From positions 1,330,903-1,394,902 of the forward strand of contig JAVSMP010000001.1 in assembly GCA_032027145.1 (NCBI GenBank): 64,000 bases of DNA. Direction: 5' to 3'. Within the stretch, counting starts at the first letter, position 1. Each line of letters begins with the position of its first letter. The translations under genes and the position numbers were made by a program. Source of the stretch: Ignavibacterium sp. (GTDB lineage: Bacteria; Bacteroidota; Ignavibacteria; Ignavibacteriales; Ignavibacteriaceae). This document shows positions 1 through 64,000 of this stretch, one piece after another. The notes beneath the pieces were generated by a model that saw nothing but the letters and a program-made list of their open reading frames with translations, was not told where the DNA came from and ran no database searches.

Positions 1-1
1 A

Positions 2-157
2 GATTTGTTAAAAGAAGAACTTCAGTTTATGGGTATGGTTAAACTTAAAGAAGTTGAAGTTGCACAAGCTAAAATTATTGATATTGTTAAAAGTCTTGAA
101 GAAACAGGAGAGATCTCAATAAACCTTCAGGGCAGCAAAGAGGATGTGTATGTCTGA
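2..157 (+). CDS. fliG: Flagellar motor switch protein FliG, C-terminal end (partial)
   Basis: The first 51 codons read as the end of a FliG C-terminal domain (DLLKEELQFMGMVKLKEVE followed by a helix ending in EDVYV). FliG forms the upper C-ring, where its C-terminal domain meets MotA and turns ion flow into torque. The start lies before the window. The gene overlaps fliH by 8 bases, in the usual fliF-fliG-fliH order, which supports the assignment although only the tail is visible. Confidence 0.85.
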   Translation, partial: DLLKEELQFMGMVKLKEVEVAQAKIIDIVKSLEETGEISINLQGSKEDVYV

Positions 158-770
158 TGTTATTAAGATAAACAGAAGACCTACAAATATTGTTGCATTT
201 TCAGAATCAGCGTCTGTTTTTCATACTTCAGCAGAACAGGAAAAAGAAAACCATCAGATAGCTCTGCATAATCAATACACAAAAGGGTTTAGTGACGGTC
301 AAAAAGCAATAAAAGAAAAAATTGAAGCTGAGTATAATCAAAAACTACTGCTTAAATATTCTGATCTGACTAATCTGATTTCGGAGCTTAACGAAAAAGC
401 TCAGCATCTTGATAGTCAGTTTGAAGAAGTTGTAATTGCGGTTTCTTTTCTGCTTGCTGAAGCAATTATTAAAAAGGAAATATCCAAAGAGTCTATTATT
501 AAACAGGTTCTTGAAGAAGCATTAAGAAAGGTTATCGGTGCAAACGAAATTCTTGTTCGGCTAAATCCTGCTGATTATCAATCAATAATTGAAGATGAGA
601 AATCATTTCAGTTAAAAGATTCTTTCTCTCATATAAAATTCGAAAAAGATGAAAGGATAGAACAAGGCGGATGCTTTATCGAAAGTGAAATTGGAAATGC
701 TGATGGACGTATTTCTTCTCAGTTAAATGAATTAAAAAGAAAATTTGAAGCAGCAATAAACTCTGATTGA
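150..770 (+). CDS. fliH: Flagellar assembly protein FliH (export ATPase regulator)
   Basis: FliH is the cytoplasmic peripheral stalk that binds and restrains the ATPase FliI and docks it to the C-ring. The 206-residue product has the charged, Gln/Glu/Lys-rich coiled-coil middle (about 45-110) and the C-terminal FliH/V-ATPase-E-like part (KVIGANEILVRLNP, then EQGGCFIES). ATG codons exist at 144 and 150; 150 is chosen because AGAGG at 139-143 sits six bases before it but touches the one at 144. It overlaps the fliG stop and lies directly before fliI. Confidence 0.9.
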   Translation: MSDVIKINRRPTNIVAFSESASVFHTSAEQEKENHQIALHNQYTKGFSDGQKAIKEKIEAEYNQKLLLKYSDLTNLISELNEKAQHLDSQFEEVVIAVSFLLAEAIIKKEISKESIIKQVLEEALRKVIGANEILVRLNPADYQSIIEDEKSFQLKDSFSHIKFEKDERIEQGGCFIESEIGNADGRISSQLNELKRKFEAAINSD

Positions 771-775
771 AATAA

Positions 776-2098
776 ATGAACCTATCCGAGCAATACATAG
801 AAAAATACTTAAGTAAAACTGCTAATTCAGACCTGATAAAACTAAATGGCAAGGTTACCGATGTTATTGGGCTGGTGATTGTTTCAGTTGGACCAAATGT
901 TTCGCTGGGCGAAGTTTGCACTATTGTAAATAAAAATGGGCAGGAAGTCTGTAAATGCGAAGTAGTTGGTTTTAAAGATGGTAAAGTTCTTTCTATTGCA
1001 TTAGGCGAAGTACACGAAATTTCACCCAAGTGTGAAATCATTGCAAGCGGAAGAAATTTTTCTTTCGGAGTGGGAAAAGAATTGCTCGGAAGAGTAATTG
1101 ACGGACTTGGCAATCCGATTGATGGAAAGGGTGAAATAAAACTTACATCTCTGCGCTCATTGCATAGAGAACCGCCTAATCCGCTTGAAAGAAAAAGAAT
1201 TGATACTGTATTGCAAACAGGAGTTAGGGCAATTGATGGATTGTTAACAGTAGGAAGAGGACAAAGAATCGGCATTTTTGCCGGCAGCGGCGTTGGTAAA
1301 AGTGTAACACTCGGAATGATTGCCAGAAATACTGATGCTGATGTAAATGTAATTACTTTAATTGGTGAAAGAGGAAGAGAAGTAAGAGAATTTATTGAAA
1401 AAGATCTTGGCGAGGAAGGATTAAAAAAATCTGTTGTTATTGCAGCAACAAGTGATAAGTCTGCTCTAGTAAGAATTAAAGGTGCATATCTCGGAACAAC
1501 AATCGCAGAATACTTTCGTGACCTTGGAATGGATGTAGTGCTGATGATGGATTCTGTAACAAGATTTGCAATGGCACAAAGAGAAATTGGATTGACGATT
1601 GGTGAACCGCCGACAACTAAAGGTTATACTCCATCAGTTTTTGCAGCACTTCCTAAATTATTAGAACGGGCTGGCACAACCGATTCAGGATCAATTACCG
1701 GTTTATATGCTGTGCTGGTTGATGGCGATGATATGACTGAGCCGATTGCAGATGCTGTAAGATCAATTTTGGATGGACACATAGTACTGTCCCGCAAACT
1801 TGCAAACAGCGGACAGTTTCCTGCAGTTGATCCGCTCCAAAGTGTAAGCAGGGTTATGCCTGATATAATTACCAAACAACACCGCTACAGAACCATTGTG
1901 TTTAATGAAATTCTTGCTAGTTACAGAGAAGCTGAAGACCTTATTAACATTGGTGCTTATGTAAAAGGAAGTAATCCGCAGATTGATCATGCATTGAATA
2001 AGATCGGACAAATAAAAGCATTTTTAAAGCAGGACATATTTGAGTCATCAGATTATAAGTCAACTTTAAAACGATTATCAGAAATAATAGAAGTGTAA
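776..2098 (+). CDS. fliI: Flagellum-specific ATPase FliI
   Basis: This is the hexameric F1-like ATPase that energises the flagellar type III export gate. The 440-residue protein has its Walker A loop (GSGVGKS, about 170-176), Walker B (VVLMMD, D259) and the family block PLLERAGTTDSGSITG in the expected places. Length is normal for the family (about 435-450). It follows fliH after five bases and precedes fliJ, the standard FliH-FliI-FliJ order. No clear ribosome binding site is seen, so translation may be coupled to fliH. The 199-residue antisense frame across its 5' end is a shadow. Confidence 0.97.
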   Translation: MNLSEQYIEKYLSKTANSDLIKLNGKVTDVIGLVIVSVGPNVSLGEVCTIVNKNGQEVCKCEVVGFKDGKVLSIALGEVHEISPKCEIIASGRNFSFGVGKELLGRVIDGLGNPIDGKGEIKLTSLRSLHREPPNPLERKRIDTVLQTGVRAIDGLLTVGRGQRIGIFAGSGVGKSVTLGMIARNTDADVNVITLIGERGREVREFIEKDLGEEGLKKSVVIAATSDKSALVRIKGAYLGTTIAEYFRDLGMDVVLMMDSVTRFAMAQREIGLTIGEPPTTKGYTPSVFAALPKLLERAGTTDSGSITGLYAVLVDGDDMTEPIADAVRSILDGHIVLSRKLANSGQFPAVDPLQSVSRVMPDIITKQHRYRTIVFNEILASYREAEDLINIGAYVKGSNPQIDHALNKIGQIKAFLKQDIFESSDYKSTLKRLSEIIEV

Positions 2099-2107
2099 AA
2101 CTATACG

Positions 2108-2545
2108 ATGTCAAAATTCAAATTCAAATTCGAATCAGTAAAAAATGTTAAAGAAGCTTTTGAAAAAAAAGCACAGAAGGAATTAGCACAAATTGACTTG
2201 TTTATATCGAAGCATGAAGATATAAAACAAAAGCTGATAGTTGAAATAAACCAGCTCAGAAATTCTGCTTACAAAAGGAAAATGAATATAAGTGAGCTTC
2301 AGTTTTTAGACGGATATGATTCTGTACTGCGGCAGCAGGTAGATATGCAGACAGAAGTAATTAAACAGCTTGAGAAAAAGCGTGCAAAGAAAATTGAAGA
2401 AGTAATAATAAAGTCAAAAGAAAAAAAGATATTGAACCAGCTGGAAGAAACTCATAAAGAAAATTTTATTAAGGAAGAAAATTCTATAGAGATGAAATAC
2501 TTTGATGAGATTGCGGTTCAGAATTTTAACAAGGTGAGAAAATGA
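2108..2545 (+). CDS. fliJ: Flagellar export protein FliJ
   Basis: FliJ is the central coiled-coil stalk of the export ATPase, similar to ATP synthase gamma, and links the FliI ring to FlhA. The 145-residue product is nearly all charged alpha-helix (FKFKFESVKNVKEAFEKKAQ at the start, long Lys/Glu/Gln runs after). Size and position just after fliI are typical. Its TGA overlaps the ATG of the next gene by four bases (ATGA). The call rests on coiled-coil character, length and synteny because FliJ sequences are poorly conserved. Confidence 0.85.
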   Translation: MSKFKFKFESVKNVKEAFEKKAQKELAQIDLFISKHEDIKQKLIVEINQLRNSAYKRKMNISELQFLDGYDSVLRQQVDMQTEVIKQLEKKRAKKIEEVIIKSKEKKILNQLEETHKENFIKEENSIEMKYFDEIAVQNFNKVRK

Positions 2546-3153
2546 AACAGGGATTGTTGTACGGAGGTACATTTGTATTTGTATTCGTGATTGTAACCGG
2601 ATTGCTGATTTATCTGAATTCTTCTTATGAAAATATTTTTCAGTTTAACTTTGGACCTAAACAGGAGGCACAACTAAAGGACTCAACTTTTACTACACAA
2701 ACTGAACCAGTTGAAGATGAAATTCCTGAAGATTCGAGTGCAGTTAAAGACAGTGTACTGCTCTCAGGTATTGGTGAAGTTGAAAAAATTGATTCGGTTA
2801 ATACAGGGTTAAAAACAGATTCTGAAAATATTTTATCCAAAAATGCTAACGAAAACAGAGCAGTTAATAATGACAAAGGACAAAATTATTCTGTAACCGG
2901 ACCACTGGGTCAATCGAATGAAAATCCTCAAACAAATAAAGATTTTTCAAACAGCACTGAATACAAAGACTGGATTCAGAAAGTAACCAGGATTTATTCT
3001 GCACTTGAACCTAAAAAGGCGGCTAAAATAATTCAGACTTATTCCGATAATGTAGCAAGAGATATTTTATATAATATGAATAAGAAGACAGCAGCGAAGG
3101 TTGTCTCTGAATTTAGCCCGGAAACAGCAAACAGAATTTTTAGGTTTGAATAA
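2542..3153 (+). CDS. MotE-like protein (membrane anchor plus MgtE-N-like C-terminus)
   Basis: The 203-residue product has one N-terminal membrane helix (about 5-25), a low-complexity acidic/Ser/Asn-rich stretch (about 35-140), and a C-terminal helical domain with repeated SALEPKKAAKIIQTY / KKTAAKVVSEFSPETA elements. This matches the MotE/FlbB-type proteins found between fliJ and fliK, whose periplasmic MgtE-N-like domain acts in stator or P-ring scaffolding. It overlaps fliJ by four bases and shares one base with fliK. The architecture is visible; the exact role here is inferred. Confidence 0.75.
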   Translation: MKQGLLYGGTFVFVFVIVTGLLIYLNSSYENIFQFNFGPKQEAQLKDSTFTTQTEPVEDEIPEDSSAVKDSVLLSGIGEVEKIDSVNTGLKTDSENILSKNANENRAVNNDKGQNYSVTGPLGQSNENPQTNKDFSNSTEYKDWIQKVTRIYSALEPKKAAKIIQTYSDNVARDILYNMNKKTAAKVVSEFSPETANRIFRFE

Positions 3154-6026
3154 TGTTCATTAATTCTATTTTTTTACCCAAAGCTATATCCGATCAGAAA
3201 TTGACTGATACAGCAGATAATAGCATTGGAAATTTTACTCATCTGTTTTCAAATGTATTCAGATTTGTTAAAGACGGACAGGAAAACTCCGCTCCAATTC
3301 AACTTTGTCAATCTGAAGAATCATCTGTAGAAAATCCACAAAATGAATTATTAAAAGTCTCTCTGCTGGCTGATAATAAGATTGTTAGAGAAAATTCCAG
3401 CATTTCAATGATTGTCTCCATGTTTATGTCTCAGTTCAGGCCTGGGGAAAAAGCGCCGCAAATAATAGAAAGTGGTAAAGTTAAAACATCTGAGCATACA
3501 CCTAAGTATTTTTCATTGAGTAAAAATGATTTGGTAAAAGAAATAAAAAATCTTTTTAATTCTTTGGATGATATTGATGTGAGTCAATCAGGAAATGCTG
3601 AGATATTGTTATTGGCAAGCGGAATTTCTATTCCATTAAACATTGAAAAATCTAATTATAGTGAAATTGAAAACCTTGTTGTAAATCAAATCAACACTAA
3701 AAGTGATTTTAAATTCTCTATCCAAATCGGAAATCAAAAACTTACATTAGATGTTGAACCAGTAATTGAAGAAAAAAGCCTATCAGTATATCCTGTTGAA
3801 ATTGTTACAGATGATGCTGATTCTGATACAAACGAGATTATCCGGATTGAATCAAAAGAAAATAATATAAATCAGATTAATCAAAATAATACAAAAACCG
3901 GAGGCACATCTCAGCCCCAATTACAGGGCTCAAAACAAGCTTTGGATAATTTGGATGTTAAGACAGATATAGATTGGTCAAAAGTTCCGGAAACTGATGA
4001 TAATAAGATTATTAATAATAGTACCGATGTTGATGATGAAAAGATTATTGTTCAAAATCAGACAACAGTAAAAAACAGCAGTAAAATTGTTATACCTGAT
4101 TCTGCTAAACAAAACAATGAACCCGGATTATTAGCTAAAGATGTTTCTTCATCGTTAGATATGGTTAAACCCTTGCAGGTAACTGATAAATCTGATAATC
4201 TAAACACAATGTCAGCTGATAAAAGCGATAGCAAAGTAGTTATTAAGTCAGATCAAAAAATTAATTCTGGTTCTGTTAACTCTGCCGGCGTGGATAAAAG
4301 AAGTGAACTTAATATTCTTGCAGAGGAAACTGATCTGAAAGAAATTAAAATTGATACACCCAAATTTGTTAAAAATAGCAGCACAAATTCCAAAATAAAT
4401 CAGGAGATAAAACAAAATTCTGATTATAAAGCACCAGTGTTTAAAGAAACTGATATTTCCTCAAATCATATTGAGCTAAAACCAAAATCTTCAGCAGGTA
4501 TTATTAATTCTGTTAAACCAAAGAATGATAATAAGATATTTTTACAGCAGGAATTGGCTGCCGAAGAAAACAATGAAATAATTAAACCGGAATTATCAAT
4601 TAAAACTGAAGTTAAAAACCTTACCAATCATGCTGAGACTAAAGATAGACCGGTTGAGAAAGTAACAAATTATACTCAGCCGCAGAAAGCCGGGAATTAT
4701 AAGACGACAATTAAAGTTTCTAAATCACCTGAGGTTAATATTAAAAGCGAAACAACAGGAGATCAGAAAACAATAGTTAAAAATTCAGATACTGCTTCTT
4801 TACAAGTGGAAGAAACAAAATCTACTAAAAAAAATAATTCTGATGTAAGAATTTTAAGTGAAGAAGCTGATGAAACACAGCAAAAACCTTCTGTTGTTAA
4901 AGAGAATACTCAACAAACAGATAAATCTGCAATCATAAAAGAAAAACAGAATAATGAAGTTAAGGATCAGAAAGTTGGTAATGATCTTACTAAAGTAAAG
5001 AGTGCAAAAACTCCTGAAACAAAAACTGCTTCCAATGAAAATGAACACCGTGCTGTTAAAATAAACTATCGTGAGCGTAGAGTTTATTCTCAGATCCCAG
5101 AGCTTAAAATAATAAGTGATGAAAATACAGATAAGAATGCTGTGCAAAGTAAAATGCCGTCTGAACCAGTAGTAAAAGAAACAACCAGGAATACAGATGA
5201 AGTTGGAAAACAGCTATTAAGCAATCCAGAAATCAGACAGAAAGATGAAAAACAGGTTTGGGTTAAAGTAAGTGTAGAGAAAAATGAAACAGAAAATTCA
5301 TCAGAGTTAAAGAAGAGAAGTGATGTTCAAAACAAAATTTCATTTGATGCGAAAGAAGTAAAAAAAGAATTCTCAGCAAATGGTAATCAGGATTATGAAT
5401 CACAAAAGAATCCACAAGCAAAACAAGAAGCTATATCAGTTGAAAGAGTACAAAACACAGAAGTCAGTGAAAGTTTTAAGCTTAACCAATCATCAATCAA
5501 TGATGATAATGTACTGCAACTGAAACCAGAGCAGAAAACTGAACAACTTCACTTCAAATCAGAAATAAACAGCGAGACTATAAAGCATAATACCAGAGCG
5601 GCTGAGATGATTGAAAAAATTAAAGTGATTTCATCAAGCGAAATGGTTAAAGAAGTTTATAAAGTAATTGAAGCTAATGAAAAGCAATCAGTTGTGTTGA
5701 AATTAGTTCCCAGAGAGCTTGGTGCTATAAAGGTTACTCTCGATACAATTGAGAACGTTTTAACTGCAAAAGTAGAAGTTGAAAATGAAACCGTTGGACA
5801 GATTATCAGAAATAATGTTGAACAATTAAGACAAAATCTTCTTCAAAGCGGTGTTCAGGTTAATTCAATTAGCATCACGTATAACTCTTCGCAGCAAAAG
5901 CAGCACGGATTTAATAATCAGAAAAGAAAGAACAATCCTTATCAGCAGGAAAACAATATTGATGAAGCTGAGGAAGCAGTTATCATAAAAAAAATGGGTT
6001 ATAATACTTACGAATATTTAGCATAG
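3153..6026 (+). CDS. fliK: Flagellar hook-length control protein FliK, unusually long
   Basis: FliK is the secreted molecular ruler that measures the hook and switches export from hook to filament subunits. The C-terminal Flg_hook domain is clear at about residues 845-925 (LKLVPRELGAIKVTLDT, then NNVEQLRQNLLQSGVQV). The preceding 800 residues are a low-complexity Lys/Asn/Asp/Ser/Glu-rich linker. At 957 residues it is about twice the common length (roughly 350-650). The stop of the previous gene and this ATG share a base (TAATG). flgD follows eight bases later, as is usual. Confidence 0.9.
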   Translation: MFINSIFLPKAISDQKLTDTADNSIGNFTHLFSNVFRFVKDGQENSAPIQLCQSEESSVENPQNELLKVSLLADNKIVRENSSISMIVSMFMSQFRPGEKAPQIIESGKVKTSEHTPKYFSLSKNDLVKEIKNLFNSLDDIDVSQSGNAEILLLASGISIPLNIEKSNYSEIENLVVNQINTKSDFKFSIQIGNQKLTLDVEPVIEEKSLSVYPVEIVTDDADSDTNEIIRIESKENNINQINQNNTKTGGTSQPQLQGSKQALDNLDVKTDIDWSKVPETDDNKIINNSTDVDDEKIIVQNQTTVKNSSKIVIPDSAKQNNEPGLLAKDVSSSLDMVKPLQVTDKSDNLNTMSADKSDSKVVIKSDQKINSGSVNSAGVDKRSELNILAEETDLKEIKIDTPKFVKNSSTNSKINQEIKQNSDYKAPVFKETDISSNHIELKPKSSAGIINSVKPKNDNKIFLQQELAAEENNEIIKPELSIKTEVKNLTNHAETKDRPVEKVTNYTQPQKAGNYKTTIKVSKSPEVNIKSETTGDQKTIVKNSDTASLQVEETKSTKKNNSDVRILSEEADETQQKPSVVKENTQQTDKSAIIKEKQNNEVKDQKVGNDLTKVKSAKTPETKTASNENEHRAVKINYRERRVYSQIPELKIISDENTDKNAVQSKMPSEPVVKETTRNTDEVGKQLLSNPEIRQKDEKQVWVKVSVEKNETENSSELKKRSDVQNKISFDAKEVKKEFSANGNQDYESQKNPQAKQEAISVERVQNTEVSESFKLNQSSINDDNVLQLKPEQKTEQLHFKSEINSETIKHNTRAAEMIEKIKVISSSEMVKEVYKVIEANEKQSVVLKLVPRELGAIKVTLDTIENVLTAKVEVENETVGQIIRNNVEQLRQNLLQSGVQVNSISITYNSSQQKQHGFNNQKRKNNPYQQENNIDEAEEAVIIKKMGYNTYEYLA

Positions 6027-6034
6027 GTGATAAA

Positions 6035-6715
6035 ATGTATGATGGAATAACAAGTGTAAACAGTGGATATGGTACCGGAAGCTTAGCCGGAAAAACTTCA
6101 ATGGGAAAAGAAGATTTCCTGAAGCTTATGCTAGCTCAGTTAAAGAACCAGGATCCATTAAGTCCGATGGAAGGAACTGAGTTTGCTGCACAATTAGCAC
6201 AGTTTACCTCACTTGAGCAGTTAATCAATCTGAACAAGGCAATGGATACAAGTATAAATGCAGATTATTTCTTATCTCAATCTATAAATAATACGCTTGC
6301 AGCAACATTGATTGGAAAAGAAGTTAAACTTAATGTGAACAGTTTCCAGAATATCGGTGCAGAAAATGTTACCTTAGGATATAATTTAAGTACAAAAGCA
6401 AGCAGTTGCTCGGTTAAAATTTACAATGAAAGCGGGAAGTTGGTCAAAACAATTGAACCCGCACCAAAAAATTCAGGTGACAATAAACTTATTTGGGATT
6501 TTTACGATAATGATGGCAACAAGGTACCCGAAGGTAAATACACCTTTAAGGTAGAGGCAAAGGATTCAAAAGATAAACTGATTTCATATTCAGATTTTGT
6601 TCTTGGTAAAATTGATGGAGTAAAGTTCACCGAAATGGGCACTATGCTGGTTGTTGGCGGAGCAAACTATTACTTGTCAGATATTATGGAAATTTATAAC
6701 CCTAATGAAGGATAA
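6035..6715 (+). CDS. flgD: Flagellar hook assembly protein FlgD (hook cap)
   Basis: FlgD caps the growing hook and helps FlgE subunits assemble. The N-terminal signature is clear (MGKEDFLKLMLAQLKNQDPL, then AAQLAQFTSLEQL, residues about 23-65), followed by Tudor and FlgD-Ig-like beta domains (KIYNESGKLVKTIEPAPKNSGD, about 125-150). The 226-residue length is typical. It lies between fliK and the TIGR02530 gene, the conserved order fliK-flgD-(TIGR02530)-flgE. A weak ribosome site (AGGTGA) lies just upstream. Confidence 0.95.
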   Translation: MYDGITSVNSGYGTGSLAGKTSMGKEDFLKLMLAQLKNQDPLSPMEGTEFAAQLAQFTSLEQLINLNKAMDTSINADYFLSQSINNTLAATLIGKEVKLNVNSFQNIGAENVTLGYNLSTKASSCSVKIYNESGKLVKTIEPAPKNSGDNKLIWDFYDNDGNKVPEGKYTFKVEAKDSKDKLISYSDFVLGKIDGVKFTEMGTMLVVGGANYYLSDIMEIYNPNEG

Positions 6716-6720
6716 AACAT

Positions 6721-7095
6721 ATGCCGGAAATTAATGGAATAAGTGTTCCGTTTATTCCCATAGGCGATTACAACGGAACGACTCCCAGGATCAAAGGATC
6801 CAAGGATAGTTTTGAAGCGATCTTCCAGAAAGAGCTTGAGAAAGTTAAGTTCTCATCACACGCTCTTAAAAGGCTGGAAGAAAGAAACATCGAACTAAGT
6901 GATGCAGAGATGCTGAAAATTAATACCGCTGTTGATAAAGCAGAATTAAAAGGAGCAAAGGATTCACTTGTTATGATGAATGAAACAGCTTTCATAGTCA
7001 ATATTCCAAACAGAACAGTTGTTACTGCTCTGCCGATTGCAGAAAGTAAAGAAAATGTTTTTACGAATATTGACAGCGTAGTTTTTGCAGTTTAG
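6721..7095 (+). CDS. Flagellar operon protein, TIGR02530 family
   Basis: This small cytoplasmic protein of 124 residues carries the family core (FSSHALKRLEERNIELSD, about 43-60; AFIVNIPNRTVVTAL near the end). The family sits between flgD and flgE in many bacteria. Its biochemical role is not established from this sequence; a part in hook assembly or its control is inferred from constant synteny. It starts five bases after flgD and is followed by a 102-base leader with strong stem-loops before flgE. Confidence 0.85.
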   Translation: MPEINGISVPFIPIGDYNGTTPRIKGSKDSFEAIFQKELEKVKFSSHALKRLEERNIELSDAEMLKINTAVDKAELKGAKDSLVMMNETAFIVNIPNRTVVTALPIAESKENVFTNIDSVVFAV

Positions 7096-7117
7096 AAATT
7101 AAATATTAATTAACTAT

Positions 7118-7194
7118 GGGCGGGACCTTTTAAGGACGCCCGGTTCAACTGACTGACTGAAGTTGAACGATTAGAAATAAAACCTTAGGAGGTT
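7118..7194 (+). promoter_or_regulatory. flgE leader: three consecutive hairpins, the last enclosing the ribosome binding site
   Basis: Between the TIGR02530 gene and flgE three stems can be drawn. GGGCG (7118-7122) pairs with CGCCC (7137-7141) around a smaller CCT/AGG stem. GTTCAACT (7143-7150) pairs perfectly with AGTTGAAC (7161-7168). AACC (7181-7184) pairs with GGTT (7191-7194) around the hexaloop TTAGGA. The AGGAGG ribosome site (7187-7192) is inside the third hairpin. A GGA in a hairpin loop over the ribosome site is the classical target shape of CsrA, encoded at 35317. CsrA binding is inferred; the base pairing is seen. Confidence 0.55.
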
Positions 7195-7197
7195 AAA

Positions 7198-8832
7198 ATG
7201 TCTCTTATAAATTCTCTCTTCTCCGGTGTTTCCGGACTTCGTAACCATCAGGCAATGATGGACGTTATCAGTAACAATATTGCTAACGTAAATACAATAG
7301 GTTACAAAGGTTCACGCGTTACCTTTAGTGACACGTTTAATAAAGTAATCCGTTACGGTTCTAACCCTACAGAAACCGGCGGCGGAACTAATACTTTTCA
7401 GATTGGTCTTGGTATGAAAATGAACTCGGTTGATCGTAACTGGACACAAGGCACATTTGAAGGAACAGGTACAACTACAGACCTTGCATTACAGGGAAAA
7501 GGATTATTCGTTTTAGAAAATAACGGCGAAAGATTTTACTCCAGAGCCGGTGCATTTATTTTTGATGCTGCCGGAAGATTAGTAAACAGCCAGAATGGTG
7601 CAATAGTTCAAGGTAAAGTTGCAAACGATGAAGGACAAATTCCTCCCGGAAACTATCTTGAAGATATTATTATTGATTCTAACTTAAGATTACCTGCGGT
7701 TGCAACCACAGATATTTCCTGGGGCGGTAATTTGGATAGCTCTTCAAGTATGACAAGATCTGAATTATATCTGCAAACTGGTAATATCAATTCAGCTATG
7801 GCAGTTGGTGATTCAATTACTGATTCGAATACAATTTATGATGAAAACGGAAATGCTTATACTTTTCAGGTAACTTATACTAAAACCGCAGCAGATACTT
7901 ATGATATGCAGTATCAATTATTAGATTCAAGCGGTGCTGCAGTAGTTGGACCAACAACTGCTGTAGTTGTGTTTGATCCGGTAACCGGGGATATGTTAAC
8001 AATAAACGGTGCTGCACCTGCCCCGATTGGAATTACAAATGCAACTTTAGGAATTAATTTTTCTTTTGATCCTACTGCTGTTACGCAAGAAGCAAATTCA
8101 AATTCATTAGCTTCTAATGTTGATGATAACCGGGACCCAACGATCGTAACCGGCTCAGTAACTATTTTTGATTCCTTGGGATCAGCTCATACATTAACTC
8201 TGAAGTTTACAAAAACATCTAATAACAACTGGAACTGGAGCTGCAGTATTCCTGCTGCAGATGGTACTTTATCAGGCAATACTGGAACGATTTCATTTAA
8301 TCCTGATGGTTCGATAAATGCAATTTCACCTAATCCTCCTGTTGTAACCTTTACCCCAACAGGCGGTGCAAGTTCACAGAATATAGTATTGAATCTCGGT
8401 GATAACTTTTCTGGAGTTACACAAACTTCTTCAAGCTCGGTTGTATCAGCCTTAACACAAAACGGTTCATCTGCTGCTTCATTATCAAACATCAATATTG
8501 ACCAATATGGTTATATTGTTGGTGTGTTCTCAAACGGACAATCAAGACAGCTTGCGCAGATACTGCTTGCAACATTTCCGAACTTGAACGGATTGATAAG
8601 CATTGGCGATAATATGTTTACTGTTTCAGCAAATACCGGTGATGCATTGATCGGTGCACCAGGTGAATCAACCGGAACTACAATTCAATCCGGTGCGCTT
8701 GAGCAATCTAATGTAGATCTTTCTGAAGAGTTCACAAGAATGATTGTATCTCAAAGAGGATTTCAGGCAAGTGCCAGGATAGTAACAGTATCCGATACTT
8801 TATTACAGGAAATAACAAACTTAGTAAGATAG
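7198..8832 (+). CDS. flgE: Flagellar hook protein FlgE with two FlaE-like domains
   Basis: FlgE polymerises into the hook, the universal joint outside the cell. The rod/hook N-terminal motif (GLRNHQAMMDVISNNIANVN, about 13-32) and C-terminal motif (GALEQSNVDLSEEFTRMI, then QRGFQASARIV) are complete. Between them are two related beta-rich D2/FlaE-like segments, about 200-305 (NTIYDENGNAYTFQVTY) and 315-410 (VTIFDSLGSAHTLTLKF). At 544 residues it is larger than a single-D2 hook protein. The ribosome site AGGAGG at 7187-7192 is strong and lies in a hairpin. A terminator follows at 8858. Confidence 0.96.
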   Translation: MSLINSLFSGVSGLRNHQAMMDVISNNIANVNTIGYKGSRVTFSDTFNKVIRYGSNPTETGGGTNTFQIGLGMKMNSVDRNWTQGTFEGTGTTTDLALQGKGLFVLENNGERFYSRAGAFIFDAAGRLVNSQNGAIVQGKVANDEGQIPPGNYLEDIIIDSNLRLPAVATTDISWGGNLDSSSSMTRSELYLQTGNINSAMAVGDSITDSNTIYDENGNAYTFQVTYTKTAADTYDMQYQLLDSSGAAVVGPTTAVVVFDPVTGDMLTINGAAPAPIGITNATLGINFSFDPTAVTQEANSNSLASNVDDNRDPTIVTGSVTIFDSLGSAHTLTLKFTKTSNNNWNWSCSIPAADGTLSGNTGTISFNPDGSINAISPNPPVVTFTPTGGASSQNIVLNLGDNFSGVTQTSSSSVVSALTQNGSSAASLSNINIDQYGYIVGVFSNGQSRQLAQILLATFPNLNGLISIGDNMFTVSANTGDALIGAPGESTGTTIQSGALEQSNVDLSEEFTRMIVSQRGFQASARIVTVSDTLLQEITNLVR

Positions 8833-8857
8833 TAGATAAGAGATAGTAGTTAATGAA

Positions 8858-8882
8858 GGGAGCCGTAACAGCTCCCTTTTTT
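8858..8882 (+). terminator. Rho-independent terminator after flgE
   Basis: GGGAGC (8858-8863) pairs with GCTCCC (8871-8876) over a 7-base loop and is followed by six T residues. It closes the fliG-flgE transcription unit before the oppositely oriented protease gene. Confidence 0.85.
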
Positions 8883-8926
8883 ATTTTAATAGTGTTTGAA
8901 AACAGACGATACTTGAATTAGTCTGC

Positions 8927-8963
8927 AAAAAAAATCCCTCTAATTTTCTACAATCAGAGGGAT
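8927..8963 (-). terminator. Rho-independent terminator of the M6 protease gene
   Basis: Read on the minus strand, ATCCCTCT (8963-8956) pairs with AGAGGGAT (8941-8934), followed by a run of T (A tract 8927-8934 on the plus strand). It lies 22 bases past the protease stop codon. Confidence 0.8.
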
Positions 8964-8984
8964 GTGAAAAATACAGGTGTATAG

Positions 8985-11744
8985 TTACTTGACTAAAACC
9001 ATTTTCTTAATATCCTGAAATTTCTGACCATTAATTCCGTTTGCAGTTATTTTGTAAAAATAGATACCGCTGGTCAAATGTCTTTCTCCTTGATCCATTG
9101 CATTCCAATTAACAGTATAATTTCCTGCTGTCATCTGTTCATTAATAAGTGTTACTAACTCTTGTCCCAATATGTTATAAATAACAAGCTTAACATCAGA
9201 TTCAACAGCGAGTGAAAAATTAATTTTTGTAGATGGATTAAATGGATTTGGATAATTCTGACTTAACACAAAGTCAGCAGGTAAAACTGCATTATTCTGC
9301 TGCTCAATTATGCCGGTCGCAAATTGCTCCAGATAAGCCAGGCTTAATATGTGTTTCATTCCAACTGATCCAATTACAGAGCCTGCACCAGTAGAAGTAT
9401 TAATACTGATAATATCATTCAACTCTGAAGCTAATCCAATTACGCCATAAAGATTATTGTTCTCATCAAAAACAATATCGTTAGTTTGTTTACCCAGTCC
9501 TGTATGACCAACTATTGTTGTATCACCAGTTGAAATATTAACTTTAAAGATTGCATCTTTGTTGGGTAAATTAGGAGCGCGGGAAGTTGCCCAAAGTTCG
9601 TTGGTTACAGGATTAAAAGTTATTCCCAGATATGAACCTGTTGCATTTACCAGAAAATTTGATGAGCCATTTGTTATATCAAGAGTGTACAAATCACCTG
9701 TTCTTGTTATTCCATATAAAACTCCTGCTGTATCAAATGCGATTGATGTCATTGAGGGAATATTAAATGTAAACAGATGATGAGCATTGCCACTTCCGGC
9801 ATTTAATTTTAATAGCTTAGCATAGGAAGCTTCAGAAACGATTCCATATAATTTACCATCAATCGGATTTATTGAAACACTTTTAACTTCATCAAATAAG
9901 GTTGGACCAATGAGAGTTCCGGTGCCGGTTATTGGATCAACAGTTAAAAGGTTACCGCTGTTTTGAACTCCTGAAGACGCATAAATTGTTTTTTCTGTAA
10001 CAGGGCTGATAGCATAACCGTTCCCGGTTAGTTGTATTCCATTGAATTCTGTATCATTTGAACTTATAGGATACACCACATTAAAATTTCCAGTTGAAGA
10101 TGGAGAGAATTGAAATTCTAAAATAACTGAATCCAAAGAGGGAACAGTTACTGGAAATGAAAATGAAGACACAAAATTAAAATCTCCAAAACTTGCTGGG
10201 ATATTTGTTATGATCAGATTCTGAGTACCGAGATTTGCAACACTAACGGTTTTAACAGTACTATTTGTTCCTTCCTCTACATCACCGAAATCAATCAGAT
10301 CAGGATTTACAAAGGCAAATACTCCGGGACGTAATCCTATAGCAAAATCACCAATCATTACATTTCCATTTTTATGAATATTTCTGATAGATACGAAAGT
10401 ATTTTGTAAAGCATAATCCTTACTGTTTGGGTTTGTATTCCAATCAAATCTTTTATTGTTTGTTGAACCCGGAAATGGATCGCCGGCATCGCCCCGGTTT
10501 TGATTATTATTCAGATTTCGTAAACCATCTGCCTGTTCAAGATCTACCAGATAACGATTTTCATTTTGATTGCTGTTTTGTGACTCATCAACATGATAGA
10601 TTAAAAATCCTGAGTTCGGAAGATTAATATCAAATCCGGTTTTTTGTCGGTTCTCAATTAAAAAGTATTGGTTAGTGATCGTACTATTGCGCCACATTCT
10701 GTAAACCACCGGATTTTCCTCAACATTAAGAACTGAAAGTGAATCCTGATACGAAGTAAAATTAATCGGTGTTATCCAGCCGAGCTTAATCTTACACCAA
10801 GCACTCATTTGGGATGGAGTTTGTGGTGAAGAGCCATTTCCTCCCCAGGCACCACCAGCCATAAGACACCAGTTTCCTATACCTTCCGAAGAATAGTCTG
10901 TATCGTATAGATCAGGTAATCCAAAAATGTGTCCATATTCATGAGCAAACACACCAATTTCAATAAGTGAACCGCTGTTATTATTTCCACCATTACGTTC
11001 CGGCATAATTGCATAATCTCCATCAATTATAACGTTTTTGCCAGAAGCCGGATCAATATCATTTGTTGTAAAAGCCTGATTGCTGTAATTTTTGAAGTTC
11101 CATCTATGTGACCAGATATTACTGGCACCTGCTTCTGCACCTGCACCGGAATGAACAATAGCAATAAAGCCAATATGTGGTTTACCGGTGCCATCATAAT
11201 ACTGAATGTAATCAGCAAAATTAAGAGTTGGATCAGCAGCTTGCAGCAACTCCCATACAAAACGTGGTCCGCCGTTTGTGCCCATTCCGTTATTTGAACC
11301 AACATAATCTTCAAGCGTACGAGGCAGTGTGTACCATCCTTTTGCATCACCTGTAAAAAGAAGTTGACCGTAAGATATTTCTTGATAAAAATCAGTAATA
11401 GTTCCTGTAGGATTTGGTCCATCGTATAATTTAGATTGGAATTCCTGTTGAGTAAAATAGCCTGAAAGATTAGTGTATTGTCCCAACAATGTAAGAGCAT
11501 TTACAGTATCAGTTGCTAATGTAGATTCCGGTAATAATCCTTGTGCAACTTTTTCTCTCAATAGTTTTCTCTCCTGAAACTTTTCTGCATAAAATCCTTT
11601 TGAATATTCCTTTTGAATCATTTTATGAAATTCTTTGACATGTGAAGGAACTGTAACACCTTTTTGAGGTGAAACTTGTGCGATAGAATTTGTAAAGAAA
11701 AGAAAAGATAAAACAAGTGCTGCATTAAAGATATTTTTATTCAA
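8985..11744 (-). CDS. Secreted M6-family metalloprotease with T9SS sorting domain
   Basis: A secreted zinc protease of 919 residues. A TTG start at 11744 is preferred: it has AGAGG a few bases upstream and gives a clean signal peptide (NKNIFNAALVLSFLFFTNS, cleaved near AQ). The upstream ATG at 11816 would add 24 non-signal residues. The zinc motif HEYGHIFGLPD (H268, E269, H272) and nearby LMAGGAWG turn fit the immune-inhibitor-A-like M6 family. A beta domain near 490-590 resembles choice-of-anchor/ASPM-type repeats. The end is a T9SS type A domain (NYPNPFNPSTKINF through LTSGIYFYKI). It interrupts the flagellar cluster on the opposite strand. Confidence 0.9.
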   Translation of the reverse strand: MNKNIFNAALVLSFLFFTNSIAQVSPQKGVTVPSHVKEFHKMIQKEYSKGFYAEKFQERKLLREKVAQGLLPESTLATDTVNALTLLGQYTNLSGYFTQQEFQSKLYDGPNPTGTITDFYQEISYGQLLFTGDAKGWYTLPRTLEDYVGSNNGMGTNGGPRFVWELLQAADPTLNFADYIQYYDGTGKPHIGFIAIVHSGAGAEAGASNIWSHRWNFKNYSNQAFTTNDIDPASGKNVIIDGDYAIMPERNGGNNNSGSLIEIGVFAHEYGHIFGLPDLYDTDYSSEGIGNWCLMAGGAWGGNGSSPQTPSQMSAWCKIKLGWITPINFTSYQDSLSVLNVEENPVVYRMWRNSTITNQYFLIENRQKTGFDINLPNSGFLIYHVDESQNSNQNENRYLVDLEQADGLRNLNNNQNRGDAGDPFPGSTNNKRFDWNTNPNSKDYALQNTFVSIRNIHKNGNVMIGDFAIGLRPGVFAFVNPDLIDFGDVEEGTNSTVKTVSVANLGTQNLIITNIPASFGDFNFVSSFSFPVTVPSLDSVILEFQFSPSSTGNFNVVYPISSNDTEFNGIQLTGNGYAISPVTEKTIYASSGVQNSGNLLTVDPITGTGTLIGPTLFDEVKSVSINPIDGKLYGIVSEASYAKLLKLNAGSGNAHHLFTFNIPSMTSIAFDTAGVLYGITRTGDLYTLDITNGSSNFLVNATGSYLGITFNPVTNELWATSRAPNLPNKDAIFKVNISTGDTTIVGHTGLGKQTNDIVFDENNNLYGVIGLASELNDIISINTSTGAGSVIGSVGMKHILSLAYLEQFATGIIEQQNNAVLPADFVLSQNYPNPFNPSTKINFSLAVESDVKLVIYNILGQELVTLINEQMTAGNYTVNWNAMDQGERHLTSGIYFYKITANGINGQKFQDIKKMVLVK

Positions 11745-12137
11745 GGTATCCTCTAAAGAATTAGTTAGATGATTAAATTTTATGTTAAAATTAAATATTT
11801 GAAGTTTATGATACAATAAAAATTTTATGCTAAATGAAAAGATAGTTTAAATGTTTTGTTTCCTGAAGAAGATGTAGATGTACTTTCCGCTTGATTAATA
11901 ATCAAAGATTTAGAAATGAAATTGTAATTGTAATTTAATCAGTTGTGCAACACTAAACTTTTGAACAATATATAATTGAGTATTCTTCATTCCGAACCAA
12001 CTAAAATGTATCTGAGTTTTTATTCATCATTTTACTCATCTGAACAATATTAACCACTAAAAGCTTTGAATAATGAAATATTTATCGATTTCTGTCAAAA
12101 TCTCTAGTGGCATATCGGTTGTAAAAAGATAAACACT
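11745..12137. other. Intergenic region between the protease gene and fliL
   Basis: This 393-base AT-rich gap separates two divergent genes and must hold both promoters. I see no convincing open frame, RNA gene or repeat. The only element I can support is a -24/-12-like box at 12108-12123 before fliL. Confidence 0.6.
12108..12123 (+). promoter_or_regulatory. Weak -24/-12 (sigma-54-like) box before fliL
   Basis: TGGCATATCGGTTGTA matches TGGCA-N6-TTG with ten bases between GG and the -12 dinucleotide, but that dinucleotide is GT instead of GC. The expected transcription start would fall only about four bases before the fliL ATG, which counts against it. It shares the preceding TAG with the stronger box at 21408. 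Confidence 0.3.
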
Positions 12138-12707
12138 ATGGCAGAAGAAAAAACACAAATAGTTCCTGAATTAATTAAAACAGACAAATCATCGTCAATG
12201 TTCAAATCTAAATTTTTAGTAATCGGTTTACCGGTTTTTATTGTACAATTAGTAGCCGTGTATTTTATTACAGCTAATATACTGCTTTCAAGTTATAGCA
12301 AATCTGCTTCCGAAACAAATGATGAAAGCAATGTGAATAAGAACGAACAAACCAAACAAGAAAGTCCGGGTAAAGAAAGCGAGCGCGATCTAAGTAAAAA
12401 TGCAGCAGGGCTCATTTATTCATTAGATGATTTGATAGTAAATCCTGCAAATACAAATGGAAAAATGCTGCTGCTTGCCAGTGTTGGTCTTTCAGTTGAA
12501 ACTGAAGAATCCAAAAAGACACTTGAAGAAAAACAGGTAATAGTTAAAGATGCAGTAATAAGTGTTTTATCTAGTAAAAATGTCAATCAACTTGGCAGTG
12601 CAACATACAGAGATACACTAAAGACTGAGATATTAAAAAATCTAACAGTACAATTACCCGGCTCAAAAGTTAATAATGTTTATTTCAGCAAATTCATAAT
12701 CCAATAA
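12138..12707 (+). CDS. fliL: Flagellar basal body-associated protein FliL
   Basis: FliL is a single-pass inner-membrane protein that surrounds the stator and supports torque. The 189-residue product has an N-terminal cytoplasmic tail, one membrane helix (about 28-50) and a periplasmic stomatin-like domain (YSLDDLIVNPANTNGKML, about 95-112) ending in VNNVYFSKFIIQ, a typical FliL ending. It heads the fliL-fliM-fliN-fliO-fliP cluster and is followed nine bases later by fliM. Confidence 0.88.
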   Translation: MAEEKTQIVPELIKTDKSSSMFKSKFLVIGLPVFIVQLVAVYFITANILLSSYSKSASETNDESNVNKNEQTKQESPGKESERDLSKNAAGLIYSLDDLIVNPANTNGKMLLLASVGLSVETEESKKTLEEKQVIVKDAVISVLSSKNVNQLGSATYRDTLKTEILKNLTVQLPGSKVNNVYFSKFIIQ

Positions 12708-12716
12708 GAATTAAAT

Positions 12717-13691
12717 ATGTCTGAAGTTTTATCACAATCCGAAATAGATGCGTTGTTAAAAAGCGGTGGCGAAGCACTTCCGCAAATACAGGTAGAAGAG
12801 GAAATAATTCCTTATGATTTCAGATTACCTAACAGAATATCAAAAACTCAGTTAAGGACAATCAGAAACATTCACGAAAACTTTGCAGAAAGCCTAAGCT
12901 CATTTTTAGTAACAAAACTTCAAACAGTAGTAAATATTAAAGTAAATACTATTGATCAGATTTATTATTCAGAATATGTCCTTTCGGTTTCTAATCCTGC
13001 GTGTCTTTACACTTTCCATATAAAGAATACAGATATTAAGGGAATACTTGAACTCAATACAGACTTAGCTTTAACGCTTGTGGATAGACTTCTTGGCGGT
13101 AACGGCTCTAGTAAAAAGCAAAGCAATAATATTACATTGATAGAACAAAAAGTATTGAGTGTTATTGTTGAAAAAGTTATGGGTGATCTTAAAAGGACAT
13201 GGCAGATCATTGAGAACATGGATTTTATTGTTGATCACTTTGAACCTGATATTGATTTTGTTCAATTGACTTCACCAAACGAATCTGTTTTGTTGATCTC
13301 ATTCGAGTTTTCATTTGGTGAAGAATCTCATTTGATGAACATTTGTTTTGCAACTTTTGCTTTTGATGCAATACTGGCAAAAATGTCATCACAAAAATTA
13401 TCTTCATCAATGTCATCAAGAAATCAGGGTAAACCTACAAAAGAATTAATCAGCCGGCATTTAAATCAAACTTATGTTCCGGTTACTGTTGAGCTTGGTA
13501 CATCCGAAATTTCAATCAAAGATCTAGCTGATCTTAAAAAAGGGGATGTAATAGTACTTGAAAAGAAAATTCATGATGAACACATCATTAAAGTTTATAA
13601 CAAAGTTTTGTTTCTTGGGCATCCTGGAATTTCAAATAATCATAAAGCAATTAAGATCACAAAAAGTTTAATCGGAAAAAATTCACTTTAA
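12717..13691 (+). CDS. fliM: Flagellar motor switch protein FliM
   Basis: FliM forms the C-ring wall and binds phosphorylated CheY through its extreme N-terminus. The N-terminal EVLSQSEIDALLKSGGE (residues 3-19) is the classical CheY-binding segment with the LSQxEIDALL core. The middle CheC-like domain and the C-terminal SpoA-like domain (VELGTSEISIKDLADLKKGD, about 258-277) follow. Length (324) is normal. It lies between fliL and fliN. Confidence 0.96.
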   Translation: MSEVLSQSEIDALLKSGGEALPQIQVEEEIIPYDFRLPNRISKTQLRTIRNIHENFAESLSSFLVTKLQTVVNIKVNTIDQIYYSEYVLSVSNPACLYTFHIKNTDIKGILELNTDLALTLVDRLLGGNGSSKKQSNNITLIEQKVLSVIVEKVMGDLKRTWQIIENMDFIVDHFEPDIDFVQLTSPNESVLLISFEFSFGEESHLMNICFATFAFDAILAKMSSQKLSSSMSSRNQGKPTKELISRHLNQTYVPVTVELGTSEISIKDLADLKKGDVIVLEKKIHDEHIIKVYNKVLFLGHPGISNNHKAIKITKSLIGKNSL

Positions 13692-13703
13692 GGAAAGTTT
13701 GCT

Positions 13704-14087
13704 ATGGAAGAAATATTTAAGCAAAACGCAGAAAATCAAAACAGTACCAAAAATGTGCACAACACTAAAGTAATTAGCGAAGCTGAACTTCCCGAATTTG
13801 AAGAATCGAGATTCAGCGGAAATGATTCGATGGAAAAATTAAACTTTCTTAAAGATTTGCAGTTAAGTATTTATATCGAGCTGGGTAGAACCCAGATGCA
13901 AATTAAAGAAATACTTGAGCTTGAACGTGGTTATGTTATCGAACTTGATAAACTTGCAAGTGAACCCGTTGATATATTTGTTAATAACAAGAAAATTGCC
14001 GAAGGTGAAGTTGTAGTAATTGATAAACATTTCGGAATAAGAATAGTTAATCTTGTTGATGTTAACAGCCGATTAAAAGGACTGTAA
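13704..14087 (+). CDS. fliN: Flagellar motor switch protein FliN
   Basis: FliN completes the C-ring base and binds FliH. The 127-residue product has a variable acidic N-terminus and a C-terminal SpoA domain (YIELGRTQMQIKEILELERG, about 56-75; IFVNNKKIAEGEVVVIDKHFGIRI near the end), matching FliN. AAGGAAAG lies upstream. It follows fliM by 12 bases and precedes fliO by two. Confidence 0.95.
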   Translation: MEEIFKQNAENQNSTKNVHNTKVISEAELPEFEESRFSGNDSMEKLNFLKDLQLSIYIELGRTQMQIKEILELERGYVIELDKLASEPVDIFVNNKKIAEGEVVVIDKHFGIRIVNLVDVNSRLKGL

Positions 14088-14089
14088 TA

Positions 14090-14422
14090 ATGTCTTTTTT
14101 CGATATTATTAAACTCATATTACCACTCTTAATAATAAGCCTGATGCTTTATGGTTTACTTCTTTTTGTTAAGAAGTATTCATTCAAACGTGGTGGAAAA
14201 TCATTACAGAACATTAAAGTACTTAGCAATCAGATGATTATGCCAAAAAAATTCTTATCTGTTGTGCGGGTTAAAGATAAACTTTTAATTCTTGGTATAA
14301 GCGAGAACAGCATAAATCTTCTTAAAGAAATAGATGCAGATGAATCTGATCTTATTGATGAAACACATACTGTTCATAATCAGGGATTTACTGATTTGTT
14401 CAGGAAATACATAAACAAATGA
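14090..14422 (+). CDS. fliO: Flagellar biosynthetic protein FliO
   Basis: FliO is a small membrane protein that helps the FliP-FliR export gate assemble. The 110-residue product has one N-terminal helix (about 6-28) followed by a basic cytoplasmic segment and the typical short motif (LLILGISENSINLLKEI, about 65-81). It sits between fliN and fliP and overlaps fliP by four bases. Sequence conservation of FliO is low, so synteny carries weight. Confidence 0.85.
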   Translation: MSFFDIIKLILPLLIISLMLYGLLLFVKKYSFKRGGKSLQNIKVLSNQMIMPKKFLSVVRVKDKLLILGISENSINLLKEIDADESDLIDETHTVHNQGFTDLFRKYINK

Positions 14423-15183
14423 AATTAAAAAATCTTATAACAATAATTTTTATTCTCTTTGTATTTGCCTCTGCTTTAAATGCACAGCAAACACAAAGCT
14501 TATCATTCCCTTTACCCAAAGTTGATATACAGGTAGGAAACTCCAATAACGGACAGGATGTATCCGTAACACTGCAGATATTGTTGTTGATGACCATTCT
14601 TGCGTTGGCGCCGTCTATTATGATAATGACAACTGCATATTTGAGAATTATAATTGTGTTCCATTTCCTTAAAAGTGCACTCGGTACCCAGCAAATGCCT
14701 CCTGGACAACTATTAGCCGGAGTTGCACTTTTTATTACTTTTTTTGTGATGGCGCCGACGTGGAATAAAGTTAATGAAGATGCTCTTAAACCTTTAATGG
14801 ATGAAAAAATAACTACTGAAGAAGCATATAACAAAGGTATTGAACCGATAAGAGAATTTATGTTTAAACATGTTAGAGATGAAGATCTTGGTTTGTTTAT
14901 ATCACTTGCCAATATGACCCGTCCAAACAACCGGACTGAATTACCAACTTATGTTGTAATCCCTGCATTTGTATTAAGCGAACTTAGAACCGGATTTATA
15001 ATCGGATTCTTTTTATTCATCCCATTCTTAATGGTTGATATGATAATTGCAAGCATACTTATGTCTATGGGTATGATGATGGTTCCGCCAATGCTTGTAT
15101 CACTCCCATTCAAAATACTTTTATTCATTCTTGTTGATGGGTGGAATTTAATAGTTGGATCAGTAGTAAGGAGTTTTGGATGA
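14419..15183 (+). CDS. fliP: Flagellar export gate protein FliP
   Basis: FliP makes the core of the type III export gate with FliQ and FliR. The 254-residue product begins with a cleavable signal peptide (ITIIFILFVFASALNAQ), as FliP usually does, and has the family blocks MTTAYLRIIIVFHFLKSALG and LPTYVVIPAFVLSELRTGF. Length and topology are typical. It overlaps fliO by four bases and fliQ by four bases. Confidence 0.96.
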   Translation: MKLKNLITIIFILFVFASALNAQQTQSLSFPLPKVDIQVGNSNNGQDVSVTLQILLLMTILALAPSIMIMTTAYLRIIIVFHFLKSALGTQQMPPGQLLAGVALFITFFVMAPTWNKVNEDALKPLMDEKITTEEAYNKGIEPIREFMFKHVRDEDLGLFISLANMTRPNNRTELPTYVVIPAFVLSELRTGFIIGFFLFIPFLMVDMIIASILMSMGMMMVPPMLVSLPFKILLFILVDGWNLIVGSVVRSFG

Positions 15184-15449
15184 CAGAAGAATTACTTATT
15201 GAGATTTTAAAAGATGCGTTTACAACTGCGTTTATAATTTTATTGCCGATACTTGCTGTTGCAATGATTGTCGGAATTATGGTTTCAATTTTTCAGGCAG
15301 TTACATCAATACAGGAAATGACATTAACATTTGTACCGAAAATATTTTTAACAGTTCTTACAGTTGTTGTACTGCTCCCATGGATTATAGACAGGCTTAC
15401 AACTTTTACTGAAAAGTACTTTACTATGTTTATCACTTTGGTAAGATAG
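15180..15449 (+). CDS. fliQ: Flagellar export gate protein FliQ
   Basis: FliQ is a two-helix hairpin of the export gate. From the ATG at 15180 (ATGA overlap with the fliP stop) the product is exactly 89 residues, the family norm; an earlier in-frame ATG at 15141 would add 13 residues inside fliP and is rejected. Typical features are LKDAFTTAFIILLPILAVAM and GIMVSIFQAVTSIQEMTLTF. Confidence 0.95.
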   Translation: MTEELLIEILKDAFTTAFIILLPILAVAMIVGIMVSIFQAVTSIQEMTLTFVPKIFLTVLTVVVLLPWIIDRLTTFTEKYFTMFITLVR

Positions 15450-15451
15450 CA

Positions 15452-16222
15452 ATGTTTGGAATAATAGATTTTATAATAGTATTTTTAATCTTTGTAAGGA
15501 TATCTACTGCATTAATTGCAAGTCCAATATTTGGCAGCAGATCAGTACCCGCATTACCAAAAATATTTCTATCACTTGTAATTGCATACATTGTTTATTT
15601 AACCATAGATAGAAATGCGATAGCTTCAGTTCCAACTGGCTGGATGCTGGTTATACTTTCTTTCAAAGAAGCCGTTACAGGACTGATAATCGGATTTATG
15701 CTTCAATTTGTTTTCTGGGGAGTTTCGTATGCAGGAACGTTAATCGGTTTTGATATGGGATTAACAATGGCAGAAGTCTTTAATCCAAGCTCTGATGAAA
15801 GCGGAAATGTTATTGGCGAATTTTTATACTATGGAGCTTTGATGATCTTCTTTTTAATAAACGGACATCATTACATAATTAGTTCCATAAAACATTCATT
15901 CTCTGTAGTGCCGCTTGGTAAGTTTGTAATCAGCAAACCTGTTTTTGATTTGATAATTATCTACTCTGCATCAGTTTTTATTATAGCTGTTAAAATTGCT
16001 TCTCCTATAATAGTTTCTTTTTTTCTTGTACATATTGGCGAAGGTATTGTTGCCCGGATCATTCCTCAGATGCAGGTATTTTTTGTAACGCAGCCATTAA
16101 AGGTTGGTATAGGTGTAGCGATGCTGGGTGCTATTACACCGCTGTACATTTATGTTATTAAAAATCTTCTACAGGATTATGAAAATAAATTATACAGCTT
16201 AATTGCTGCAATGGGAGCTTAA
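15452..16222 (+). CDS. fliR: Flagellar export gate protein FliR
   Basis: FliR is the single-copy gate subunit that caps FliP5 and contacts FlhB. The 256-residue product is hydrophobic with several membrane segments and typical FliR stretches (RISTALIASPIFGSRSVPAL, about 14-33; LIGFDMGLTMAEVFNPSSD, about 95-113). It follows fliQ by two bases and precedes flhB by two. Confidence 0.94.
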   Translation: MFGIIDFIIVFLIFVRISTALIASPIFGSRSVPALPKIFLSLVIAYIVYLTIDRNAIASVPTGWMLVILSFKEAVTGLIIGFMLQFVFWGVSYAGTLIGFDMGLTMAEVFNPSSDESGNVIGEFLYYGALMIFFLINGHHYIISSIKHSFSVVPLGKFVISKPVFDLIIIYSASVFIIAVKIASPIIVSFFLVHIGEGIVARIIPQMQVFFVTQPLKVGIGVAMLGAITPLYIYVIKNLLQDYENKLYSLIAAMGA

Positions 16223-16224
16223 TA

Positions 16225-17304
16225 ATGGCTGAGTACGATGGCAAAGAAAAAACCGAACAACCAACCGGTAAAAAATTAAGCGATGCAAGAGACAGAGGAC
16301 AGGTTGCTAAAAGTCGCGAGGTCAACTCATTAGCAGTTTTTTCAACTGGATTTATTGTGCTTTATTTGTTTCAGGGATTTATCGGCGGAAGAATCAAATC
16401 TTTTACCGTTTCAATATTTGATTCACTTGATACATTCCCAAACAGGCTGGCAATGATATCTCATTTTATGACTGACTGGTATATATTCTTTGCAATTACA
16501 CTCGCTCCTGTTGTTGTCGGTTTGATTGTAGTAATATTTGCTGCTAATATTTCGCAGGTGGGCATTAAGCTAAGCCCAAAAGCACTTAGTATTAAATTTG
16601 ATAAACTCAATGTAGTAAATGGAGTAAAAAATCTTATCTCTGCAAAGTCTTTTTTTGAGCTGATTAAATCAATTGTTAAACTAATTGTTACGGGTGGATT
16701 TCTCTATTATGTTCTTGATGATCTTATCTCATCAGCAACTCAGCTTGAATCATTCAGCATCAACGAGATACTGATATTTATGCTTGATGCAGCCTTTGAT
16801 CTTATCTGGAAAATCGGGCTTGTATATCTTGCAATTGCTGCTGCTGATTTTGCTTGGGAAAAATATAAGTTCAAAAAAGACATGATGATGACAAAAGAAG
16901 AAGTTAAAGAAGAATGGAAACAGACAGAAGGCGATCCGCATGTAAAATCAAGAATAAAAAAATTGATGTACGAAGCTTCAAAAAGAAGAATGATGAAAGA
17001 CCTTCCGACTGCTGATGTTGTAATTACAAACCCTACACACTATGCAGTTGCACTAAAATATGATATGAATAAAGATGCAGCACCTGCAGTAATTGCAAAA
17101 GGTGTTGATGAGCTGGCACAGAAAATTAAGGAAGTAGCTAAAAAGCATGATATCCCGATTCAGGAGAACAAAGAATTAGCACGAGCTTTGTATAAAATGT
17201 GCGATGTTGGTGATAAAATTCCGGGCTCATTGTTTAAAGCTGTGGCAGAAGTGTTGGCTTATGTTTATAATCTTAAAAAATCTAAAAAGAAATCTATCGT
17301 TTAA
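16225..17304 (+). CDS. flhB: Flagellar export specificity switch protein FlhB
   Basis: FlhB closes and switches the export gate from hook to filament substrates. The 359-residue product has the N-terminal EKTEQPTGKKLSDARDRGQV block, four membrane helices and the cytoplasmic autocleavage motif NPTH at residues 269-272. The FliK-responsive switch should therefore work normally here. It lies between fliR and flhA. Confidence 0.97.
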   Translation: MAEYDGKEKTEQPTGKKLSDARDRGQVAKSREVNSLAVFSTGFIVLYLFQGFIGGRIKSFTVSIFDSLDTFPNRLAMISHFMTDWYIFFAITLAPVVVGLIVVIFAANISQVGIKLSPKALSIKFDKLNVVNGVKNLISAKSFFELIKSIVKLIVTGGFLYYVLDDLISSATQLESFSINEILIFMLDAAFDLIWKIGLVYLAIAAADFAWEKYKFKKDMMMTKEEVKEEWKQTEGDPHVKSRIKKLMYEASKRRMMKDLPTADVVITNPTHYAVALKYDMNKDAAPAVIAKGVDELAQKIKEVAKKHDIPIQENKELARALYKMCDVGDKIPGSLFKAVAEVLAYVYNLKKSKKKSIV

Positions 17305-17310
17305 TTTATT

Positions 17311-19359
17311 ATGGGAATCTTCGGCAGAAATACTGATATAGTTTTAGCATTTGGATTGATCCTAATGCTGGGCTTAATGCTGATACCGCTTCCTCCTGGA
17401 TTTCTTGATTTCTTTTTAGCACTAAGTATAACAGTATCAGTTTTAATTTTTGTTGTGTCATTATTTATTCAATCACCGCTCGACATATCTGTATTTCCGG
17501 GATTGCTTTTAATTTCTACACTTTTCAGATTATCACTTAACATTAGCTCAACAAGATTGATTTTAATTGATGGATATGCCGGCAAAGTGATTGAGACTTT
17601 CGGACAGTTTGTAGTAAGCGGCAATTATGTGGTAGGATTTATAGTTTTTATTATCCTGCTCATTGTTCAGTTTATGGTTATCGTAAAAGGTTCGGGGCGT
17701 ATTTCTGAGGTTGCCGCCAGATTTACTCTTGATGCAATGCCAGGTAAGCAAATGGCAATTGATGCTGACCTTAACACCGGGTTGATAACAGAAGCAGAAG
17801 CAAGAAAACGCAGAGATAATATTTCAAGAGAAGCTGAATTTTATGGTGCAATGGATGGTGCTGGTAAGTTTGTTAAAGGCGATGCAATTGCAGGATTGAT
17901 AATAAACGTTATAAATATTGTTGGTGGTTTTATTATTGGAATAGGACAGCGTGGTTTAGAGCTAACAGATGCACTACAACAGTACACAATTCTTACAATT
18001 GGTGATGGATTAGTTTCGCAGGTTCCGGCACTATTGATTTCTACGGCAGCAGGTATGGTAGTTACAAGAAGCGCTGCAGGTACTCCGCTTGATACACAAA
18101 TAAAATCCCAATTACTTACAAATCCCCGTGTGCTTGGTATTGTTGCTACAACAGTTGTAATTTTTTCATTGCTTCCCGGAATGCCGACTATTCCTTTTAT
18201 AATGATTGGAGTTACTCTCGGTGTTACTTCGTTTATAAAAAATAAACAGAAAGCAAGCGAAGCAACAATAATTGAAGATGAAATTTCAAGTTCTGAAAAA
18301 GGTGAAGAAGTAGTTGAACAGTATTTGCAAGTAGATCCTATTGAGATTGAAATTGGCTATGGTCTTATTAGTCTTGTTGATGAATCGCAGGGTGGAAATT
18401 TATTTAACAAAATATCTACAACAAGAAAATTTATTGCACTTGAATTTGGTGTTTTGATTCCGCCCGTAAGAGTAAGAGATAACTTACAGCTTTCGCCAAA
18501 TGAATATATTATAAAAATAAAAGGAAACATTGCCTCAACTTTCGAGATACATCCAGATAGATTTCTTGCTATGAATCCTGGTGAAATTGAAGATAAGATC
18601 GATGGAATACCGACTAAAGACCCCGCCTTCGGATTGCAAAGTTTTTGGGTAACACGTGAAGAAAAAGACAGGGCAGAATTGTTAGGATTTACTGTTGTTG
18701 ATGCAATATCAGTTCTTTCAACACATTTACAGGAGACACTGAAAGAAAACTTTGATAAAATATTAAGCAGACAGGCTGTTAAACAACTTCTTGAGAATCT
18801 TAAAAAAGATTATCCTGCAGTTATTGAAGATATATCCGCTGATGTTCTTCCGCTTGGAACAATACAAAAAGTACTGCAGAATTTATTGAAAGAATTAATA
18901 CCGATTAAAGACCTTGTTCAGATAATTGAAGCGTTGATTGATTACTCAAAAGTTACAAAAAACATCGATGTGTTAACTGAGTATGTGCGGCACTCACTTA
19001 ACAATACAATAGCAAATCTTTTTAAAGATGGAAACGGAATTATCCATGCTGCAGCTATAAGTGAAAAACTTGAGGCATATATAACAGCATCTTTTCAGAA
19101 CCAAAAGGATGCAGTACAAACACTTGGATTAAATCCGGTTATGCTGTCAGACCTTAAGAATAAAATGCAGATGATTGTAAGTAAATTTGATTCACTCGGC
19201 TATAAACCAATCTTTATTACATCTGCTACTATTCGCCCGTATTTTTACAGACTTATTAATTCATCGTTTCCGACCGTTGCAGTATTATCTTATACAGAAC
19301 TACCTTCACAAATTGAAATAGAATTTATTGATAACCTGGAGCTGACAAATGCATATTAA
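17311..19359 (+). CDS. flhA: Flagellar export protein FlhA
   Basis: FlhA is the nonameric export component that couples proton flow and receives chaperone-substrate complexes. The 682-residue product has eight predicted N-terminal membrane helices and the FHIPEP-type signature region (VVKGSGRISEVAARFTLDAM, GKQMAIDADLNTGLI, about 130-160). A large cytoplasmic domain follows (about 330-682). Length is standard. flhF begins inside its last 11 bases. Confidence 0.97.
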   Translation: MGIFGRNTDIVLAFGLILMLGLMLIPLPPGFLDFFLALSITVSVLIFVVSLFIQSPLDISVFPGLLLISTLFRLSLNISSTRLILIDGYAGKVIETFGQFVVSGNYVVGFIVFIILLIVQFMVIVKGSGRISEVAARFTLDAMPGKQMAIDADLNTGLITEAEARKRRDNISREAEFYGAMDGAGKFVKGDAIAGLIINVINIVGGFIIGIGQRGLELTDALQQYTILTIGDGLVSQVPALLISTAAGMVVTRSAAGTPLDTQIKSQLLTNPRVLGIVATTVVIFSLLPGMPTIPFIMIGVTLGVTSFIKNKQKASEATIIEDEISSSEKGEEVVEQYLQVDPIEIEIGYGLISLVDESQGGNLFNKISTTRKFIALEFGVLIPPVRVRDNLQLSPNEYIIKIKGNIASTFEIHPDRFLAMNPGEIEDKIDGIPTKDPAFGLQSFWVTREEKDRAELLGFTVVDAISVLSTHLQETLKENFDKILSRQAVKQLLENLKKDYPAVIEDISADVLPLGTIQKVLQNLLKELIPIKDLVQIIEALIDYSKVTKNIDVLTEYVRHSLNNTIANLFKDGNGIIHAAAISEKLEAYITASFQNQKDAVQTLGLNPVMLSDLKNKMQMIVSKFDSLGYKPIFITSATIRPYFYRLINSSFPTVAVLSYTELPSQIEIEFIDNLELTNAY

Positions 19360-20509
19360 AAAATACAAAGCATCATCGCTTAAAGAAGCAACTCAATTAA
19401 TGAAAGATGAACTTGGAACCGAAGCGTTGATTCTGGGAACACGAATCGTTCATGATGAAAATGATAAGAGATTGAAACTTTATGAAATAACTGCCGGTTA
19501 TGACAAGTTTGAAGTTGCGGCTGAAACAAAAGAAAAAGCAGCAAAACAAAATCTATCTAAAGATATTTCCTTTGCTGATGAAATGAAGAAAATGACCGAG
19601 CATATTTATCAGCAGAACAAAGCACAGAAAAACAAATCACAGGAAGCCAAAGTAAGCAGTGCTTATAATGCAACAGATAAAATACAGGCGAATGAAAGAA
19701 AAACAGAAAACGATACTCAATCGGATAGCAGGCTGAAAGAGATTGTTAAGAATCTTACTGAAAAAGAAATTCATAAAGCTGTTGTTGTGTCAATAATGGA
19801 TCAGTTAAAAAAGTATAAAAGCTTTTTAACAAAGGATAATCTTGAAAACTATGTTCAGACTTGTCTCAGTTCGTTAATACTTACCAAAACTTTAGACCTG
19901 AATATTAAGAAACAACATAAAGTTGTTGCGCTTGTTGGTCCTACCGGAGTCGGAAAAACAACAACCATTGCCAAGCTTGCATTGATAGCTAAAATAATTC
20001 ACAAGCTTGACGTCGGCTTAATTTCTATTGATACATACAGACTTGGTGCTGTTGATCAGCTTAAAAGCTTTGCAGACGTAAGTCATACAGATTTTTTAGT
20101 TGCATATCAGGCTTCTGAAATGCCAGCATTGATGAAGAAGTTCGCAAAAAAGGATATTGTATTTATTGATACTGTAGGTCGTAATCAGAAAAATGAAGCA
20201 CAGTTAAAATCAAATCTTGATTTTCTTTCTTCGGTAAAAGTTGATGAAACATTTCTTGTTTTGTCTGCTACCAGTTCAACAAGAAACCTTGTAGAAATTG
20301 CAAAAAAATTCAAGCTGTTTAATTACAGCTCATTTATATTCAGTAAGATAGATGAAGCTGTTGTTCATGGTAACATTATCAATCTTGTAACCAAGACCGC
20401 AACTCCTGTATCGTTTTTAACAAACGGTCAAACAATCCCGGATGATATTATCTCGGCTGATAAAGATTATCTTGCAAATTTAATTTATACAGGTCAAGTG
20501 AGATCGTGA
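19349..20509 (+). CDS. flhF: Flagellar placement GTPase FlhF (SRP-like)
   Basis: FlhF is an SRP-family GTPase that sets the site and number of flagella. The N-terminal basic region (KKYKASSLKEATQLMKDELG) is family-typical; the NG domain has the P-loop GPTGVGKTT (about 198-206), DTYRLGAVDQLK and DTVGRN. The 386-residue size is normal. It overlaps flhA by 11 bases and flhG by four, forming the usual flhA-flhF-flhG set. Confidence 0.95.
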   Translation: MHIKKYKASSLKEATQLMKDELGTEALILGTRIVHDENDKRLKLYEITAGYDKFEVAAETKEKAAKQNLSKDISFADEMKKMTEHIYQQNKAQKNKSQEAKVSSAYNATDKIQANERKTENDTQSDSRLKEIVKNLTEKEIHKAVVVSIMDQLKKYKSFLTKDNLENYVQTCLSSLILTKTLDLNIKKQHKVVALVGPTGVGKTTTIAKLALIAKIIHKLDVGLISIDTYRLGAVDQLKSFADVSHTDFLVAYQASEMPALMKKFAKKDIVFIDTVGRNQKNEAQLKSNLDFLSSVKVDETFLVLSATSSTRNLVEIAKKFKLFNYSSFIFSKIDEAVVHGNIINLVTKTATPVSFLTNGQTIPDDIISADKDYLANLIYTGQVRS

Positions 20510-21351
20510 CCGGACAGTTAGACAGAATAATTGAACTTGAAAAGCTATATAATAAAAATCATAAAAGTTCTTCGTTAAAAAAGATTGCTATAGCATCAGG
20601 TAAAGGCGGAACAGGCAAGACTTTTTTTGCTGCTAATTTTGCCTATCAACTTTCTTTATCAAAAAAAGTATTGCTGATTGATCTGGATTTTAAACTTGCC
20701 AACATTCATCTGCTTTTCAATTTACATCCGCAAAAAAATCTTGCAGAATATTTTGAGTCAAAGAAATTATTTGAAGATGTTATCACTAAGTATAATTCAA
20801 ATCTACATCTGGTTTTGGGTGATACAGGCTTTTCTGAAAAATCATCCCCCTCAGCTTCGCAGATTTATAAAATGCTTGAAGACATTGAAAAACTTTCGGA
20901 TAAATACGAGTTTATTTTGTTTGATCTTGGTGCGGGAATCAGTAATGAAAATATTTATCTGCTGCAGCAATCGGATATTAAAATAATAGTTGCCACACCT
21001 GAGCCAACAGCTTTGATGGATGCTTATATGGTGATAAAGCAGCTTATCAGCAGCTCAGCAAAAGAAAATATATTAGTAACAATTAATAGAGTTGTTGAAC
21101 CGAACGAAGCAGATCAAGCTTTCGATAATCTAAGAACGGCTGTCAATCATTTCCTGAAAGCGCGAATAGAATTTCTGGTTAGTATCCCCGAATCAGCGCA
21201 GATTCGAAAATCAATAATCGAACAAAATCTGTATTCAGCAAATCAGAAAACAGATAGGGTTATTAAGTCGTTTATCTCTGCAGACCACAAGATTAGCAAA
21301 ATTAATCAAGTGTTTAATATTAACCATCCTTCTTTTGAACCGACATTATAA
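20506..21351 (+). CDS. flhG: Flagellar number regulator FlhG (MinD-like ATPase)
   Basis: FlhG (FleN/YlxH) is a ParA/MinD-type ATPase that counters FlhF and limits flagellar number. The 281-residue product has the deviant Walker A (SGKGGTGKTFFAANFA, about 31-46), LLIDLDFKLANIHLLF and a C-terminal amphipathic part. The start is GTG at 20506, overlapping the flhF stop (GTGA). About 95 bases without a gene follow, containing the promoter of the next unit. Confidence 0.93.
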   Translation: MTGQLDRIIELEKLYNKNHKSSSLKKIAIASGKGGTGKTFFAANFAYQLSLSKKVLLIDLDFKLANIHLLFNLHPQKNLAEYFESKKLFEDVITKYNSNLHLVLGDTGFSEKSSPSASQIYKMLEDIEKLSDKYEFILFDLGAGISNENIYLLQQSDIKIIVATPEPTALMDAYMVIKQLISSSAKENILVTINRVVEPNEADQAFDNLRTAVNHFLKARIEFLVSIPESAQIRKSIIEQNLYSANQKTDRVIKSFISADHKISKINQVFNINHPSFEPTL

Positions 21352-21407
21352 AGCATAAAAAACAGCTTCTATTCTCAATTATTAAACTTTTATTAAAGCG
21401 TCAGTAG

Positions 21408-21423
21408 TGGTACAGGGTTTGCC
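21408..21423 (+). promoter_or_regulatory. -24/-12 (sigma-54-type) promoter before the fliA operon
   Basis: TGGTACAGGGTTTGCC fits the consensus TGGYACR-N4-TTGCW at nearly every position, with exactly ten bases between GG (21409-21410) and GC (21421-21422). The predicted start near 21434 lies just before AAAGGTG and the ATG at 21447. This is the strongest such element in the window. Sigma-54 itself is not encoded here, so use is inferred. Confidence 0.65.
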
Positions 21424-21446
21424 TAAATCACAGCAAAGGTGAATGA

Positions 21447-21662
21447 ATGAATAAAATACTTATACAATTCGGATTACTTGTCTTTTGTTTTGCACTGATA
21501 TTTTTCAGTCAAAGAGGTATGCCGCTGCAGGATGTTGTTCTAAAATCTTTTATTGTTTTTGTAGCATTTACAATTGTTCTTTCTGTAGTGGCTCTGTTTG
21601 TATTAAAAATGGTAAACAAAAACGAGACTCTAACAACAGTAGATTCAAAAAAAAGTGAGTAA
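21447..21662 (+). CDS. Small membrane protein upstream of fliA
   Basis: A 71-residue protein made of two membrane helices (about 4-23 and 32-54) with a short charged tail. I recognise no family. ATG occurs at 21443 and 21447; only 21447 gives an open frame, with AAAGGTG upstream. It is the first gene after the -24/-12 promoter and lies six bases before fliA, so it is co-transcribed with the sigma factor. A role in flagellar control is only suggested by position. Confidence 0.65.
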   Translation: MNKILIQFGLLVFCFALIFFSQRGMPLQDVVLKSFIVFVAFTIVLSVVALFVLKMVNKNETLTTVDSKKSE

Positions 21663-21668
21663 AGAATA

Positions 21669-22301
21669 ATGAATAACAACGCTGAACTCTGGTCTAAATA
21701 CAAAAAGAATCCTACTCCGATTTTAAAAAAGCAAATCATTATGAATTATGTAAATCTTGTTCATTATGTAATTCATCATTCAAAATTTGCTTTAAATAAT
21801 ATTCTGGATGAGCGCGATTACTTTCAATACGGTATTGAAGGATTGAATGAAGCGATTGACAGATTTGATCCTGACTACGGGACTAAATTTGAAACCTATG
21901 CAATACAGAGAATCCGCGGAAAAATAATTGATGAGCTTAGGAAACTGCAAAGTAAATATAAAAACGATTCTAGTGAATCATCAATTGAATCATTTTATAC
22001 AAATGTATCTTTAACCAAATCCCCTGATGATGAAGATGGTTATACACTTGGTGAGATTATCTCAAATGAAGAGGAATCAGTATCAACAACAGTGGAAAAA
22101 AACGAAATGAAAGAATTTTTAATGAATGCGATTAAGGAACTGAATGAAAGAGACAGACTGCTGCTTAGTTTATACTATTTTGAAAATCTTAACTACAAAG
22201 AAATTGCAGAGCTGTTGAAAATTACAGTGTCAAGAGTTTCACAAATCCACTCAAGAATAGTTAAAGAATTAAAATCCAAGCTTCTGGTATTAAATGATTA
22301 A
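21669..22301 (+). CDS. fliA: Flagellar RNA polymerase sigma factor FliA (sigma-28)
   Basis: FliA directs transcription of late flagellar and chemotaxis genes. The 210-residue product has sigma region 2 (FQYGIEGLNEAIDRFDPDYG, about 53-72; FETYAIQRIRGKIIDELR) and region 4 (LNYKEIAELLKITVSRVSQ, about 176-194). It is somewhat short for FliA (about 235-255) but complete in these regions. Its end overlaps the first HDOD gene by eight bases. Two matching sigma-28 promoters occur at 38981 and 48995. Confidence 0.92.
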   Translation: MNNNAELWSKYKKNPTPILKKQIIMNYVNLVHYVIHHSKFALNNILDERDYFQYGIEGLNEAIDRFDPDYGTKFETYAIQRIRGKIIDELRKLQSKYKNDSSESSIESFYTNVSLTKSPDDEDGYTLGEIISNEEESVSTTVEKNEMKEFLMNAIKELNERDRLLLSLYYFENLNYKEIAELLKITVSRVSQIHSRIVKELKSKLLVLND

Positions 22302-23172
22302 TCAATACGAGAATATTGAAGTGTTAAAGGAGAGAAGTAAAAGGCTTCTTTCGGGGATAAGAAATCTACCTTCAGCTCCGTTTATTATGGTAGAAGTTTC
22401 AAAGATGCTGGATAGCCCACGAACCGGTGCTTCAGATCTTGGAAGACTTATCAGCAAAGACCAGGCAATGGTTGCAAAGATTCTAAGTGTTGCCAACTCT
22501 CCGCTCTACGGGCTGCCAAGAAGAGTTTCAACAATTGAGTTTGCAATAGTAATTCTTGGTTTTGATCATATAAAGAATATCGTCATAGCTCTCTCTATGA
22601 TGGAAGCATTTAAAAGCAAAGAAGATAAGAGCTGGAACAGAAGAAATTTCTGGCTTCATTCATTAATTACTGCAAGTGCTGCAAAAAGAATTGCTGATGA
22701 TCTTGGTTATAGAAAATCAGGCGAAGCTTTTACTTGCGGGCTGCTTCACGATTTAGGCATATCAGTTATACAAAGATATTTTTATGATAGCTTTAAGCAG
22801 ATAGTATCACTTGTTAATGAGCAGCAAATAAGGTTTATCAATGCTGAGGTTAAAATACTCGGTATTTCACATCAGGAAATCGGACAGTATCTGATCGAAA
22901 AGTGGAACCTTCCTTCATCACTTGGCAACGCAATCCTTTATCATCATAATCCATCTGAATGTGAAAATGAAAAAGAGATGGCAGCAATAGTACATCTAGC
23001 TGATTATATGACACAAAGATTTATGATGGGTGAACTAAGTTGGGATGAGAATTATGAATTAGACCTGGAAATTATAGATATTCTTAATCTTGGTGATCGG
23101 GATTATTTAGAAAGTTTTATTCAAAGTTATGAACAATTATTCCGTGTTCAGATAGAATCAATTAAATTCTAA
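22294..23172 (+). CDS. HDOD-domain protein (first of a tandem pair)
   Basis: The 292-residue product is almost all HDOD domain: RNLPSAPFIMVEVSKMLDS, a QAMVAKILSVANSPLYGLPR block (about 50-70) and LLHDLG, a remnant HD-type site. HDOD proteins are signalling scaffolds related to HD hydrolases, usually without proven catalysis. It overlaps fliA by eight bases and is closely similar to the next gene, so the pair arose by duplication. Placement in the flagellar operon suggests a regulatory role, which is inference. Confidence 0.88.
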   Translation: MINQYENIEVLKERSKRLLSGIRNLPSAPFIMVEVSKMLDSPRTGASDLGRLISKDQAMVAKILSVANSPLYGLPRRVSTIEFAIVILGFDHIKNIVIALSMMEAFKSKEDKSWNRRNFWLHSLITASAAKRIADDLGYRKSGEAFTCGLLHDLGISVIQRYFYDSFKQIVSLVNEQQIRFINAEVKILGISHQEIGQYLIEKWNLPSSLGNAILYHHNPSECENEKEMAAIVHLADYMTQRFMMGELSWDENYELDLEIIDILNLGDRDYLESFIQSYEQLFRVQIESIKF

Positions 23173-23182
23173 TGAGGAGAAA

Positions 23183-24061
23183 ATGTTAACCGAAATTCAA
23201 GACATACAGACGAAACGAGAGAGGACAGAAAAAGTACTTTCCAGTGTTGTAAACCTTCCGGTTGTTCCAAAGATAATGTTTGAAACAATTAAACTCTTGG
23301 ACAATAAATACACAACTGCCGGCGAGTTAAATAAAGTAATTTCAAAAGATCAGGCTTTACTTACCAAGATATTAACTATTGCAAATTCCCCGCTTTATGG
23401 GCTTCAGAGAAAAGTTACGACAATAGAGTATGCAATTTTGGTTTTGGGCTATCGTGAGCTAAGAAATATTATTTCAGCTCTTTCTGTTGCTGAGGCATTC
23501 CGAAATAAAACTGATAAGTATCTCAACTCTAAAGAATTTATGCTGCACTCATATTTAACCGGTACTGCTTCAAAGAAACTTGCTTCAGATATTGGATATA
23601 ATAATTCCGGCGAAGCTTTTATTGCCGGGTTCCTGCACGATATTGGGCTATCTGTTATGCACAGGTATTTGCATTCAAGTTACATCAGTATAACTGAGTT
23701 AGTTGAAACTAAGGGGGTTCCTTTCAGAGATGCAGAATTAGATGTTTTAGGCATGACACATGATCAGATAGGATATTTCTTATTGGATAAATGGAACTTT
23801 CCGAAAGAAATTTCTGAACCGGTTTTAACTCATCATAATCCTCCTGAGTCAAACTCTGTGCTTGGTGCCATTGTTAATCTTGCAGATTATATTACCAACA
23901 GATTAAAACTTACAAACGCACCCTGGGATGACGATGTTAAACTGGCGCAGTTTACAGCTCGAAAATTTAGTCTTGAACGGGAGATTGATGTAGCAGTTTT
24001 TATAGATGGATATAAGGATATTTTCTGGAGTCAAATTGAATTTGTAAGGTTTTTAAGTTGA
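23183..24061 (+). CDS. HDOD-domain protein (second of a tandem pair)
   Basis: Same length (292) and same layout as its upstream neighbour: VVNLPVVPKIMFETIKLLD, KDQALLTKILTIANSPLYGL, GFLHDIGLSVMHRYLHSSY, and a C-terminal LTHHNPPES matching YHHNPSE in the first copy. Divergence between copies is substantial, so the duplication is not recent. GAGGAG lies before the ATG. The stop overlaps the TTG start of the next gene (TTGA). Confidence 0.88.
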   Translation: MLTEIQDIQTKRERTEKVLSSVVNLPVVPKIMFETIKLLDNKYTTAGELNKVISKDQALLTKILTIANSPLYGLQRKVTTIEYAILVLGYRELRNIISALSVAEAFRNKTDKYLNSKEFMLHSYLTGTASKKLASDIGYNNSGEAFIAGFLHDIGLSVMHRYLHSSYISITELVETKGVPFRDAELDVLGMTHDQIGYFLLDKWNFPKEISEPVLTHHNPPESNSVLGAIVNLADYITNRLKLTNAPWDDDVKLAQFTARKFSLEREIDVAVFIDGYKDIFWSQIEFVRFLS

Positions 24062-25359
24062 AATTATTGAAAGAAAATAAGCGGGAGTATCAGCCGTTTC
24101 TAAGCTCAGTTGAACAGCTTGAAAAATCATCTAACGGTCAATACAAAATAAAAGTTAAAGCCAATCTGCCGCTTTCTAAAGAACAAATATCTGTTCTTTC
24201 AGGTGGAAATCTGAAAATTGACTTGTTATCTTTTGCACAAAAAATCAATTCACTTGGTAATTCCCAGTTGGTTGTTGATGCTTTTAAATCGGAAGCAAAA
24301 AAACTTTCTTTTTTTGGGATCACAGAAATATTTTCAATTGATGATAAAACAAACGAGTGCATTCCTCTTAGTGATAAAGCCGATCAGAAACTTTACTTTT
24401 ATGTTAAGAACTTTTTAAAGAATGGAATACTTGACTGGATAGCTGAATCCAGAAATCCAAAATTTCTTCCCTGGGATGTTGATGCAAAAGCTGCACAATC
24501 CGGCTTAAATTGTTTGGTTGTTCCAATATTCAGTAACAGCAGATTTGCCGGTGTTCTGACTGCATTAACTAATCTTAAATATTTAAGCGAAGATTCATTT
24601 GAGTACAGAACATTGCTTACTATTCTTAATCTGACTTATGCCAAGCATGAATTTCTTAAGTTAAAAGATGAACTGAATAAAACTTATTCTGAATATCAGA
24701 TTCTGCAATCCAAATTGTTTAATGATTTTAAGTTTACAGCAATCGGCGAACTGACAAGTAAAAGTATTGAAGAAATCGGATCACCGTTACAGGTGATTTT
24801 AAGTTACACTGATCTGATCCAGAAAGAATATCCGGATCTGGATTCAGAAGCAGCCGAGTTTATTAAAAGCAAAGTGCACACAATAAAAGAAATTCTTGAT
24901 AGACTTGGGAACTTTATTAACAACAGTGATAATAGACCAAAACTGTATGCTTGTTCAATCAATACTGCAATCAGTGAGTTTTACAAAGTTATCGAACATA
25001 GTTTAAAAGCAGATTCTTATGAGTGTGTTCTTGATCTTGAAGAAAGTATTCCATCTATACTTAGCAATTATAACATCCTTAAACAAATACTTATTAATGC
25101 TTTCAGCCTGATAAATCCATTACGAGGAACCGGTGGCGGAATGATTGTTCAAAGCAGGTATAGCAATGAAACTATTATTGTTAAAATGCTTTTTACTGAT
25201 ACTATTGATGAATTATCTAATGAAGAAAAAGAATTTGGACTAAACATCCTTAAACATCTTATGAATAAACACGAAGGTGATTTTAGAATTAATAATGATA
25301 AAAACTCAGGAACAAGCCTGATCTTTTCGTTTCCGCTTAAAAGAAAAATGAGAGAATAA
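24058..25359 (+). CDS. Degenerate histidine kinase-like protein without the phospho-acceptor His
   Basis: The 433-residue product has a GAF-like middle (about 60-200), then a kinase-like dimerisation helix and ATPase fold. In the H-box SIEEIGSPLQ (236-245) the position of the usual His is Glu (E238), while the following E and the P-L pair are kept. The N-box (KQILINAFSLINP) is also altered; the last G-box (SGTSLIFSFP) is kept. It may be a non-catalytic scaffold or an ATP-binding sensor. Start TTG at 24058 overlaps the HDOD stop; two bases separate it from the next gene. Confidence 0.75.
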   Translation: MKLLKENKREYQPFLSSVEQLEKSSNGQYKIKVKANLPLSKEQISVLSGGNLKIDLLSFAQKINSLGNSQLVVDAFKSEAKKLSFFGITEIFSIDDKTNECIPLSDKADQKLYFYVKNFLKNGILDWIAESRNPKFLPWDVDAKAAQSGLNCLVVPIFSNSRFAGVLTALTNLKYLSEDSFEYRTLLTILNLTYAKHEFLKLKDELNKTYSEYQILQSKLFNDFKFTAIGELTSKSIEEIGSPLQVILSYTDLIQKEYPDLDSEAAEFIKSKVHTIKEILDRLGNFINNSDNRPKLYACSINTAISEFYKVIEHSLKADSYECVLDLEESIPSILSNYNILKQILINAFSLINPLRGTGGGMIVQSRYSNETIIVKMLFTDTIDELSNEEKEFGLNILKHLMNKHEGDFRINNDKNSGTSLIFSFPLKRKMRE

Positions 25360-25360
25360 A

Positions 25361-25678
25361 ATGCTTGATATTTATTTTATTATAAAAATTGTTTTAGCTG
25401 CACTCGGGCTGTCAGTTGCCGGGATGTTCTTGTTAAGAAGAATCAGCTCTGATAAAACAAATGGGCAATCCCTTAAACACAATATATCATTGATAAGAAA
25501 AGAAAAACTATTGATTCATACTGACAAAAAGCTTGAAAAGAAAAGACAGCGCTTGTTAAAGAAAAGCAGATCGTTTAGAAATAAAAGTCAGAGTGATTTG
25601 ATAAATAAATCAAAGAAACTTGGTATATCAACAGGTGAGATGATTCTGGCTTCAAAAATTCAGATGAGTCTGGATTAG
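25361..25678 (+). CDS. Small membrane-anchored basic protein in the flagellar operon
   Basis: A 105-residue product with one N-terminal membrane helix (about 5-24) and a highly basic cytoplasmic helix. The last 25 residues (KSKKLGISTGEMILASKI) recall the helix-turn-helix-like GEI(E/I)L tail of short flagellar-operon proteins with an N-terminal anchor; that resemblance is tentative. It lies directly before flgF and is translationally close to its upstream neighbour. Confidence 0.6.
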   Translation: MLDIYFIIKIVLAALGLSVAGMFLLRRISSDKTNGQSLKHNISLIRKEKLLIHTDKKLEKKRQRLLKKSRSFRNKSQSDLINKSKKLGISTGEMILASKIQMSLD

Positions 25679-25694
25679 TAAAGGAGAAAAAAAG

Positions 25695-26396
25695 ATGATA
25701 AAAGGAATTTACCAATCTGCACGCAGCCTGTTGGCAGCTAATAAAAATATGGAAAGAATTTCCGGCAATCTGGCAAATCTTAATACTGTTGGTTTTAAAC
25801 GCGAAGGTTTATTTACTGAAATACTTAAATCTGCAGGACAATCCGAGGTTAGAAGTTCTGTTGATACTTCTCAGGGAGATATTTATGAAACTTCCAACCC
25901 GCTTGATTTTGCAATATCAGGCGAAGGTATGTTTACTGTAAGAACTGCAAATGGTTATGAGTTTACACGTAAAGGTAATTTCAAAATTTCTGACGACGGA
26001 TTTCTTGTTGAGGAAAACGGTAATCCGGTGATGGGAAGAGATGGAGATATAAATTTACTGGAATATCTCAACGGTCAGCAAACTGATATTAAAGTTTCGG
26101 CAAAAGGAGAGCTTAGTGTTAATAATGTTCATGTTGCAGATCTGCTGATTGTAAAAATTGATGATTATGAAAAAAGAAAAATGGGATTAAACTTTAGCTC
26201 AACACAGGATATAAAAGATTTTGCATTAGAGAATGAGTTTTCGGTAAGGCAGGGATATTTAGAAGAATCAAATGTTAACCCGATGATTGAACTTGAAAAC
26301 ATGATAAGTATCTCGAAGGATTATGAAACAGCTTATAAGATGGTAACCTATCTGGATAGCTCACTTGAAAAAACAAACGACCTTGGTAAAATTTAA
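25695..26396 (+). CDS. flgF: Flagellar proximal rod protein FlgF
   Basis: FlgF is a proximal rod subunit. The 233-residue product has the N-terminal rod motif (IYQSARSLLAANKNMERISG, NLANLNTVGFKREGLF) and the C-terminal motif (GYLEESNVNPMIELENMIS). AAGGAG precedes the ATG. It is followed by flgG, the usual flgF-flgG order. FlgF is distinguished from FlgG by its shorter length and weaker match. Confidence 0.92.
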   Translation: MIKGIYQSARSLLAANKNMERISGNLANLNTVGFKREGLFTEILKSAGQSEVRSSVDTSQGDIYETSNPLDFAISGEGMFTVRTANGYEFTRKGNFKISDDGFLVEENGNPVMGRDGDINLLEYLNGQQTDIKVSAKGELSVNNVHVADLLIVKIDDYEKRKMGLNFSSTQDIKDFALENEFSVRQGYLEESNVNPMIELENMISISKDYETAYKMVTYLDSSLEKTNDLGKI

Positions 26397-26416
26397 AAGA
26401 TGAAACAGAGGATAAC

Positions 26417-27214
26417 ATGAGTAATAGAGCCTTAAGAACAGCAGCCTCAGGTATGTATGCACAACAGCTTAATGTTGAAGTCATATCGAACAATATGGCA
26501 AATATGAATACAACAGCATTTAAGAAAAACAGAGCTGAGTTTCAGGATTTAATGTATCAGGAAGTAGTTATTAATACGGTTAATTCAACAACACCTGGCG
26601 ATCGCAATTCAGGAACAGGAGTAATTCAGGTTGGTAATGGAGTAAAACCTGCATCAACACAAAAATCTTTTTTGCAGGGCGATATTACTGCAACCAGTAA
26701 TCCGCTTGATGTTGCTATACAGGGTGAAGGGTTTTTTCAGGTTAGAAAAGTTGACGGAACTATTCTTTACACCCGTGACGGCTCATTCAAGTTGAATGCA
26801 GAAGGGAACCTTGTTACTGCCGGCGGATATTTGCTTGATCCTGAAATTTCATTGGATGAATCATCTGTCGGTGTAATTATAGGCAGAGATGGAACTGTTG
26901 AGCTTCAGCAATCAGATGGAAATAGATTTCCCGTTGGAAATATTCAGCTCGTTAGATTTTTAAACCCCGGCGGATTACTTGCACTTGGCGATAATCTTTA
27001 TGGAGAAACTCCGGAGAGCGGCAGACCAATCCTTGGAAACCCTGGCTTTGATGATTTTGGAGAATTACATCAGGGATATCTTGAAGCATCAAACGTTGAT
27101 ATAGTTGAAGAGATGGTCTCAATGATAACTGCACAGCGGGCTTACGAACTTAACAGCAAAACAGTTAAAACTGTAGAAGATATGATGACAATGGCTAATA
27201 ATCTAAAAAGATAG
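26417..27214 (+). CDS. flgG: Flagellar distal rod protein FlgG
   Basis: FlgG forms the distal rod through the peptidoglycan and outer membrane. The 265-residue product is a clear match: NRALRTAASGMYAQQLNVEV, ISNNMANMNTTAFKKNRAEF, and the C-terminal GYLEASNVDIVEEMVSMI with AQRAYELNSKTV. Length is the family norm (about 260). flgA follows after eight bases. Confidence 0.96.
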   Translation: MSNRALRTAASGMYAQQLNVEVISNNMANMNTTAFKKNRAEFQDLMYQEVVINTVNSTTPGDRNSGTGVIQVGNGVKPASTQKSFLQGDITATSNPLDVAIQGEGFFQVRKVDGTILYTRDGSFKLNAEGNLVTAGGYLLDPEISLDESSVGVIIGRDGTVELQQSDGNRFPVGNIQLVRFLNPGGLLALGDNLYGETPESGRPILGNPGFDDFGELHQGYLEASNVDIVEEMVSMITAQRAYELNSKTVKTVEDMMTMANNLKR

Positions 27215-27222
27215 GTGGTGGT

Positions 27223-27864
27223 ATGAAGTTTCTGTTTTTCATATTGTTTTGTATGTCAGCTTTTTCTCAAACTTTTGAGAATGAAGTTAGAAATCACTTA
27301 ATGATGAGCTTCCCGCAATATGAAAATATTGAAGTGTATTTAAGTAAAATCTCTTCATCAGATGAAAAAATAATAATTGATAAAACACGCCCGGTTAGCC
27401 TGAGCAGAGGAATTGCTCTTATTCCAATAATTGCTGCCAAGGGATTGAAAACAGGTAAATCAGTTTTTTCCGTTAAAATTAAATTAATGCAAAAAGTATT
27501 TATTGCAGCAGATGATCTTGAAAAACACAAAGCTCTTTCGAAGCAGACTTTAGTTGAAAAAACTATCGATATAACAAATATAAACGGCACTCCTGTAAGT
27601 ACAGATGCTGTAATAGATCAATACCGGACAAAATCCTTTGTTCAAAAAGGTGAAATATTATTTGATGAAAGAATTGAGAAAATCCCCTTGATTAGTATAG
27701 GTGATAAAGTTGATGCAGAAGTAAGAGCAGGCAATGTTACTGTTAGAACTGAAGCTGTTGCCAGACAAAACGGTGGCAACGGAGATCTGATTGAAATTGT
27801 TTCATCAGGAAATAAAATTATTAAAGCAAGAATTATAGATGCAAACAAAGTGATAGTAGAGTAA
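27223..27864 (+). CDS. flgA: Flagellar P-ring assembly chaperone FlgA
   Basis: FlgA is the periplasmic chaperone for FlgI. The 213-residue product has a signal peptide (FLFFILFCMSAFSQ), a variable N-terminal part and a C-terminal SAF-like beta domain (about 135-213: FVQKGEILFDERIEKIPLIS, then GNVTVRTEAVARQNG). It lies between flgG and flgH, which is the order in many bacteria. GGTGGTG lies before the ATG. Confidence 0.85.
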   Translation: MKFLFFILFCMSAFSQTFENEVRNHLMMSFPQYENIEVYLSKISSSDEKIIIDKTRPVSLSRGIALIPIIAAKGLKTGKSVFSVKIKLMQKVFIAADDLEKHKALSKQTLVEKTIDITNINGTPVSTDAVIDQYRTKSFVQKGEILFDERIEKIPLISIGDKVDAEVRAGNVTVRTEAVARQNGGNGDLIEIVSSGNKIIKARIIDANKVIVE

Positions 27865-27868
27865 AGTT

Positions 27869-28438
27869 ATGAAAAAAATATTTTTAGTATTAATGCTTAC
27901 CACTGTGGTTTCATATTCGCAAAATATGAGACAAAATTCTTTTTATTCGCTGTTCTCTGATCAGAAAGCTGCTTATGTAGGCGATGCAATCACAATAATT
28001 GTTGTGGAGTCGTCGCTTGCAACTAATAAAGCAAAGACAACAAGCGGTAAGGAAAGCGACCTGAGTTTCGATTTAGGTGGTAAAGTATTAAAAAATGATG
28101 TGCCGGAAATAAATGTTGGTATTAACTCCGGTAATAAATTCAGCGGAGCAGGTTCAACAGAAGCATCAGGGGTTATTCAGACTAAAATCAGTGCAACGAT
28201 AGATTCTGTTTTGAACAATGGAAATCTTGTTATCCGCGGCAGCAAAAAAATTGTTATTAATGGCGAAGAGCAATTGATTAACATAAAAGGTATTGTAAGA
28301 ACTTCGGATGTTAGAGCAGATAACTCAGTATTATCCTACAATATTTCTGATTCTGAAATAACTTTTGAGGGAAGCGGATTGATTGATGACGCTCAATCAC
28401 CGGGATGGTTGACAAAATTTTTACATTGGATCTTTTAA
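27869..28438 (+). CDS. flgH: Flagellar L-ring protein FlgH without a lipobox
   Basis: FlgH builds the L ring in the outer membrane and is normally a lipoprotein. The 189-residue product has the family core (SLFSDQKAAYVGDAITIIVV, about 28-47; GNLVIRGSKKIVINGEEQ, about 117-134; and RTSDVRADNSVLSYNISDS). The N-terminus is an ordinary signal peptide (FLVLMLTTVVSYSQ) with no Cys, and the whole protein has no Cys. Lipidation is therefore not possible in this reading. It is followed by flgI after eight bases. Confidence 0.93.
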   Translation: MKKIFLVLMLTTVVSYSQNMRQNSFYSLFSDQKAAYVGDAITIIVVESSLATNKAKTTSGKESDLSFDLGGKVLKNDVPEINVGINSGNKFSGAGSTEASGVIQTKISATIDSVLNNGNLVIRGSKKIVINGEEQLINIKGIVRTSDVRADNSVLSYNISDSEITFEGSGLIDDAQSPGWLTKFLHWIF

Positions 28439-28446
28439 GGTGATTT

Positions 28447-29541
28447 ATGAAGCATCTTAATAATTTTATAATAATAGTTTTACTTTTTAGCAGTTTAGGT
28501 TATCCGCAAAGAATAAAAGATATTGCTACAATTTCCGGAGATAATCAGGAACAGGTAATCGGATATGGTCTTGTAGTTGGATTAGCTGGAACAGGCGACA
28601 GCTATCGCACCCAGTTTACAATGCAGTCAATTACTAGTATGCTTAAAAGATTTGGAATCACCGTTCCGCAGACAGATGTAAAAACAAGAAACGTTGCAGC
28701 AGTAATGGTTACTGCAAATCTTAATTCTAATTATAAACCCGGTGCTAAGTTTGATGTAACGGTTTCATCAATGGGAGATGCAACAAGTCTTTTAGGCGGT
28801 ACTTTACTAATGACTCCTCTTTCCGGAATAAGCGGCGAAGTTTATGCTTTTGCTCAGGGTCCTTTATCAATTGGCGGATTTGATTATAGAACATCCACCG
28901 GAAACAGAGTTGCAAAAAATCATTCTTTAGCCGGAAGAGTGCCGCAAGGTGGAATACTGAAAAATACCCTTAATGCTCCTTTAACTACAAATAAGATTGT
29001 CAGCATCTATTTACGAATGCCTGATATAACAACTTCAAATAACGTTGCACAATCTATAAACGCTGTATTCGGTGATTCTGCTGCAATTCCAATTGATGCT
29101 TCAGAAATACGAGTTAATGTTCCTAACAACAGACAAAATAACTATATAGGATTTCTTGCCGAGCTTGAAGCTTTAACAGTGCAAACTGATTATATTGCTA
29201 AAGTTGTACTAAATGAACGTACCGGTACTGTTGTAGCCGGAACAAATGTTCAGATCAAACCAGTTTCAATCACTCACGGTAGTTTAAATATCACAATAGA
29301 AAACTATCCGATTGTTTCACAGCCGGGTCCATTTTCAAGCGGAACAACTGCAGTTGTAAACAACTTAGTGCCTTATGCAGTACAGGATTCAACAAATACA
29401 ATTGCAATTTCCGGCGCATCAAATGTTCAGGAAGTTGCCAGCGCACTTAATTCATTAAAAGTATCGCCAAAAGAAATAATAGCGATATTTCAGGCTTTGA
29501 AAGAAGCAGGAGCTTTAATTGCAGAATTAGTTATAATATAA
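28447..29541 (+). CDS. flgI: Flagellar P-ring protein FlgI
   Basis: FlgI forms the P ring around the rod in the peptidoglycan. The 364-residue product has a signal peptide and the highly conserved start of the mature part (QRIKDIATISGDNQEQVIGY, GLVVGLAGTGD), plus LNERTGTVVAGTNVQIKPVS and a C-terminal VQEVASALNSLKVSPKEIIA. AGGTGATTT precedes the ATG. Length is typical. Confidence 0.97.
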   Translation: MKHLNNFIIIVLLFSSLGYPQRIKDIATISGDNQEQVIGYGLVVGLAGTGDSYRTQFTMQSITSMLKRFGITVPQTDVKTRNVAAVMVTANLNSNYKPGAKFDVTVSSMGDATSLLGGTLLMTPLSGISGEVYAFAQGPLSIGGFDYRTSTGNRVAKNHSLAGRVPQGGILKNTLNAPLTTNKIVSIYLRMPDITTSNNVAQSINAVFGDSAAIPIDASEIRVNVPNNRQNNYIGFLAELEALTVQTDYIAKVVLNERTGTVVAGTNVQIKPVSITHGSLNITIENYPIVSQPGPFSSGTTAVVNNLVPYAVQDSTNTIAISGASNVQEVASALNSLKVSPKEIIAIFQALKEAGALIAELVII

Positions 29542-29542
29542 A

Positions 29543-30367
29543 ATGAATGAGATTGGATTAAAAATAACTAACGCACAAAAGCATATTCAGGTTACACCTG
29601 ATTCAAGAAATTATTCTGTCTCAGAAAAACAAAGACTTGCTGAAGTTTCAAAGCAATTTGAAAGTCTGCTTACTACAATGATGCTTAAGAGTATGAACCA
29701 GACGACTGGAAATGGATTGTTTGGTGAAAATAGTTTTGGTGGTGATTTTTTTGATTCGATCTTTCAATTTGAGATTGCAAATCAAATGTCTAAAGGAACA
29801 GGACTTGGAGTTGCCGAACAAATATACAGGCGTTTGACCGGTGAAGGTTTTTCACCAGAGATTTCAAATCCGAAATTAAATCCGGTAGAAAAACTTTCTA
29901 AAGTTGAGGTTCAACAAAACACTCAGGATATAGGTCCTGTAAAACCATCAATTCAGTCTCTTAACAGGCTAAGCAAATACGATGAAATTATTAACTATGC
30001 TTCCGAAATGTATGGTGTTGATAAAAATATTATTAAATCGGTTATACTGGCAGAATCTTCTGCCAAAGAAAATGCAGTTTCATCAGCAAATGCAAAAGGG
30101 TTGATGCAGATAATTGACTCAACTGCCAAATATTTGGGTATTAACAATGTTTTTGACCCAAAAGAAAATATTATGGGTGGAGCTAAATATTTGTCCGAAC
30201 TTCTTCGAAGATATGATGGAGACCTGAAGTTTGCTTTAGCAGGATACAATGCTGGTCCCGGTAATGTGGACAAATACAATGGAATTCCGCCTTTTAGTGA
30301 AACTCAAATTTATGTAAAACGGGTTATTGGTTATATTAAAAATTTTGAGGAGAACTCAAATGTATAA
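29543..30367 (+). CDS. flgJ: FlgJ: rod-assembly domain fused to an SLT-type lytic transglycosylase
   Basis: FlgJ caps the rod and opens the peptidoglycan. The first part (about 28-98: QRLAEVSKQFESLLTTMMLK, FGGDFFDSIFQFEIANQMSK) is the rod-binding domain. The second (about 145-265) is a soluble lytic transglycosylase domain with catalytic Glu (E171 in LAESSAKENAVSSANAKGLM) and AGYNAGPGNVDKYNGIPPF. Enteric FlgJ instead carries an N-acetylglucosaminidase domain. No signal peptide is present, as expected if exported through the flagellar gate. flgN starts inside its last codons. Confidence 0.92.
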   Translation: MNEIGLKITNAQKHIQVTPDSRNYSVSEKQRLAEVSKQFESLLTTMMLKSMNQTTGNGLFGENSFGGDFFDSIFQFEIANQMSKGTGLGVAEQIYRRLTGEGFSPEISNPKLNPVEKLSKVEVQQNTQDIGPVKPSIQSLNRLSKYDEIINYASEMYGVDKNIIKSVILAESSAKENAVSSANAKGLMQIIDSTAKYLGINNVFDPKENIMGGAKYLSELLRRYDGDLKFALAGYNAGPGNVDKYNGIPPFSETQIYVKRVIGYIKNFEENSNV

Positions 30368-30815
30368 TGATCAGATTTTAAAACTGAACAATGAGCAAAT
30401 TGAAAATCTTGATAATTTATTGTCTGTGCTTAAAAATTTGCAGACAGCAATTGTACAAAATGATCTTGAGAAAATTGAATCTACAATTGAACAGGAAGAG
30501 AAAGTTTTAAACCGAATTAAACTTTGTGAAGAAAAAAGATTTGATACTCTTAAAACTTTATTAAATCATTATGGAATTAAAGCAGAAAAAACAGAAGCAC
30601 TTGATGAACTTGCAAAGGTGATTTTAACAAGTGACCCTGAAGCGTATCAGGAATTTAGTCAGATGCGGTCAAATCTTCTAGAAAAAGTGAAGGAAGTTTT
30701 ATTAATAAATCAGCAGAATGAAATTATTATTAATAATTCTCGAAAGTTCATACGCGATCTGATAAAAAGTGTTCTTGGAAGCAGGAAAGAAAATTTTTTT
30801 GATAGAAAAATTTAG
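30360..30815 (+). CDS. flgN: Flagellar chaperone FlgN-like protein
   Basis: FlgN escorts FlgK and FlgL to the export gate. The 151-residue product is a long helical, Gln/Glu/Asn-rich protein (LNNEQIENLDNLLSVLKNLQ at the start) with FlgN-like length, directly before flgK. The ATG at 30360 is used because GAGGAG lies about eight bases upstream and it overlaps the flgJ stop; the ATG at 30327 lies inside flgJ. Sequence conservation is low, so the call leans on synteny and coil pattern. Confidence 0.82.
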   Translation: MYNDQILKLNNEQIENLDNLLSVLKNLQTAIVQNDLEKIESTIEQEEKVLNRIKLCEEKRFDTLKTLLNHYGIKAEKTEALDELAKVILTSDPEAYQEFSQMRSNLLEKVKEVLLINQQNEIIINNSRKFIRDLIKSVLGSRKENFFDRKI

Positions 30816-30823
30816 AGCTTAAA

Positions 30824-32182
30824 ATGGCACTAACTAAAATATTTGACATATCATCACGAAGTCTTGCTGTTTACAGACGTGCGCTGGAAGTTACTTCGCA
30901 TAATATTGTAAATGCAGCTAATGAAAATTACTCAAGACAAAGAATTATTCTCGAAACGGAAATTTCCAATCTGACTGCTGGAGTTGTATGGGGCAATGGA
31001 GTTAAAGTTGCTGATGTTCAGAGAATGCGTGATAAATTGGTTGATGCTCATATTATAAGTACTAATCAAAAATATTCGGATAGCAGCAGACAGAATGATT
31101 TAATCAGACAAGTAGAAGATCTTTTTTCTGAACCCTCTGATCTGGGTTTATCTAATCTTATGACTACTTTCTTCAGCAGCTTTAATGAACTTGCAGTTTC
31201 ACCAAACTCATTGCCTTTAAGAACTAATGTGCTAAATGCGGCTACTAATCTTTCAGCCAAGGTAACATCTATAAATCACTCAGTAACAAGTTTAAAAGGT
31301 GATATCAAACAGGAGTTTCAGCAAAAAGTAAATCAAGTTAATACCCTTTTAAACCAGATTCATCAGATTAATTACGAACAGTTTTCCAATGCATACAATG
31401 GTGTTCCGGTTAATGACCTGTTAGACCGGCGGGATGCCTTGGTTGATCAATTAAGCAAACTTGTAAACATTACAGTTGTTTATGATAATACCAATTCAGC
31501 AGTTATATCAATCGGAGGGGCACTTGCTGTTGATAGAATGCACTCTGCAGAATTTATTGCTGAAGAAAATAACGGTAAGTTAAATCTTAGAGTTAAAGAT
31601 GGAAGCTATCCTGTTGTTCTTACAGGAGGTGAACTGAATGCATTATCAAATGTGTATTCAAAAAAGATTCCTGCTTATCAGCAAAAGCTGGATTCCGTTA
31701 TCAATAAACTTGTTGAAGCAGTTAATGCTGAACACATTCAGGGCTACACAATAAGTGATCCGCAGAAAACCGGACTCAATTTCTTTGATGGTTATACGAA
31801 TGGAGAATTGGTTGTAAATTCAGAAATAGTTAATGATCCAAATAAAATAGCAATTTCTTTGGATGGAACAGAAGGAAATGGTGAAATTGCTTTACGAATT
31901 GCGCAGCTAAACGATGTAAAACTTTTGAATGGAAACACTCTGCAGGAAGCATATTCTGCATTAATAAATAATATCGGTAATGATGGTATGCTTCAGAATA
32001 ATTATGCTGATGCAAACCAGGTTGTTCTTGATGAATTGGCTCAGCTTAAAGCGTCTCAGTCTGGTGTATCAGTTGATGAAGAAATGACAAATGTGCTTAA
32101 GTTTCAGCGAACCTATGAAGCATCTGCAAAATTAATTATGATCGCAGATGATATGCTTAAAACAATTCTGGAGATGGTATAA
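30824..32182 (+). CDS. flgK: Flagellar hook-associated protein 1 FlgK
   Basis: FlgK is the first hook-filament junction protein. The N-terminal rod-like motif (SRSLAVYRRALEVTSHNIVN, AANENYSRQRIILETE) and the C-terminal motif (VSVDEEMTNVLKFQRTYEAS, AKLIMIADDMLKTILEMV) are both complete. At 452 residues it is shorter than enteric FlgK (about 545), mostly through a smaller central region. flgL follows two bases later. Confidence 0.95.
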   Translation: MALTKIFDISSRSLAVYRRALEVTSHNIVNAANENYSRQRIILETEISNLTAGVVWGNGVKVADVQRMRDKLVDAHIISTNQKYSDSSRQNDLIRQVEDLFSEPSDLGLSNLMTTFFSSFNELAVSPNSLPLRTNVLNAATNLSAKVTSINHSVTSLKGDIKQEFQQKVNQVNTLLNQIHQINYEQFSNAYNGVPVNDLLDRRDALVDQLSKLVNITVVYDNTNSAVISIGGALAVDRMHSAEFIAEENNGKLNLRVKDGSYPVVLTGGELNALSNVYSKKIPAYQQKLDSVINKLVEAVNAEHIQGYTISDPQKTGLNFFDGYTNGELVVNSEIVNDPNKIAISLDGTEGNGEIALRIAQLNDVKLLNGNTLQEAYSALINNIGNDGMLQNNYADANQVVLDELAQLKASQSGVSVDEEMTNVLKFQRTYEASAKLIMIADDMLKTILEMV

Positions 32183-32183
32183 A

Positions 32184-33440
32184 ATGCGTATCAGTGATTT
32201 AATTATTTCCAATAACTACATAGGAAATACAAATAAAATAAAAGAAAGAATGTCAATTCTTAACAAACAGATTGTAACAGGCAAAAAGATAAGCAGACCT
32301 TCCGACTCGCCTGTAAGCACTTCAAGACTTATGAGAATTTCAGACCAGTCAGGTCAGCTTGATGCTTATAAAAACAATATAAAAACCAGTTTAGCATTTA
32401 TGGATGAAACAATTTTTGCAATGGAGTCTATACAGTCAGAAGTTATGAATATTGTTGGGAAGCTTACTGATTTGCAAAATCCCATCAATCAGAATAATCT
32501 GGAGCTTTATGCGGATATGATTGATAAATCATTAAATATAATTCTTGAAACAGCTAACACAAAATCTGATGGAAAATATGTTTTTGGAGGAACAGATTAC
32601 TCTGATAAACCATTTAGTATTTCGGCTGATAATCAATCTTATCAGACTAATACAGATACAAGCGGCAAGATAAATGTCAGATTTTCTCAGAGTGTAGTAC
32701 ACAATATTAATCTATCAGGATTAGAACTTTTCGGAACCAAAATTTCCAACAACGGATTTTTCGATAGAACTGCTGCTGTTGGCAGTACAACAAACTCTTC
32801 ATTAACGATTTATGATAATCTTGGTAATCAGTATTCATTAAATACTACTTATCAAAAAACAGCGGATAATACATATCAGTTTACTTATGATATATTGGAT
32901 GGAACCGGAACAACAGTATTTTCAGCACCGCCGGCAGCCAGAGAACTTGTATTCAATCCACTCAATGGAAATCTAGTTTCTATGGATGGCTCAACATCTA
33001 ATCTCAGTTTTGAAGTAAATATACCTGCAAACAAAATTCAGTTTACTATGGATTTTAAATCTTTATCAGAAAGCAATTCTGCAACTTCAGTAAGTTTAAG
33101 CGCTAACCAGCCAACTGATATTTTTAATACACTTAAGCAAATAAGTGACAGTTTAAGAAATGGTGTTGTACCGGATAATAATATGATCGCTTCTGTAGAA
33201 GGTTTTAATTCAAGATTAACATCTTTACAATCAGAAGTAGGAAACAGGATTAATCAGATATCAACAATTGAAAATATGCTTACACAACAAAGTTTTAATT
33301 TGCAGGAACTTGCTCAAAAGGAAGATGGTGTTGATATAGCCAGAGCACTGGTTGATTTGCAGAACCAAAATTACTTGCTTCAGGTAACACAAAAACTTGG
33401 AGCAATGATTTTACCTAATACCTTGCTGGATTACTTATGA
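32184..33440 (+). CDS. flgL: Flagellar hook-associated protein 3 FlgL with an inserted hook-type domain
   Basis: FlgL is the second junction protein and a flagellin relative. The 418-residue product has a flagellin-like N-terminus (QIVTGKKISRPSDSPVSTSR, about 30-50) and C-terminus (DVARAL-like VDIARALVDLQNQNYLLQVT). Between about 195 and 310 lies a beta domain whose motif TIYDNLGNQYSLNTTYQKTA matches the FlgE motif TIYDENGNAYTFQVTYTKTA at 12 of 20 positions. Such a hook D2/FlaE-like domain is unexpected in FlgL. The start at 32184 follows the flgK stop; the earlier ATG at 32148 lies inside flgK. It overlaps motA by four bases. Confidence 0.92.
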   Translation: MRISDLIISNNYIGNTNKIKERMSILNKQIVTGKKISRPSDSPVSTSRLMRISDQSGQLDAYKNNIKTSLAFMDETIFAMESIQSEVMNIVGKLTDLQNPINQNNLELYADMIDKSLNIILETANTKSDGKYVFGGTDYSDKPFSISADNQSYQTNTDTSGKINVRFSQSVVHNINLSGLELFGTKISNNGFFDRTAAVGSTTNSSLTIYDNLGNQYSLNTTYQKTADNTYQFTYDILDGTGTTVFSAPPAARELVFNPLNGNLVSMDGSTSNLSFEVNIPANKIQFTMDFKSLSESNSATSVSLSANQPTDIFNTLKQISDSLRNGVVPDNNMIASVEGFNSRLTSLQSEVGNRINQISTIENMLTQQSFNLQELAQKEDGVDIARALVDLQNQNYLLQVTQKLGAMILPNTLLDYL

Positions 33441-34240
33441 TAAAAAAGTTCGGAACAATAAATGGTTTTATCTTAGGTGTATTATCAATTTTTGGTGCAT
33501 TCCTGCTTGAAGGCGGATCAGTTAATGCTTTGTTTTTAATTCCGCCGATTATAATAGTATTTGGTGGAACATTTGCTGCAGTTATCATTGGTTTTGGATT
33601 TGAAAATTTTAAGAATATGTTCAGACTCATTAAACTAGCATACTTTCCACAAAAGTTTGAACCTAAAAGGATTATTAATCATATAGTTCAGTTTTCGTAT
33701 AAGGCACGAAAAGATGGTTTACTATCTTTGGACAGAGATATAAATAAAGTTGAGTTTTTCTTTTGTAAGAAATTACTGCGTAATGCTGTTGATGGTACAG
33801 ATCCGGATTCATTATTGGATATGGCTGAGCTTGAAATAAAAGCGGTTCAGGAAAGACATTACTCTAATATATTTATTTTTACAAAAATGGGCGGTTATGC
33901 CCCAACGATGGGAATACTTGGTACGGTTATGGGTTTGATAATGGCTCTTTCTCATGCTGGTGCCGATCCCAATTCTTTAATTAAAAGTATTGCTACTGCA
34001 TTCATCGCAACGCTATGGGGTGTATTTAGTGCAAACTTAATTTGGTTACCAATTGCAGATAAACTTAAAAAATGTCATCAAGAAGAGAAACAAATGATGG
34101 AACTTTCTTTACAAGGAGTCTTGGCATTACAGAGTGGAGACATCCCGGCAATGGTCAAAGCAAGACTAATAAGCATGCTGCCGCAAAAAGATCAAGAGAG
34201 CATGTTTCCGCAAAGAGAGTTCGGAAAAATTTTAAGATAG
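33437..34240 (+). CDS. motA: Flagellar stator protein MotA (first pair)
   Basis: MotA forms the pentameric stator part of the motor ion channel. The 267-residue product has two N-terminal membrane helices, a cytoplasmic loop with basic and acidic residues (about 55-145), and two further helices with the conserved Pro/Gly run (TKMGGYAPTMGILGTVMGLI, about 152-171). It resembles the Bacillus MotA/MotP and PomA class more than the enteric class. It overlaps flgL by four bases. Confidence 0.93.
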   Translation: MIKKFGTINGFILGVLSIFGAFLLEGGSVNALFLIPPIIIVFGGTFAAVIIGFGFENFKNMFRLIKLAYFPQKFEPKRIINHIVQFSYKARKDGLLSLDRDINKVEFFFCKKLLRNAVDGTDPDSLLDMAELEIKAVQERHYSNIFIFTKMGGYAPTMGILGTVMGLIMALSHAGADPNSLIKSIATAFIATLWGVFSANLIWLPIADKLKKCHQEEKQMMELSLQGVLALQSGDIPAMVKARLISMLPQKDQESMFPQREFGKILR

Positions 34241-34911
34241 ATGAGTTTGAAGAATCACCTTTTAGCGAGAGTGGTGAAAAAGACCGTTATCTTATTACCT
34301 ATGCAGATTTGATTACTTTACTGCTTGGGCTGTTTATATTATTATATACGGCTTCAAATCTGGACGTGCAAAAGTATGAAAAAATGGTTAATGCTATCGG
34401 TAATGTTTTTGGTGGTGAACATAAAACAATAAAGATTTTTCCCGAGAAAGAATTACCGGTTACAACTCCTTTGACGAGTCTTAAGTCCGAAATTGCTAAC
34501 TTGATTGAAAAAAATAATTATTCCAGTTCAATTAAGCTGGAAGAAAATTCCAGAGGCGTAACAATTCATATTCTGGAAGATATTGTGTTTCCATCCGGCA
34601 GCGCAGAACTTAAAAAAAGTTCAAAAATCGTATTGCAGCAATTAGCCGCAATTATTAGAAGACTTCCGAATGATATAAGAATAGAAGGACATACTGATAA
34701 TGTACCGATTAACACACCTCAATTTCCGTCTAATTGGCATTTATCAGTCTCCCGTGCATTAAATACGGCTTACTATTTGATGACAGAACAAGGTTTGGAC
34801 CCTGAAAAACTTTCGATTGTCGGTTACTCAGAATACAAACCGTTAGAATCAAATCAAACATCGGATGGTAAAGCTGCAAACAGAAGAGTAGATATAGTAA
34901 TAATTAAATAG
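34072..34911 (+). CDS. motB: Flagellar stator protein MotB (first pair), start uncertain
   Basis: MotB anchors the stator to peptidoglycan. The membrane helix holds the ion-binding Asp (YADLITLLLGLFILLYT; D79 counted from 34072) and the OmpA-like domain follows (IRIEGHTDNVPINTP, about 205-219; VGYSEYKPLESNQ). The only canonical start in frame is ATG 34072, which overlaps motA by 169 bases and lacks a ribosome site. An ATT at 34126 has AAGGAG seven bases upstream and is a possible rare start. The C-terminal part is certain, the N-terminus is not. Confidence 0.88.
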   Translation: MSSRRETNDGTFFTRSLGITEWRHPGNGQSKTNKHAAAKRSREHVSAKRVRKNFKIDEFEESPFSESGEKDRYLITYADLITLLLGLFILLYTASNLDVQKYEKMVNAIGNVFGGEHKTIKIFPEKELPVTTPLTSLKSEIANLIEKNNYSSSIKLEENSRGVTIHILEDIVFPSGSAELKKSSKIVLQQLAAIIRRLPNDIRIEGHTDNVPINTPQFPSNWHLSVSRALNTAYYLMTEQGLDPEKLSIVGYSEYKPLESNQTSDGKAANRRVDIVIIK

Positions 34912-34920
34912 TTAAGGGTT

Positions 34921-35307
34921 ATGAAAATTAAAACACAGCAATTTGGCGATATCGAGTTTAATGAAGAACTTATAATTTATTTTGCCGAAGGACTTTTTGG
35001 TTTTGAACATCTCCACAAATATTTGCTGATCAAAACAGATGAAGAACTTTTTTATTGGCTTACTTCTGTTGAGCAGCCGGAAATTTCTTTTCCGATGATA
35101 GGGATCAGAGTTATTGACGAACATTATCCCTCAGTTGAAAATAATGAGGCTTTTGGCATCGTTATTCTTAACCGGAATCCAAAAGATGTTAAGGTAAATC
35201 TTAAAGCACCGGTATATATTAATCAGGACTCTAAGAGCGGGTTTCAGAAAATTATCGATAGTGATAAATATCCTATCGATTACAATCTTTTTATCGAAGA
35301 AAAATAA
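34921..35307 (+). CDS. fliW: Flagellar assembly factor FliW (CsrA antagonist)
   Basis: FliW binds CsrA and flagellin, so that flagellin export controls translation. The 128-residue product matches the family (QFGDIEFNEELIIYFAEGLFG, with GFEHLHKYLLI; then FPMIGIRVIDEHYPSV; LNRNPKDVKVNLKAPVYINQ). It is directly upstream of csrA, the standard fliW-csrA pair. Its presence points to the partner-switch type of CsrA control rather than small-RNA control. Confidence 0.95.
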   Translation: MKIKTQQFGDIEFNEELIIYFAEGLFGFEHLHKYLLIKTDEELFYWLTSVEQPEISFPMIGIRVIDEHYPSVENNEAFGIVILNRNPKDVKVNLKAPVYINQDSKSGFQKIIDSDKYPIDYNLFIEEK

Positions 35308-35316
35308 AGTTGAAAA

Positions 35317-35553
35317 ATGCTAATACTAACTAGAAAACTTAATGAAGAAATTAAAATTGGCAGCGGTATTACTGTAAAGATTATTTCAATTTCAGATAAC
35401 ACTGTTAAAATCGGTATTGATGCTCCGCAAAATATTCAGATTGTCAGAACTGAATTGTACGATAAGGTTAAGGAAAGCTCGCTGCAAGCTGCTAAATCAA
35501 TTAAAGAAAAGCCAGCGGGATACACTAAACTTAAAATTAAAAAAATCGACTAA
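35317..35553 (+). CDS. csrA: Carbon storage/flagellar translation regulator CsrA
   Basis: CsrA is a dimeric RNA-binding protein that recognises GGA in hairpin loops, often over ribosome sites. The 78-residue product is complete: MLILTRKLNEEIKIGSGITV, VKIGIDAPQNIQIVRTELYD. It lies nine bases after fliW. A fitting hairpin exists over the flgE ribosome site (7181-7194). Confidence 0.97.
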   Translation: MLILTRKLNEEIKIGSGITVKIISISDNTVKIGIDAPQNIQIVRTELYDKVKESSLQAAKSIKEKPAGYTKLKIKKID

Positions 35554-35558
35554 AAATA

Positions 35559-36272
35559 ATGAAATCTAAATTACCCTTTATATTGATAATTGATGATTCT
35601 GATGTTACACGAGCATCATTAACCAGAGTCTTTGATGAATACAATTGTCAGACTGAAAGCTGTGAAGATGGTTTATTTGGAATTCAGAAAGCCCTTGAAA
35701 AAAGACCAGATGTGATGATTCTTGATATTCTTATGCCAAACCTTGATGGAATAAAAACTTTGCAGATAAAAAAAGTGATTGATGATCTTAAAGATATTCC
35801 TGTTTTAATACTTAGCGGTAACATAAATAAAAGTAATATGTTTGCTGTAATGGAAAATGGTGCAGACAAAGTTCTGATTAAACCGTTTAATGTTGATGAG
35901 CTTGTTGGTGCAGTTAACGAATTGCTTGGTTATAAACTTGAGCAGAAAATCAGTGCTGATTATCAGTCAATTGATTTTAAGGATGATGTTGTTTCTGAAC
36001 TTCAGAAGATTTTTATTAATTCATTTGTTTCACAGAAAAAAATTATTGTGGATAGTGTAAACCGAAGAGATAAAAATAAACTGAGAGTTGTTTGTCATCA
36101 AATAAAAGGAGTTGGAAAAACTGTAGGATTGCCCGAGGTAACCGATATTTGCAGAAATCTTGAGTTTAATCTTACTTCTGATAAAGTTGATTGGAACTTT
36201 ATTATTAAGCAATGCGAAAAAATGTTTTCTCTGATACCTAAAACTCAAATGGAATTAAAAGGGGAGGATTAA
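35559..36272 (+). CDS. Receiver-HPt phosphotransfer protein
   Basis: The 237-residue product has an N-terminal receiver domain (FILIIDDSDVTRASL; phospho-acceptor D56 in MILDILMPNLDG; K in VLIKPFNVDEL) and a C-terminal HPt domain with VCHQIKGVGKTVGL (phospho-acceptor H180). It can take and pass phosphate in a His-Asp-His-Asp relay. It sits between csrA and the second motA. Which kinase and output it joins is not shown; the hybrid kinases at 45370 and 49169 are possible partners. Confidence 0.88.
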   Translation: MKSKLPFILIIDDSDVTRASLTRVFDEYNCQTESCEDGLFGIQKALEKRPDVMILDILMPNLDGIKTLQIKKVIDDLKDIPVLILSGNINKSNMFAVMENGADKVLIKPFNVDELVGAVNELLGYKLEQKISADYQSIDFKDDVVSELQKIFINSFVSQKKIIVDSVNRRDKNKLRVVCHQIKGVGKTVGLPEVTDICRNLEFNLTSDKVDWNFIIKQCEKMFSLIPKTQMELKGED

Positions 36273-37130
36273 ATGTTTGTAATTGTAGGTGTAATTGTTG
36301 TTACTGCTGCCGTAATAGGAGGTTTTGTACTTGCAGGTGGAGATGTGATCCTTTTAATTCAACCGGCAGAATATGTTGTTATTATCGGAGCTGCTATTGG
36401 TAGTTTATTAATTTCTGCCCCTGTTGGTGTTATCAAAAAAATTATTAAAACAATTCCAAGCATTTTTAAATCTCATGCTTATTCAAAAGAAGATTATCTT
36501 GAATTGCTTAAAGCTTTTAACGATCTTTTTTTACTTGCACAAAGAGAAGGACTTCTTGCAATTGAAAAGCATGTTGAATTGCCTGAAGAAAGCGATATTC
36601 TTTCTAAGAATAAAAAGTTTATAAATAACGATCTTGCAAAAACTTTTTTCTGTGATACAATGAAAGTTATGCTTTCTGGTGGTGTACCGCCCCACGAACT
36701 GGAAAATTTAATCGATGCTGAAATTGAAACTCTTGAAGCTGAAACTAAACCGGCAATTAATGCAATAACAAAAATGAGTGATGCGTTTCCTGGTCTTGGT
36801 ATTGTTGCAGCAGTTTTAGGTATTATTGTTACAATGGGCTCAATTGATGCTGGTGCAGTTGCAGTCGGACATCATGTAGCGGCTGCTTTAGTTGGAACAT
36901 TTCTCGGTGTTCTTTTAGCTTATGGATTTGTAGGACCATTAGCAACAAATATGGAAGTAGCGCTTGAAGAAAAGATGAGATATCTTGAAACTATTAAAAC
37001 CTGTGTTGTTGCCTATGCAAAAGGTAATCCTCCAATTATTGCAGTAGAAATTGCCAGAAGAACTATATTTACAGATGAAAGACCGACTTTTAGTGAACTT
37101 GAAAATTATATGCGAGGAAAAACTGAATAG
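36273..37130 (+). CDS. motA: Flagellar stator protein MotA (second pair)
   Basis: The 285-residue product is a MotA of the enteric/LafT-like class: GGFVLAGGDVILLIQPAEYV at the start, conserved cytoplasmic VPPHELENLIDAEIETLEAE (about 135-154), and DAFPGLGIVAAVLGIIVTMG (about 170-189) in the third helix. It differs clearly from the first MotA, so the cell has two stator types. GGGGAGG precedes the ATG. motB follows directly. Confidence 0.94.
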   Translation: MFVIVGVIVVTAAVIGGFVLAGGDVILLIQPAEYVVIIGAAIGSLLISAPVGVIKKIIKTIPSIFKSHAYSKEDYLELLKAFNDLFLLAQREGLLAIEKHVELPEESDILSKNKKFINNDLAKTFFCDTMKVMLSGGVPPHELENLIDAEIETLEAETKPAINAITKMSDAFPGLGIVAAVLGIIVTMGSIDAGAVAVGHHVAAALVGTFLGVLLAYGFVGPLATNMEVALEEKMRYLETIKTCVVAYAKGNPPIIAVEIARRTIFTDERPTFSELENYMRGKTE

Positions 37131-37919
37131 ATGCTCGGGGATAAAGAAAATATTATTGTTGTTAAAAAGATAAATAAACACAAAGGGCATCACGGCGGTG
37201 CCTGGAAAGTTGCCTATGCTGATTTTGTTACTGCAATGATGGCTTTGTTTATTGTACTTTGGGTTTTAGGACAAAGTGAAGAAGTTATAAAAAATGTAGC
37301 TGGATACTTTAAAGATCCTATTGCATTTTCTGATAAAATGAAGGGGATATCTATTATTGAAGGCGGAGTATTTGAATTGCCTTCAGACAAAGCGAAAGAA
37401 ATAATAGACAAAGTAAAACAAAGGGAACAGGAAATCGAAAGATTGAATGCAATGAAAGATTCAATAATCAGCAATTTATCTTCTAACAGTGATTTTGCTT
37501 ATCTGATGGATCAGATTAAAATAGAAATTGCAAATGAAGGATTAAGAATTGAAATGATAGAATCCAACGATGCTGTTTTTTTTGAAATAGGGACATCAGA
37601 ACTCAGAGAGGATGCTAAAAAACTTCTTTATGAATTAAGTAAGAATCTTAAAGCGATACCCAACAAACTGATAATTGAAGGTCATACTGATGCCAGACCT
37701 TATCCAAATGATGGAAGAGGCTATACTAATTTTGAATTAAGTGTTGATCGTGCAAATTCTGCAAGAAGAGTAATCGTTGCAAGCGGGCTGGACCCGGTAC
37801 GTATTGATGAGATAAGAGGATATGCCGATACAAGATTACTTGATAAAAAAGATCCTTTTAATCTGGTTAACAGACGAATAAGTATAATTATTAAATTTGC
37901 TACCGAGGCACCACAATGA
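37131..37919 (+). CDS. motB: Flagellar stator protein MotB (second pair)
   Basis: The 262-residue product has the enteric-type MotB N-terminus (HKGHHGGAWKVAYADFVTAM; ion-binding D31), the plug-region stretch after the helix (NVAGYFKDPIAFSDKMKG) and an OmpA-like peptidoglycan domain (LIIEGHTDARPYPNDGRGYT). It begins at the base after the second motA stop and its own stop overlaps the next ATG by four bases. Confidence 0.94.
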   Translation: MLGDKENIIVVKKINKHKGHHGGAWKVAYADFVTAMMALFIVLWVLGQSEEVIKNVAGYFKDPIAFSDKMKGISIIEGGVFELPSDKAKEIIDKVKQREQEIERLNAMKDSIISNLSSNSDFAYLMDQIKIEIANEGLRIEMIESNDAVFFEIGTSELREDAKKLLYELSKNLKAIPNKLIIEGHTDARPYPNDGRGYTNFELSVDRANSARRVIVASGLDPVRIDEIRGYADTRLLDKKDPFNLVNRRISIIIKFATEAPQ

Positions 37920-38308
37920 AAAGAATAATCATTGTTGAAGATGACAGAATAACCCAGCAGTTTTATTCAATGTTTTTTAATAAGAATGGTTTTAATGTAA
38001 CTGTTACTGATGACGGAGATAAAATATTAGATACTTTATCAAATGAAGAAGTCGGATTAATTTTGATGGATATAAATCTAAGTAATACTTATCTTAACGG
38101 TGTAAAAACTGATGGAATTAAACTTGCACAGATTATTAAATCTAATGAAGAATTTAAGAATATACCGGTTGTTTTAGTTACTGCATATTCATTATCAAGT
38201 CAAACTAATAAATTGCTGAACGAAACCAAAGCAGCTGATATAATAACAAAACCTATTTTAGATTATAACAAATTTTTAAATAAAATTAATACTTTAATTA
38301 CAAATTGA
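37916..38308 (+). CDS. Single-domain response regulator (CheY-like)
   Basis: A stand-alone receiver domain of 130 residues with acidic pocket E8-D9-D10, phospho-acceptor D52 (LILMDINLS), T (VVLVTAYS) and K in IITKPILDY. It could serve as a motor-binding CheY or as a phosphate shuttle; position after motB favours the flagellum but the sequence does not decide. Its stop overlaps the TTG start of the next gene. Confidence 0.85.
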   Translation: MKRIIIVEDDRITQQFYSMFFNKNGFNVTVTDDGDKILDTLSNEEVGLILMDINLSNTYLNGVKTDGIKLAQIIKSNEEFKNIPVVLVTAYSLSSQTNKLLNETKAADIITKPILDYNKFLNKINTLITN

Positions 38309-38970
38309 CTGAAAAAGAAAAAGATAAAATACTTGTTGTAGAAGATGAACGCGATACAAGATATATTCTTGAAAAACTGCTTACTAAAAATAACTTTGAA
38401 GTTCTTACAGCTAATAATGGACAGGAAGCTCTGGTTGCATTAGAATCCTTTCACCCAAAAGTTATACTTGCTGACTGGACTATGCCGGTTATGGATGGAC
38501 TTGAGCTTTGTAATCAGATTAAAGGTAATGAAAATTATAAACTTATCTATTACATTATTTTAACTGCAAGAACTTCTTTAAGAGATAGAGTAACCGGACT
38601 TGATGTAGGAGCAGATGACTTTTTAATGAAGCCTATTGAAAATCAGGAGCTTATTGCAAGAATTAAATCTGGTATTAGAATATTCAATCTTCAAAGAGAA
38701 CTTAAATCCATTGAGCACACAAAAGCAATAATAGAGCTTGCCTGCACTATCGGACATAAAATAAACAATCCTCTAAGCAGTCTGAAACTTGCGGTAAATG
38801 ATCTGAAAGAAAATTTATCAGATAAAGCCACAGAACAAACAGAAGAAGATTTTCAGATTATCCAGCAGGCAATGGAAAGAATACAAACATTTGTTCAGCA
38901 GCTTACCAAGTTAGAAAATCCCGAAATAATAGATTACACTGATCAAAGTAAAATGATCAAGTTTGATTGA
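38305..38970 (+). CDS. Receiver domain fused to a kinase dimerisation domain without an ATPase domain
   Basis: The 221-residue product has a receiver domain (D57 in VILADWTMPVMDG; K in FLMKPIENQEL) and then a HisKA-like helical hairpin with an intact H-box (ACTIGHKINNPLSSLKLAV, H151). It ends after the second helix, so no ATP-binding domain is present. It may work as a Spo0B-like phosphotransfer protein, or be phosphorylated by another kinase. The start is TTG at 38305, overlapping the previous stop (TTGA). Confidence 0.8.
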   Translation: MTEKEKDKILVVEDERDTRYILEKLLTKNNFEVLTANNGQEALVALESFHPKVILADWTMPVMDGLELCNQIKGNENYKLIYYIILTARTSLRDRVTGLDVGADDFLMKPIENQELIARIKSGIRIFNLQRELKSIEHTKAIIELACTIGHKINNPLSSLKLAVNDLKENLSDKATEQTEEDFQIIQQAMERIQTFVQQLTKLENPEIIDYTDQSKMIKFD

Positions 38971-38980
38971 TTTTCTGAGC

Positions 38981-39007
38981 TAAATTTTTCCTTAAGTTTT
39001 TCGATAA
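38981..39007 (+). promoter_or_regulatory. Sigma-28 (FliA-type) promoter before the unknown gene at 39028
   Basis: TAAATTTT (38981-38988), an 11-base spacer, and TTCGATAA (39000-39007) match the consensus TAAAGTTT-N11-GCCGATAA with exact spacing. The predicted start is about 39014, 14 bases before the ATG. It lies in the only gap after the second stator operon. Confidence 0.7.
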
Positions 39008-39027
39008 TGTAGTGGAGAACTGGGAAA

Positions 39028-39687
39028 ATGCTGAAAAAAATTGAAAATATCGCTAATGCAAACGAGCTGAAGGGCAATAATCGCTATTCGGGCGGCAGTA
39101 GTTCGTTATCTGTAATTAATGGTAATAAATCAAACATTTCTGACTCACTCAGTTTTTCGTCAGCTTTTAAATATTTATCCAGCCTAAAGTGGCAGTTAAA
39201 ATCCTTAGAACACAACAGTAACGATGAATTCACTATAGAGTTTATAGTGGATAAATTACTATTTAAAACAAGAATAAGTATTAACGACAATAAAACATCA
39301 GATATTAATTACAGTATTACAAACGGGGCTGTAGTCAGCACTTCTGAGCATAAATATGATGTTACAATTTCATTTGATTTCGACCCGCAGGTCTTTTCTG
39401 AAGCACCTACTGCTTCATCAACAGAGTATTTAAACTGGTTGTTTGAAAAATTTGTCTCGTACGATAGTATTTTATTAAAAAATTCTAATGACCCGGAAAT
39501 AAATTCATTTTTTTTGGATGGGGCAGAAAAAAAACTTCAGTATGAACTATCTCTGATTCATAGAAATATTATTTCTTTTGTAGAGAAAGTAAGCGGAGAA
39601 GTAATAACAAATCATTTGCGATACTTTTCACCGGACAGTAGTAATAAAAAAATTATCAAGATATTGAATATCAATGTTAGATTATAA
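39028..39687 (+). CDS. Unknown protein under a sigma-28-type promoter
   Basis: I do not recognise a family. The 219-residue product has a Ser/Asn-rich N-terminus (about 15-45) and a mixed alpha/beta remainder with a helical segment (about 120-200); no signal peptide, membrane helix or catalytic motif is evident. It directly follows the promoter at 38981 and overlaps the next kinase by 14 bases, so both are probably one late-flagellar unit. A flagellar or sensory-linked role is inference. Confidence 0.6.
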   Translation: MLKKIENIANANELKGNNRYSGGSSSLSVINGNKSNISDSLSFSSAFKYLSSLKWQLKSLEHNSNDEFTIEFIVDKLLFKTRISINDNKTSDINYSITNGAVVSTSEHKYDVTISFDFDPQVFSEAPTASSTEYLNWLFEKFVSYDSILLKNSNDPEINSFFLDGAEKKLQYELSLIHRNIISFVEKVSGEVITNHLRYFSPDSSNKKIIKILNINVRL

Positions 39688-41533
39688 AGAAGTAACCGCT
39701 CTTGATAATACTGCTATTCAGCAAGATATCATTCCAATAAATGTTTTGGCAGAATCTAAGCCGATTATTGTTATCAATCGGACTAACGCAATTGTTTTTT
39801 CAAATCAGGCAGCTCAGATTTCTTTTGGCTTAAACAATATTTCAAACATATCACAACTTCAGGCGGATATAAACTTCGCTAAAATCTTATCAGATTTTTT
39901 TGCCAGCAGTTATGCAAATATCAATATAAATGTTAACATACAAAATTTATCTGAATCTGCATCTGGTCAATACAATGCTGAGATTGAAAGAATTGAAATT
40001 GATAATACACAATATCTGCTTATAGTTTTTCATCATACTGAAAAAGAAATTATTCTTGAAGACAGGATTAATTCTATTCATGCAGCTATAGAATTTGCAA
40101 GCATTCCCTTGATGACAATCGACTCGAAAGGTAAGATATCATTTTTATCGCATTCAATGGAAGAGATTTTAGGATTTGGGATTGAAGAACTTTACGAAAA
40201 ATTTTTCTGCACTCCGTTAGAAAGTTTTTTGTCAAAGGCTGATCTGCTGACAGCTGAAAGAGCGTTCTTCCTTAAACAAAACTGGGTAAAAATTATTTCG
40301 TTAAAAGATAAAGGAAAATTAAGGTTTAAAGAACTTCGGTTAACACCCTTTTTAACCCCGAATGCCGATTCGAATGCATTTATGCTCATTGCGCACGATA
40401 TAACCGATTATATTCAGAAAAACTTAATTGCTAAAGAATCTGAAAATAAACTCAAATCAATAATCAACAATATCCGTGATCCATTATTTATAATAAAAAG
40501 AAAAAATGACAAGTTTTATTTTGAAAACGGAAATAACAGTTTTTTCAGAGTATTCAATCTTGAAAAATCTGGTATTATAAATACAGATATTAAAACAATT
40601 TTTACTGAAGGGATTCTTAGAAATATCCTTAAAAACAGTGAAATGATAATTAACGAGTCGTTACCTTCATTTGAGTTTAAAGAGAAATTTAATCTTATTC
40701 ATTACAGTTGCAAAATTACATTAATGGATATAAGTAATGAGGATGAATCTTATGTGATGATTAGTTTTAATAACATAACTGATCAGCAGAATTATCAGAC
40801 CAAAATGAAAACTGCATACGAAAAAGAAGTACAGCTTAATATGCTTAAAACCTCTTTCATTGAAAATATGTCACATGAGATCAGAACACCATTTAATGCA
40901 ATTTCCGGATATGCAGATATCCTGGAGGAAAGTATAAAAGCCGGAGACTATCAGAATGTTTCTGAACTTTTAAGTCTTGTTAAAGATGTAATGTCTCGTG
41001 TTGCCCATCTGTTTGATCACATTATTGATATGTCTGAAATTGAATCGGGTGAAGTTACATTCGATTATGTCTATTTAAATTGCAATCAGGTTCTTAAATC
41101 TGTTGATAGTAAACTTAAGAATACTGCCAGACTCAAGAATATTGAACTGTTGACAGAACTTTCTGAAGAAGAGGTTATTATTAAGACAGACTGGGTTAAG
41201 CTTGAAAAAATTATATATGCCGTGGCAGAAAATGCAATAAAATATACTATGATTGGGAAAGTAGTACTTCGCTCATTTATTTTTAACAACTTTGCTTATA
41301 TAACAGTTACTGATACGGGCGAAGGAATGAATCAGGAAGATATAAAGTATTTACTTGAACCATTTTCACACGAAGAAGATGCTTACTCAAAAAGATGTCA
41401 AGGTGCAGGATTAGGTTTAGCAATTGCAAGTAAACTGACTAAAATGATGGGTGGACTTTTTGAAATTGTCAGCAGAAAACAAACCGGGACAAAAATTACT
41501 CTTATTTTTCCACTTGTTAAGATAGGGTATTAG
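39674..41533 (+). CDS. PAS-domain histidine kinase, soluble
   Basis: The 619-residue product has PAS-like segments (about 20-130, 135-250 and 255-380, the second with IPLMTIDSKGKISFLSHSME), then a HisKA domain (ENMSHEIRTPFNAISGY, H401) and an ATPase domain (VTDTGEGMNQED, GAGLGLAIASKL). No membrane segment or receiver domain is seen, so it is a cytoplasmic kinase that would need a separate response regulator. It overlaps the unknown gene by 14 bases and likely shares its sigma-28 promoter. Confidence 0.9.
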   Translation: MLDYKEVTALDNTAIQQDIIPINVLAESKPIIVINRTNAIVFSNQAAQISFGLNNISNISQLQADINFAKILSDFFASSYANININVNIQNLSESASGQYNAEIERIEIDNTQYLLIVFHHTEKEIILEDRINSIHAAIEFASIPLMTIDSKGKISFLSHSMEEILGFGIEELYEKFFCTPLESFLSKADLLTAERAFFLKQNWVKIISLKDKGKLRFKELRLTPFLTPNADSNAFMLIAHDITDYIQKNLIAKESENKLKSIINNIRDPLFIIKRKNDKFYFENGNNSFFRVFNLEKSGIINTDIKTIFTEGILRNILKNSEMIINESLPSFEFKEKFNLIHYSCKITLMDISNEDESYVMISFNNITDQQNYQTKMKTAYEKEVQLNMLKTSFIENMSHEIRTPFNAISGYADILEESIKAGDYQNVSELLSLVKDVMSRVAHLFDHIIDMSEIESGEVTFDYVYLNCNQVLKSVDSKLKNTARLKNIELLTELSEEEVIIKTDWVKLEKIIYAVAENAIKYTMIGKVVLRSFIFNNFAYITVTDTGEGMNQEDIKYLLEPFSHEEDAYSKRCQGAGLGLAIASKLTKMMGGLFEIVSRKQTGTKITLIFPLVKIGY

Positions 41534-41562
41534 TCTGGGTCTTGCTGTGAATAATATTAGCC

Positions 41563-41588
41563 TTAAGTGTTTATTTAAACACACTTAA
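41563..41588 (+). terminator. Possible weak terminator hairpin after the kinase at 39674
   Basis: TTAAGTGT (41563-41570) pairs perfectly with ACACTTAA (41581-41588) around a 10-base loop. The stem is AT-rich and only a short T stretch follows, so termination is uncertain. Confidence 0.3.
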
Positions 41589-41692
41589 TTTCAAAAAGAG
41601 ATAAGTCTCATAATTTCTACTATAATCCATTCATTTAAGCGTCATATTTGCCAGTTTTTTAAGTCCATTACGAGACAAAAATAATATTGTGC

Positions 41693-41708
41693 TGGCATTT
41701 AACTTGCC
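41693..41708 (+). promoter_or_regulatory. -24/-12 (sigma-54-type) promoter before the kinase at 41826
   Basis: TGGCATTTAACTTGCC carries TGGCA and TTGC with ten bases between GG (41694-41695) and GC (41706-41707). The predicted start near 41719 leaves a leader of about 107 bases. It is the main recognisable element in the 292-base gap 41534-41825. Confidence 0.55.
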
Positions 41709-41825
41709 ACTTGAGTTCAGTTCTTTTCTTTGGTTTATTTAATTGTGTTTTGATTAAGTTATATCAAAAGGATGCATGCAAAAAACAGATAGTTAATAAT
41801 TTATTAAATACAATTATCTATTGAG

Positions 41826-43313
41826 ATGAATAAAGAAGAAAATATTTCTTCAAGTTTTTTTGCAAATCCTCATTTTGCATTCTATAGAATATCATCAAAC
41901 GGTTATCCAGTCTTTGCAAATCAGACATTAGTAAGAATGCTTGGTTTCAGTTCCCGCGACGAATTTATTAAATCATTTAAGGAAAATCCCCAGTTCAGAG
42001 AGAATTTTTCTATTTCGAAATATCAGGAACACCTATTAAAGATTAATAATACAGATGGAGTTGAATCAAGATGGCGTAAAAAGAACGGAAGGATTGTTGT
42101 TGTAACCGAGTATATACAAAAATATTTTGATCCAACTGATGGCAGTATTTTTTATGATTGTATAGCAGAAGATATTACCGAGAAAAAAATAATTGATGAA
42201 TTGATGAGCGATGTTATTGGGAGAGATTATGCAATTATCAAAGCCTTGCCGGATATTTTATTTATTTTATCTAATGACGGAAATTTTACTGATTATAAAA
42301 CAGGTAACAATTCAGGTTTCCCGATATCACCAGATTACTTTGTCGGTAAAAGTTTATGGGATGTCTTCCCTCAGCAGATTTCAGATGACCTTTATAGAAC
42401 AATAAAGGAAACACGCTTAAATGGACAATTAAGTACTTATGATTTTCAGATGCCCGGACAGTTTGGCTCAAAACATTATGAAGCAAGAGTAGTTAAGAGT
42501 CATCAGAATGAAGTTTTATTATTGCTGAGGGATGTTACTAATCAGAAACAAAATGAATTACAGATACTCAAGATTGCAGAAGATCTTAGACAGATAAATG
42601 ATACTAAAGATAAATTTGTTTCCATTATTGCCCATGATGTTAAAACCCCAATCGTTGCACTTATCGGTTATGCTGAAATTCTTGCAGAAGACATTGAAGA
42701 ATTACAGAAATCTGAGATAAAAGAATTTGCTTCAAGTATTGTAGAGATTTCTAAACAGACAATTGGATTATTAACTAATCTTCTTGAATGGAGCAGACTC
42801 CAAACAGGCAGAATAGAATTTCATCCAGTACAGATGAATGCATTTAATACTGTGGAAAATTCAATATCATTACTTGCATCCAATGCTGAACAGAAAAATA
42901 TTAAGATAATTAACGAGCTTGATAAAGACACTTATATTTATGCTGATGAAAATATGATGCAATCAGTTTTTAATAACCTCTTAACCAACGCAATTAAGTT
43001 TACGAATAGAAATGGTGAGATAAATGTAACATCTGATAAGTGTGAGGATATGATTTGCTTTTCTGTTAAAGATAACGGTGTTGGTATGGATGCTAAACAG
43101 AAAACTTTACTGTTTGAAATGAATAAGAGTTTTACTACTCCTGGTACGACAAACGAAAAAGGCTCCGGACTTGGTATGATATTATGCAAAGATTTTATCG
43201 AAAAACATGGTGGTAAAATATGGGTTGAAAGTTCTGTTGGAAATGGATCTGAGTTCTTCTTTACTGTACCTGCCTCAGTCAACTATTATTCAGTAAAAGA
43301 ATCCATTTTGTAA
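41826..43313 (+). CDS. PAS-domain histidine kinase, soluble
   Basis: The 495-residue product has two PAS domains (about 12-125, with NPHFAFYRISSNGYPVF; and about 135-245), a HisKA domain with FVSIIAHDVKTPIVALIGY (H270) and an ATPase domain (SVKDNGVGMDAKQ, GSGLGMILCKDF). No membrane helix or receiver domain is visible. It stands alone, with a -24/-12 promoter upstream and a 246-base gap downstream. Confidence 0.9.
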   Translation: MNKEENISSSFFANPHFAFYRISSNGYPVFANQTLVRMLGFSSRDEFIKSFKENPQFRENFSISKYQEHLLKINNTDGVESRWRKKNGRIVVVTEYIQKYFDPTDGSIFYDCIAEDITEKKIIDELMSDVIGRDYAIIKALPDILFILSNDGNFTDYKTGNNSGFPISPDYFVGKSLWDVFPQQISDDLYRTIKETRLNGQLSTYDFQMPGQFGSKHYEARVVKSHQNEVLLLLRDVTNQKQNELQILKIAEDLRQINDTKDKFVSIIAHDVKTPIVALIGYAEILAEDIEELQKSEIKEFASSIVEISKQTIGLLTNLLEWSRLQTGRIEFHPVQMNAFNTVENSISLLASNAEQKNIKIINELDKDTYIYADENMMQSVFNNLLTNAIKFTNRNGEINVTSDKCEDMICFSVKDNGVGMDAKQKTLLFEMNKSFTTPGTTNEKGSGLGMILCKDFIEKHGGKIWVESSVGNGSEFFFTVPASVNYYSVKESIL

Positions 43314-43464
43314 AAATAATTACATTCGGAAGATTTTTCCTGAGAATCGCCTGAAGTTATTGGCAGAAAGAGAAAAACAGCTAAATTTTCTATCAAAAAG
43401 ATGGATGATTTAGTTTTTATACACTTTCAATTCATACCTTAAAACACACAATTTAATTAACTTC

Positions 43465-43480
43465 TGGCATAAAAGTGGCT
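43465..43480 (+). promoter_or_regulatory. -24/-12 (sigma-54-type) promoter before the kinase pair at 43560
   Basis: TGGCATAAAAGTGGCT has TGGCA and a -12 GGC with ten bases between GG (43466-43467) and GC (43478-43479). The -12 half is TGGC instead of TTGC. The predicted start near 43491 gives a leader of about 70 bases. Confidence 0.45.
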
Positions 43481-43559
43481 AAAATGAAGAAATTAAATAG
43501 GTTGAAACCCAGTATAATAATTCAATTTTAGAGTTTTAATTTTTTAAGTAATTGCGATT

Positions 43560-45377
43560 TTGAAAACTACCGAACCTCAAATAATAAATTCTTTTAATAG
43601 TATCAGTTACAATAAACTTCTGCAAAATGCGATCTCCGTAGCTTTTTACAGGTGTGAAATAATTAATAATCAATTGATTAGAAAGTTTGATGAGAAAATT
43701 GTTGAGCTAACTGGTTACACAGAAGATTATTTTAATAATGAATATGATTTGTGGAATAATAATGTACACGAAGAAGACTATGACTTGGTAAAATGTGAAC
43801 AAGAAGAGATTTGGACAAAAGATAATATTGAACTTATTTATCGCTGGAAATGTGCCGATGGGCAATACAAATGGTTCTTGGATAAATCAGAGCTTATTAA
43901 AGATGTTGATGGAAATCCAAAAGAAATTTTTGGGTTAATAGTGGATATTAATGAAAGAAATCGTGTAAAAAAGGAATTTGAAACTAACCGGTTATTTACT
44001 CAGAAAATTCTTAAAACAATCCCAGGTATCTTATTTATCATTGATTTAAATAAAGACAGAATAATCTATTCTAACTTTCCTGAGTTTAAATTCCTTGGAT
44101 ATAACGAAGAAGAAATATTACAACAGGGCGAAAAAATATTTTCAGAGATTATTTGCCAGGATGATAAACCGAAGTTAATTAATCTTCTGTCTGAGCTTAA
44201 TGCTCTGCCAGACGGCACTGTCAAAGAAACAGAAATAAGAATCAGAGATAAGGCTGGCAAGTATTTTTGGTTTCTCGTTAAAATAACAATCTTTAAACGT
44301 GATGAAACAAATAAAGCAGCACAATTAATAGGGCTGCTCGAAAACAAACATAAGGATAAGATCGTTAAAGATAAACTTGAAGAAAGTGAACAGAGCTATA
44401 AAAATCTTTTCAACACAATCAGTGATGCAATATTTATTCAGGATTATGATTGGACCTTTATTGATGTAAACGACGGGGCAGTTTCATTTTTTGGATATAC
44501 CCGTGAAGAACTGATAGAGAAGAACCCTGAATTTATCAGCAGCGGGGATGAGAACGACATTGATGAGATAAAAAGAAAGTTTGAATTTGCTAAAAGTAAT
44601 GTTTCACAAAAAATTGAATTTGTCGGTAAGAAAAAAGACAAAACAAAAATCTTCACTGAAGTTCAGATTTTTAAAGGGATTTATTTTGGCAAAAATGTGA
44701 TAATCGCACAAATGCGTGATATAACGAACAGAAAAAAATCTGAACTAAAAATGCAAGCTGCGCTTTCTGATAAGAATGTTTTATTGAAAGAGGTACACCA
44801 CAGAGTAAAAAATAATTTACAAGCAATGATCTATCTTATTGAAATGCAGATAGATAAACTTGAAGATAAAAATGTTGAAATGTTTCTGCGGGAATTGCAG
44901 GAACAAGCCCGAACTATGTCGTTAGTCTATGAACAATTATATCAATCTGACCACCCAGCAAAGATTGATATGGAGAATTACCTTAAAAGCTTAACCTCTC
45001 ATGTCTTTCAGGCATTTGCCTCCGGCAGAGAAATTATTTGTAATGTGGAAGCAGAAAATGTTATTCTTAATGTAGAAGCCGCAATGCCCTGCGGACTTAT
45101 TGTTAACGAACTTCTTACGAACTCATTAAAATATGCTTTTAATGATTTAACAGATGGAGCAGCTAAACTCAATGTTAAACTAAGCAAAAATAATAACCTG
45201 ATTGAAATAATAGTGATGGATAACGGTAAAGGAATACCCCAAAATTTTAATTGGGAAAATACGGAATCACTCGGGCTTAAGCTTGTTAACTATTGGGTCA
45301 AATATCAATTAGCCGGCTCAATAGAGCTTGATACAACTTCCGGAACAAAGTTCAATATAAAATTCGAAAATGTCTGA
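43560..45377 (+). CDS. PAS-domain histidine kinase of the HisKA_2 type
   Basis: The 605-residue product has three PAS domains (about 20-135, 145-270, 280-395) and a HisKA_2-type dimerisation helix with LLKEVHHRVKNNLQAMIYL (H413/H414), then an ATPase domain (NELLTNSLKYAF, VMDNGKGIP). HisKA_2 kinases often control general-stress or light responses. The start is TTG at 43560 with no clear ribosome site, so the N-terminus is tentative. It overlaps the next hybrid kinase by eight bases and likely signals with it. Confidence 0.88.
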   Translation: MKTTEPQIINSFNSISYNKLLQNAISVAFYRCEIINNQLIRKFDEKIVELTGYTEDYFNNEYDLWNNNVHEEDYDLVKCEQEEIWTKDNIELIYRWKCADGQYKWFLDKSELIKDVDGNPKEIFGLIVDINERNRVKKEFETNRLFTQKILKTIPGILFIIDLNKDRIIYSNFPEFKFLGYNEEEILQQGEKIFSEIICQDDKPKLINLLSELNALPDGTVKETEIRIRDKAGKYFWFLVKITIFKRDETNKAAQLIGLLENKHKDKIVKDKLEESEQSYKNLFNTISDAIFIQDYDWTFIDVNDGAVSFFGYTREELIEKNPEFISSGDENDIDEIKRKFEFAKSNVSQKIEFVGKKKDKTKIFTEVQIFKGIYFGKNVIIAQMRDITNRKKSELKMQAALSDKNVLLKEVHHRVKNNLQAMIYLIEMQIDKLEDKNVEMFLRELQEQARTMSLVYEQLYQSDHPAKIDMENYLKSLTSHVFQAFASGREIICNVEAENVILNVEAAMPCGLIVNELLTNSLKYAFNDLTDGAAKLNVKLSKNNNLIEIIVMDNGKGIPQNFNWENTESLGLKLVNYWVKYQLAGSIELDTTSGTKFNIKFENV

Positions 45378-48300
45378 GATTAATAATTATAAAAAAATAT
45401 TAATTGTTGAAGATGACGCAATTGTAGCTTCGCAGCTTCAGAGAATAGTAGATTCATTGGGATATACAGCATTAAATCCGGTAGCTACAGGCACTGAAGC
45501 TGTTAACCTTGCTCTGAAGGAAATTCCTGACCTTATCTTGATGGATGTTAAATTAAAAGGTGAATTAACAGGAATTGAAGCAGCAGATCTTATTCATACA
45601 GAATCGGAAATTCCCGTGATTTATTTAACTGCGTATGCTGACCAGGAAACTATCCAGAGAAGCAAAGACAGAGGAACTTATGGATTTCTGACCAAACCTG
45701 TGCGTGATAAAGAACTTGGGGCAATGATTGAAACAGCCATTTATAAATCTTCTACAGACAGATCATTAAAACATTTCAATCAACTGCTTAAGGCTATTAG
45801 AAGTATTGATAAACTGATTGCAAGAGAAAGCATTCCTGAAAAATTACTTTATGAAGCGTGTTCAATTCTTGTTAATTCAAAAGATTATTTAGCAAGCTGG
45901 ATCAGTTATGAGCAGGAACCTGCTTCAAATCCCATGGTGTTCTCAGAAAAATTTAAAAAATCTTTCAAAGGCGGAGTTACAAATCATTTTATTAAAAAAA
46001 GGATTCAAAGTGTTATAGAAAAACCTTTATCAAAAAATGAATTTACCTTATTTAAGGATGATGAAGCTCTTAATCTTGTTGATAAATTATTTACTGATCA
46101 CAACATAAAACAGCCGGTTGTTCTTTTATGCCCTATGATGGTTAAAGAAAAGTTTTTTGGATTTATTGTCATTATTTCCAAGGAGCCCTATGGTTTTGAT
46201 ACAGAAGAAATTGAGCTGCTTCAAACATTAGGTGAAGATATTGCATTTGCATTAAACAGTATTGAAATAGAAAAAGAAAGAATTTTAGCAGAGCAGGCGC
46301 TTAGTGAAAGAGAATCTTATTACCGGTCTCTATTACATAGTATGCACGAAGATATTTTAGTGATTGACAGGGATTACAATATTATTGACGCAAATAATTC
46401 TACTCTTAAAACAACTGGTTTTGCTACTTCTGAAATAATTGGCAAAAAATGTTATAAGATATCTCACGATCTGGATATGCCCTGCTGCGAAGCCGGAATT
46501 AAGTGTGAGCTGCAGAATGTTTTTGATAATGGTCTTCCAAAACTTGTAAGACATATTCATAAAAAAATCGATGGTCAGCCAGTTTATGTTGACGTATTGT
46601 TTTCGCCGTTAAAAGATGAAACAGGAAAAGTTACCAAAGTAATTAAGTCAATCCATGATGTAACTGATCTATTAGCTACTCAGGAAGCCCTTCGGGAAAG
46701 TGAAGAAAGAATCAAACAAATTGCTGATAATGTTGATATTGTATTTTTTACCCTTAACAGCGATGAAAGTGGAGAGAAAATAACTTACTTAAGTCCGGCT
46801 TTTAATCGCCTTTGGGGTATGGATAAAATGAAAGCTCTCGAAGATTCAAAAAACTGGCTGGATACAATTTATCTTAAAGACAGAAAAAGATTATTAGAAC
46901 TGATAAGTAAAATTCGTCTTTCAGATAATCTGATTGGAAATATTGAATACAGAATAGTTAGACCTGACGGAAGCACTCGATGGATCAACTCAAGATTAAA
47001 AGCAATTTCAAAGAATAGTAAATCTTCAGTTAATATTATTGGAATTGCTGAGGATATAACTGACAGAATCTTGACAGAGAATAAATTAAAGAAATCAGAA
47101 CAAGCCTATAAAAATCTTTTTGATAATGCTCATGATCCGATTATTATCTTTGAACCAGAAAGAGGAATAATACTAAACACTAACACAAGAGCCTGCGAAG
47201 TTTATGGATTAGAAAAAATTGAATTAATAGGAACATCATTTTATGCTCTTTGCAGCGATAAGCAGGAATTATACAAAAAAGTTGCTGATGCTGCGGATTT
47301 AGTTGATGTATCAACATTTGAAATTGAGTCATTAAGTAACAATGGAAAAAAAATACATCTCGAGGTAAATATATCACCGACAGATTATCTTGGACAAAAA
47401 GCAATTATTGCAGTTAACCGGGATATTTCATTCAGAAAGAATGCTGAAAAAGAATTAAGGTTCTTATCTGAAATTGTTAAACAAAGTCCTGCCTCAGTTT
47501 TATTGACTAATACTGATCTGGTTGTTGAATATGTAAATCCAAAATTTGTTGATCTTACAGGCTTTACAGAAACTGAAGTTATCGGGCAGAAAGTTAATTC
47601 TGTTAAACCACTTGCAGGTCAGAATTCAGAACAAATATGGTCTATTGTTAAAGAAGGCAATATCTGGATGGGTGAAGTGATGAATGTTAATAAAGATTTG
47701 CAATCATACTGGACTTCACTTATTATTTCTCCGATTATAAATGAAAAAGGAAAAACAATTCATTTTCTTTTAATTGAGCAGGATGTAACACAGCAAAAAG
47801 AATTAGAATTAGAATTAAAAAATGCTTTGAACAAAGCAAAGGAAATAAACAACTTCAAAACTCACTTGTTAGGCAATCTTAATCATGAAATAAGAACTCC
47901 AATGAACTCAATTATCGGTTTCTCTCAGATTATCGCAGAAGAAGCCAAAGATGAAGATGTAATTGAGATGTCCAACAAGATAATTAAATCGAGTTACAGA
48001 TTATTAAATACTCTCAATTCTATTATTGAACTATCTGACCTTGAGTCGGAGAGATTAAAAATAAATAGAACTGATATTAATGTTTCTCATTTTGTAAGAT
48101 ATTTGGATTACAGTTACAAGAGCATTTCTGCTGAAAAAAATCTTTTCTTTGAAGTTGATATAAAAGATGAAGATATAATAATACAATCTGATGAAAAACT
48201 TTTAGAGCAGATATTCCGTAATCTGATTGATAATGCAGTTAAATATACAGAGAAGGGCGGCATAACAATTACTGTAAACCAAATTGAAGATGAAAAGAAG

Positions 48301-48975
48301 AATCTTAATTGTTTTATATCTGTTAGAGATACAGGAATTGGAATATCTGAGAAAAATAAAAATGTGATCTTTGATGCTTTCAGACAACTAAGTGAAGGTG
48401 CAACTAGAAAATATGAAGGTACAGGACTTGGACTTACAATAGCTAATAAAATGGTTTCTCTTCTTGATGGAAAATTAAATGTTGAAAGCAAAGAAAATGT
48501 CGGTTCTGAATTTTCTGTAATACTACCTTTTAATACAAATAGCAAAAAAAGCAGCAGCGTAATTAAAAATCCATTTGAAGTTGATTTTCAGATTGATAGC
48601 AGTTCGGCAAAAGTACCGCACTTACTGATTGTGGAAGATTATTTAATGAATGTTGATATCATGAAATATTTCTTAAATGATATTGCAACAATGGATACCA
48701 CTACTAATTACGAAGAAACAATAGCCGCAATAAAAGATTCAGAGTACGATATTATACTTATGGACATAAACTTAAAAGATAGCATCGGTGGAGTTGAATT
48801 AATGAAAGAGATTAGAAAAATTAACCGTTATAAAAATGCCCCTATCATTGCAATTACCGGTTATACATCATCGATGGATCAAGAAATTTTTATGCAGGAA
48901 GGATTTACTGACTTTTTGGCAAAACCGTTTAATCAGAAACAGCTTAAGGAAATAATACTGAAAAATCTATCATAA
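45370..48975 (+). CDS. Large hybrid histidine kinase with receiver domains at both ends
   Basis: The 1201-residue soluble product has an N-terminal receiver (ILIVEDDAIVASQL; DLILMDVKLKGELTG), a GAF-like domain (about 140-300), four PAS domains (about 315-820), a HisKA domain (LNHEIRTPMNSIIGFS, H839), an ATPase domain (VRDTGIGISEKN, GTGLGLTIANKM) and a C-terminal receiver (LLIVEDYLMNVDIM; YDIILMDINLKD). The N-terminal receiver suggests input from the overlapping HisKA_2 kinase; the C-terminal one fits a phosphorelay to an HPt protein such as that at 35559. Confidence 0.9.
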   Translation: MSEINNYKKILIVEDDAIVASQLQRIVDSLGYTALNPVATGTEAVNLALKEIPDLILMDVKLKGELTGIEAADLIHTESEIPVIYLTAYADQETIQRSKDRGTYGFLTKPVRDKELGAMIETAIYKSSTDRSLKHFNQLLKAIRSIDKLIARESIPEKLLYEACSILVNSKDYLASWISYEQEPASNPMVFSEKFKKSFKGGVTNHFIKKRIQSVIEKPLSKNEFTLFKDDEALNLVDKLFTDHNIKQPVVLLCPMMVKEKFFGFIVIISKEPYGFDTEEIELLQTLGEDIAFALNSIEIEKERILAEQALSERESYYRSLLHSMHEDILVIDRDYNIIDANNSTLKTTGFATSEIIGKKCYKISHDLDMPCCEAGIKCELQNVFDNGLPKLVRHIHKKIDGQPVYVDVLFSPLKDETGKVTKVIKSIHDVTDLLATQEALRESEERIKQIADNVDIVFFTLNSDESGEKITYLSPAFNRLWGMDKMKALEDSKNWLDTIYLKDRKRLLELISKIRLSDNLIGNIEYRIVRPDGSTRWINSRLKAISKNSKSSVNIIGIAEDITDRILTENKLKKSEQAYKNLFDNAHDPIIIFEPERGIILNTNTRACEVYGLEKIELIGTSFYALCSDKQELYKKVADAADLVDVSTFEIESLSNNGKKIHLEVNISPTDYLGQKAIIAVNRDISFRKNAEKELRFLSEIVKQSPASVLLTNTDLVVEYVNPKFVDLTGFTETEVIGQKVNSVKPLAGQNSEQIWSIVKEGNIWMGEVMNVNKDLQSYWTSLIISPIINEKGKTIHFLLIEQDVTQQKELELELKNALNKAKEINNFKTHLLGNLNHEIRTPMNSIIGFSQIIAEEAKDEDVIEMSNKIIKSSYRLLNTLNSIIELSDLESERLKINRTDINVSHFVRYLDYSYKSISAEKNLFFEVDIKDEDIIIQSDEKLLEQIFRNLIDNAVKYTEKGGITITVNQIEDEKKNLNCFISVRDTGIGISEKNKNVIFDAFRQLSEGATRKYEGTGLGLTIANKMVSLLDGKLNVESKENVGSEFSVILPFNTNSKKSSSVIKNPFEVDFQIDSSSAKVPHLLIVEDYLMNVDIMKYFLNDIATMDTTTNYEETIAAIKDSEYDIILMDINLKDSIGGVELMKEIRKINRYKNAPIIAITGYTSSMDQEIFMQEGFTDFLAKPFNQKQLKEIILKNLS

Positions 48976-48994
48976 AAACCAACAAATAACTTCA

Positions 48995-49021
48995 TTAAGT
49001 ATTTACCGATTTTTTCGATAA
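48995..49021 (+). promoter_or_regulatory. Sigma-28 (FliA-type) promoter before the kinase at 49169
   Basis: TTAAGTAT (48995-49002), 11 bases, then TTCGATAA (49014-49021): the same -10 octamer as at 39000 and six of eight -35 positions. The predicted start near 49028 leaves a leader of about 140 bases before the ATG. Confidence 0.6.
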
Positions 49022-49168
49022 TTAATTCATAAACCAATATGAATTGGCTAATGTATTATTAAAATAAGTCCATTTTTTAAGAACATTATTTTGTAATTAA
49101 CCGCTTATATATTTCAAATAAAAGATGGTAATTCAGAAAAGATAAATAAAAAAAGAAATCTGTACACG

Positions 49169-51526
49169 ATGCCCAAAAAAATTCAGATACGATTAATAAT
49201 TCTGATTCTAGTTATATCATTTTTTTATGCTATATCAGTAATTTATTTAAAGACAAAAGAAACATCATTTCTCAATGAAATTTCTGTTGAAAAAAAATCA
49301 ACTCTCAATTCAATTATAATTGACTATTTAACTCAGCCAAAATATAAAATTGAATTTATTCCGGAAAGAAAACTAACCGCAAACAATCTGATTGGATACA
49401 TAAACAGTGGAAAATTCATAGTAAAGGATTCAATAATACAGATTCAATCAATACTTGATAATATTGCCAAATCAACAAATTCGACACTAAAGTTCATTAC
49501 AAAAGATGAACTTAAAATAATAAAGGAAAAAACCGGGCCACAGTATATCAGAGCAATTTTTGAAATTGAAAATGACAAAGGATCATTAAAACATATTTTA
49601 GTTGTAGAAAAGGAATCAGAAGTTTTAACAAATAAATCTCTAGGACTAAGCAGTGAGTATATAGAACTTGGGTTGATTTTTTTGGGATTAATAATAGTTA
49701 TAACTCACGTGATTTTTTTTCAGTTTATTAAACCATTATCCATAATCATAAAAAGTATCAGAACTAACAAGTTACAGCCACTTCAAAAATTTGAAAACAG
49801 TAAAAACGAATTTGGTGTTTTAACAAATCTTATAAAGGACTTTTTTGAACAGAGAAAATTACTTGAAGAGGAAGTTAAAGTAAGAAAAATAACACAGGAA
49901 GAACTTGAAACACTTAATGATGAGCTTGAGAAAAGAGTTGTTGACAGGACAGAAGAACTTGCCGTAACAAATCTGGAGCTTCAGAAAGAAAGAGACCAGA
50001 CAAAAAAATATCTTGATATTGCAGGTACAGTTATCGCGCTATTAGACCGTGATGGCTACATACAATTGATTAACAAAAAGGGCGATGAAGTATTAGGCTA
50101 TAAACCAGGTGAATTGGTCGGGAAGAACTGGTATGATACCTGTTTGCCTGTTTATGAAAAAGAAAAGCAGATAAAGTTGTTTTCAGATGTAATCAATAAT
50201 AAACAGGAACCATTTAACCAGCTGATTATTGATGTGGAAACCAAAGGGAAAGAAATACGAACTCTTATTTTTCATATAACATTTCTGATGAATAAAGATA
50301 AGAACTATAAGGGTGTTTTGTTTTCTGCTGAAGATATAACAGAGCTAAAGCAAAAAGAAAAAGAATTAATTGAGGCTAAAGAAAAAGCAGATGAATCAAA
50401 TAAACTAAAATCAACTTTTCTTGCAAATATGAGCCACGAACTAAGAACACCAATGATCGGTATCCTTGGATATTCAGATTTATTGGTTAATGAATTGGAA
50501 GATGATAAGTATAAAAAAATGGCAAGTGCAATTTATGAGAGCGGGCAAAGGTTAATTGAAACTTTGAATATGATACTGGATTTATCGCGTTTAGAAGCAA
50601 ATAAACACAACATAGATTATCAAATAGTAAATGTAAACTCTTTAATTAAAAATATTACATTCCATTTTGAAGCTGCTGCTAAAAAGAAAAATCTTTTCCT
50701 GAAAACTTCTTTTCCTTCAATTGAAATTATGAGCAGAACTGATCCGAGAATGCTGAGAGATGTTTTTAATAATCTGATTAATAATGCGTTGAAGTTTACA
50801 AATAAAGGCGGAGTATTCGTAAGCCTGGAATTGTTTCACAGGGATTTTATAGTATCTATTAAAGATACAGGTATTGGAATTACTGAAGAAAATCTTGGGC
50901 TTGTATTCGAAGAATTTCGTCAGGTATCAGAAGGATTAGGCAGAGGTTTTCAGGGGACAGGGCTGGGTTTAACAATTTGTAAAAAGTATGTTGAACTTCT
51001 TGGTGGTCAAATATCAATCAAAAGCACACCGGGTAAAGGGTCAGAATTTACTTGTCAGTTGCCTCTCTTTTCTTATAGTACAGATGAAGAGGCAGTAAGA
51101 AATGAAGCAAATCAAATGTATGCTGATACTGCAGAAAAAAAATCTTCAGAATCAAGAATAGATAAAAAGATACTTATCGTAGAAGATGATTTGACATCAA
51201 GAGAAGTAATAAATCTTTTTTTGAAAAATCTTTATAAAGTTATATTTGCTGAAGACGGTGTAAAGGCAATTGAAATTGCAGAGAAAGAAAAATTTGATTT
51301 AATTTTAATGGATATAAATTTGGGTACAGGTATTACGGGCATTGAGGTTATGGAAAGAATAAGAAAAATTGCAGGATATGAAAAAACTCCGATGATTGCT
51401 GCAACTGCATTTGCAATGTTAGGTGATAGAGAAAAATTTTTATCAATTGGATTTAATCATTATATCTCCAAACCATATATTAAAGCTCAGCTTACAAAAC
51501 TGTTGAGTGAAGCGCTAAAGAAGTAA
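49169..51526 (+). CDS. Membrane hybrid histidine kinase with C-terminal receiver
   Basis: The 785-residue product has two membrane helices (about 8-27 and 168-188) around a periplasmic sensor, a coiled linker (about 215-280), one PAS domain (about 285-395), a HisKA domain (ANMSHELRTPMIGILGYSD, H423), an ATPase domain (IKDTGIGITEEN, GTGLGLTICKKY) and a C-terminal receiver (LIVEDDLTSREVI; FDLILMDINLGTG). It is the only membrane-bound sensor in the island. A sigma-28-type promoter lies upstream at 48995. Confidence 0.9.
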   Translation: MPKKIQIRLIILILVISFFYAISVIYLKTKETSFLNEISVEKKSTLNSIIIDYLTQPKYKIEFIPERKLTANNLIGYINSGKFIVKDSIIQIQSILDNIAKSTNSTLKFITKDELKIIKEKTGPQYIRAIFEIENDKGSLKHILVVEKESEVLTNKSLGLSSEYIELGLIFLGLIIVITHVIFFQFIKPLSIIIKSIRTNKLQPLQKFENSKNEFGVLTNLIKDFFEQRKLLEEEVKVRKITQEELETLNDELEKRVVDRTEELAVTNLELQKERDQTKKYLDIAGTVIALLDRDGYIQLINKKGDEVLGYKPGELVGKNWYDTCLPVYEKEKQIKLFSDVINNKQEPFNQLIIDVETKGKEIRTLIFHITFLMNKDKNYKGVLFSAEDITELKQKEKELIEAKEKADESNKLKSTFLANMSHELRTPMIGILGYSDLLVNELEDDKYKKMASAIYESGQRLIETLNMILDLSRLEANKHNIDYQIVNVNSLIKNITFHFEAAAKKKNLFLKTSFPSIEIMSRTDPRMLRDVFNNLINNALKFTNKGGVFVSLELFHRDFIVSIKDTGIGITEENLGLVFEEFRQVSEGLGRGFQGTGLGLTICKKYVELLGGQISIKSTPGKGSEFTCQLPLFSYSTDEEAVRNEANQMYADTAEKKSSESRIDKKILIVEDDLTSREVINLFLKNLYKVIFAEDGVKAIEIAEKEKFDLILMDINLGTGITGIEVMERIRKIAGYEKTPMIAATAFAMLGDREKFLSIGFNHYISKPYIKAQLTKLLSEALKK

Positions 51527-51734
51527 TTACTAAAATAATTCCCCATTAGTTTCAACTCTTAAGGCAAAGTAATATTGTCGATATATACCTGGCTTTACTT
51601 TTTACCTAACCTTATAATTACAGAAGTAAATTAATGCCGACAAATTTTGAAAGAACAACAAAATATTTTTGAATAAATGGATTTTATCTGGTTTAATTTT
51701 TGAAACTGATATAATGTATTTGAAAAGGTAAACC

Positions 51735-53627
51735 ATGAAAATTTTCAGCTTTTTATCAGCACTAATTATTGTAATTGTTTCATCAAATGTTTTTTCACAG
51801 CCGGTCAGTTTTTCCATATCTGTTGAAGAATCACTAAGAACAATCAGTCCTTATATTTACGGCACTAATCAATTATTAACTGAAGAAGAACATTGGGGTG
51901 CATTAAGACAGGGAGGTAACAGACTGACAGGATACAATTGGGAAAATAATGCTTCCAATGCCGGAACCGACTACTTAAACTCCAGTGATAACTATCTTAC
52001 CTGGATTGCAGGCATACAAAATGAATCTGAGCCCGGAATTGTTACTACAACATTCAGAGATAAATCAATTGAATTAAACGCATACTCACTAATTACACTT
52101 CAGCTTGCTGGTTATGTTGCAAGGGACAAAAAGGGTACTGTCTCACAGCAGCAAACAGCACCTTCATCCAGATGGCGAACTGTTAAATTTGAAAAAGAAA
52201 GTCAATTCACGCTACAGCCGGATACTTCAGATTCTTTTGTTTATATGGATGAATATTTAAACTTTCTTGTTGATAAATTTGGTATGGCAAATACATCAAG
52301 CGGAATAAAAGGCTACTCGCTGGATAATGAACCCGACTTGTGGAATTTGACACATCCAAGAATTCATCCTTTACAGGCAAAATGTGTTGAGATAGTTCAG
52401 AAAGCAATTGATGCAGCAACTGCTGTGAAAAATATTGACCCTTATTTGGAAATTTTCGGACCGGTTCTTTATGGATTCAATGGTTATTATAATTTTCAAT
52501 CAGCTGAAGACTGGGATTCTTTACGCGCCGGAACAAACTATCAATGGTTTATTGATTATTATCTTGATAGAATGAAACAGGCTGAAATCTCTTCAGGAAA
52601 AAGGCTGCTTGATGTTTTAGATATTCATTGGTATCCTGAGGCAATGGGCAATAACAGAATTACACAAGCAAATGCCAACACAACCGCTGACAAACTTGCC
52701 AGAGTACAGGCGCCGAGAACTTTGTGGGATAATAACTATCAGGAAAACAGTTGGATAGCACAATGGTTCAATTCTTATTTACCATTAATACCCAGATTAA
52801 AACAATCCATTGATCAGTTTTATCCGGGGACTAAACTTGCATTTACTGAATTTTCCTATGGCGGAGAAAATGATATTACAGGTGCAATTGCAATAGCAGA
52901 TGTATTGGGAATATTTGGCAGGTATGATGTTTATCTCGGAACATTCTGGCAGCTTGATTCTCCTTCAGACTATATCTCATCAGCTTATAAAATTTATAGA
53001 AATTACGATGGAAATAATTCAACATTTGGCGATTACTATGTATCTGCTTCAACAAGTGATAGCGTAAGTACATCTGTTTATGGTTCACTGAATGATGAAG
53101 GAAATGAGATACATTTAATAGCAATAAATAAAAATCTAAATGAAAATGTTGAAGGCAATTTTTCGGTTTTATCCCAGCAAAATATACAAAGCGGGCGTGT
53201 ATGGAAATTAGACGGTAATAGCCCGCTGATTGCTGAGATTGATCCAATAGCCAATATTGTAAATAATAGTTTTACCTATACCTTGCCATCTGGCTCTGTT
53301 TGTCATTTCGTTTTACAAACAGGTGTAGTGAGTATAACAGAAGAATATACTGTACCCGAAAATTATTATTTGACTGCATATCCAAACCCATTTAATCCAT
53401 CTTGCAGGATTGAATATAATGTTCCGATTAATTCTAATTCCTGCCTTAATATATTTTCTGTTACCGGTGAATTATTAAAAAGCTACACTGAGCTTTCAGG
53501 TGCAGGATATTTATTGTGGGATAGTTCAAATAGAAATGGAGAGAAAATATCCAGCGGAGTTTACTTTGCCGTACTTAACAGTAATGGCAAAATACTAACA
53601 ACCCGTAAACTAGTCTTGATGAAATAA
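51735..53627 (+). CDS. Secreted glycoside hydrolase family 44 enzyme with T9SS sorting domain
   Basis: GH44 enzymes are endoglucanases/xyloglucanases. The 630-residue product has a signal peptide (FSFLSALIIVIVSSNVFSQ), the GH44 core with acid/base E199 (YSLDNEPDLWN) and nucleophile E372 (LAFTEFSYGGEND), and a T9SS type A sorting domain at about 545-630 (AYPNPFNPSCRIEYNV, SSGVYFAVLNSNGKIL). It would be secreted and cell-surface attached or released, for use of plant polysaccharides. It is likely its own unit; the 208-base gap before it shows no convincing promoter. Confidence 0.88.
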   Translation: MKIFSFLSALIIVIVSSNVFSQPVSFSISVEESLRTISPYIYGTNQLLTEEEHWGALRQGGNRLTGYNWENNASNAGTDYLNSSDNYLTWIAGIQNESEPGIVTTTFRDKSIELNAYSLITLQLAGYVARDKKGTVSQQQTAPSSRWRTVKFEKESQFTLQPDTSDSFVYMDEYLNFLVDKFGMANTSSGIKGYSLDNEPDLWNLTHPRIHPLQAKCVEIVQKAIDAATAVKNIDPYLEIFGPVLYGFNGYYNFQSAEDWDSLRAGTNYQWFIDYYLDRMKQAEISSGKRLLDVLDIHWYPEAMGNNRITQANANTTADKLARVQAPRTLWDNNYQENSWIAQWFNSYLPLIPRLKQSIDQFYPGTKLAFTEFSYGGENDITGAIAIADVLGIFGRYDVYLGTFWQLDSPSDYISSAYKIYRNYDGNNSTFGDYYVSASTSDSVSTSVYGSLNDEGNEIHLIAINKNLNENVEGNFSVLSQQNIQSGRVWKLDGNSPLIAEIDPIANIVNNSFTYTLPSGSVCHFVLQTGVVSITEEYTVPENYYLTAYPNPFNPSCRIEYNVPINSNSCLNIFSVTGELLKSYTELSGAGYLLWDSSNRNGEKISSGVYFAVLNSNGKILTTRKLVLMK

Positions 53628-53636
53628 ATGAATTTG

Positions 53637-53723
53637 CGGAGAGACAGGGATTCGAACCCCGGAAGGACTTGCATCCTTAACGGTTTTCAAGACCGCCGCA
53701 TTCAACCACTCTGCCATCTCTCC
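53637..53723 (-). tRNA. tRNA-Ser(UGA)
   Basis: Read on the minus strand, GGAGAGA (53723-53717) pairs with TCTCTCC (53644-53638), with discriminator G at 53637 and no encoded CCA. The anticodon arm GCGGT-CTTGAAA-ACCGT gives anticodon TGA. A long variable arm (TAAGGATGCAAGTCCTT) and TTCGAATCC T-loop are as expected for serine. Its 5' end is the junction point of the 323-bp repeats upstream. Confidence 0.96.
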
Positions 53724-53965
53724 GAATTATTTATCAGGCTCTTAAACGCCCTTCCCCCTTTGTAGGATTTAATTTGCTTTTCTCTTTCAAATGCAGTTGT
53801 TCTGGACGAATAATTTTCAACATAAATTAACGACCAGGGTGCATAAGCTTTTGTTGATACAACTTTTCCTAAATTATGCTCATCAATTCTTCTTTTAAGA
53901 TTTGATGTACATCCTACATAGAATCGTTCTGGTTTTTGACTCTTTAATATATAAACAAAATACAT
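53702..53965 (-). CDS. Small GIY-YIG nuclease, unit 1 (adjacent to the tRNA)
   Basis: A single-domain GIY-YIG nuclease of 87 residues from the ATG at 53965. The core is MYFVYILKSQ, FYVGCTSNLKRRIDEHN (GIY-YIG elements with catalytic Arg) and FEREKQIKSYKGG. The frame is open further upstream, but that part is tRNA-derived and not conserved. The last codons (ERWQSG) are read from the 5' end of the tRNA-Ser gene, where the stop also lies, so gene and tRNA overlap by 22 bases. GIY-YIG proteins nick or cut DNA; this free-standing class is common and poorly characterised. Confidence 0.8.
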   Translation of the reverse strand: MYFVYILKSQKPERFYVGCTSNLKRRIDEHNLGKVVSTKAYAPWSLIYVENYSSRTTAFEREKQIKSYKGGRAFKSLINNSERWQSG

Positions 53966-54030
53966 ATTAAGACCGCCGCATTTCCCGCCTAAGGCGGGAT
54001 AAACAACCTTTACCCCGCAATTATGCGGGG
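53708..54030 (-). repeat. 323-bp tandem repeat, unit 1
   Basis: Unit from the tRNA 5' end (ACTCTGCC on the plus strand, 53708) through the GIY-YIG gene to the hairpin before the next ACTCTGCC. It overlaps the last 16 bases of the tRNA gene on the plus strand. It holds a remodelled tRNA 5' half at 53969-54030. Confidence 0.92.
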
Positions 54031-54046
54031 ACTCTGCCATCTCTCC
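53969..54046 (-). pseudogene. Remodelled tRNA-Ser 5' half with two hairpins in the D-loop (repeated at +323 and +646)
   Basis: On the minus strand this reads tRNA-Ser nucleotides 1-16, a CCCCGCA/TGCGGGG hairpin, GGTTG, a TCCCGCC/GGCGGGA hairpin, then AATGCGGCGGTCTT, and stops matching the tRNA after T34 of the anticodon. The two inserts are 22 and 21 bases (54009-54030 and 53983-54003) and are flanked by TAAA/TTTA around GGTTG. Apart from these inserts the match to the tRNA gene at 53689-53723 is exact. Equivalent copies lie at 54292-54369 and 54615-54692. Confidence 0.85.
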
Positions 54047-54288
54047 GAATTATTTATCAGGCTCTTAAACGCCCTTCCCCCTTTGTAGGATTTAATTTGC
54101 TTTTCTCTTTCAAATGCAGTTGTTCTGGACGAATAATTTTCAACATAAATTAACGACCAGGGTGCATAAGCTTTTGTTGATACAACTTTTCCTAAATTAT
54201 GCTCATCAATTCTTCTTTTAAGATTTGATGTACATCCTACATAGAATCGTTCTGGTTTTTGACTCTTTAATATATAAACAAAATACAT
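54010..54288 (-). CDS. Small GIY-YIG nuclease, unit 2 (identical copy)
   Basis: Identical in DNA to unit 1 across the 323-bp repeat. It ends differently because the tRNA-derived DNA after it continues into the inserted hairpin: the tail reads ERWQSPRIIAG, giving 92 residues. The start matches unit 1 (ATG at 54288). Confidence 0.78.
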   Translation of the reverse strand: MYFVYILKSQKPERFYVGCTSNLKRRIDEHNLGKVVSTKAYAPWSLIYVENYSSRTTAFEREKQIKSYKGGRAFKSLINNSERWQSPRIIAG

Positions 54289-54353
54289 ATTAAGACCGCC
54301 GCATTTCCCGCCTAAGGCGGGATAAACAACCTTTACCCCGCAATTATGCGGGG
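54031..54353 (-). repeat. 323-bp tandem repeat, unit 2
   Basis: Reading the two stretches side by side I find no difference from unit 1. It begins with the tRNA-Ser 5' end sequence and ends with the palindrome CCCCGCA-ATTA-TGCGGGG. Confidence 0.92.
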
Positions 54354-54611
54354 ACTCTGCCATCTCTCCGAATTATTTATCAGGCTCTTAAACGCCCTTC
54401 CCCCTTTGTAGGATTTAATTTGCTTTTCTCTTTCAAATGCAGTTGTTCTGGACGAATAATTTTCAACATAAATTAACGACCAGGGTGCATAAGCTTTTGT
54501 TGATACAACTTTTCCTAAATTATGCTCATCAATTCTTCTTTTAAGATTTGATGTACATCCTACATAGAATCGTTCTGGTTTTTGACTCTTTAATATATAA
54601 ACAAAATACAT
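54333..54611 (-). CDS. Small GIY-YIG nuclease, unit 3 (identical copy)
   Basis: A third identical copy (92 residues, ATG at 54611), with the same tail as unit 2. It is the most upstream of the three on the minus strand and is preceded by a further 25-base copy of the tRNA 5' end. Perfect identity of all three copies indicates very recent amplification or an assembly effect. Confidence 0.78.
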   Translation of the reverse strand: MYFVYILKSQKPERFYVGCTSNLKRRIDEHNLGKVVSTKAYAPWSLIYVENYSSRTTAFEREKQIKSYKGGRAFKSLINNSERWQSPRIIAG

Positions 54612-54676
54612 ATTAAGACCGCCGCATTTCCCGCCTAAGGCGGGATAAACAACCTTTACCCCGCAATTATGCGGGG
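54354..54676 (-). repeat. 323-bp tandem repeat, unit 3
   Basis: Third copy without visible differences. It is followed by a partial fourth start of 25 bases (54677-54701), the same tRNA 5' end plus AATAATTC on the minus strand, then unique sequence. Confidence 0.92.
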
Positions 54677-54762
54677 ACTCTGCCATCTCTCCGAATTATT
54701 TTAAGAACAAATTTGCGTGGCAAATATAATCATACTTGCTGTTTCTGCAAACTCATTTTAGC

Positions 54763-54770
54763 TATCTTTA
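54763..54770 (+). promoter_or_regulatory. Possible Bacteroidota-type -7 element before hisN
   Basis: TATCTTTA resembles the TAnnTTTG -7 element of Bacteroidota housekeeping promoters, 25 bases before the ATG. No matching -33 TTTG is at the usual distance, so this is tentative. Confidence 0.3.
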
Positions 54771-54794
54771 CAGCATTAAAATCCTATAAATGCT

Positions 54795-55556
54795 ATGACT
54801 ACAAATGAATTAATCCCATTTCTTAGATGCCTTTCTATGGAAAGTTCAGCCATTATTAAACAGTATTTCAGAACTGATTTGGCAGTAGATAAAAAAGCTG
54901 ATGATTCTCCGGTTACAATTGCTGATAAAAAAGCTGAAGAGAAAATGCGGTTACTTATCCAAAAGGAGTTTCCTGTACATGGAATAATAGGGGAGGAGTT
55001 TGGTAATGAAAATGCTGATGCAGAATATGTTTGGATATTAGACCCGATTGATGGAACAAAAAGTTTTATATCAGGTGCTCTAAGTTTTGGAACTCTAATT
55101 GCTTTGATGCACAAAGGAGAACCTCTCATCGGTGTTATAAATCATCCGATCTTAAATGAATTTTTAATCGGTGATAATAATTCAGCCTGGCTTAATGATA
55201 ATTTAGTTCGTTTGCGGGACTGCAGTTCAATCTATGAAGCTGTACTTCTTACAACAGATCACTTTAATATTGGTGAGTATCAGGATCAAACTAAATTTGA
55301 TAAACTTGCAAGACAGGTTAAGCTTTACAGAAATTGGGGAGATTGTTACGGTTATTATCTCTTAGCAACTGGCTATGCAGATATAATGATTGATCCCATT
55401 ATGAGCGTTTGGGATTCTATGGCTGTGATACCAATTATTAAAGGCGCGGGTGGAGAAATAACAGATTATAAAGGTAATGATCCTGTAACAGGAAATAGTA
55501 TTGTCGCTTGTAATAAACTTATTCATTCGGGTGTGATAAAAATGCTTAATGATTAA
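54795..55556 (+). CDS. hisN: Inositol monophosphatase-family phosphatase, HisN-like
   Basis: The 253-residue product has all IMPase metal-site motifs: GEEFG (about 68-72), DPIDGT (D83, D86) and WDSMAVIPIIKGAGGE near the end. The stretch YRNWGDCYGYYLLATGYAD is characteristic of the HisN-type histidinol-phosphate phosphatases within this family. It would act in histidine synthesis in the cytosol; another IMPase-family substrate cannot be excluded. It ends one base before the convergent gene. Confidence 0.82.
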   Translation: MTTNELIPFLRCLSMESSAIIKQYFRTDLAVDKKADDSPVTIADKKAEEKMRLLIQKEFPVHGIIGEEFGNENADAEYVWILDPIDGTKSFISGALSFGTLIALMHKGEPLIGVINHPILNEFLIGDNNSAWLNDNLVRLRDCSSIYEAVLLTTDHFNIGEYQDQTKFDKLARQVKLYRNWGDCYGYYLLATGYADIMIDPIMSVWDSMAVIPIIKGAGGEITDYKGNDPVTGNSIVACNKLIHSGVIKMLND

Positions 55557-56318
55557 CTAATAAAAGATATAGAAAATCAGAAGTGTTAATACTGCCGAGA
55601 ATAATGTTAAATATCTTATCTTTGATTTATTGAATAATACAATTGCAGTGATAACCCATAGTGCAAAAATTAGTAGTTCTGCCGCGGAGAATAATCTATC
55701 AATTGAAGGAACATATTGATTTATAAATCCATTTTTATAAGTTAGATAGAGTGGGTTTATCAAAGCAATTAGAGTAAGAAATATTATTAAAAAGATTATG
55801 ATAAACTTTTTTGTTTTAATGTTTTTATTAAAACTTTCTAATCCTGTCCTGACTGCGAATACTAATCCGCCGTACAAAAAGAAAAATTGAAGTATGTTGA
55901 CCACAATCGGAATCTTTCCAAAGAAAGTTATTTGAACATATTTCTTGTCAGGTATGGAGATGATATTATCTTTGTAACGGAGTTCAGCATAATACTGCAG
56001 TTTAGTTTCCGGCTTTTGTTTTGGCAGAATACCTGTTAAAAGAAAATTATCTTTTAATAATTCTTTTGAAGTCCAGATAGAATCATAGTTAAGTTTATAA
56101 AAATACTTCCCGGTTAATTCTTTTAAATCAGATCTGATTGAAAAAATATAATCATCATTTTCATAGCAAACCTTTTCGAATCTGTAAGATACTTTCTTAC
56201 CTTCAATTCCAATAGTTCCTGTAATTGGATAATCAGCAGAAGTTATTTTGTTCATGTAAGAGATAATGAACACAATTACGATTGAACTGATCCAGAGTAT
56301 TAGAGATTGTTTTTTCAT
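55557..56318 (-). CDS. Membrane protein with GDYXXLXY-like extracytoplasmic region
   Basis: The 253-residue product has an N-terminal membrane helix (about 5-24), an extracytoplasmic region (about 30-130) with ELTGKYFYKLNYDSIW and KLQYYAELRYKDNIISI elements, and four more helices (about 130-253). The extracytoplasmic part resembles the GDYXXLXY family, often next to DUF2157-type membrane proteins; this is tentative. It converges with hisN. No promoter or partner is evident. Confidence 0.6.
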   Translation of the reverse strand: MKKQSLILWISSIVIVFIISYMNKITSADYPITGTIGIEGKKVSYRFEKVCYENDDYIFSIRSDLKELTGKYFYKLNYDSIWTSKELLKDNFLLTGILPKQKPETKLQYYAELRYKDNIISIPDKKYVQITFFGKIPIVVNILQFFFLYGGLVFAVRTGLESFNKNIKTKKFIIIFLIIFLTLIALINPLYLTYKNGFINQYVPSIDRLFSAAELLIFALWVITAIVLFNKSKIRYLTLFSAVLTLLIFYIFY

Positions 56319-56381
56319 TAAAGCAATAATTTCTTTTAGTAAATTTAAAAAGAATAGCTTGGTATGAAAAGTAAATAAAAA

Positions 56382-56402
56382 AGCCCCTGATAAATAGGGG
56401 CT
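56382..56402 (-). terminator. Rho-independent terminator of the PorLM-like operon
   Basis: On the minus strand AGCCCCT (56402-56396) pairs with AGGGGCT (56388-56382), followed by a T run (A tract 56376-56382 on the plus strand). It lies about 20 bases after the stop of the gene at 56424. Confidence 0.85.
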
Positions 56403-56423
56403 GAAAAAATTGTAAATTGAACC

Positions 56424-57596
56424 TCAGAAAGAGGTGCCAATTTTAAATCGAATGTTTACAAATATTTTTGTGAAACCAAAATTACCAGAATCCAATCTTG
56501 AAAGACTTGCTGATGGACCTATTGAGAAAGCACTGAATCCCCATCCTTCCATTATCTTTTGAACTAAGATGTTAATGTTGTATTGAGGTTCACGATATTT
56601 ACTGCCCGGCATCCCATCAAAGCTAAAATCAAAAGTGCTTCCGGCAAGCGATGCTTCTCTTAAAGATAAACCAAAATGCCATTCATCAAGATACTGTCCG
56701 AAATAAAATCTGCCTCGGGTTGACCCAAGTATTGATACTGGATATCTAAATTCCCAATTAAGGAAGGACTGCTCGTTATCTATAATTCTTGCCTGATACT
56801 TCACAGTTGAATCAGGATTAAGAACTGTTGCTCCTTCAGATTCATCAAGGTATCTTCGCTTCCGTTCATTGCCAATTTCAGTAGTTGCCTTTAAGTAACC
56901 AAATTCGAAGAAATTGCCAAATGGAATTACATAGGTAACCTGAAATCCTTCACTTACTATCAGGTTGTTATGATTTTGGCTTTTAACAGCCTCTATCATT
57001 GCATCAATATGACTGAATATACCTGCCTTTACCCCAAGTATGTGGAAATTAACTTCCATCATATTTGTTTCAAGAGCTCCTGAATATGGAGTTCCGATAC
57101 CAAGCGATAAACCCACATCCTGTTTTAATGATAATCCTAATCTTTCACCGCCCTGCAACTGAAAGAATGGATTTACATATCCCATTGTAGGAGAGATCTG
57201 AAGTTTTGTCGGTGGCTGTGCAACTTTGTTAATCCTGATTTTTTGAAATACCCTTGTAAATACACTTCCGTAATTAATATCCTCTTCAAGGTTTAATTTG
57301 AAAGGATAAGTTATTACTCTTGCTCTTAATTCAGGTGGGATAGCAAGAAAAGGATATAATGCGCTTTTAATTGAAATAGTTTGATTATTAGCATCTCTCA
57401 GATCGACTACTATTTCTGCCTTGGGATCAGGAGGATCAATAAAGAGAGCATCCTGAATTTTTATAAACAAGCTGTCGTCAAGTGGCTCCATTTGGTAATA
57501 TCGGATTTGCTCTTCTTCTTCCTGGGCAAAAACAGAACTTAATCCTGTAATAAATACAGTAGTTAAGAATACTAGAAGTAATTTAGATGCGTTCAT
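56424..57596 (-). CDS. Outer-membrane-type protein, third gene of the PorLM-like operon
   Basis: The 390-residue product has a signal peptide (LLLVFLTTVFITGLSSVFAQ), an N-terminal region of about 130 residues with LDDSLFIKIQDALFIDPPDP, and a C-terminal part of alternating amphipathic strands ending in FVNIRFKIGTSF with terminal Phe, as in outer-membrane beta-barrels. I do not recognise a named family. It follows the PorM-like gene by 23 bases in one operon and is the likely outer-membrane partner of that pair, which is inference. Confidence 0.65.
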   Translation of the reverse strand: MNASKLLLVFLTTVFITGLSSVFAQEEEEQIRYYQMEPLDDSLFIKIQDALFIDPPDPKAEIVVDLRDANNQTISIKSALYPFLAIPPELRARVITYPFKLNLEEDINYGSVFTRVFQKIRINKVAQPPTKLQISPTMGYVNPFFQLQGGERLGLSLKQDVGLSLGIGTPYSGALETNMMEVNFHILGVKAGIFSHIDAMIEAVKSQNHNNLIVSEGFQVTYVIPFGNFFEFGYLKATTEIGNERKRRYLDESEGATVLNPDSTVKYQARIIDNEQSFLNWEFRYPVSILGSTRGRFYFGQYLDEWHFGLSLREASLAGSTFDFSFDGMPGSKYREPQYNINILVQKIMEGWGFSAFSIGPSASLSRLDSGNFGFTKIFVNIRFKIGTSF

Positions 57597-57619
57597 TTTT
57601 ATTTGTATACCATAAATAA

Positions 57620-58567
57620 TTAATTAGAAAACTCTGTAAAGAAGAATGAATCTCCTACTTGAATTTTGTCTTTTGATATTTCGTCAAAAACATTAAAGAA
57701 AAAGTTAACTTTATATCTGCCATCAGCTTCGCGTAAACCGCCGTTTTTATCAAGCCAGGAATCAAAAGCATTTTCGGTATTAGCAATTTTTAGCGAAACA
57801 TTATAAATCAGATTTCCATTGCTATCTTTTATTGGGCCTGTAACAGATATTGGTCCTGTATATGTAACTTTAAGCTGATCAGGTCTTTGATCTATTATTG
57901 TAACTTTAAATACTGTTATTCTTTGAAGTTCTTTTACATATATATTAGCAGCGTTCATTTTCGTTGTAACTCTTTCAATTTTCACTTCAGGCGGTTTGTT
58001 TGGCAGAACTTTTATTCTTTCTTCCTGCGATCCGAATTTCAACACCACTTCAGTTTGATCAGTCAAATCAAATCGTTTTTCCTGTCCAGCAGGAACTGTT
58101 ACAATTGGTGTATTTAAGTTTTTAGGATCATAAATGCTTGCCGGAACTGTTCCGGTGTTGCGTGCAATATTCCAGGTGTATTGTATAAATGTTTGCTTTA
58201 CAGATATTGGAGACTGAAGAAGAGTTTGCTCTTCAACCTTCTCTTCTTTCTTTTGATCTGGCGGCAGCGGTGGAACATAATCTTTTAACACTTCAAGTTT
58301 TTTGTTTAATACAGCTAATTGTTCGCGCATTTGTTCATTTTCTACAACAACATTAGGATCAATTTTGATAGAAAAATCTATTCCAAGTGCATAAAGAGAA
58401 TCCAATACTGAAATAAGAGAATCTCTAACAGATTTGCTTACAGTTTCTTCTTCTAATGCAACTCTCCGCAAATCAAGATCAGCCCCTTTTAAAGCAAGTA
58501 CAGTAATTACGAATATGTATAACACCTGATAGATAACAAATTTACTATCTCTGTTTTTATTTAACAT
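57620..58567 (-). CDS. PorM/GldM-like single-pass periplasmic protein
   Basis: The 315-residue product has one membrane helix at about 10-28 (KFVIYQVLYIFVITVLALKG) right after a short cytoplasmic start, a helical periplasmic segment (about 30-95), a Pro-rich linker (YVPPLPPDQKK) and beta-rich domains to the end. This layout is that of PorM/GldM, the rotor-shaft component of the T9SS and gliding motor, but it is shorter (GldM about 500) and divergent. It lies downstream of the PorL-like gene, the same order as porL-porM. Weak sequence similarity only. Confidence 0.55.
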   Translation of the reverse strand: MLNKNRDSKFVIYQVLYIFVITVLALKGADLDLRRVALEEETVSKSVRDSLISVLDSLYALGIDFSIKIDPNVVVENEQMREQLAVLNKKLEVLKDYVPPLPPDQKKEEKVEEQTLLQSPISVKQTFIQYTWNIARNTGTVPASIYDPKNLNTPIVTVPAGQEKRFDLTDQTEVVLKFGSQEERIKVLPNKPPEVKIERVTTKMNAANIYVKELQRITVFKVTIIDQRPDQLKVTYTGPISVTGPIKDSNGNLIYNVSLKIANTENAFDSWLDKNGGLREADGRYKVNFFFNVFDEISKDKIQVGDSFFFTEFSN

Positions 58568-58579
58568 TTTTTTTCTTCT

Positions 58580-59566
58580 TTATTTCTTTACAACTATTGC
58601 TTCTAAATGTTTTAAACTGGCAAGAGTTTTTTCATCACTCAATGAATGAGAAGCCTGATTTATTGAATTTGCCAGGGTATTTAGTTCTGAAATTTTTTGA
58701 GAACTTATGCCTTCATATTGATTAATTTTATCAGCTAGTGCACCAATCGCGTTGAAATTGACTTTCATTATTTCACTTAGTTTTGCAGACTGCTCAACAA
58801 GCATCTTGAACTTTTCAACCTCTGCTAATGACAGATCAGTTCCAGAGCCAAAACCGGTGCCGGGCTGATTTAACTGCTTAAGCAGATTTTTGGAATTTTC
58901 AACCTGAATTCTTGAAAAATATTTTTCTTTGATATCAGAAACGTGATTAACTATTGTCTGAAACTCTACTCCAAGCTGGTCAAGAACAGGTTCAAACAGT
59001 TTACCAAGAGCTAATACTATTAGTGCCTTTATTTCAAAAGGTACTGATAAACCTAAAAATACTTCTTCACCAAGTTTAATGCTTATTAACAAAATAGCCG
59101 CACCTATCAAAGGTAATGCAGTTGCAATACTATCGATAATACTTGTATAAGAGTTAACTATTCTGTCAATTGTACCACTGGCAGGGGTTCTGATAATTTC
59201 AAGTTTAAGTTTATTGTAAGCAAAAAAAGCTAATAACACAAATAGCGAATATGAAACAAGAGGAAGCCACCAGAATCTAAAAGGTTCTACATCACCTGTT
59301 ACAGGCTGCCAACTTGGAAATAATGCTTTTGCAATATCTATAGTTATGTTTCCTAATATTGGTACTTCTGAAAGGTCGAGATAAAACGAGATGATTAGAG
59401 CTATTACTGAAATAATAGCTGGTTTAATCATAACTGTAAGTTTAATTTTTCTTACAGCTGATTTTGTATATTCTTCTAATTCCAGTTCCAGTTCGTTATT
59501 TGCTATATCCGGATTCAGAAGATTTTTTGTTATGTTTTCTTTTGGTTTTGTTGGTGAATTTGACAT
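58580..59566 (-). CDS. PorL/GldL-like multi-pass membrane protein with coiled tail
   Basis: From the ATG at 59566 (GAGGAG four bases upstream) the product is 328 residues; a TTG at 59578 is the other option. Four membrane segments are likely (about 46-66, 100-118, 147-167, 178-196), followed by a cytoplasmic coiled tail (about 240-328). PorL/GldL has two helices and a similar tail; four helices recall MotA/TolQ-type stator proteins. Being paired with a PorM-like protein, it may be a divergent energising subunit. Function is inferred from order and topology. Confidence 0.5.
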   Translation of the reverse strand: MSNSPTKPKENITKNLLNPDIANNELELELEEYTKSAVRKIKLTVMIKPAIISVIALIISFYLDLSEVPILGNITIDIAKALFPSWQPVTGDVEPFRFWWLPLVSYSLFVLLAFFAYNKLKLEIIRTPASGTIDRIVNSYTSIIDSIATALPLIGAAILLISIKLGEEVFLGLSVPFEIKALIVLALGKLFEPVLDQLGVEFQTIVNHVSDIKEKYFSRIQVENSKNLLKQLNQPGTGFGSGTDLSLAEVEKFKMLVEQSAKLSEIMKVNFNAIGALADKINQYEGISSQKISELNTLANSINQASHSLSDEKTLASLKHLEAIVVKK

Positions 59567-59991
59567 CAGTCTCCTCAATTATTTCAATTAATAAACTTTT
59601 ATAACAATTATCATGTAAATAAATAACCAAAATTGTATCCTATATTGGCAATTATCATACCAGTTAAATAAATTTAACTTCCGGATACAATATTACTAAC
59701 ACTAAGAGCTTTGTTCGTTATATAATGAAAACATTTATTTTACTGCAAATACTAAAATTTTACTTTACCCGATTATATCTCAATTATAAAAATATTTAAT
59801 TCATTTATAATTTTTTATACTTCCTCAAAAAAAAATTAAAAAAAAAAAGAACAACATTGAGCATTAGGTTAAAAATTCTTTACAGGTATGTAATAATTAC
59901 CTTTGTAAATGACTAACATTTTAGGTAAAGAGTATGGTACAACAATTTTTTTTATCTTCGCATAAGTGAATTAAATTTCCCTTATATCAAA
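59567..59991. other. AT-rich intergenic region between divergent operons
   Basis: This 425-base gap lies between the PorL-like gene and the GH13 gene and must carry both promoters. It has long A tracts near 59826-59849. A TATCTTCG at 59953-59960 resembles the Bacteroidota -7 element for the GH13 gene, but no -33 partner is seen. I see no gene, RNA or repeat. Confidence 0.6.
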
Positions 59992-61467
59992 ATGAATGTA
60001 AAATACCCAAGGTTACTAGAAATAAATTCAAGAGTTTGGATTAAAAAGTTTGGTGCAAAGGCAACCTTAGCTGATGTGCCTGACTCGCAAATAGATTTTT
60101 GGAAATCAAATGGTTTTGATTTGATATGGTTAATGGGCGTATGGACTAATAACAAAAGTGTTATTGCAGAATATTGTTTTGAACCTGAGCTAATTAAATC
60201 TTATACTGAAGCTCTAAAGGATTGGCGAAAAGAAGATGTAATCGGATCACCATATTCAATTGATAAATATGAGGTTAATAGTATTCTTGGTACAAAAGAA
60301 GATCTGCTCAATTTTAAAAAGCGATTGAACGAAGCAGGAATATTATTAATACTTGATTTCATATCTAATCACTTTAGTGCTAAATCATCTTTGATCTGGA
60401 CGAATAAAGAAATATTTCTTCCTGCTGATGAGCACATCTTTAAAAATGATCCATATACTTTTTATCCATCGCCAGCAAATGATAATGAATATCTTGCTCA
60501 CGGAAGAGATCCCTTATTCCCTCCCTGGAAAGATACAGCTCAAATTAATTTTTATGAACCTGAAGCAAGAAAGTTTCTTGCAAACATTCTTTTGGAGCTT
60601 ACAGAACTATGTGATGGTGTAAGATGTGATATGGCGATGCTTCCGCTTAATAATATTTTTTACAATACCTGGATCGGTGTTTTAAAAAAGTATGGATATG
60701 AAAAACCAGAAAAAGAATTTTGGGAAGAAGCAATTGCTCAAGTAAAAGCTAAACGAGTTGATTTTCTCTTTATTGCGGAAACTTACTGGGATCTTGAGTG
60801 GCAGCTTCAAAAGCTTGGATTTGATTTTACTTATGATAAGAAGTTAACAGATAGGCTTGTTGGAGGTAATGTACAATCAATTCATAATCATTTACAGGCA
60901 GAAGAAGATTATCAGAATAAATCAGTCAGATTTTTGGAAAATCATGATGAAGAGCGAGCAGTTGTAAAATTAGGAAGAGAAAGATCACTTGCTGCTGCGG
61001 TTATAGCTGGCACTATTCCCGGGATTGCTTTATATTTTGATGGACAGTGTGATGGTAAAAAGATTAAGTTGCCTGTTCAGCTTGGCAGAGAACCTGAAGA
61101 AAAACAAGATGAAAAAATCAAAGAGTTTTACAGAAAACTTTTTAACATTACTAAGGAAGAAATATTTAAAAACGGAAAGTGGAAATTTTTGGATACAAAC
61201 CCGGTAGCACAATCCGATTTTACTAATGAAAATTTACTTGCATGGGAGTGGCGATTAGATGATGATTTAAGAATCGTTGTTGTAAACTATGATAGTATTA
61301 CTTCGAGATGCAGGTTAAAGTTTGATATTCCTGCAAAGCAGGATGAGATTGTGTTAAAAGACCTGATTAATAACAATACATACAAACGATCTCTAAAAGA
61401 AATATCTGAAAAAGGTTTATTTGTTGAGTTGAAGTCTTTTCACAGTCATATTTTTCAGATAATTTAG
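59992..61467 (+). CDS. GH13 alpha-amylase-family enzyme, cytoplasmic
   Basis: The 491-residue product has the four GH13 regions: LILDFISNH, GVRCDMAM (nucleophile D213), FIAETYWD (acid/base E263) and FLENHDEER (D319). No signal peptide is seen, so it acts inside the cell on alpha-glucans or glucosides, possibly on storage glycogen. The N-terminus starts directly in the barrel (EINSRVWIKKFG). Subfamily and substrate cannot be assigned from sequence by eye. Confidence 0.85.
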   Translation: MNVKYPRLLEINSRVWIKKFGAKATLADVPDSQIDFWKSNGFDLIWLMGVWTNNKSVIAEYCFEPELIKSYTEALKDWRKEDVIGSPYSIDKYEVNSILGTKEDLLNFKKRLNEAGILLILDFISNHFSAKSSLIWTNKEIFLPADEHIFKNDPYTFYPSPANDNEYLAHGRDPLFPPWKDTAQINFYEPEARKFLANILLELTELCDGVRCDMAMLPLNNIFYNTWIGVLKKYGYEKPEKEFWEEAIAQVKAKRVDFLFIAETYWDLEWQLQKLGFDFTYDKKLTDRLVGGNVQSIHNHLQAEEDYQNKSVRFLENHDEERAVVKLGRERSLAAAVIAGTIPGIALYFDGQCDGKKIKLPVQLGREPEEKQDEKIKEFYRKLFNITKEEIFKNGKWKFLDTNPVAQSDFTNENLLAWEWRLDDDLRIVVVNYDSITSRCRLKFDIPAKQDEIVLKDLINNNTYKRSLKEISEKGLFVELKSFHSHIFQII

Positions 61468-61582
61468 AATTAGCTAAGAATACCTGGAATAAATTTCTGC
61501 CTGAAAAATCTTTTTCTTTTTATAAATCAATAATTAAGTTAGTGCAACCAAAAACATAAATTGACATCTTACTGGATAGAAT

Positions 61583-61807
61583 ATGGCAAAAAAAACAAGT
61601 AACTCTAACAGAGAGCGAAAAACCGGAAAAAAAGCTGTTGAAAAAAAACCGCTTGTTGATCCTAAAACTAAAAATTTAATCTGGACCGTTATAACAATAA
61701 TTGTTTTGTTAATATTTTTTATTGTAAACAATACAAGAAATGAACCGGAGGAAGGACCGTATCCTCCTGATTATAATCCTCAACAATTAAATAATTCTGA
61801 AAATTAG
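61583..61807 (+). CDS. Small basic single-pass membrane protein
   Basis: A 74-residue product with a Lys/Arg-rich N-terminus (about 1-30), one membrane helix (about 32-52) and a Pro/Asn-rich tail. I recognise no family. It precedes the thioredoxin-like gene by 14 bases and is probably co-transcribed. Confidence 0.6.
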   Translation: MAKKTSNSNRERKTGKKAVEKKPLVDPKTKNLIWTVITIIVLLIFFIVNNTRNEPEEGPYPPDYNPQQLNNSEN

Positions 61808-61821
61808 ATAAAGGACAAACT

Positions 61822-62361
61822 ATGATAATAAAAATGTTCGTTGGTTTAATACTGCTTATTAACTCAGTTACAGTTAATAATTCTGTTGAATATTCTAAAC
61901 TATCAAAGACAGATGATTTATCAGTTATTATAAATCTTATTGATCGAAAGGCACCAGATTTTTCTTTGAAATCTGTTGATGGCAAAGTAGTTAAGTTTTC
62001 TGATTTTAAAAATAAAATCGTGATAGTTGATTTTTGGGCAACTTGGTGCCCGCCCTGCAGAAGAGGAATTCCGGATTTAATCTCCATTCAGAATGAATTT
62101 AAAAATGATGTTGTAATTATTGGTATTTCACTTGACGGAGATAAGACAATTAAAGATGTTCCGGGATTTATTAAAGATTATGGGATAAATTATCCTGTTG
62201 TGTATGGAGATGAAAAGACGGTTATTGCTTATGGCGGCATTGAAGCAATTCCTACTTCTTTTGTGATTGATAAAAAAGGCAATATAGTTGATCAGCACGT
62301 TGGTTTGGTTGATAAAAATGTTTATGTAAATAAGATAAAGGAATTACTTAAGAAGAAGTAA
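61822..62361 (+). CDS. TlpA-like periplasmic thioredoxin
   Basis: The 179-residue product has an N-terminal membrane/signal segment (MFVGLILLINSVTVNNSV) and a thioredoxin fold with WCPPC (C76-C79) and the cis-Pro region AIPTSFVIDKKG. TlpA/ResA-type proteins reduce disulfides outside the cytoplasmic membrane, for example in cytochrome c maturation. AAAGGA precedes the ATG. The substrate is unknown. Confidence 0.88.
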   Translation: MIIKMFVGLILLINSVTVNNSVEYSKLSKTDDLSVIINLIDRKAPDFSLKSVDGKVVKFSDFKNKIVIVDFWATWCPPCRRGIPDLISIQNEFKNDVVIIGISLDGDKTIKDVPGFIKDYGINYPVVYGDEKTVIAYGGIEAIPTSFVIDKKGNIVDQHVGLVDKNVYVNKIKELLKKK

Positions 62362-62383
62362 TCACCAGTATTTAAAAATAAAA

Positions 62384-62418
62384 AATCCTTATTCATAAAA
62401 AACGAATAAGGATTTTTT
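62384..62418. terminator. Bidirectional terminator between the thioredoxin and PorV/PorQ-like genes
   Basis: AATCCTTATTC (62384-62394) pairs with GAATAAGGATT (62404-62414), with T run on one side and A run on the other, so it can end both convergent genes. Confidence 0.85.
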
Positions 62419-62445
62419 TTGATCCGTTTTGTGAAGTGAGAAATT

Positions 62446-63483
62446 TTATAAACCATCTCTTAAAAATCTTGGTTCTTCCAATGTAAGCATTACAGAAATC
62501 CTGTGTGAATCATCCAATCTCTCAATAGCAGACTCATTAAATCTGGCAAATGAATAATCAATATTCAGTTTAGGTAATTTAACACCGGCGCCAACTGTAA
62601 ATTGTTTAACATCGTTATAACCGCCTCTGATATATATGAGATTTTTGAATGTATATTCAAATCCTGCATGCATATCAAAACTAACCGGACCTAAATTAAA
62701 GTTGGAAGCAAATTGTCTGTTTTCAAACCTAATATCAAAATCTAATGCAGGCATTAAATAACCACCCAAAAATTCAGCTACTTTATAAGCTGCGCCAATT
62801 TTAAGAGTAGGTGAAACAAGCTCGTTTCTACCTGTATTCCACGCTATCAAAGTAGTGGTTGCATCCTGCAGGTTTGCGCCAAGAAAGAGATTTTCCATTG
62901 GGATATAATAAGCTCCTACATCAAAACCTATTCCTGTTGCACCAAACTCTGCCAAGTCTCTTCTTATAATTTTTGCATTAACTCCCCAATAAAAATCCTC
63001 TGATTGTCTTTTTGCAAATGTAAGATAAAAAGCCCAATCCTGGTTGCTGAATTCAGTAATTCTGGAATAGTCTAATCTATCATCATTTATATCAATAATG
63101 CCATCGCCGTTTGCATCAATAAGAGCATTTCTCGTATCTGGTATTCCATCAACACCCAATCTCATTGCACTTACTCCAAAACTCATATCACCCTGAAATG
63201 GAATAGCAACTGAACCGTAATCATAATTTACAAGATTTCCGAATTGCTCCGAATGCATCAATGCAAGCTGTGGATAATTCAGGTTTGCAAGCCCTGCAGG
63301 ATTGTAATAACCGGATGTAACATCATTAGCAACAGCAACAAAAGCCCCTCCCATACCAAGAGCTCTGCCTCCAACGCCAAGCGCCATAAACTCACCGGCG
63401 TATTTTGCAATTACTGTTTGTGCATTTATTGTTGAAGCAATAAAAAGTAATGATGAGATTATTAAAAATGATTTTTTTAGCAT
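62446..63483 (-). CDS. PorV/PorQ-family outer-membrane protein
   Basis: The 345-residue product has a signal peptide (SFLIISSLLFIASTINAQ) followed by the family start (GEFMALGVGGRALGMGGAFV, with VANDVTSGYYNPAGLA), FadL-like barrel strands, and C-terminal RISVMLTLEEPRFL. Members of this family include the T9SS shuttle PorV and PorQ; similar proteins of unknown role are abundant in Ignavibacteria. A T9SS role fits the two sorting-domain enzymes in the window but is not shown. AGGAGA precedes the ATG. Confidence 0.8.
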   Translation of the reverse strand: MLKKSFLIISSLLFIASTINAQTVIAKYAGEFMALGVGGRALGMGGAFVAVANDVTSGYYNPAGLANLNYPQLALMHSEQFGNLVNYDYGSVAIPFQGDMSFGVSAMRLGVDGIPDTRNALIDANGDGIIDINDDRLDYSRITEFSNQDWAFYLTFAKRQSEDFYWGVNAKIIRRDLAEFGATGIGFDVGAYYIPMENLFLGANLQDATTTLIAWNTGRNELVSPTLKIGAAYKVAEFLGGYLMPALDFDIRFENRQFASNFNLGPVSFDMHAGFEYTFKNLIYIRGGYNDVKQFTVGAGVKLPKLNIDYSFARFNESAIERLDDSHRISVMLTLEEPRFLRDGL

Positions 63484-63633
63484 ATACTAAATCTCCTGTC
63501 AGCAAAGGTTATAAACTTGGTTGAGAAAATTAGCAATCTACGTGTTAATGTCAAGGCTAAATTATTTAGAGGAAGAGCTTGTCTTCAATCTGAATACAAA
63601 AATATTTCAAAAACTTTCGCTGATTGACAATTA

Positions 63634-64000
63634 TTACTTTACTTTTCCCTGATTAGCAACTGCTGCTGCAGCTTTTGCTATTTCTTCCTGATTGCCAAGA
63701 TAATAATTTCTTATTGATTTTAGGTTTGAATCCAGTTCATAAACTAAGGGAATTCCTGTCGGAATATTCAGTTCCACTATATCCTTTTCAGAAACATTAT
63801 CAAGATATTTTAATAATGCCCTCAGACTGTTCCCGTGTGCAGTTATCAATACTTTTTTACCTGATTTGACCATTGGTGAAATTGTATTTTCCCAATAGGG
63901 AACAAAACGTGCAACTGTATCTTTTAAACATTCTGTTAATGGAAGTTCATTCTCTTTCAATTCGGCATAACGTGGATCTTTGCCAGGGAATCTGTCATCA
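63634..64000 (-). CDS. gpmA: 2,3-bisphosphoglycerate-dependent phosphoglycerate mutase, C-terminal part (partial)
   Basis: The visible 121 residues are the C-terminal half of Gpm[35 protein letters not shown], and the second catalytic His block [18 protein letters not shown], ending in [10 protein letters not shown]. The enzyme interconverts 2- and 3-phosphoglycerate in glycolysis. The start lies beyond the window. Confidence 0.93.

Follow-up and report, generated by a model that had tools for sequence, protein, structure and literature searches.

The nearest precedent for the locus studied here is phage SegB (PMC13096335), a free-standing GIY-YIG homing endonuclease of the T4/T6 tRNA region (PMC13096335; PMC2988022). 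In phage T6, SegB is reported to be needed for a tRNA segment to be amplified in tandem, and the tRNA-Tyr amplified by it to protect against Septu (PMC13096335). The likeness lies in a GIY-YIG nuclease set in a tRNA locus: SegB cuts inside tRNA genes and amplifies its own segment, and its motif (RAWTSGAAC) reads, in reverse complement, as the tRNA T-loop. The present gene lies, like those of homing endonucleases of this type, next to its putative target and is there in some alleles and missing from others, and the present array is a tandem nuclease locus bounded by tRNA homology. SegB is phage-borne and its unit includes a full tRNA, whereas the present unit lies on a bacterial chromosome and holds a hairpin-bearing part of a tRNA; here the nuclease is a bare catalytic domain of 80–90 aa, the intact tRNA is single, and many isotypes are involved.

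By profile and fold, the closest solved relatives of the nuclease are UPF0213 (1zg2, 1ywl) and SLX1, which share the GIY-YIG domain. SLX1 works with a partner on branched DNA, and neither UPF0213 nor SLX1 is known as a tRNA-linked tandem element. In REP/RAYT systems, short palindromes are linked to a Y1 transposase enzyme; the present palindromes are likewise tied to an enzyme, and in some genomes a hairpin module (R1) occurs away from GIY-YIG and tRNA genes as well, but the enzyme here is a GIY-YIG nuclease and the palindromes sit within tRNA loops. Group I introns with GIY-YIG endonucleases resemble the locus in targeting tRNA genes, at points that include the anticodon loop; here, however, the tRNA is partly duplicated rather than spliced. 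Insertions in rRNA genes of CPR bacteria also combine GIY-YIG ORFs with structured RNA genes and are unlike known introns, but they concern rRNA, and the words "tRNA" and "tandem" do not occur in the main text of that report (PMC11270868).

The window, a 64,000-nucleotide stretch of DNA from Ignavibacterium sp., belongs to a genome (G000) assembled as one contig of 3.67 Mb. Its relevant features, in window coordinates, are as follows.

53636–53723, minus strand: intact tRNA-Ser(UGA) gene (ARAGORN)
53708–54701, minus strand: tandem array, 3 x 323 bp plus a 25-bp stub (TRF and exact period run)
53708–54030, 54031–54353 and 54354–54676, minus strand: the three array units, followed by the stub at 54677–54701
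53702–53965, minus strand: GIY-YIG gene, tRNA-proximal copy, 87 aa
54010–54288, minus strand: GIY-YIG gene, middle copy, its ORF extending into the next tRNA piece and hairpin
54333–54611, minus strand: GIY-YIG gene, distal copy, its ORF likewise extending into a tRNA piece and hairpin
53969–54046, minus strand: displaced tRNA-Ser 5' half (bases 1–35) with two D-loop hairpins, copy 1
54292–54369, minus strand: displaced tRNA-Ser 5' half with two hairpins, copy 2
54615–54692, minus strand: displaced tRNA-Ser 5' half with two hairpins, copy 3, the outermost, adjoining the putative host promoter region
53983–53999, 54306–54322 and 54629–54645, minus strand: palindrome TCCCGCCTTAGGCGGGA
54013–54030, 54336–54353 and 54659–54676, minus strand: palindrome CCCCGCATAATTGCGGGG
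54695–54751, minus strand: two promoter-like sites (consensus match only)

An earlier note on this DNA had described three identical 323-bp units and a 25-bp stub against tRNA-Ser(UGA), and both TRF and an exact run at period 323 bore this out, with 100% identity between copies; for a perfect repeat of 994 bp, a chance origin is excluded. Also as noted there, each unit opens with tRNA bases 1–16 and carries a small GIY-YIG gene (Pfam PF01541, E 5e-16). On the minus strand the order is tRNA bases 1–16, palindrome CCCCGCATAATTGCGGGG with TAAA, GGTTG (bases 17–21), TTTA with palindrome TCCCGCCTTAGGCGGGA, bases 22–35 and the GIY-YIG ORF, and tRNA bases 1–35 are all retained in each unit. A copy of the tRNA 5' half is thus present as had been claimed, but the word "reworked" misleads if taken as random decay, the half being intact and bearing D-loop hairpins. 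The final codons and stop of the proximal nuclease copy fall within the tRNA 5' end. In a whole-genome search tRNA-Ser(UGA) proved to be a single full copy in G000 (runner-up matches 76% and 70%). The exact matches of palindrome TCCCGCCTNAGGCGGGA in the 3.67-Mb genome are confined to the three array units, and TCCCGCCTTAGGCGGGA has no further exact match in G000 outside the array; a genome-wide REP source of the array palindromes was dropped, the tested palindrome having no exact match elsewhere. No integrase or recombinase was found in the array, where the ORFs of at least 40 aa besides the nuclease frames come down to one 45-aa frame spanning the tRNA. Nine promoter-like sites lie on the two strands of 53600–54800 (3.5 expected), the two listed above being the only ones on the minus strand. 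The promoter-like region ahead of the array is probably the original tRNA promoter, because the surrounding sequence recurs, by eye, 5' of the empty tRNA-Ser in congeners. The cassette lies flush with the intact tRNA and on the same strand; therefore the working tRNA is kept, and the nuclease is probably co-transcribed with it.

The array protein has 86–87 aa and a single GIY-YIG domain, in which Y5, Y16, R26, H30 and E62 are invariant across 40 sequences and the conserved catalytic Tyr, Arg and Glu are present. In a profile search the UPF0213 structures 1zg2 and 1ywl scored best (E 2e-13 and 6e-13), with SLX1 at E 1e-6; the predicted structure (pLDDT 87.8) found its best fold matches in UPF0213 and SLX1, with 1zg2 as the top match. 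A C-terminal DNA-binding part beyond the catalytic domain is a feature of the I-TevI and Seg proteins; it is absent here, Pfam matches spanning residues 1–67 of 87 with no other domain, and the model shows one last helix at residues 72–85. In PHROGs the window protein had no match; for the protein of a second array, at tRNA-Pro, the first 32 residues gave a weak match (E 1e-5) to a family of GIY-YIG homing endonucleases. The match to the NCBIfam group I intron endonuclease model fell far below the cut-off (19.7 of 56 bits). A group I intron or other known RNA was rejected, since in Rfam at a permissive threshold, over 12 + 10 loci, only tRNA rose above the curated score.

The second array of G000 comprises three identical 317-bp units at tRNA-Pro(CGG); its nuclease is 35% identical to that of the tRNA-Ser array, and each of the two arrays has 3.1 copies. 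Across six genomes of the genus, the syntenic tRNA-Ser site holds three copies in G000, one in G040 (a draft assembly, in which an array could have collapsed) and a nuclease-less relic in G043, and is empty in G041, G042 and G044. The syntenic tRNA-Pro site, compared in five of the six genomes and not located in G044, holds three copies in G000, at least one in G042 (cut contig) and relics in G041, and is empty in G043 and G040. A nuclease always fixed at its site, with neither empty nor variable-copy alleles, had been named as the contrary case; it was looked for in this one genus and not found, the single copy of G040 coming from a draft. The suggestion that a small cassette uses the tRNA gene as its site gains support from these empty, relic, single and triple alleles, from the second array at tRNA-Pro and from an off-site copy (L012, below). 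The congener G040 carries the element and G043 keeps a relic, so the insertion at tRNA-Ser is probably older than these species. The remark that the copies are "too alike to be old" accordingly holds for the copies, whose identity reflects recent expansion or homogenisation, but fails for the insertion. The idea that tRNA-Pro of G000 is a foreign allele was weakened by a family survey, in which the G000 class is common and the G040/G043 class rarer.

In environmental genomes, small GIY-YIG genes are found again and again next to tRNA genes. Of the 80 best named relatives, taken from 526, 64 have an intact tRNA no more than 60 bp away, all 64 on the tRNA strand, and the host groups of tRNA-linked relatives include CPR bacteria, Omnitrophota, Bacteroidota and others. 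At 19 of 20 further loci from the phylum, a tRNA lies within about 120 bp of the GIY-YIG gene. Both these 20 and the scanned loci were picked from search matches, tandem and best first, and neither they nor the 80 relatives are random samples; the scanned set takes in every small-GIY place of six one-contig genomes, where only 17 of 34 such places are at a tRNA. In these six genomes, arrays occur at 10 of the 18 small-GIY places at a tRNA or with tRNA pieces, as against 0 of the 16 others (Fisher p 0.0004). Two polarities are found, with either a displaced 5' part (GIY-YIG gene upstream of the tRNA) or a displaced 3' part (gene downstream). The off-site copy L012 consists of two tandem units of tRNA-Leu piece plus GIY-YIG gene, the tRNA gene itself being absent; on either side lies an exact copy of one 106-bp stretch, whose opening letters, CCGGATGGTGA, are like the tRNA 5' end. 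Nuclease lineages keep to tRNA isotypes (37 changes on the tree vs 60.7 shuffled, minimum 56), and within Ser they show no clear correspondence with the anticodon (21 changes vs 25.2 shuffled, minimum 20), on a tree built from 85 columns in which 9 of 106 inner branches are well supported. Carriage by phages or plasmids was rejected on the few weak matches among phage records (3 in 50,697) and plasmid records (3 in 72,556), none of which covers 80% of the query; one IMG/VR contig matched as well. In a literature search of largely open-access papers, PMC1564403, PMC12455944, PMC11270868, PMC3984707 and PMC2988022 among them, no title, opening of an abstract or passage was found to treat GIY-YIG arrays on chromosomes that are linked to tRNA genes and carry displaced tRNA parts.

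Hairpins are frequent in the displaced tRNA pieces, chiefly in the D, anticodon or T loop. These loops take 55 of 72 inserts (chance 0.39, p 7e-11), in a count that omits the duplicate places L071, L073, L074, L086 and L093 as well as L024 and L054, where the match is the neighbouring full tRNA, and that enters L023, L064, L143 and L148 more than once. In alignments, a discrete insert is missing from 28 of the 87 displaced pieces, some of which have an arm replaced instead (e.g., L007). In nine listed loci, of which L056 and L093 are one place, the T-loop insert sits precisely at GTTC^GA. The motif GTTCSAWTY, the reverse complement of the SegB motif, occurs in 191 of 320 scanned tRNAs (overlapping loci recounted) vs 4 sites in the window. 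In the R1 hairpin module pairing is conserved, with one G-U among 221 pair cells, and one of five measures does not rise above its control (further pair types, 8 vs 9.5 shuffled). Outside the training set the module scores better inverted in 7 of 17 loci, some being near-equal on both strands. In the 19 loci of the 5' type that were checked it ends 9–32 nt ahead of the nuclease start; in 3'-type loci the hairpins stand behind the nuclease. In a scan in which 150 first-look candidates were scored in 15 of the 16 genomes, 30 of the matches listed comprise 19 with GIY-YIG gene and tRNA, 2 (one place) with tRNA alone and 9 with neither, and in some genomes the module, which is related to the palindromes of the window, is dispersed away from both kinds of gene, so that a link to REP elements may exist there.

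Of 21 arrays checked, 20 have a repeat that extends 8–64 bp into the intact tRNA; in the window the overlap is 16 bp. Copies within arrays differ in the one-contig genomes G035 and G047, with 3–5 copies showing real differences at L010 and L013–L016 in one-contig relatives, and draft-genome loci L017 and L019–L022 hold diverged copy pairs. No consistent polarity of divergence that would mark growth at the tRNA end was seen along the arrays: the distal copy differs at L010, but not so at L013–L016. Tandem nuclease copies are under purifying selection (pN/pS 0.13, omitting L017 for a register error and the frameshifted third copy of L014; 0.39 with both). Arrays of hairpin-bearing tRNA pieces without a nuclease exist at L008 (Val), L036 (Met), L056 (Ser) and L063 (Asn), so a linked nuclease is not necessarily required for an array to grow.

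It is probable that the locus is a chromosomal homing-endonuclease cassette, a selfish element that parasitises tRNA genes, restores the tRNA into which it inserts and grows by tandem expansion. Nuclease and hairpin-scarred partial tRNA together look like so far unrecognised selfish DNA that invades tRNA genes and keeps them working, because this arrangement turns up in distantly related bacteria next to tRNA genes of many kinds. Its unit would be a small single-domain GIY-YIG gene with a partial host tRNA whose loops carry structured palindromes. In an empty allele, the nuclease may cut the tRNA gene in or close to a loop; repair by recombination with an occupied allele, for which the tRNA serves as homology, would copy the cassette in, re-forming an intact tRNA and leaving the old 5' or 3' part displaced. 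Hairpins would then interrupt the site in the displaced part and prevent recutting. Tandem units could be added, by way of the short tRNA stretch common to displaced and intact copies, when the intact tRNA is broken again and again or through simple unequal recombination. One difficulty is that the host itself would be cut by a nuclease active on the intact tRNA, unless the allele or its expression gives protection. Self-amplification, as the earlier note suggested, with the nuclease as its putative driver, is plausible by the example of phage SegB; no consistent end-polarity of divergence was found within arrays.

Growth might also owe nothing to the nuclease, with a single insertion whose tandem copies ordinary unequal recombination would generate and keep alike, an alternative that is somewhat doubtful but of real weight. 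The tRNA stretch shared in 20 of 21 arrays suffices for such recombination at least in the longer cases, and the nuclease-less arrays and divergence without polarity agree with a passive origin; the restriction of arrays to tRNA-linked small-GIY places (10/18 vs 0/16) argues for a role of the nuclease, although tRNA repeats alone could explain it, as does the reported need for SegB for amplification in T6 (PMC13096335). An assembler that triplicated one unit would account for three identical copies and for the count of 3.1 in both G000 arrays, but one-contig relatives have 3–5 differing copies and drafts have diverged pairs; simple assembly duplication is an unlikely source because array copies differ in G035 and G047, and such an artefact is very improbable.

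The hairpins, in turn, could be regulatory and have no part in target immunity, restraining translation of the nuclease from a place just ahead of its start, or between units, or preventing displaced and intact tRNA from mispairing in a common transcript. This is rather unlikely. The position of the module 9–32 nt before the nuclease start in 5'-type loci speaks for it, as do the sole minus-strand promoter-like sites of the region, which precede the array, and the translational repression by RNA hairpins reported for T4 homing endonucleases including segB (PMC2988022); a fixed RNA function, however, would not favour a module that scores better inverted in 7 of 17 loci, 3'-type loci have their hairpins after the nuclease, and a single G-U pair is no less compatible with a DNA palindrome than with RNA. 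Very improbable is a system useful to the host, in which tRNA fragments or the nuclease protect tRNA or cell, for example as decoys or as tRNA supply against tRNA-cutting toxins: although SegB amplification is reported to be adaptive in T6 (PMC13096335) and the tandem copies are under purifying selection, the repeated unit here has no full tRNA and the intact tRNA stays single, unlike in T6, and patchy occupancy, empty and relic alleles and many isotypes better fit a selfish element. More speculative than the selfish cassette itself, and unlikely as a whole, is a separate class of mobile element, in which an SLX1/UPF0213-like nuclease without a sequence-reading domain would recognise DNA secondary structure (foldable tRNA arms, the bulged-hairpin module), invade nearly any isotype, scar the displaced part for immunity, import at times a replacement tRNA allele and multiply in tandem at its own break.

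If one selfish system is at work, tRNA genes in many lineages are being invaded, partly duplicated and perhaps replaced. This would bear on tRNA evolution, on spurious tRNA calls such as those made for the displaced pieces of L023 and L024, on breaks in assemblies where tRNA genes lie, and on the way in which a nuclease can coexist with the target next to it. The work on SegB offers a direct assay, and a hairpin module common to distant bacteria makes target recognition testable.

The tRNA-Ser(UGA) gene of the window borders a tandem array:

53636-53723, minus strand, full tRNA-Ser(UGA), the sole full copy by whole-genome search
53708-54701, a 323-bp unit in three identical copies, plus a 25-bp stub, adjoining the tRNA-Ser(UGA) 5' end

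The earlier note had claimed three such units and a stub against the tRNA 5' end, and this was borne out in the one-contig, 3,665,746-bp assembly of the genome that holds the window (G000). Read on the tRNA strand, each unit starts with tRNA bases 1-16, a palindrome plus TAAA, and bases 17-21, followed by TTTA plus a second palindrome, bases 22-35, and a start codon with its GIY-YIG gene, whose final codons extend into the next tRNA 5' end. The second palindrome has zero exact matches in the rest of the genome. A whole-genome search with the window nuclease found three further identical nuclease copies at 1733.9-1734.7 kb, in 3.1 identical 317-bp units adjoining tRNA-Pro(CGG). These share only 35% protein identity with the window nuclease, and the displaced 5' part of tRNA-Pro, a partial copy beside the intact gene, has its anticodon arm swapped for TCCCGACAGGTCGGGA. 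One design with two distantly related nucleases in one genome was the first indication of a system. Elsewhere in this genome (L008:169-727; G000:C1 about 2977.07-2977.63 kb) lie 4.5 tandem 124-bp tRNA-Val-piece units without nuclease, carrying CTCCGATATAATCGGAG in place of the anticodon arm and followed by a truncated GIY-YIG remnant; at the tRNA-Val of the congener G043 (L031), that hairpin accompanies two complete nuclease units.

The nuclease matched 70/80 genomes of the family (E <= 1e-6) and 111/392 of the phylum (E <= 1e-12), and 19 of 20 phylum loci retrieved had a tRNA no more than about 120 bp from the nuclease gene. Among the family loci retrieved, the same arrangement stood at Ser (four anticodons), Pro, Asp, Arg, Leu, Cys, Val, Asn, Met, Ala, and Gly. 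Two polarities occur: either the nuclease lies upstream of the intact tRNA and the displaced part is a 5' one, or it lies downstream and the displaced part is a 3' one. When named genomes were scanned with eight nucleases of the Ser type, 526 stretches were confirmed; the best 80 of them came from Ignavibacteria, Bacteroidota, many CPR lineages, and Omnitrophota, with Thermodesulfobacteriota, Neomarinimicrobiota, and others each represented by one record bearing that label. Most of these records are metagenome bins. Among these 80, an intact tRNA lay <=60 bp away in 64, on the same strand in 64/64, with the nuclease upstream in 56 and downstream in 8; in the other 16 a tRNA was 65-593 bp off (10) or absent from the retrieved stretch (6). 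Phage and plasmid collections gave almost no matches to the nuclease. We read the cassette as a widespread tRNA-gene parasite of a kind undescribed in the literature searched.

Small GIY-YIG genes occupy 34 places in six one-contig genomes, a count that omits the larger proteins (about 570-660 aa), some of them UvrC-like, and takes the two matches of locus L037 as one. Seventeen are at a tRNA, mostly within about 100 bp, including the G000 Val remnant, 540 bp from its tRNA beyond the tRNA pieces, and L042, which has no credible displaced piece. Nine of these are multi-copy; the sole multi-copy place among the other 17 is L012, which bears tRNA-Leu pieces. Arrays were therefore found at 10/18 places that have a tRNA or pieces of one vs 0/16 that have neither (Fisher p 0.0004). 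In one-contig relatives, array copy numbers were 3, 3 (one copy broken), 3, and 5 (G047), 3 and 5 (G035), and 2 (G043). The repeat extends 8-64 bp into the intact tRNA in 20/21 arrays checked, the exception being L021. Repeats without nuclease also occur: upstream of an intact tRNA-Met in G032 (L036:1351-1770, minus) are six tandem ~73-bp mini-units, each tRNA-Met 1-21, a hairpin, and tRNA-Met 44-53, and similar repeats stand at Asn (L063) and Ser (L056).

The nuclease is a bare GIY-YIG domain; among solved structures it is closest to UPF0213 proteins and SLX1, I-TevI being far more distant. Adjacent tandem copies differ mostly at silent positions (synonymous 72/614 vs nonsynonymous 39/2554 sites), a ratio of 0.13 that excludes two faulty comparisons and is 0.39 with them. 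On a weakly resolved tree (109 proteins, 85 columns), nuclease lineages follow isotype (37 changes vs 60.7 shuffled, minimum 56) and polarity (20 vs 30.5, minimum 25); within Ser, anticodon is not clearly followed (21 vs 25.2, minimum 20).

Inserts of >=8 nt were present in 59/87 credible displaced tRNA pieces. Of the 72 inserts, 55 lay in one of three tRNA loops (D 23, anticodon 21, T 11; fraction expected by position 0.39; p 7e-11), and 42/67 inserts of 12 nt or more had more stable folds than all 60 shuffles. A two-hairpin module with a bulged A (R1) is shared by Ignavibacteria, CPR bacteria, and others. Pairing holds in 97.3% of pair cells across 16 sequences, both-side changes occur at 6 pairs (equalled in 1/500 shuffles), and the covariation score is 0.277 vs 0.111 shuffled (0/500) and <=0.09 slid; the number of further pair types was not above control. 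This pattern signifies conserved pairing rather than RNA function, because palindromic DNA would yield the same. Outside the training set the inverted module scored better in 7/17 loci, some being near-equal on both strands, so the module leans to DNA. R1 matches on both strands numbered 17 in genome G089, 9 in G087, 6 in G086, and 4 in G088; 9/30 loci cut out had no GIY-YIG or tRNA gene nearby, resembling a REP element. The role of the hairpins is the weakest point of our account: they may confer target immunity, control nuclease translation, for which PMC2988022 offers a parallel in T4 endonucleases, or insulate tRNA folding.

Evidence for mobility comes from six genomes of the genus. The syntenic tRNA-Ser site is occupied in G000 (triple) and G040 (single, in a draft), is a relic of hairpins without nuclease in G043, and is empty in G041, G042, and G044. 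The tRNA-Pro site, located in 5/6, is triple in G000, occupied in G042, a relic in G041, and empty in G043 and G040. Here tRNA alleles are out of step with their flanks, which include a gene we take to be yajQ: G000 and G043 agree at 288/299 upstream bases and over 92% of yajQ's first 400 bp, yet at only 63/76 tRNA bases; for G000 and G042 the tRNA agrees at 73/75 bases but yajQ at 81%. Since both allele classes are also found with elements across the family, the tRNA was apparently exchanged as one unit, in one direction or the other. A possible record of the insertion mechanism is L012:944-1548 (G035:C1 64.4-65.0 kb), an off-site element of two tandem tRNA-Leu-piece and GIY units without a tRNA gene. 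On either side of it is an exact copy of a 106-bp target stretch whose start, CCGGATGGTGA, resembles the tRNA 5' end. Its hairpin also occurs in the displaced tRNA-Leu piece of L016, from another genus.

The mechanism we favour is modelled on SegB, the free-standing GIY-YIG homing endonuclease of phage T6: the cassette would home by recombination through the tRNA, an intact tRNA would be re-formed upon homing, and tandem growth would proceed via the tRNA repeats. PMC13096335 reports that ladder-like amplification of a T6 tRNA segment requires SegB catalysis and phage recombination genes, and that SegB cut sites lie within tRNA genes. The insertion point is exactly T-loop GTTC^GA in nine listed 3'-type loci, two of which are the same place, and lies inside a sequence that is the reverse complement of the SegB cut motif. 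In T6 the full tRNA is multiplied, whereas in the cassette multiplication is confined to the nuclease and a scarred tRNA part, and the intact tRNA remains a single copy. Because neither a full-length tRNA in the repeated unit nor a DNA-binding part beyond the GIY-YIG domain was found, we file the cassette among free-standing homing endonucleases as a variant, outside the SegB family.

Two further observations concern tRNA genes themselves. Two tRNA-Pro(CGG) classes, 63/76 identical (L192-L199, L206, L207, L212, L213, L217, L218), are intermixed across genera of the family and, relative to flanking genes, within the window's genus, which suggests horizontal tRNA replacement. ARAGORN scored hairpin-bearing displaced pieces as tRNA-Ser (L023:1257-1341) and tRNA-Phe (L024:1431-1506), and automatic tRNA counts may be too high in genomes with such pieces.
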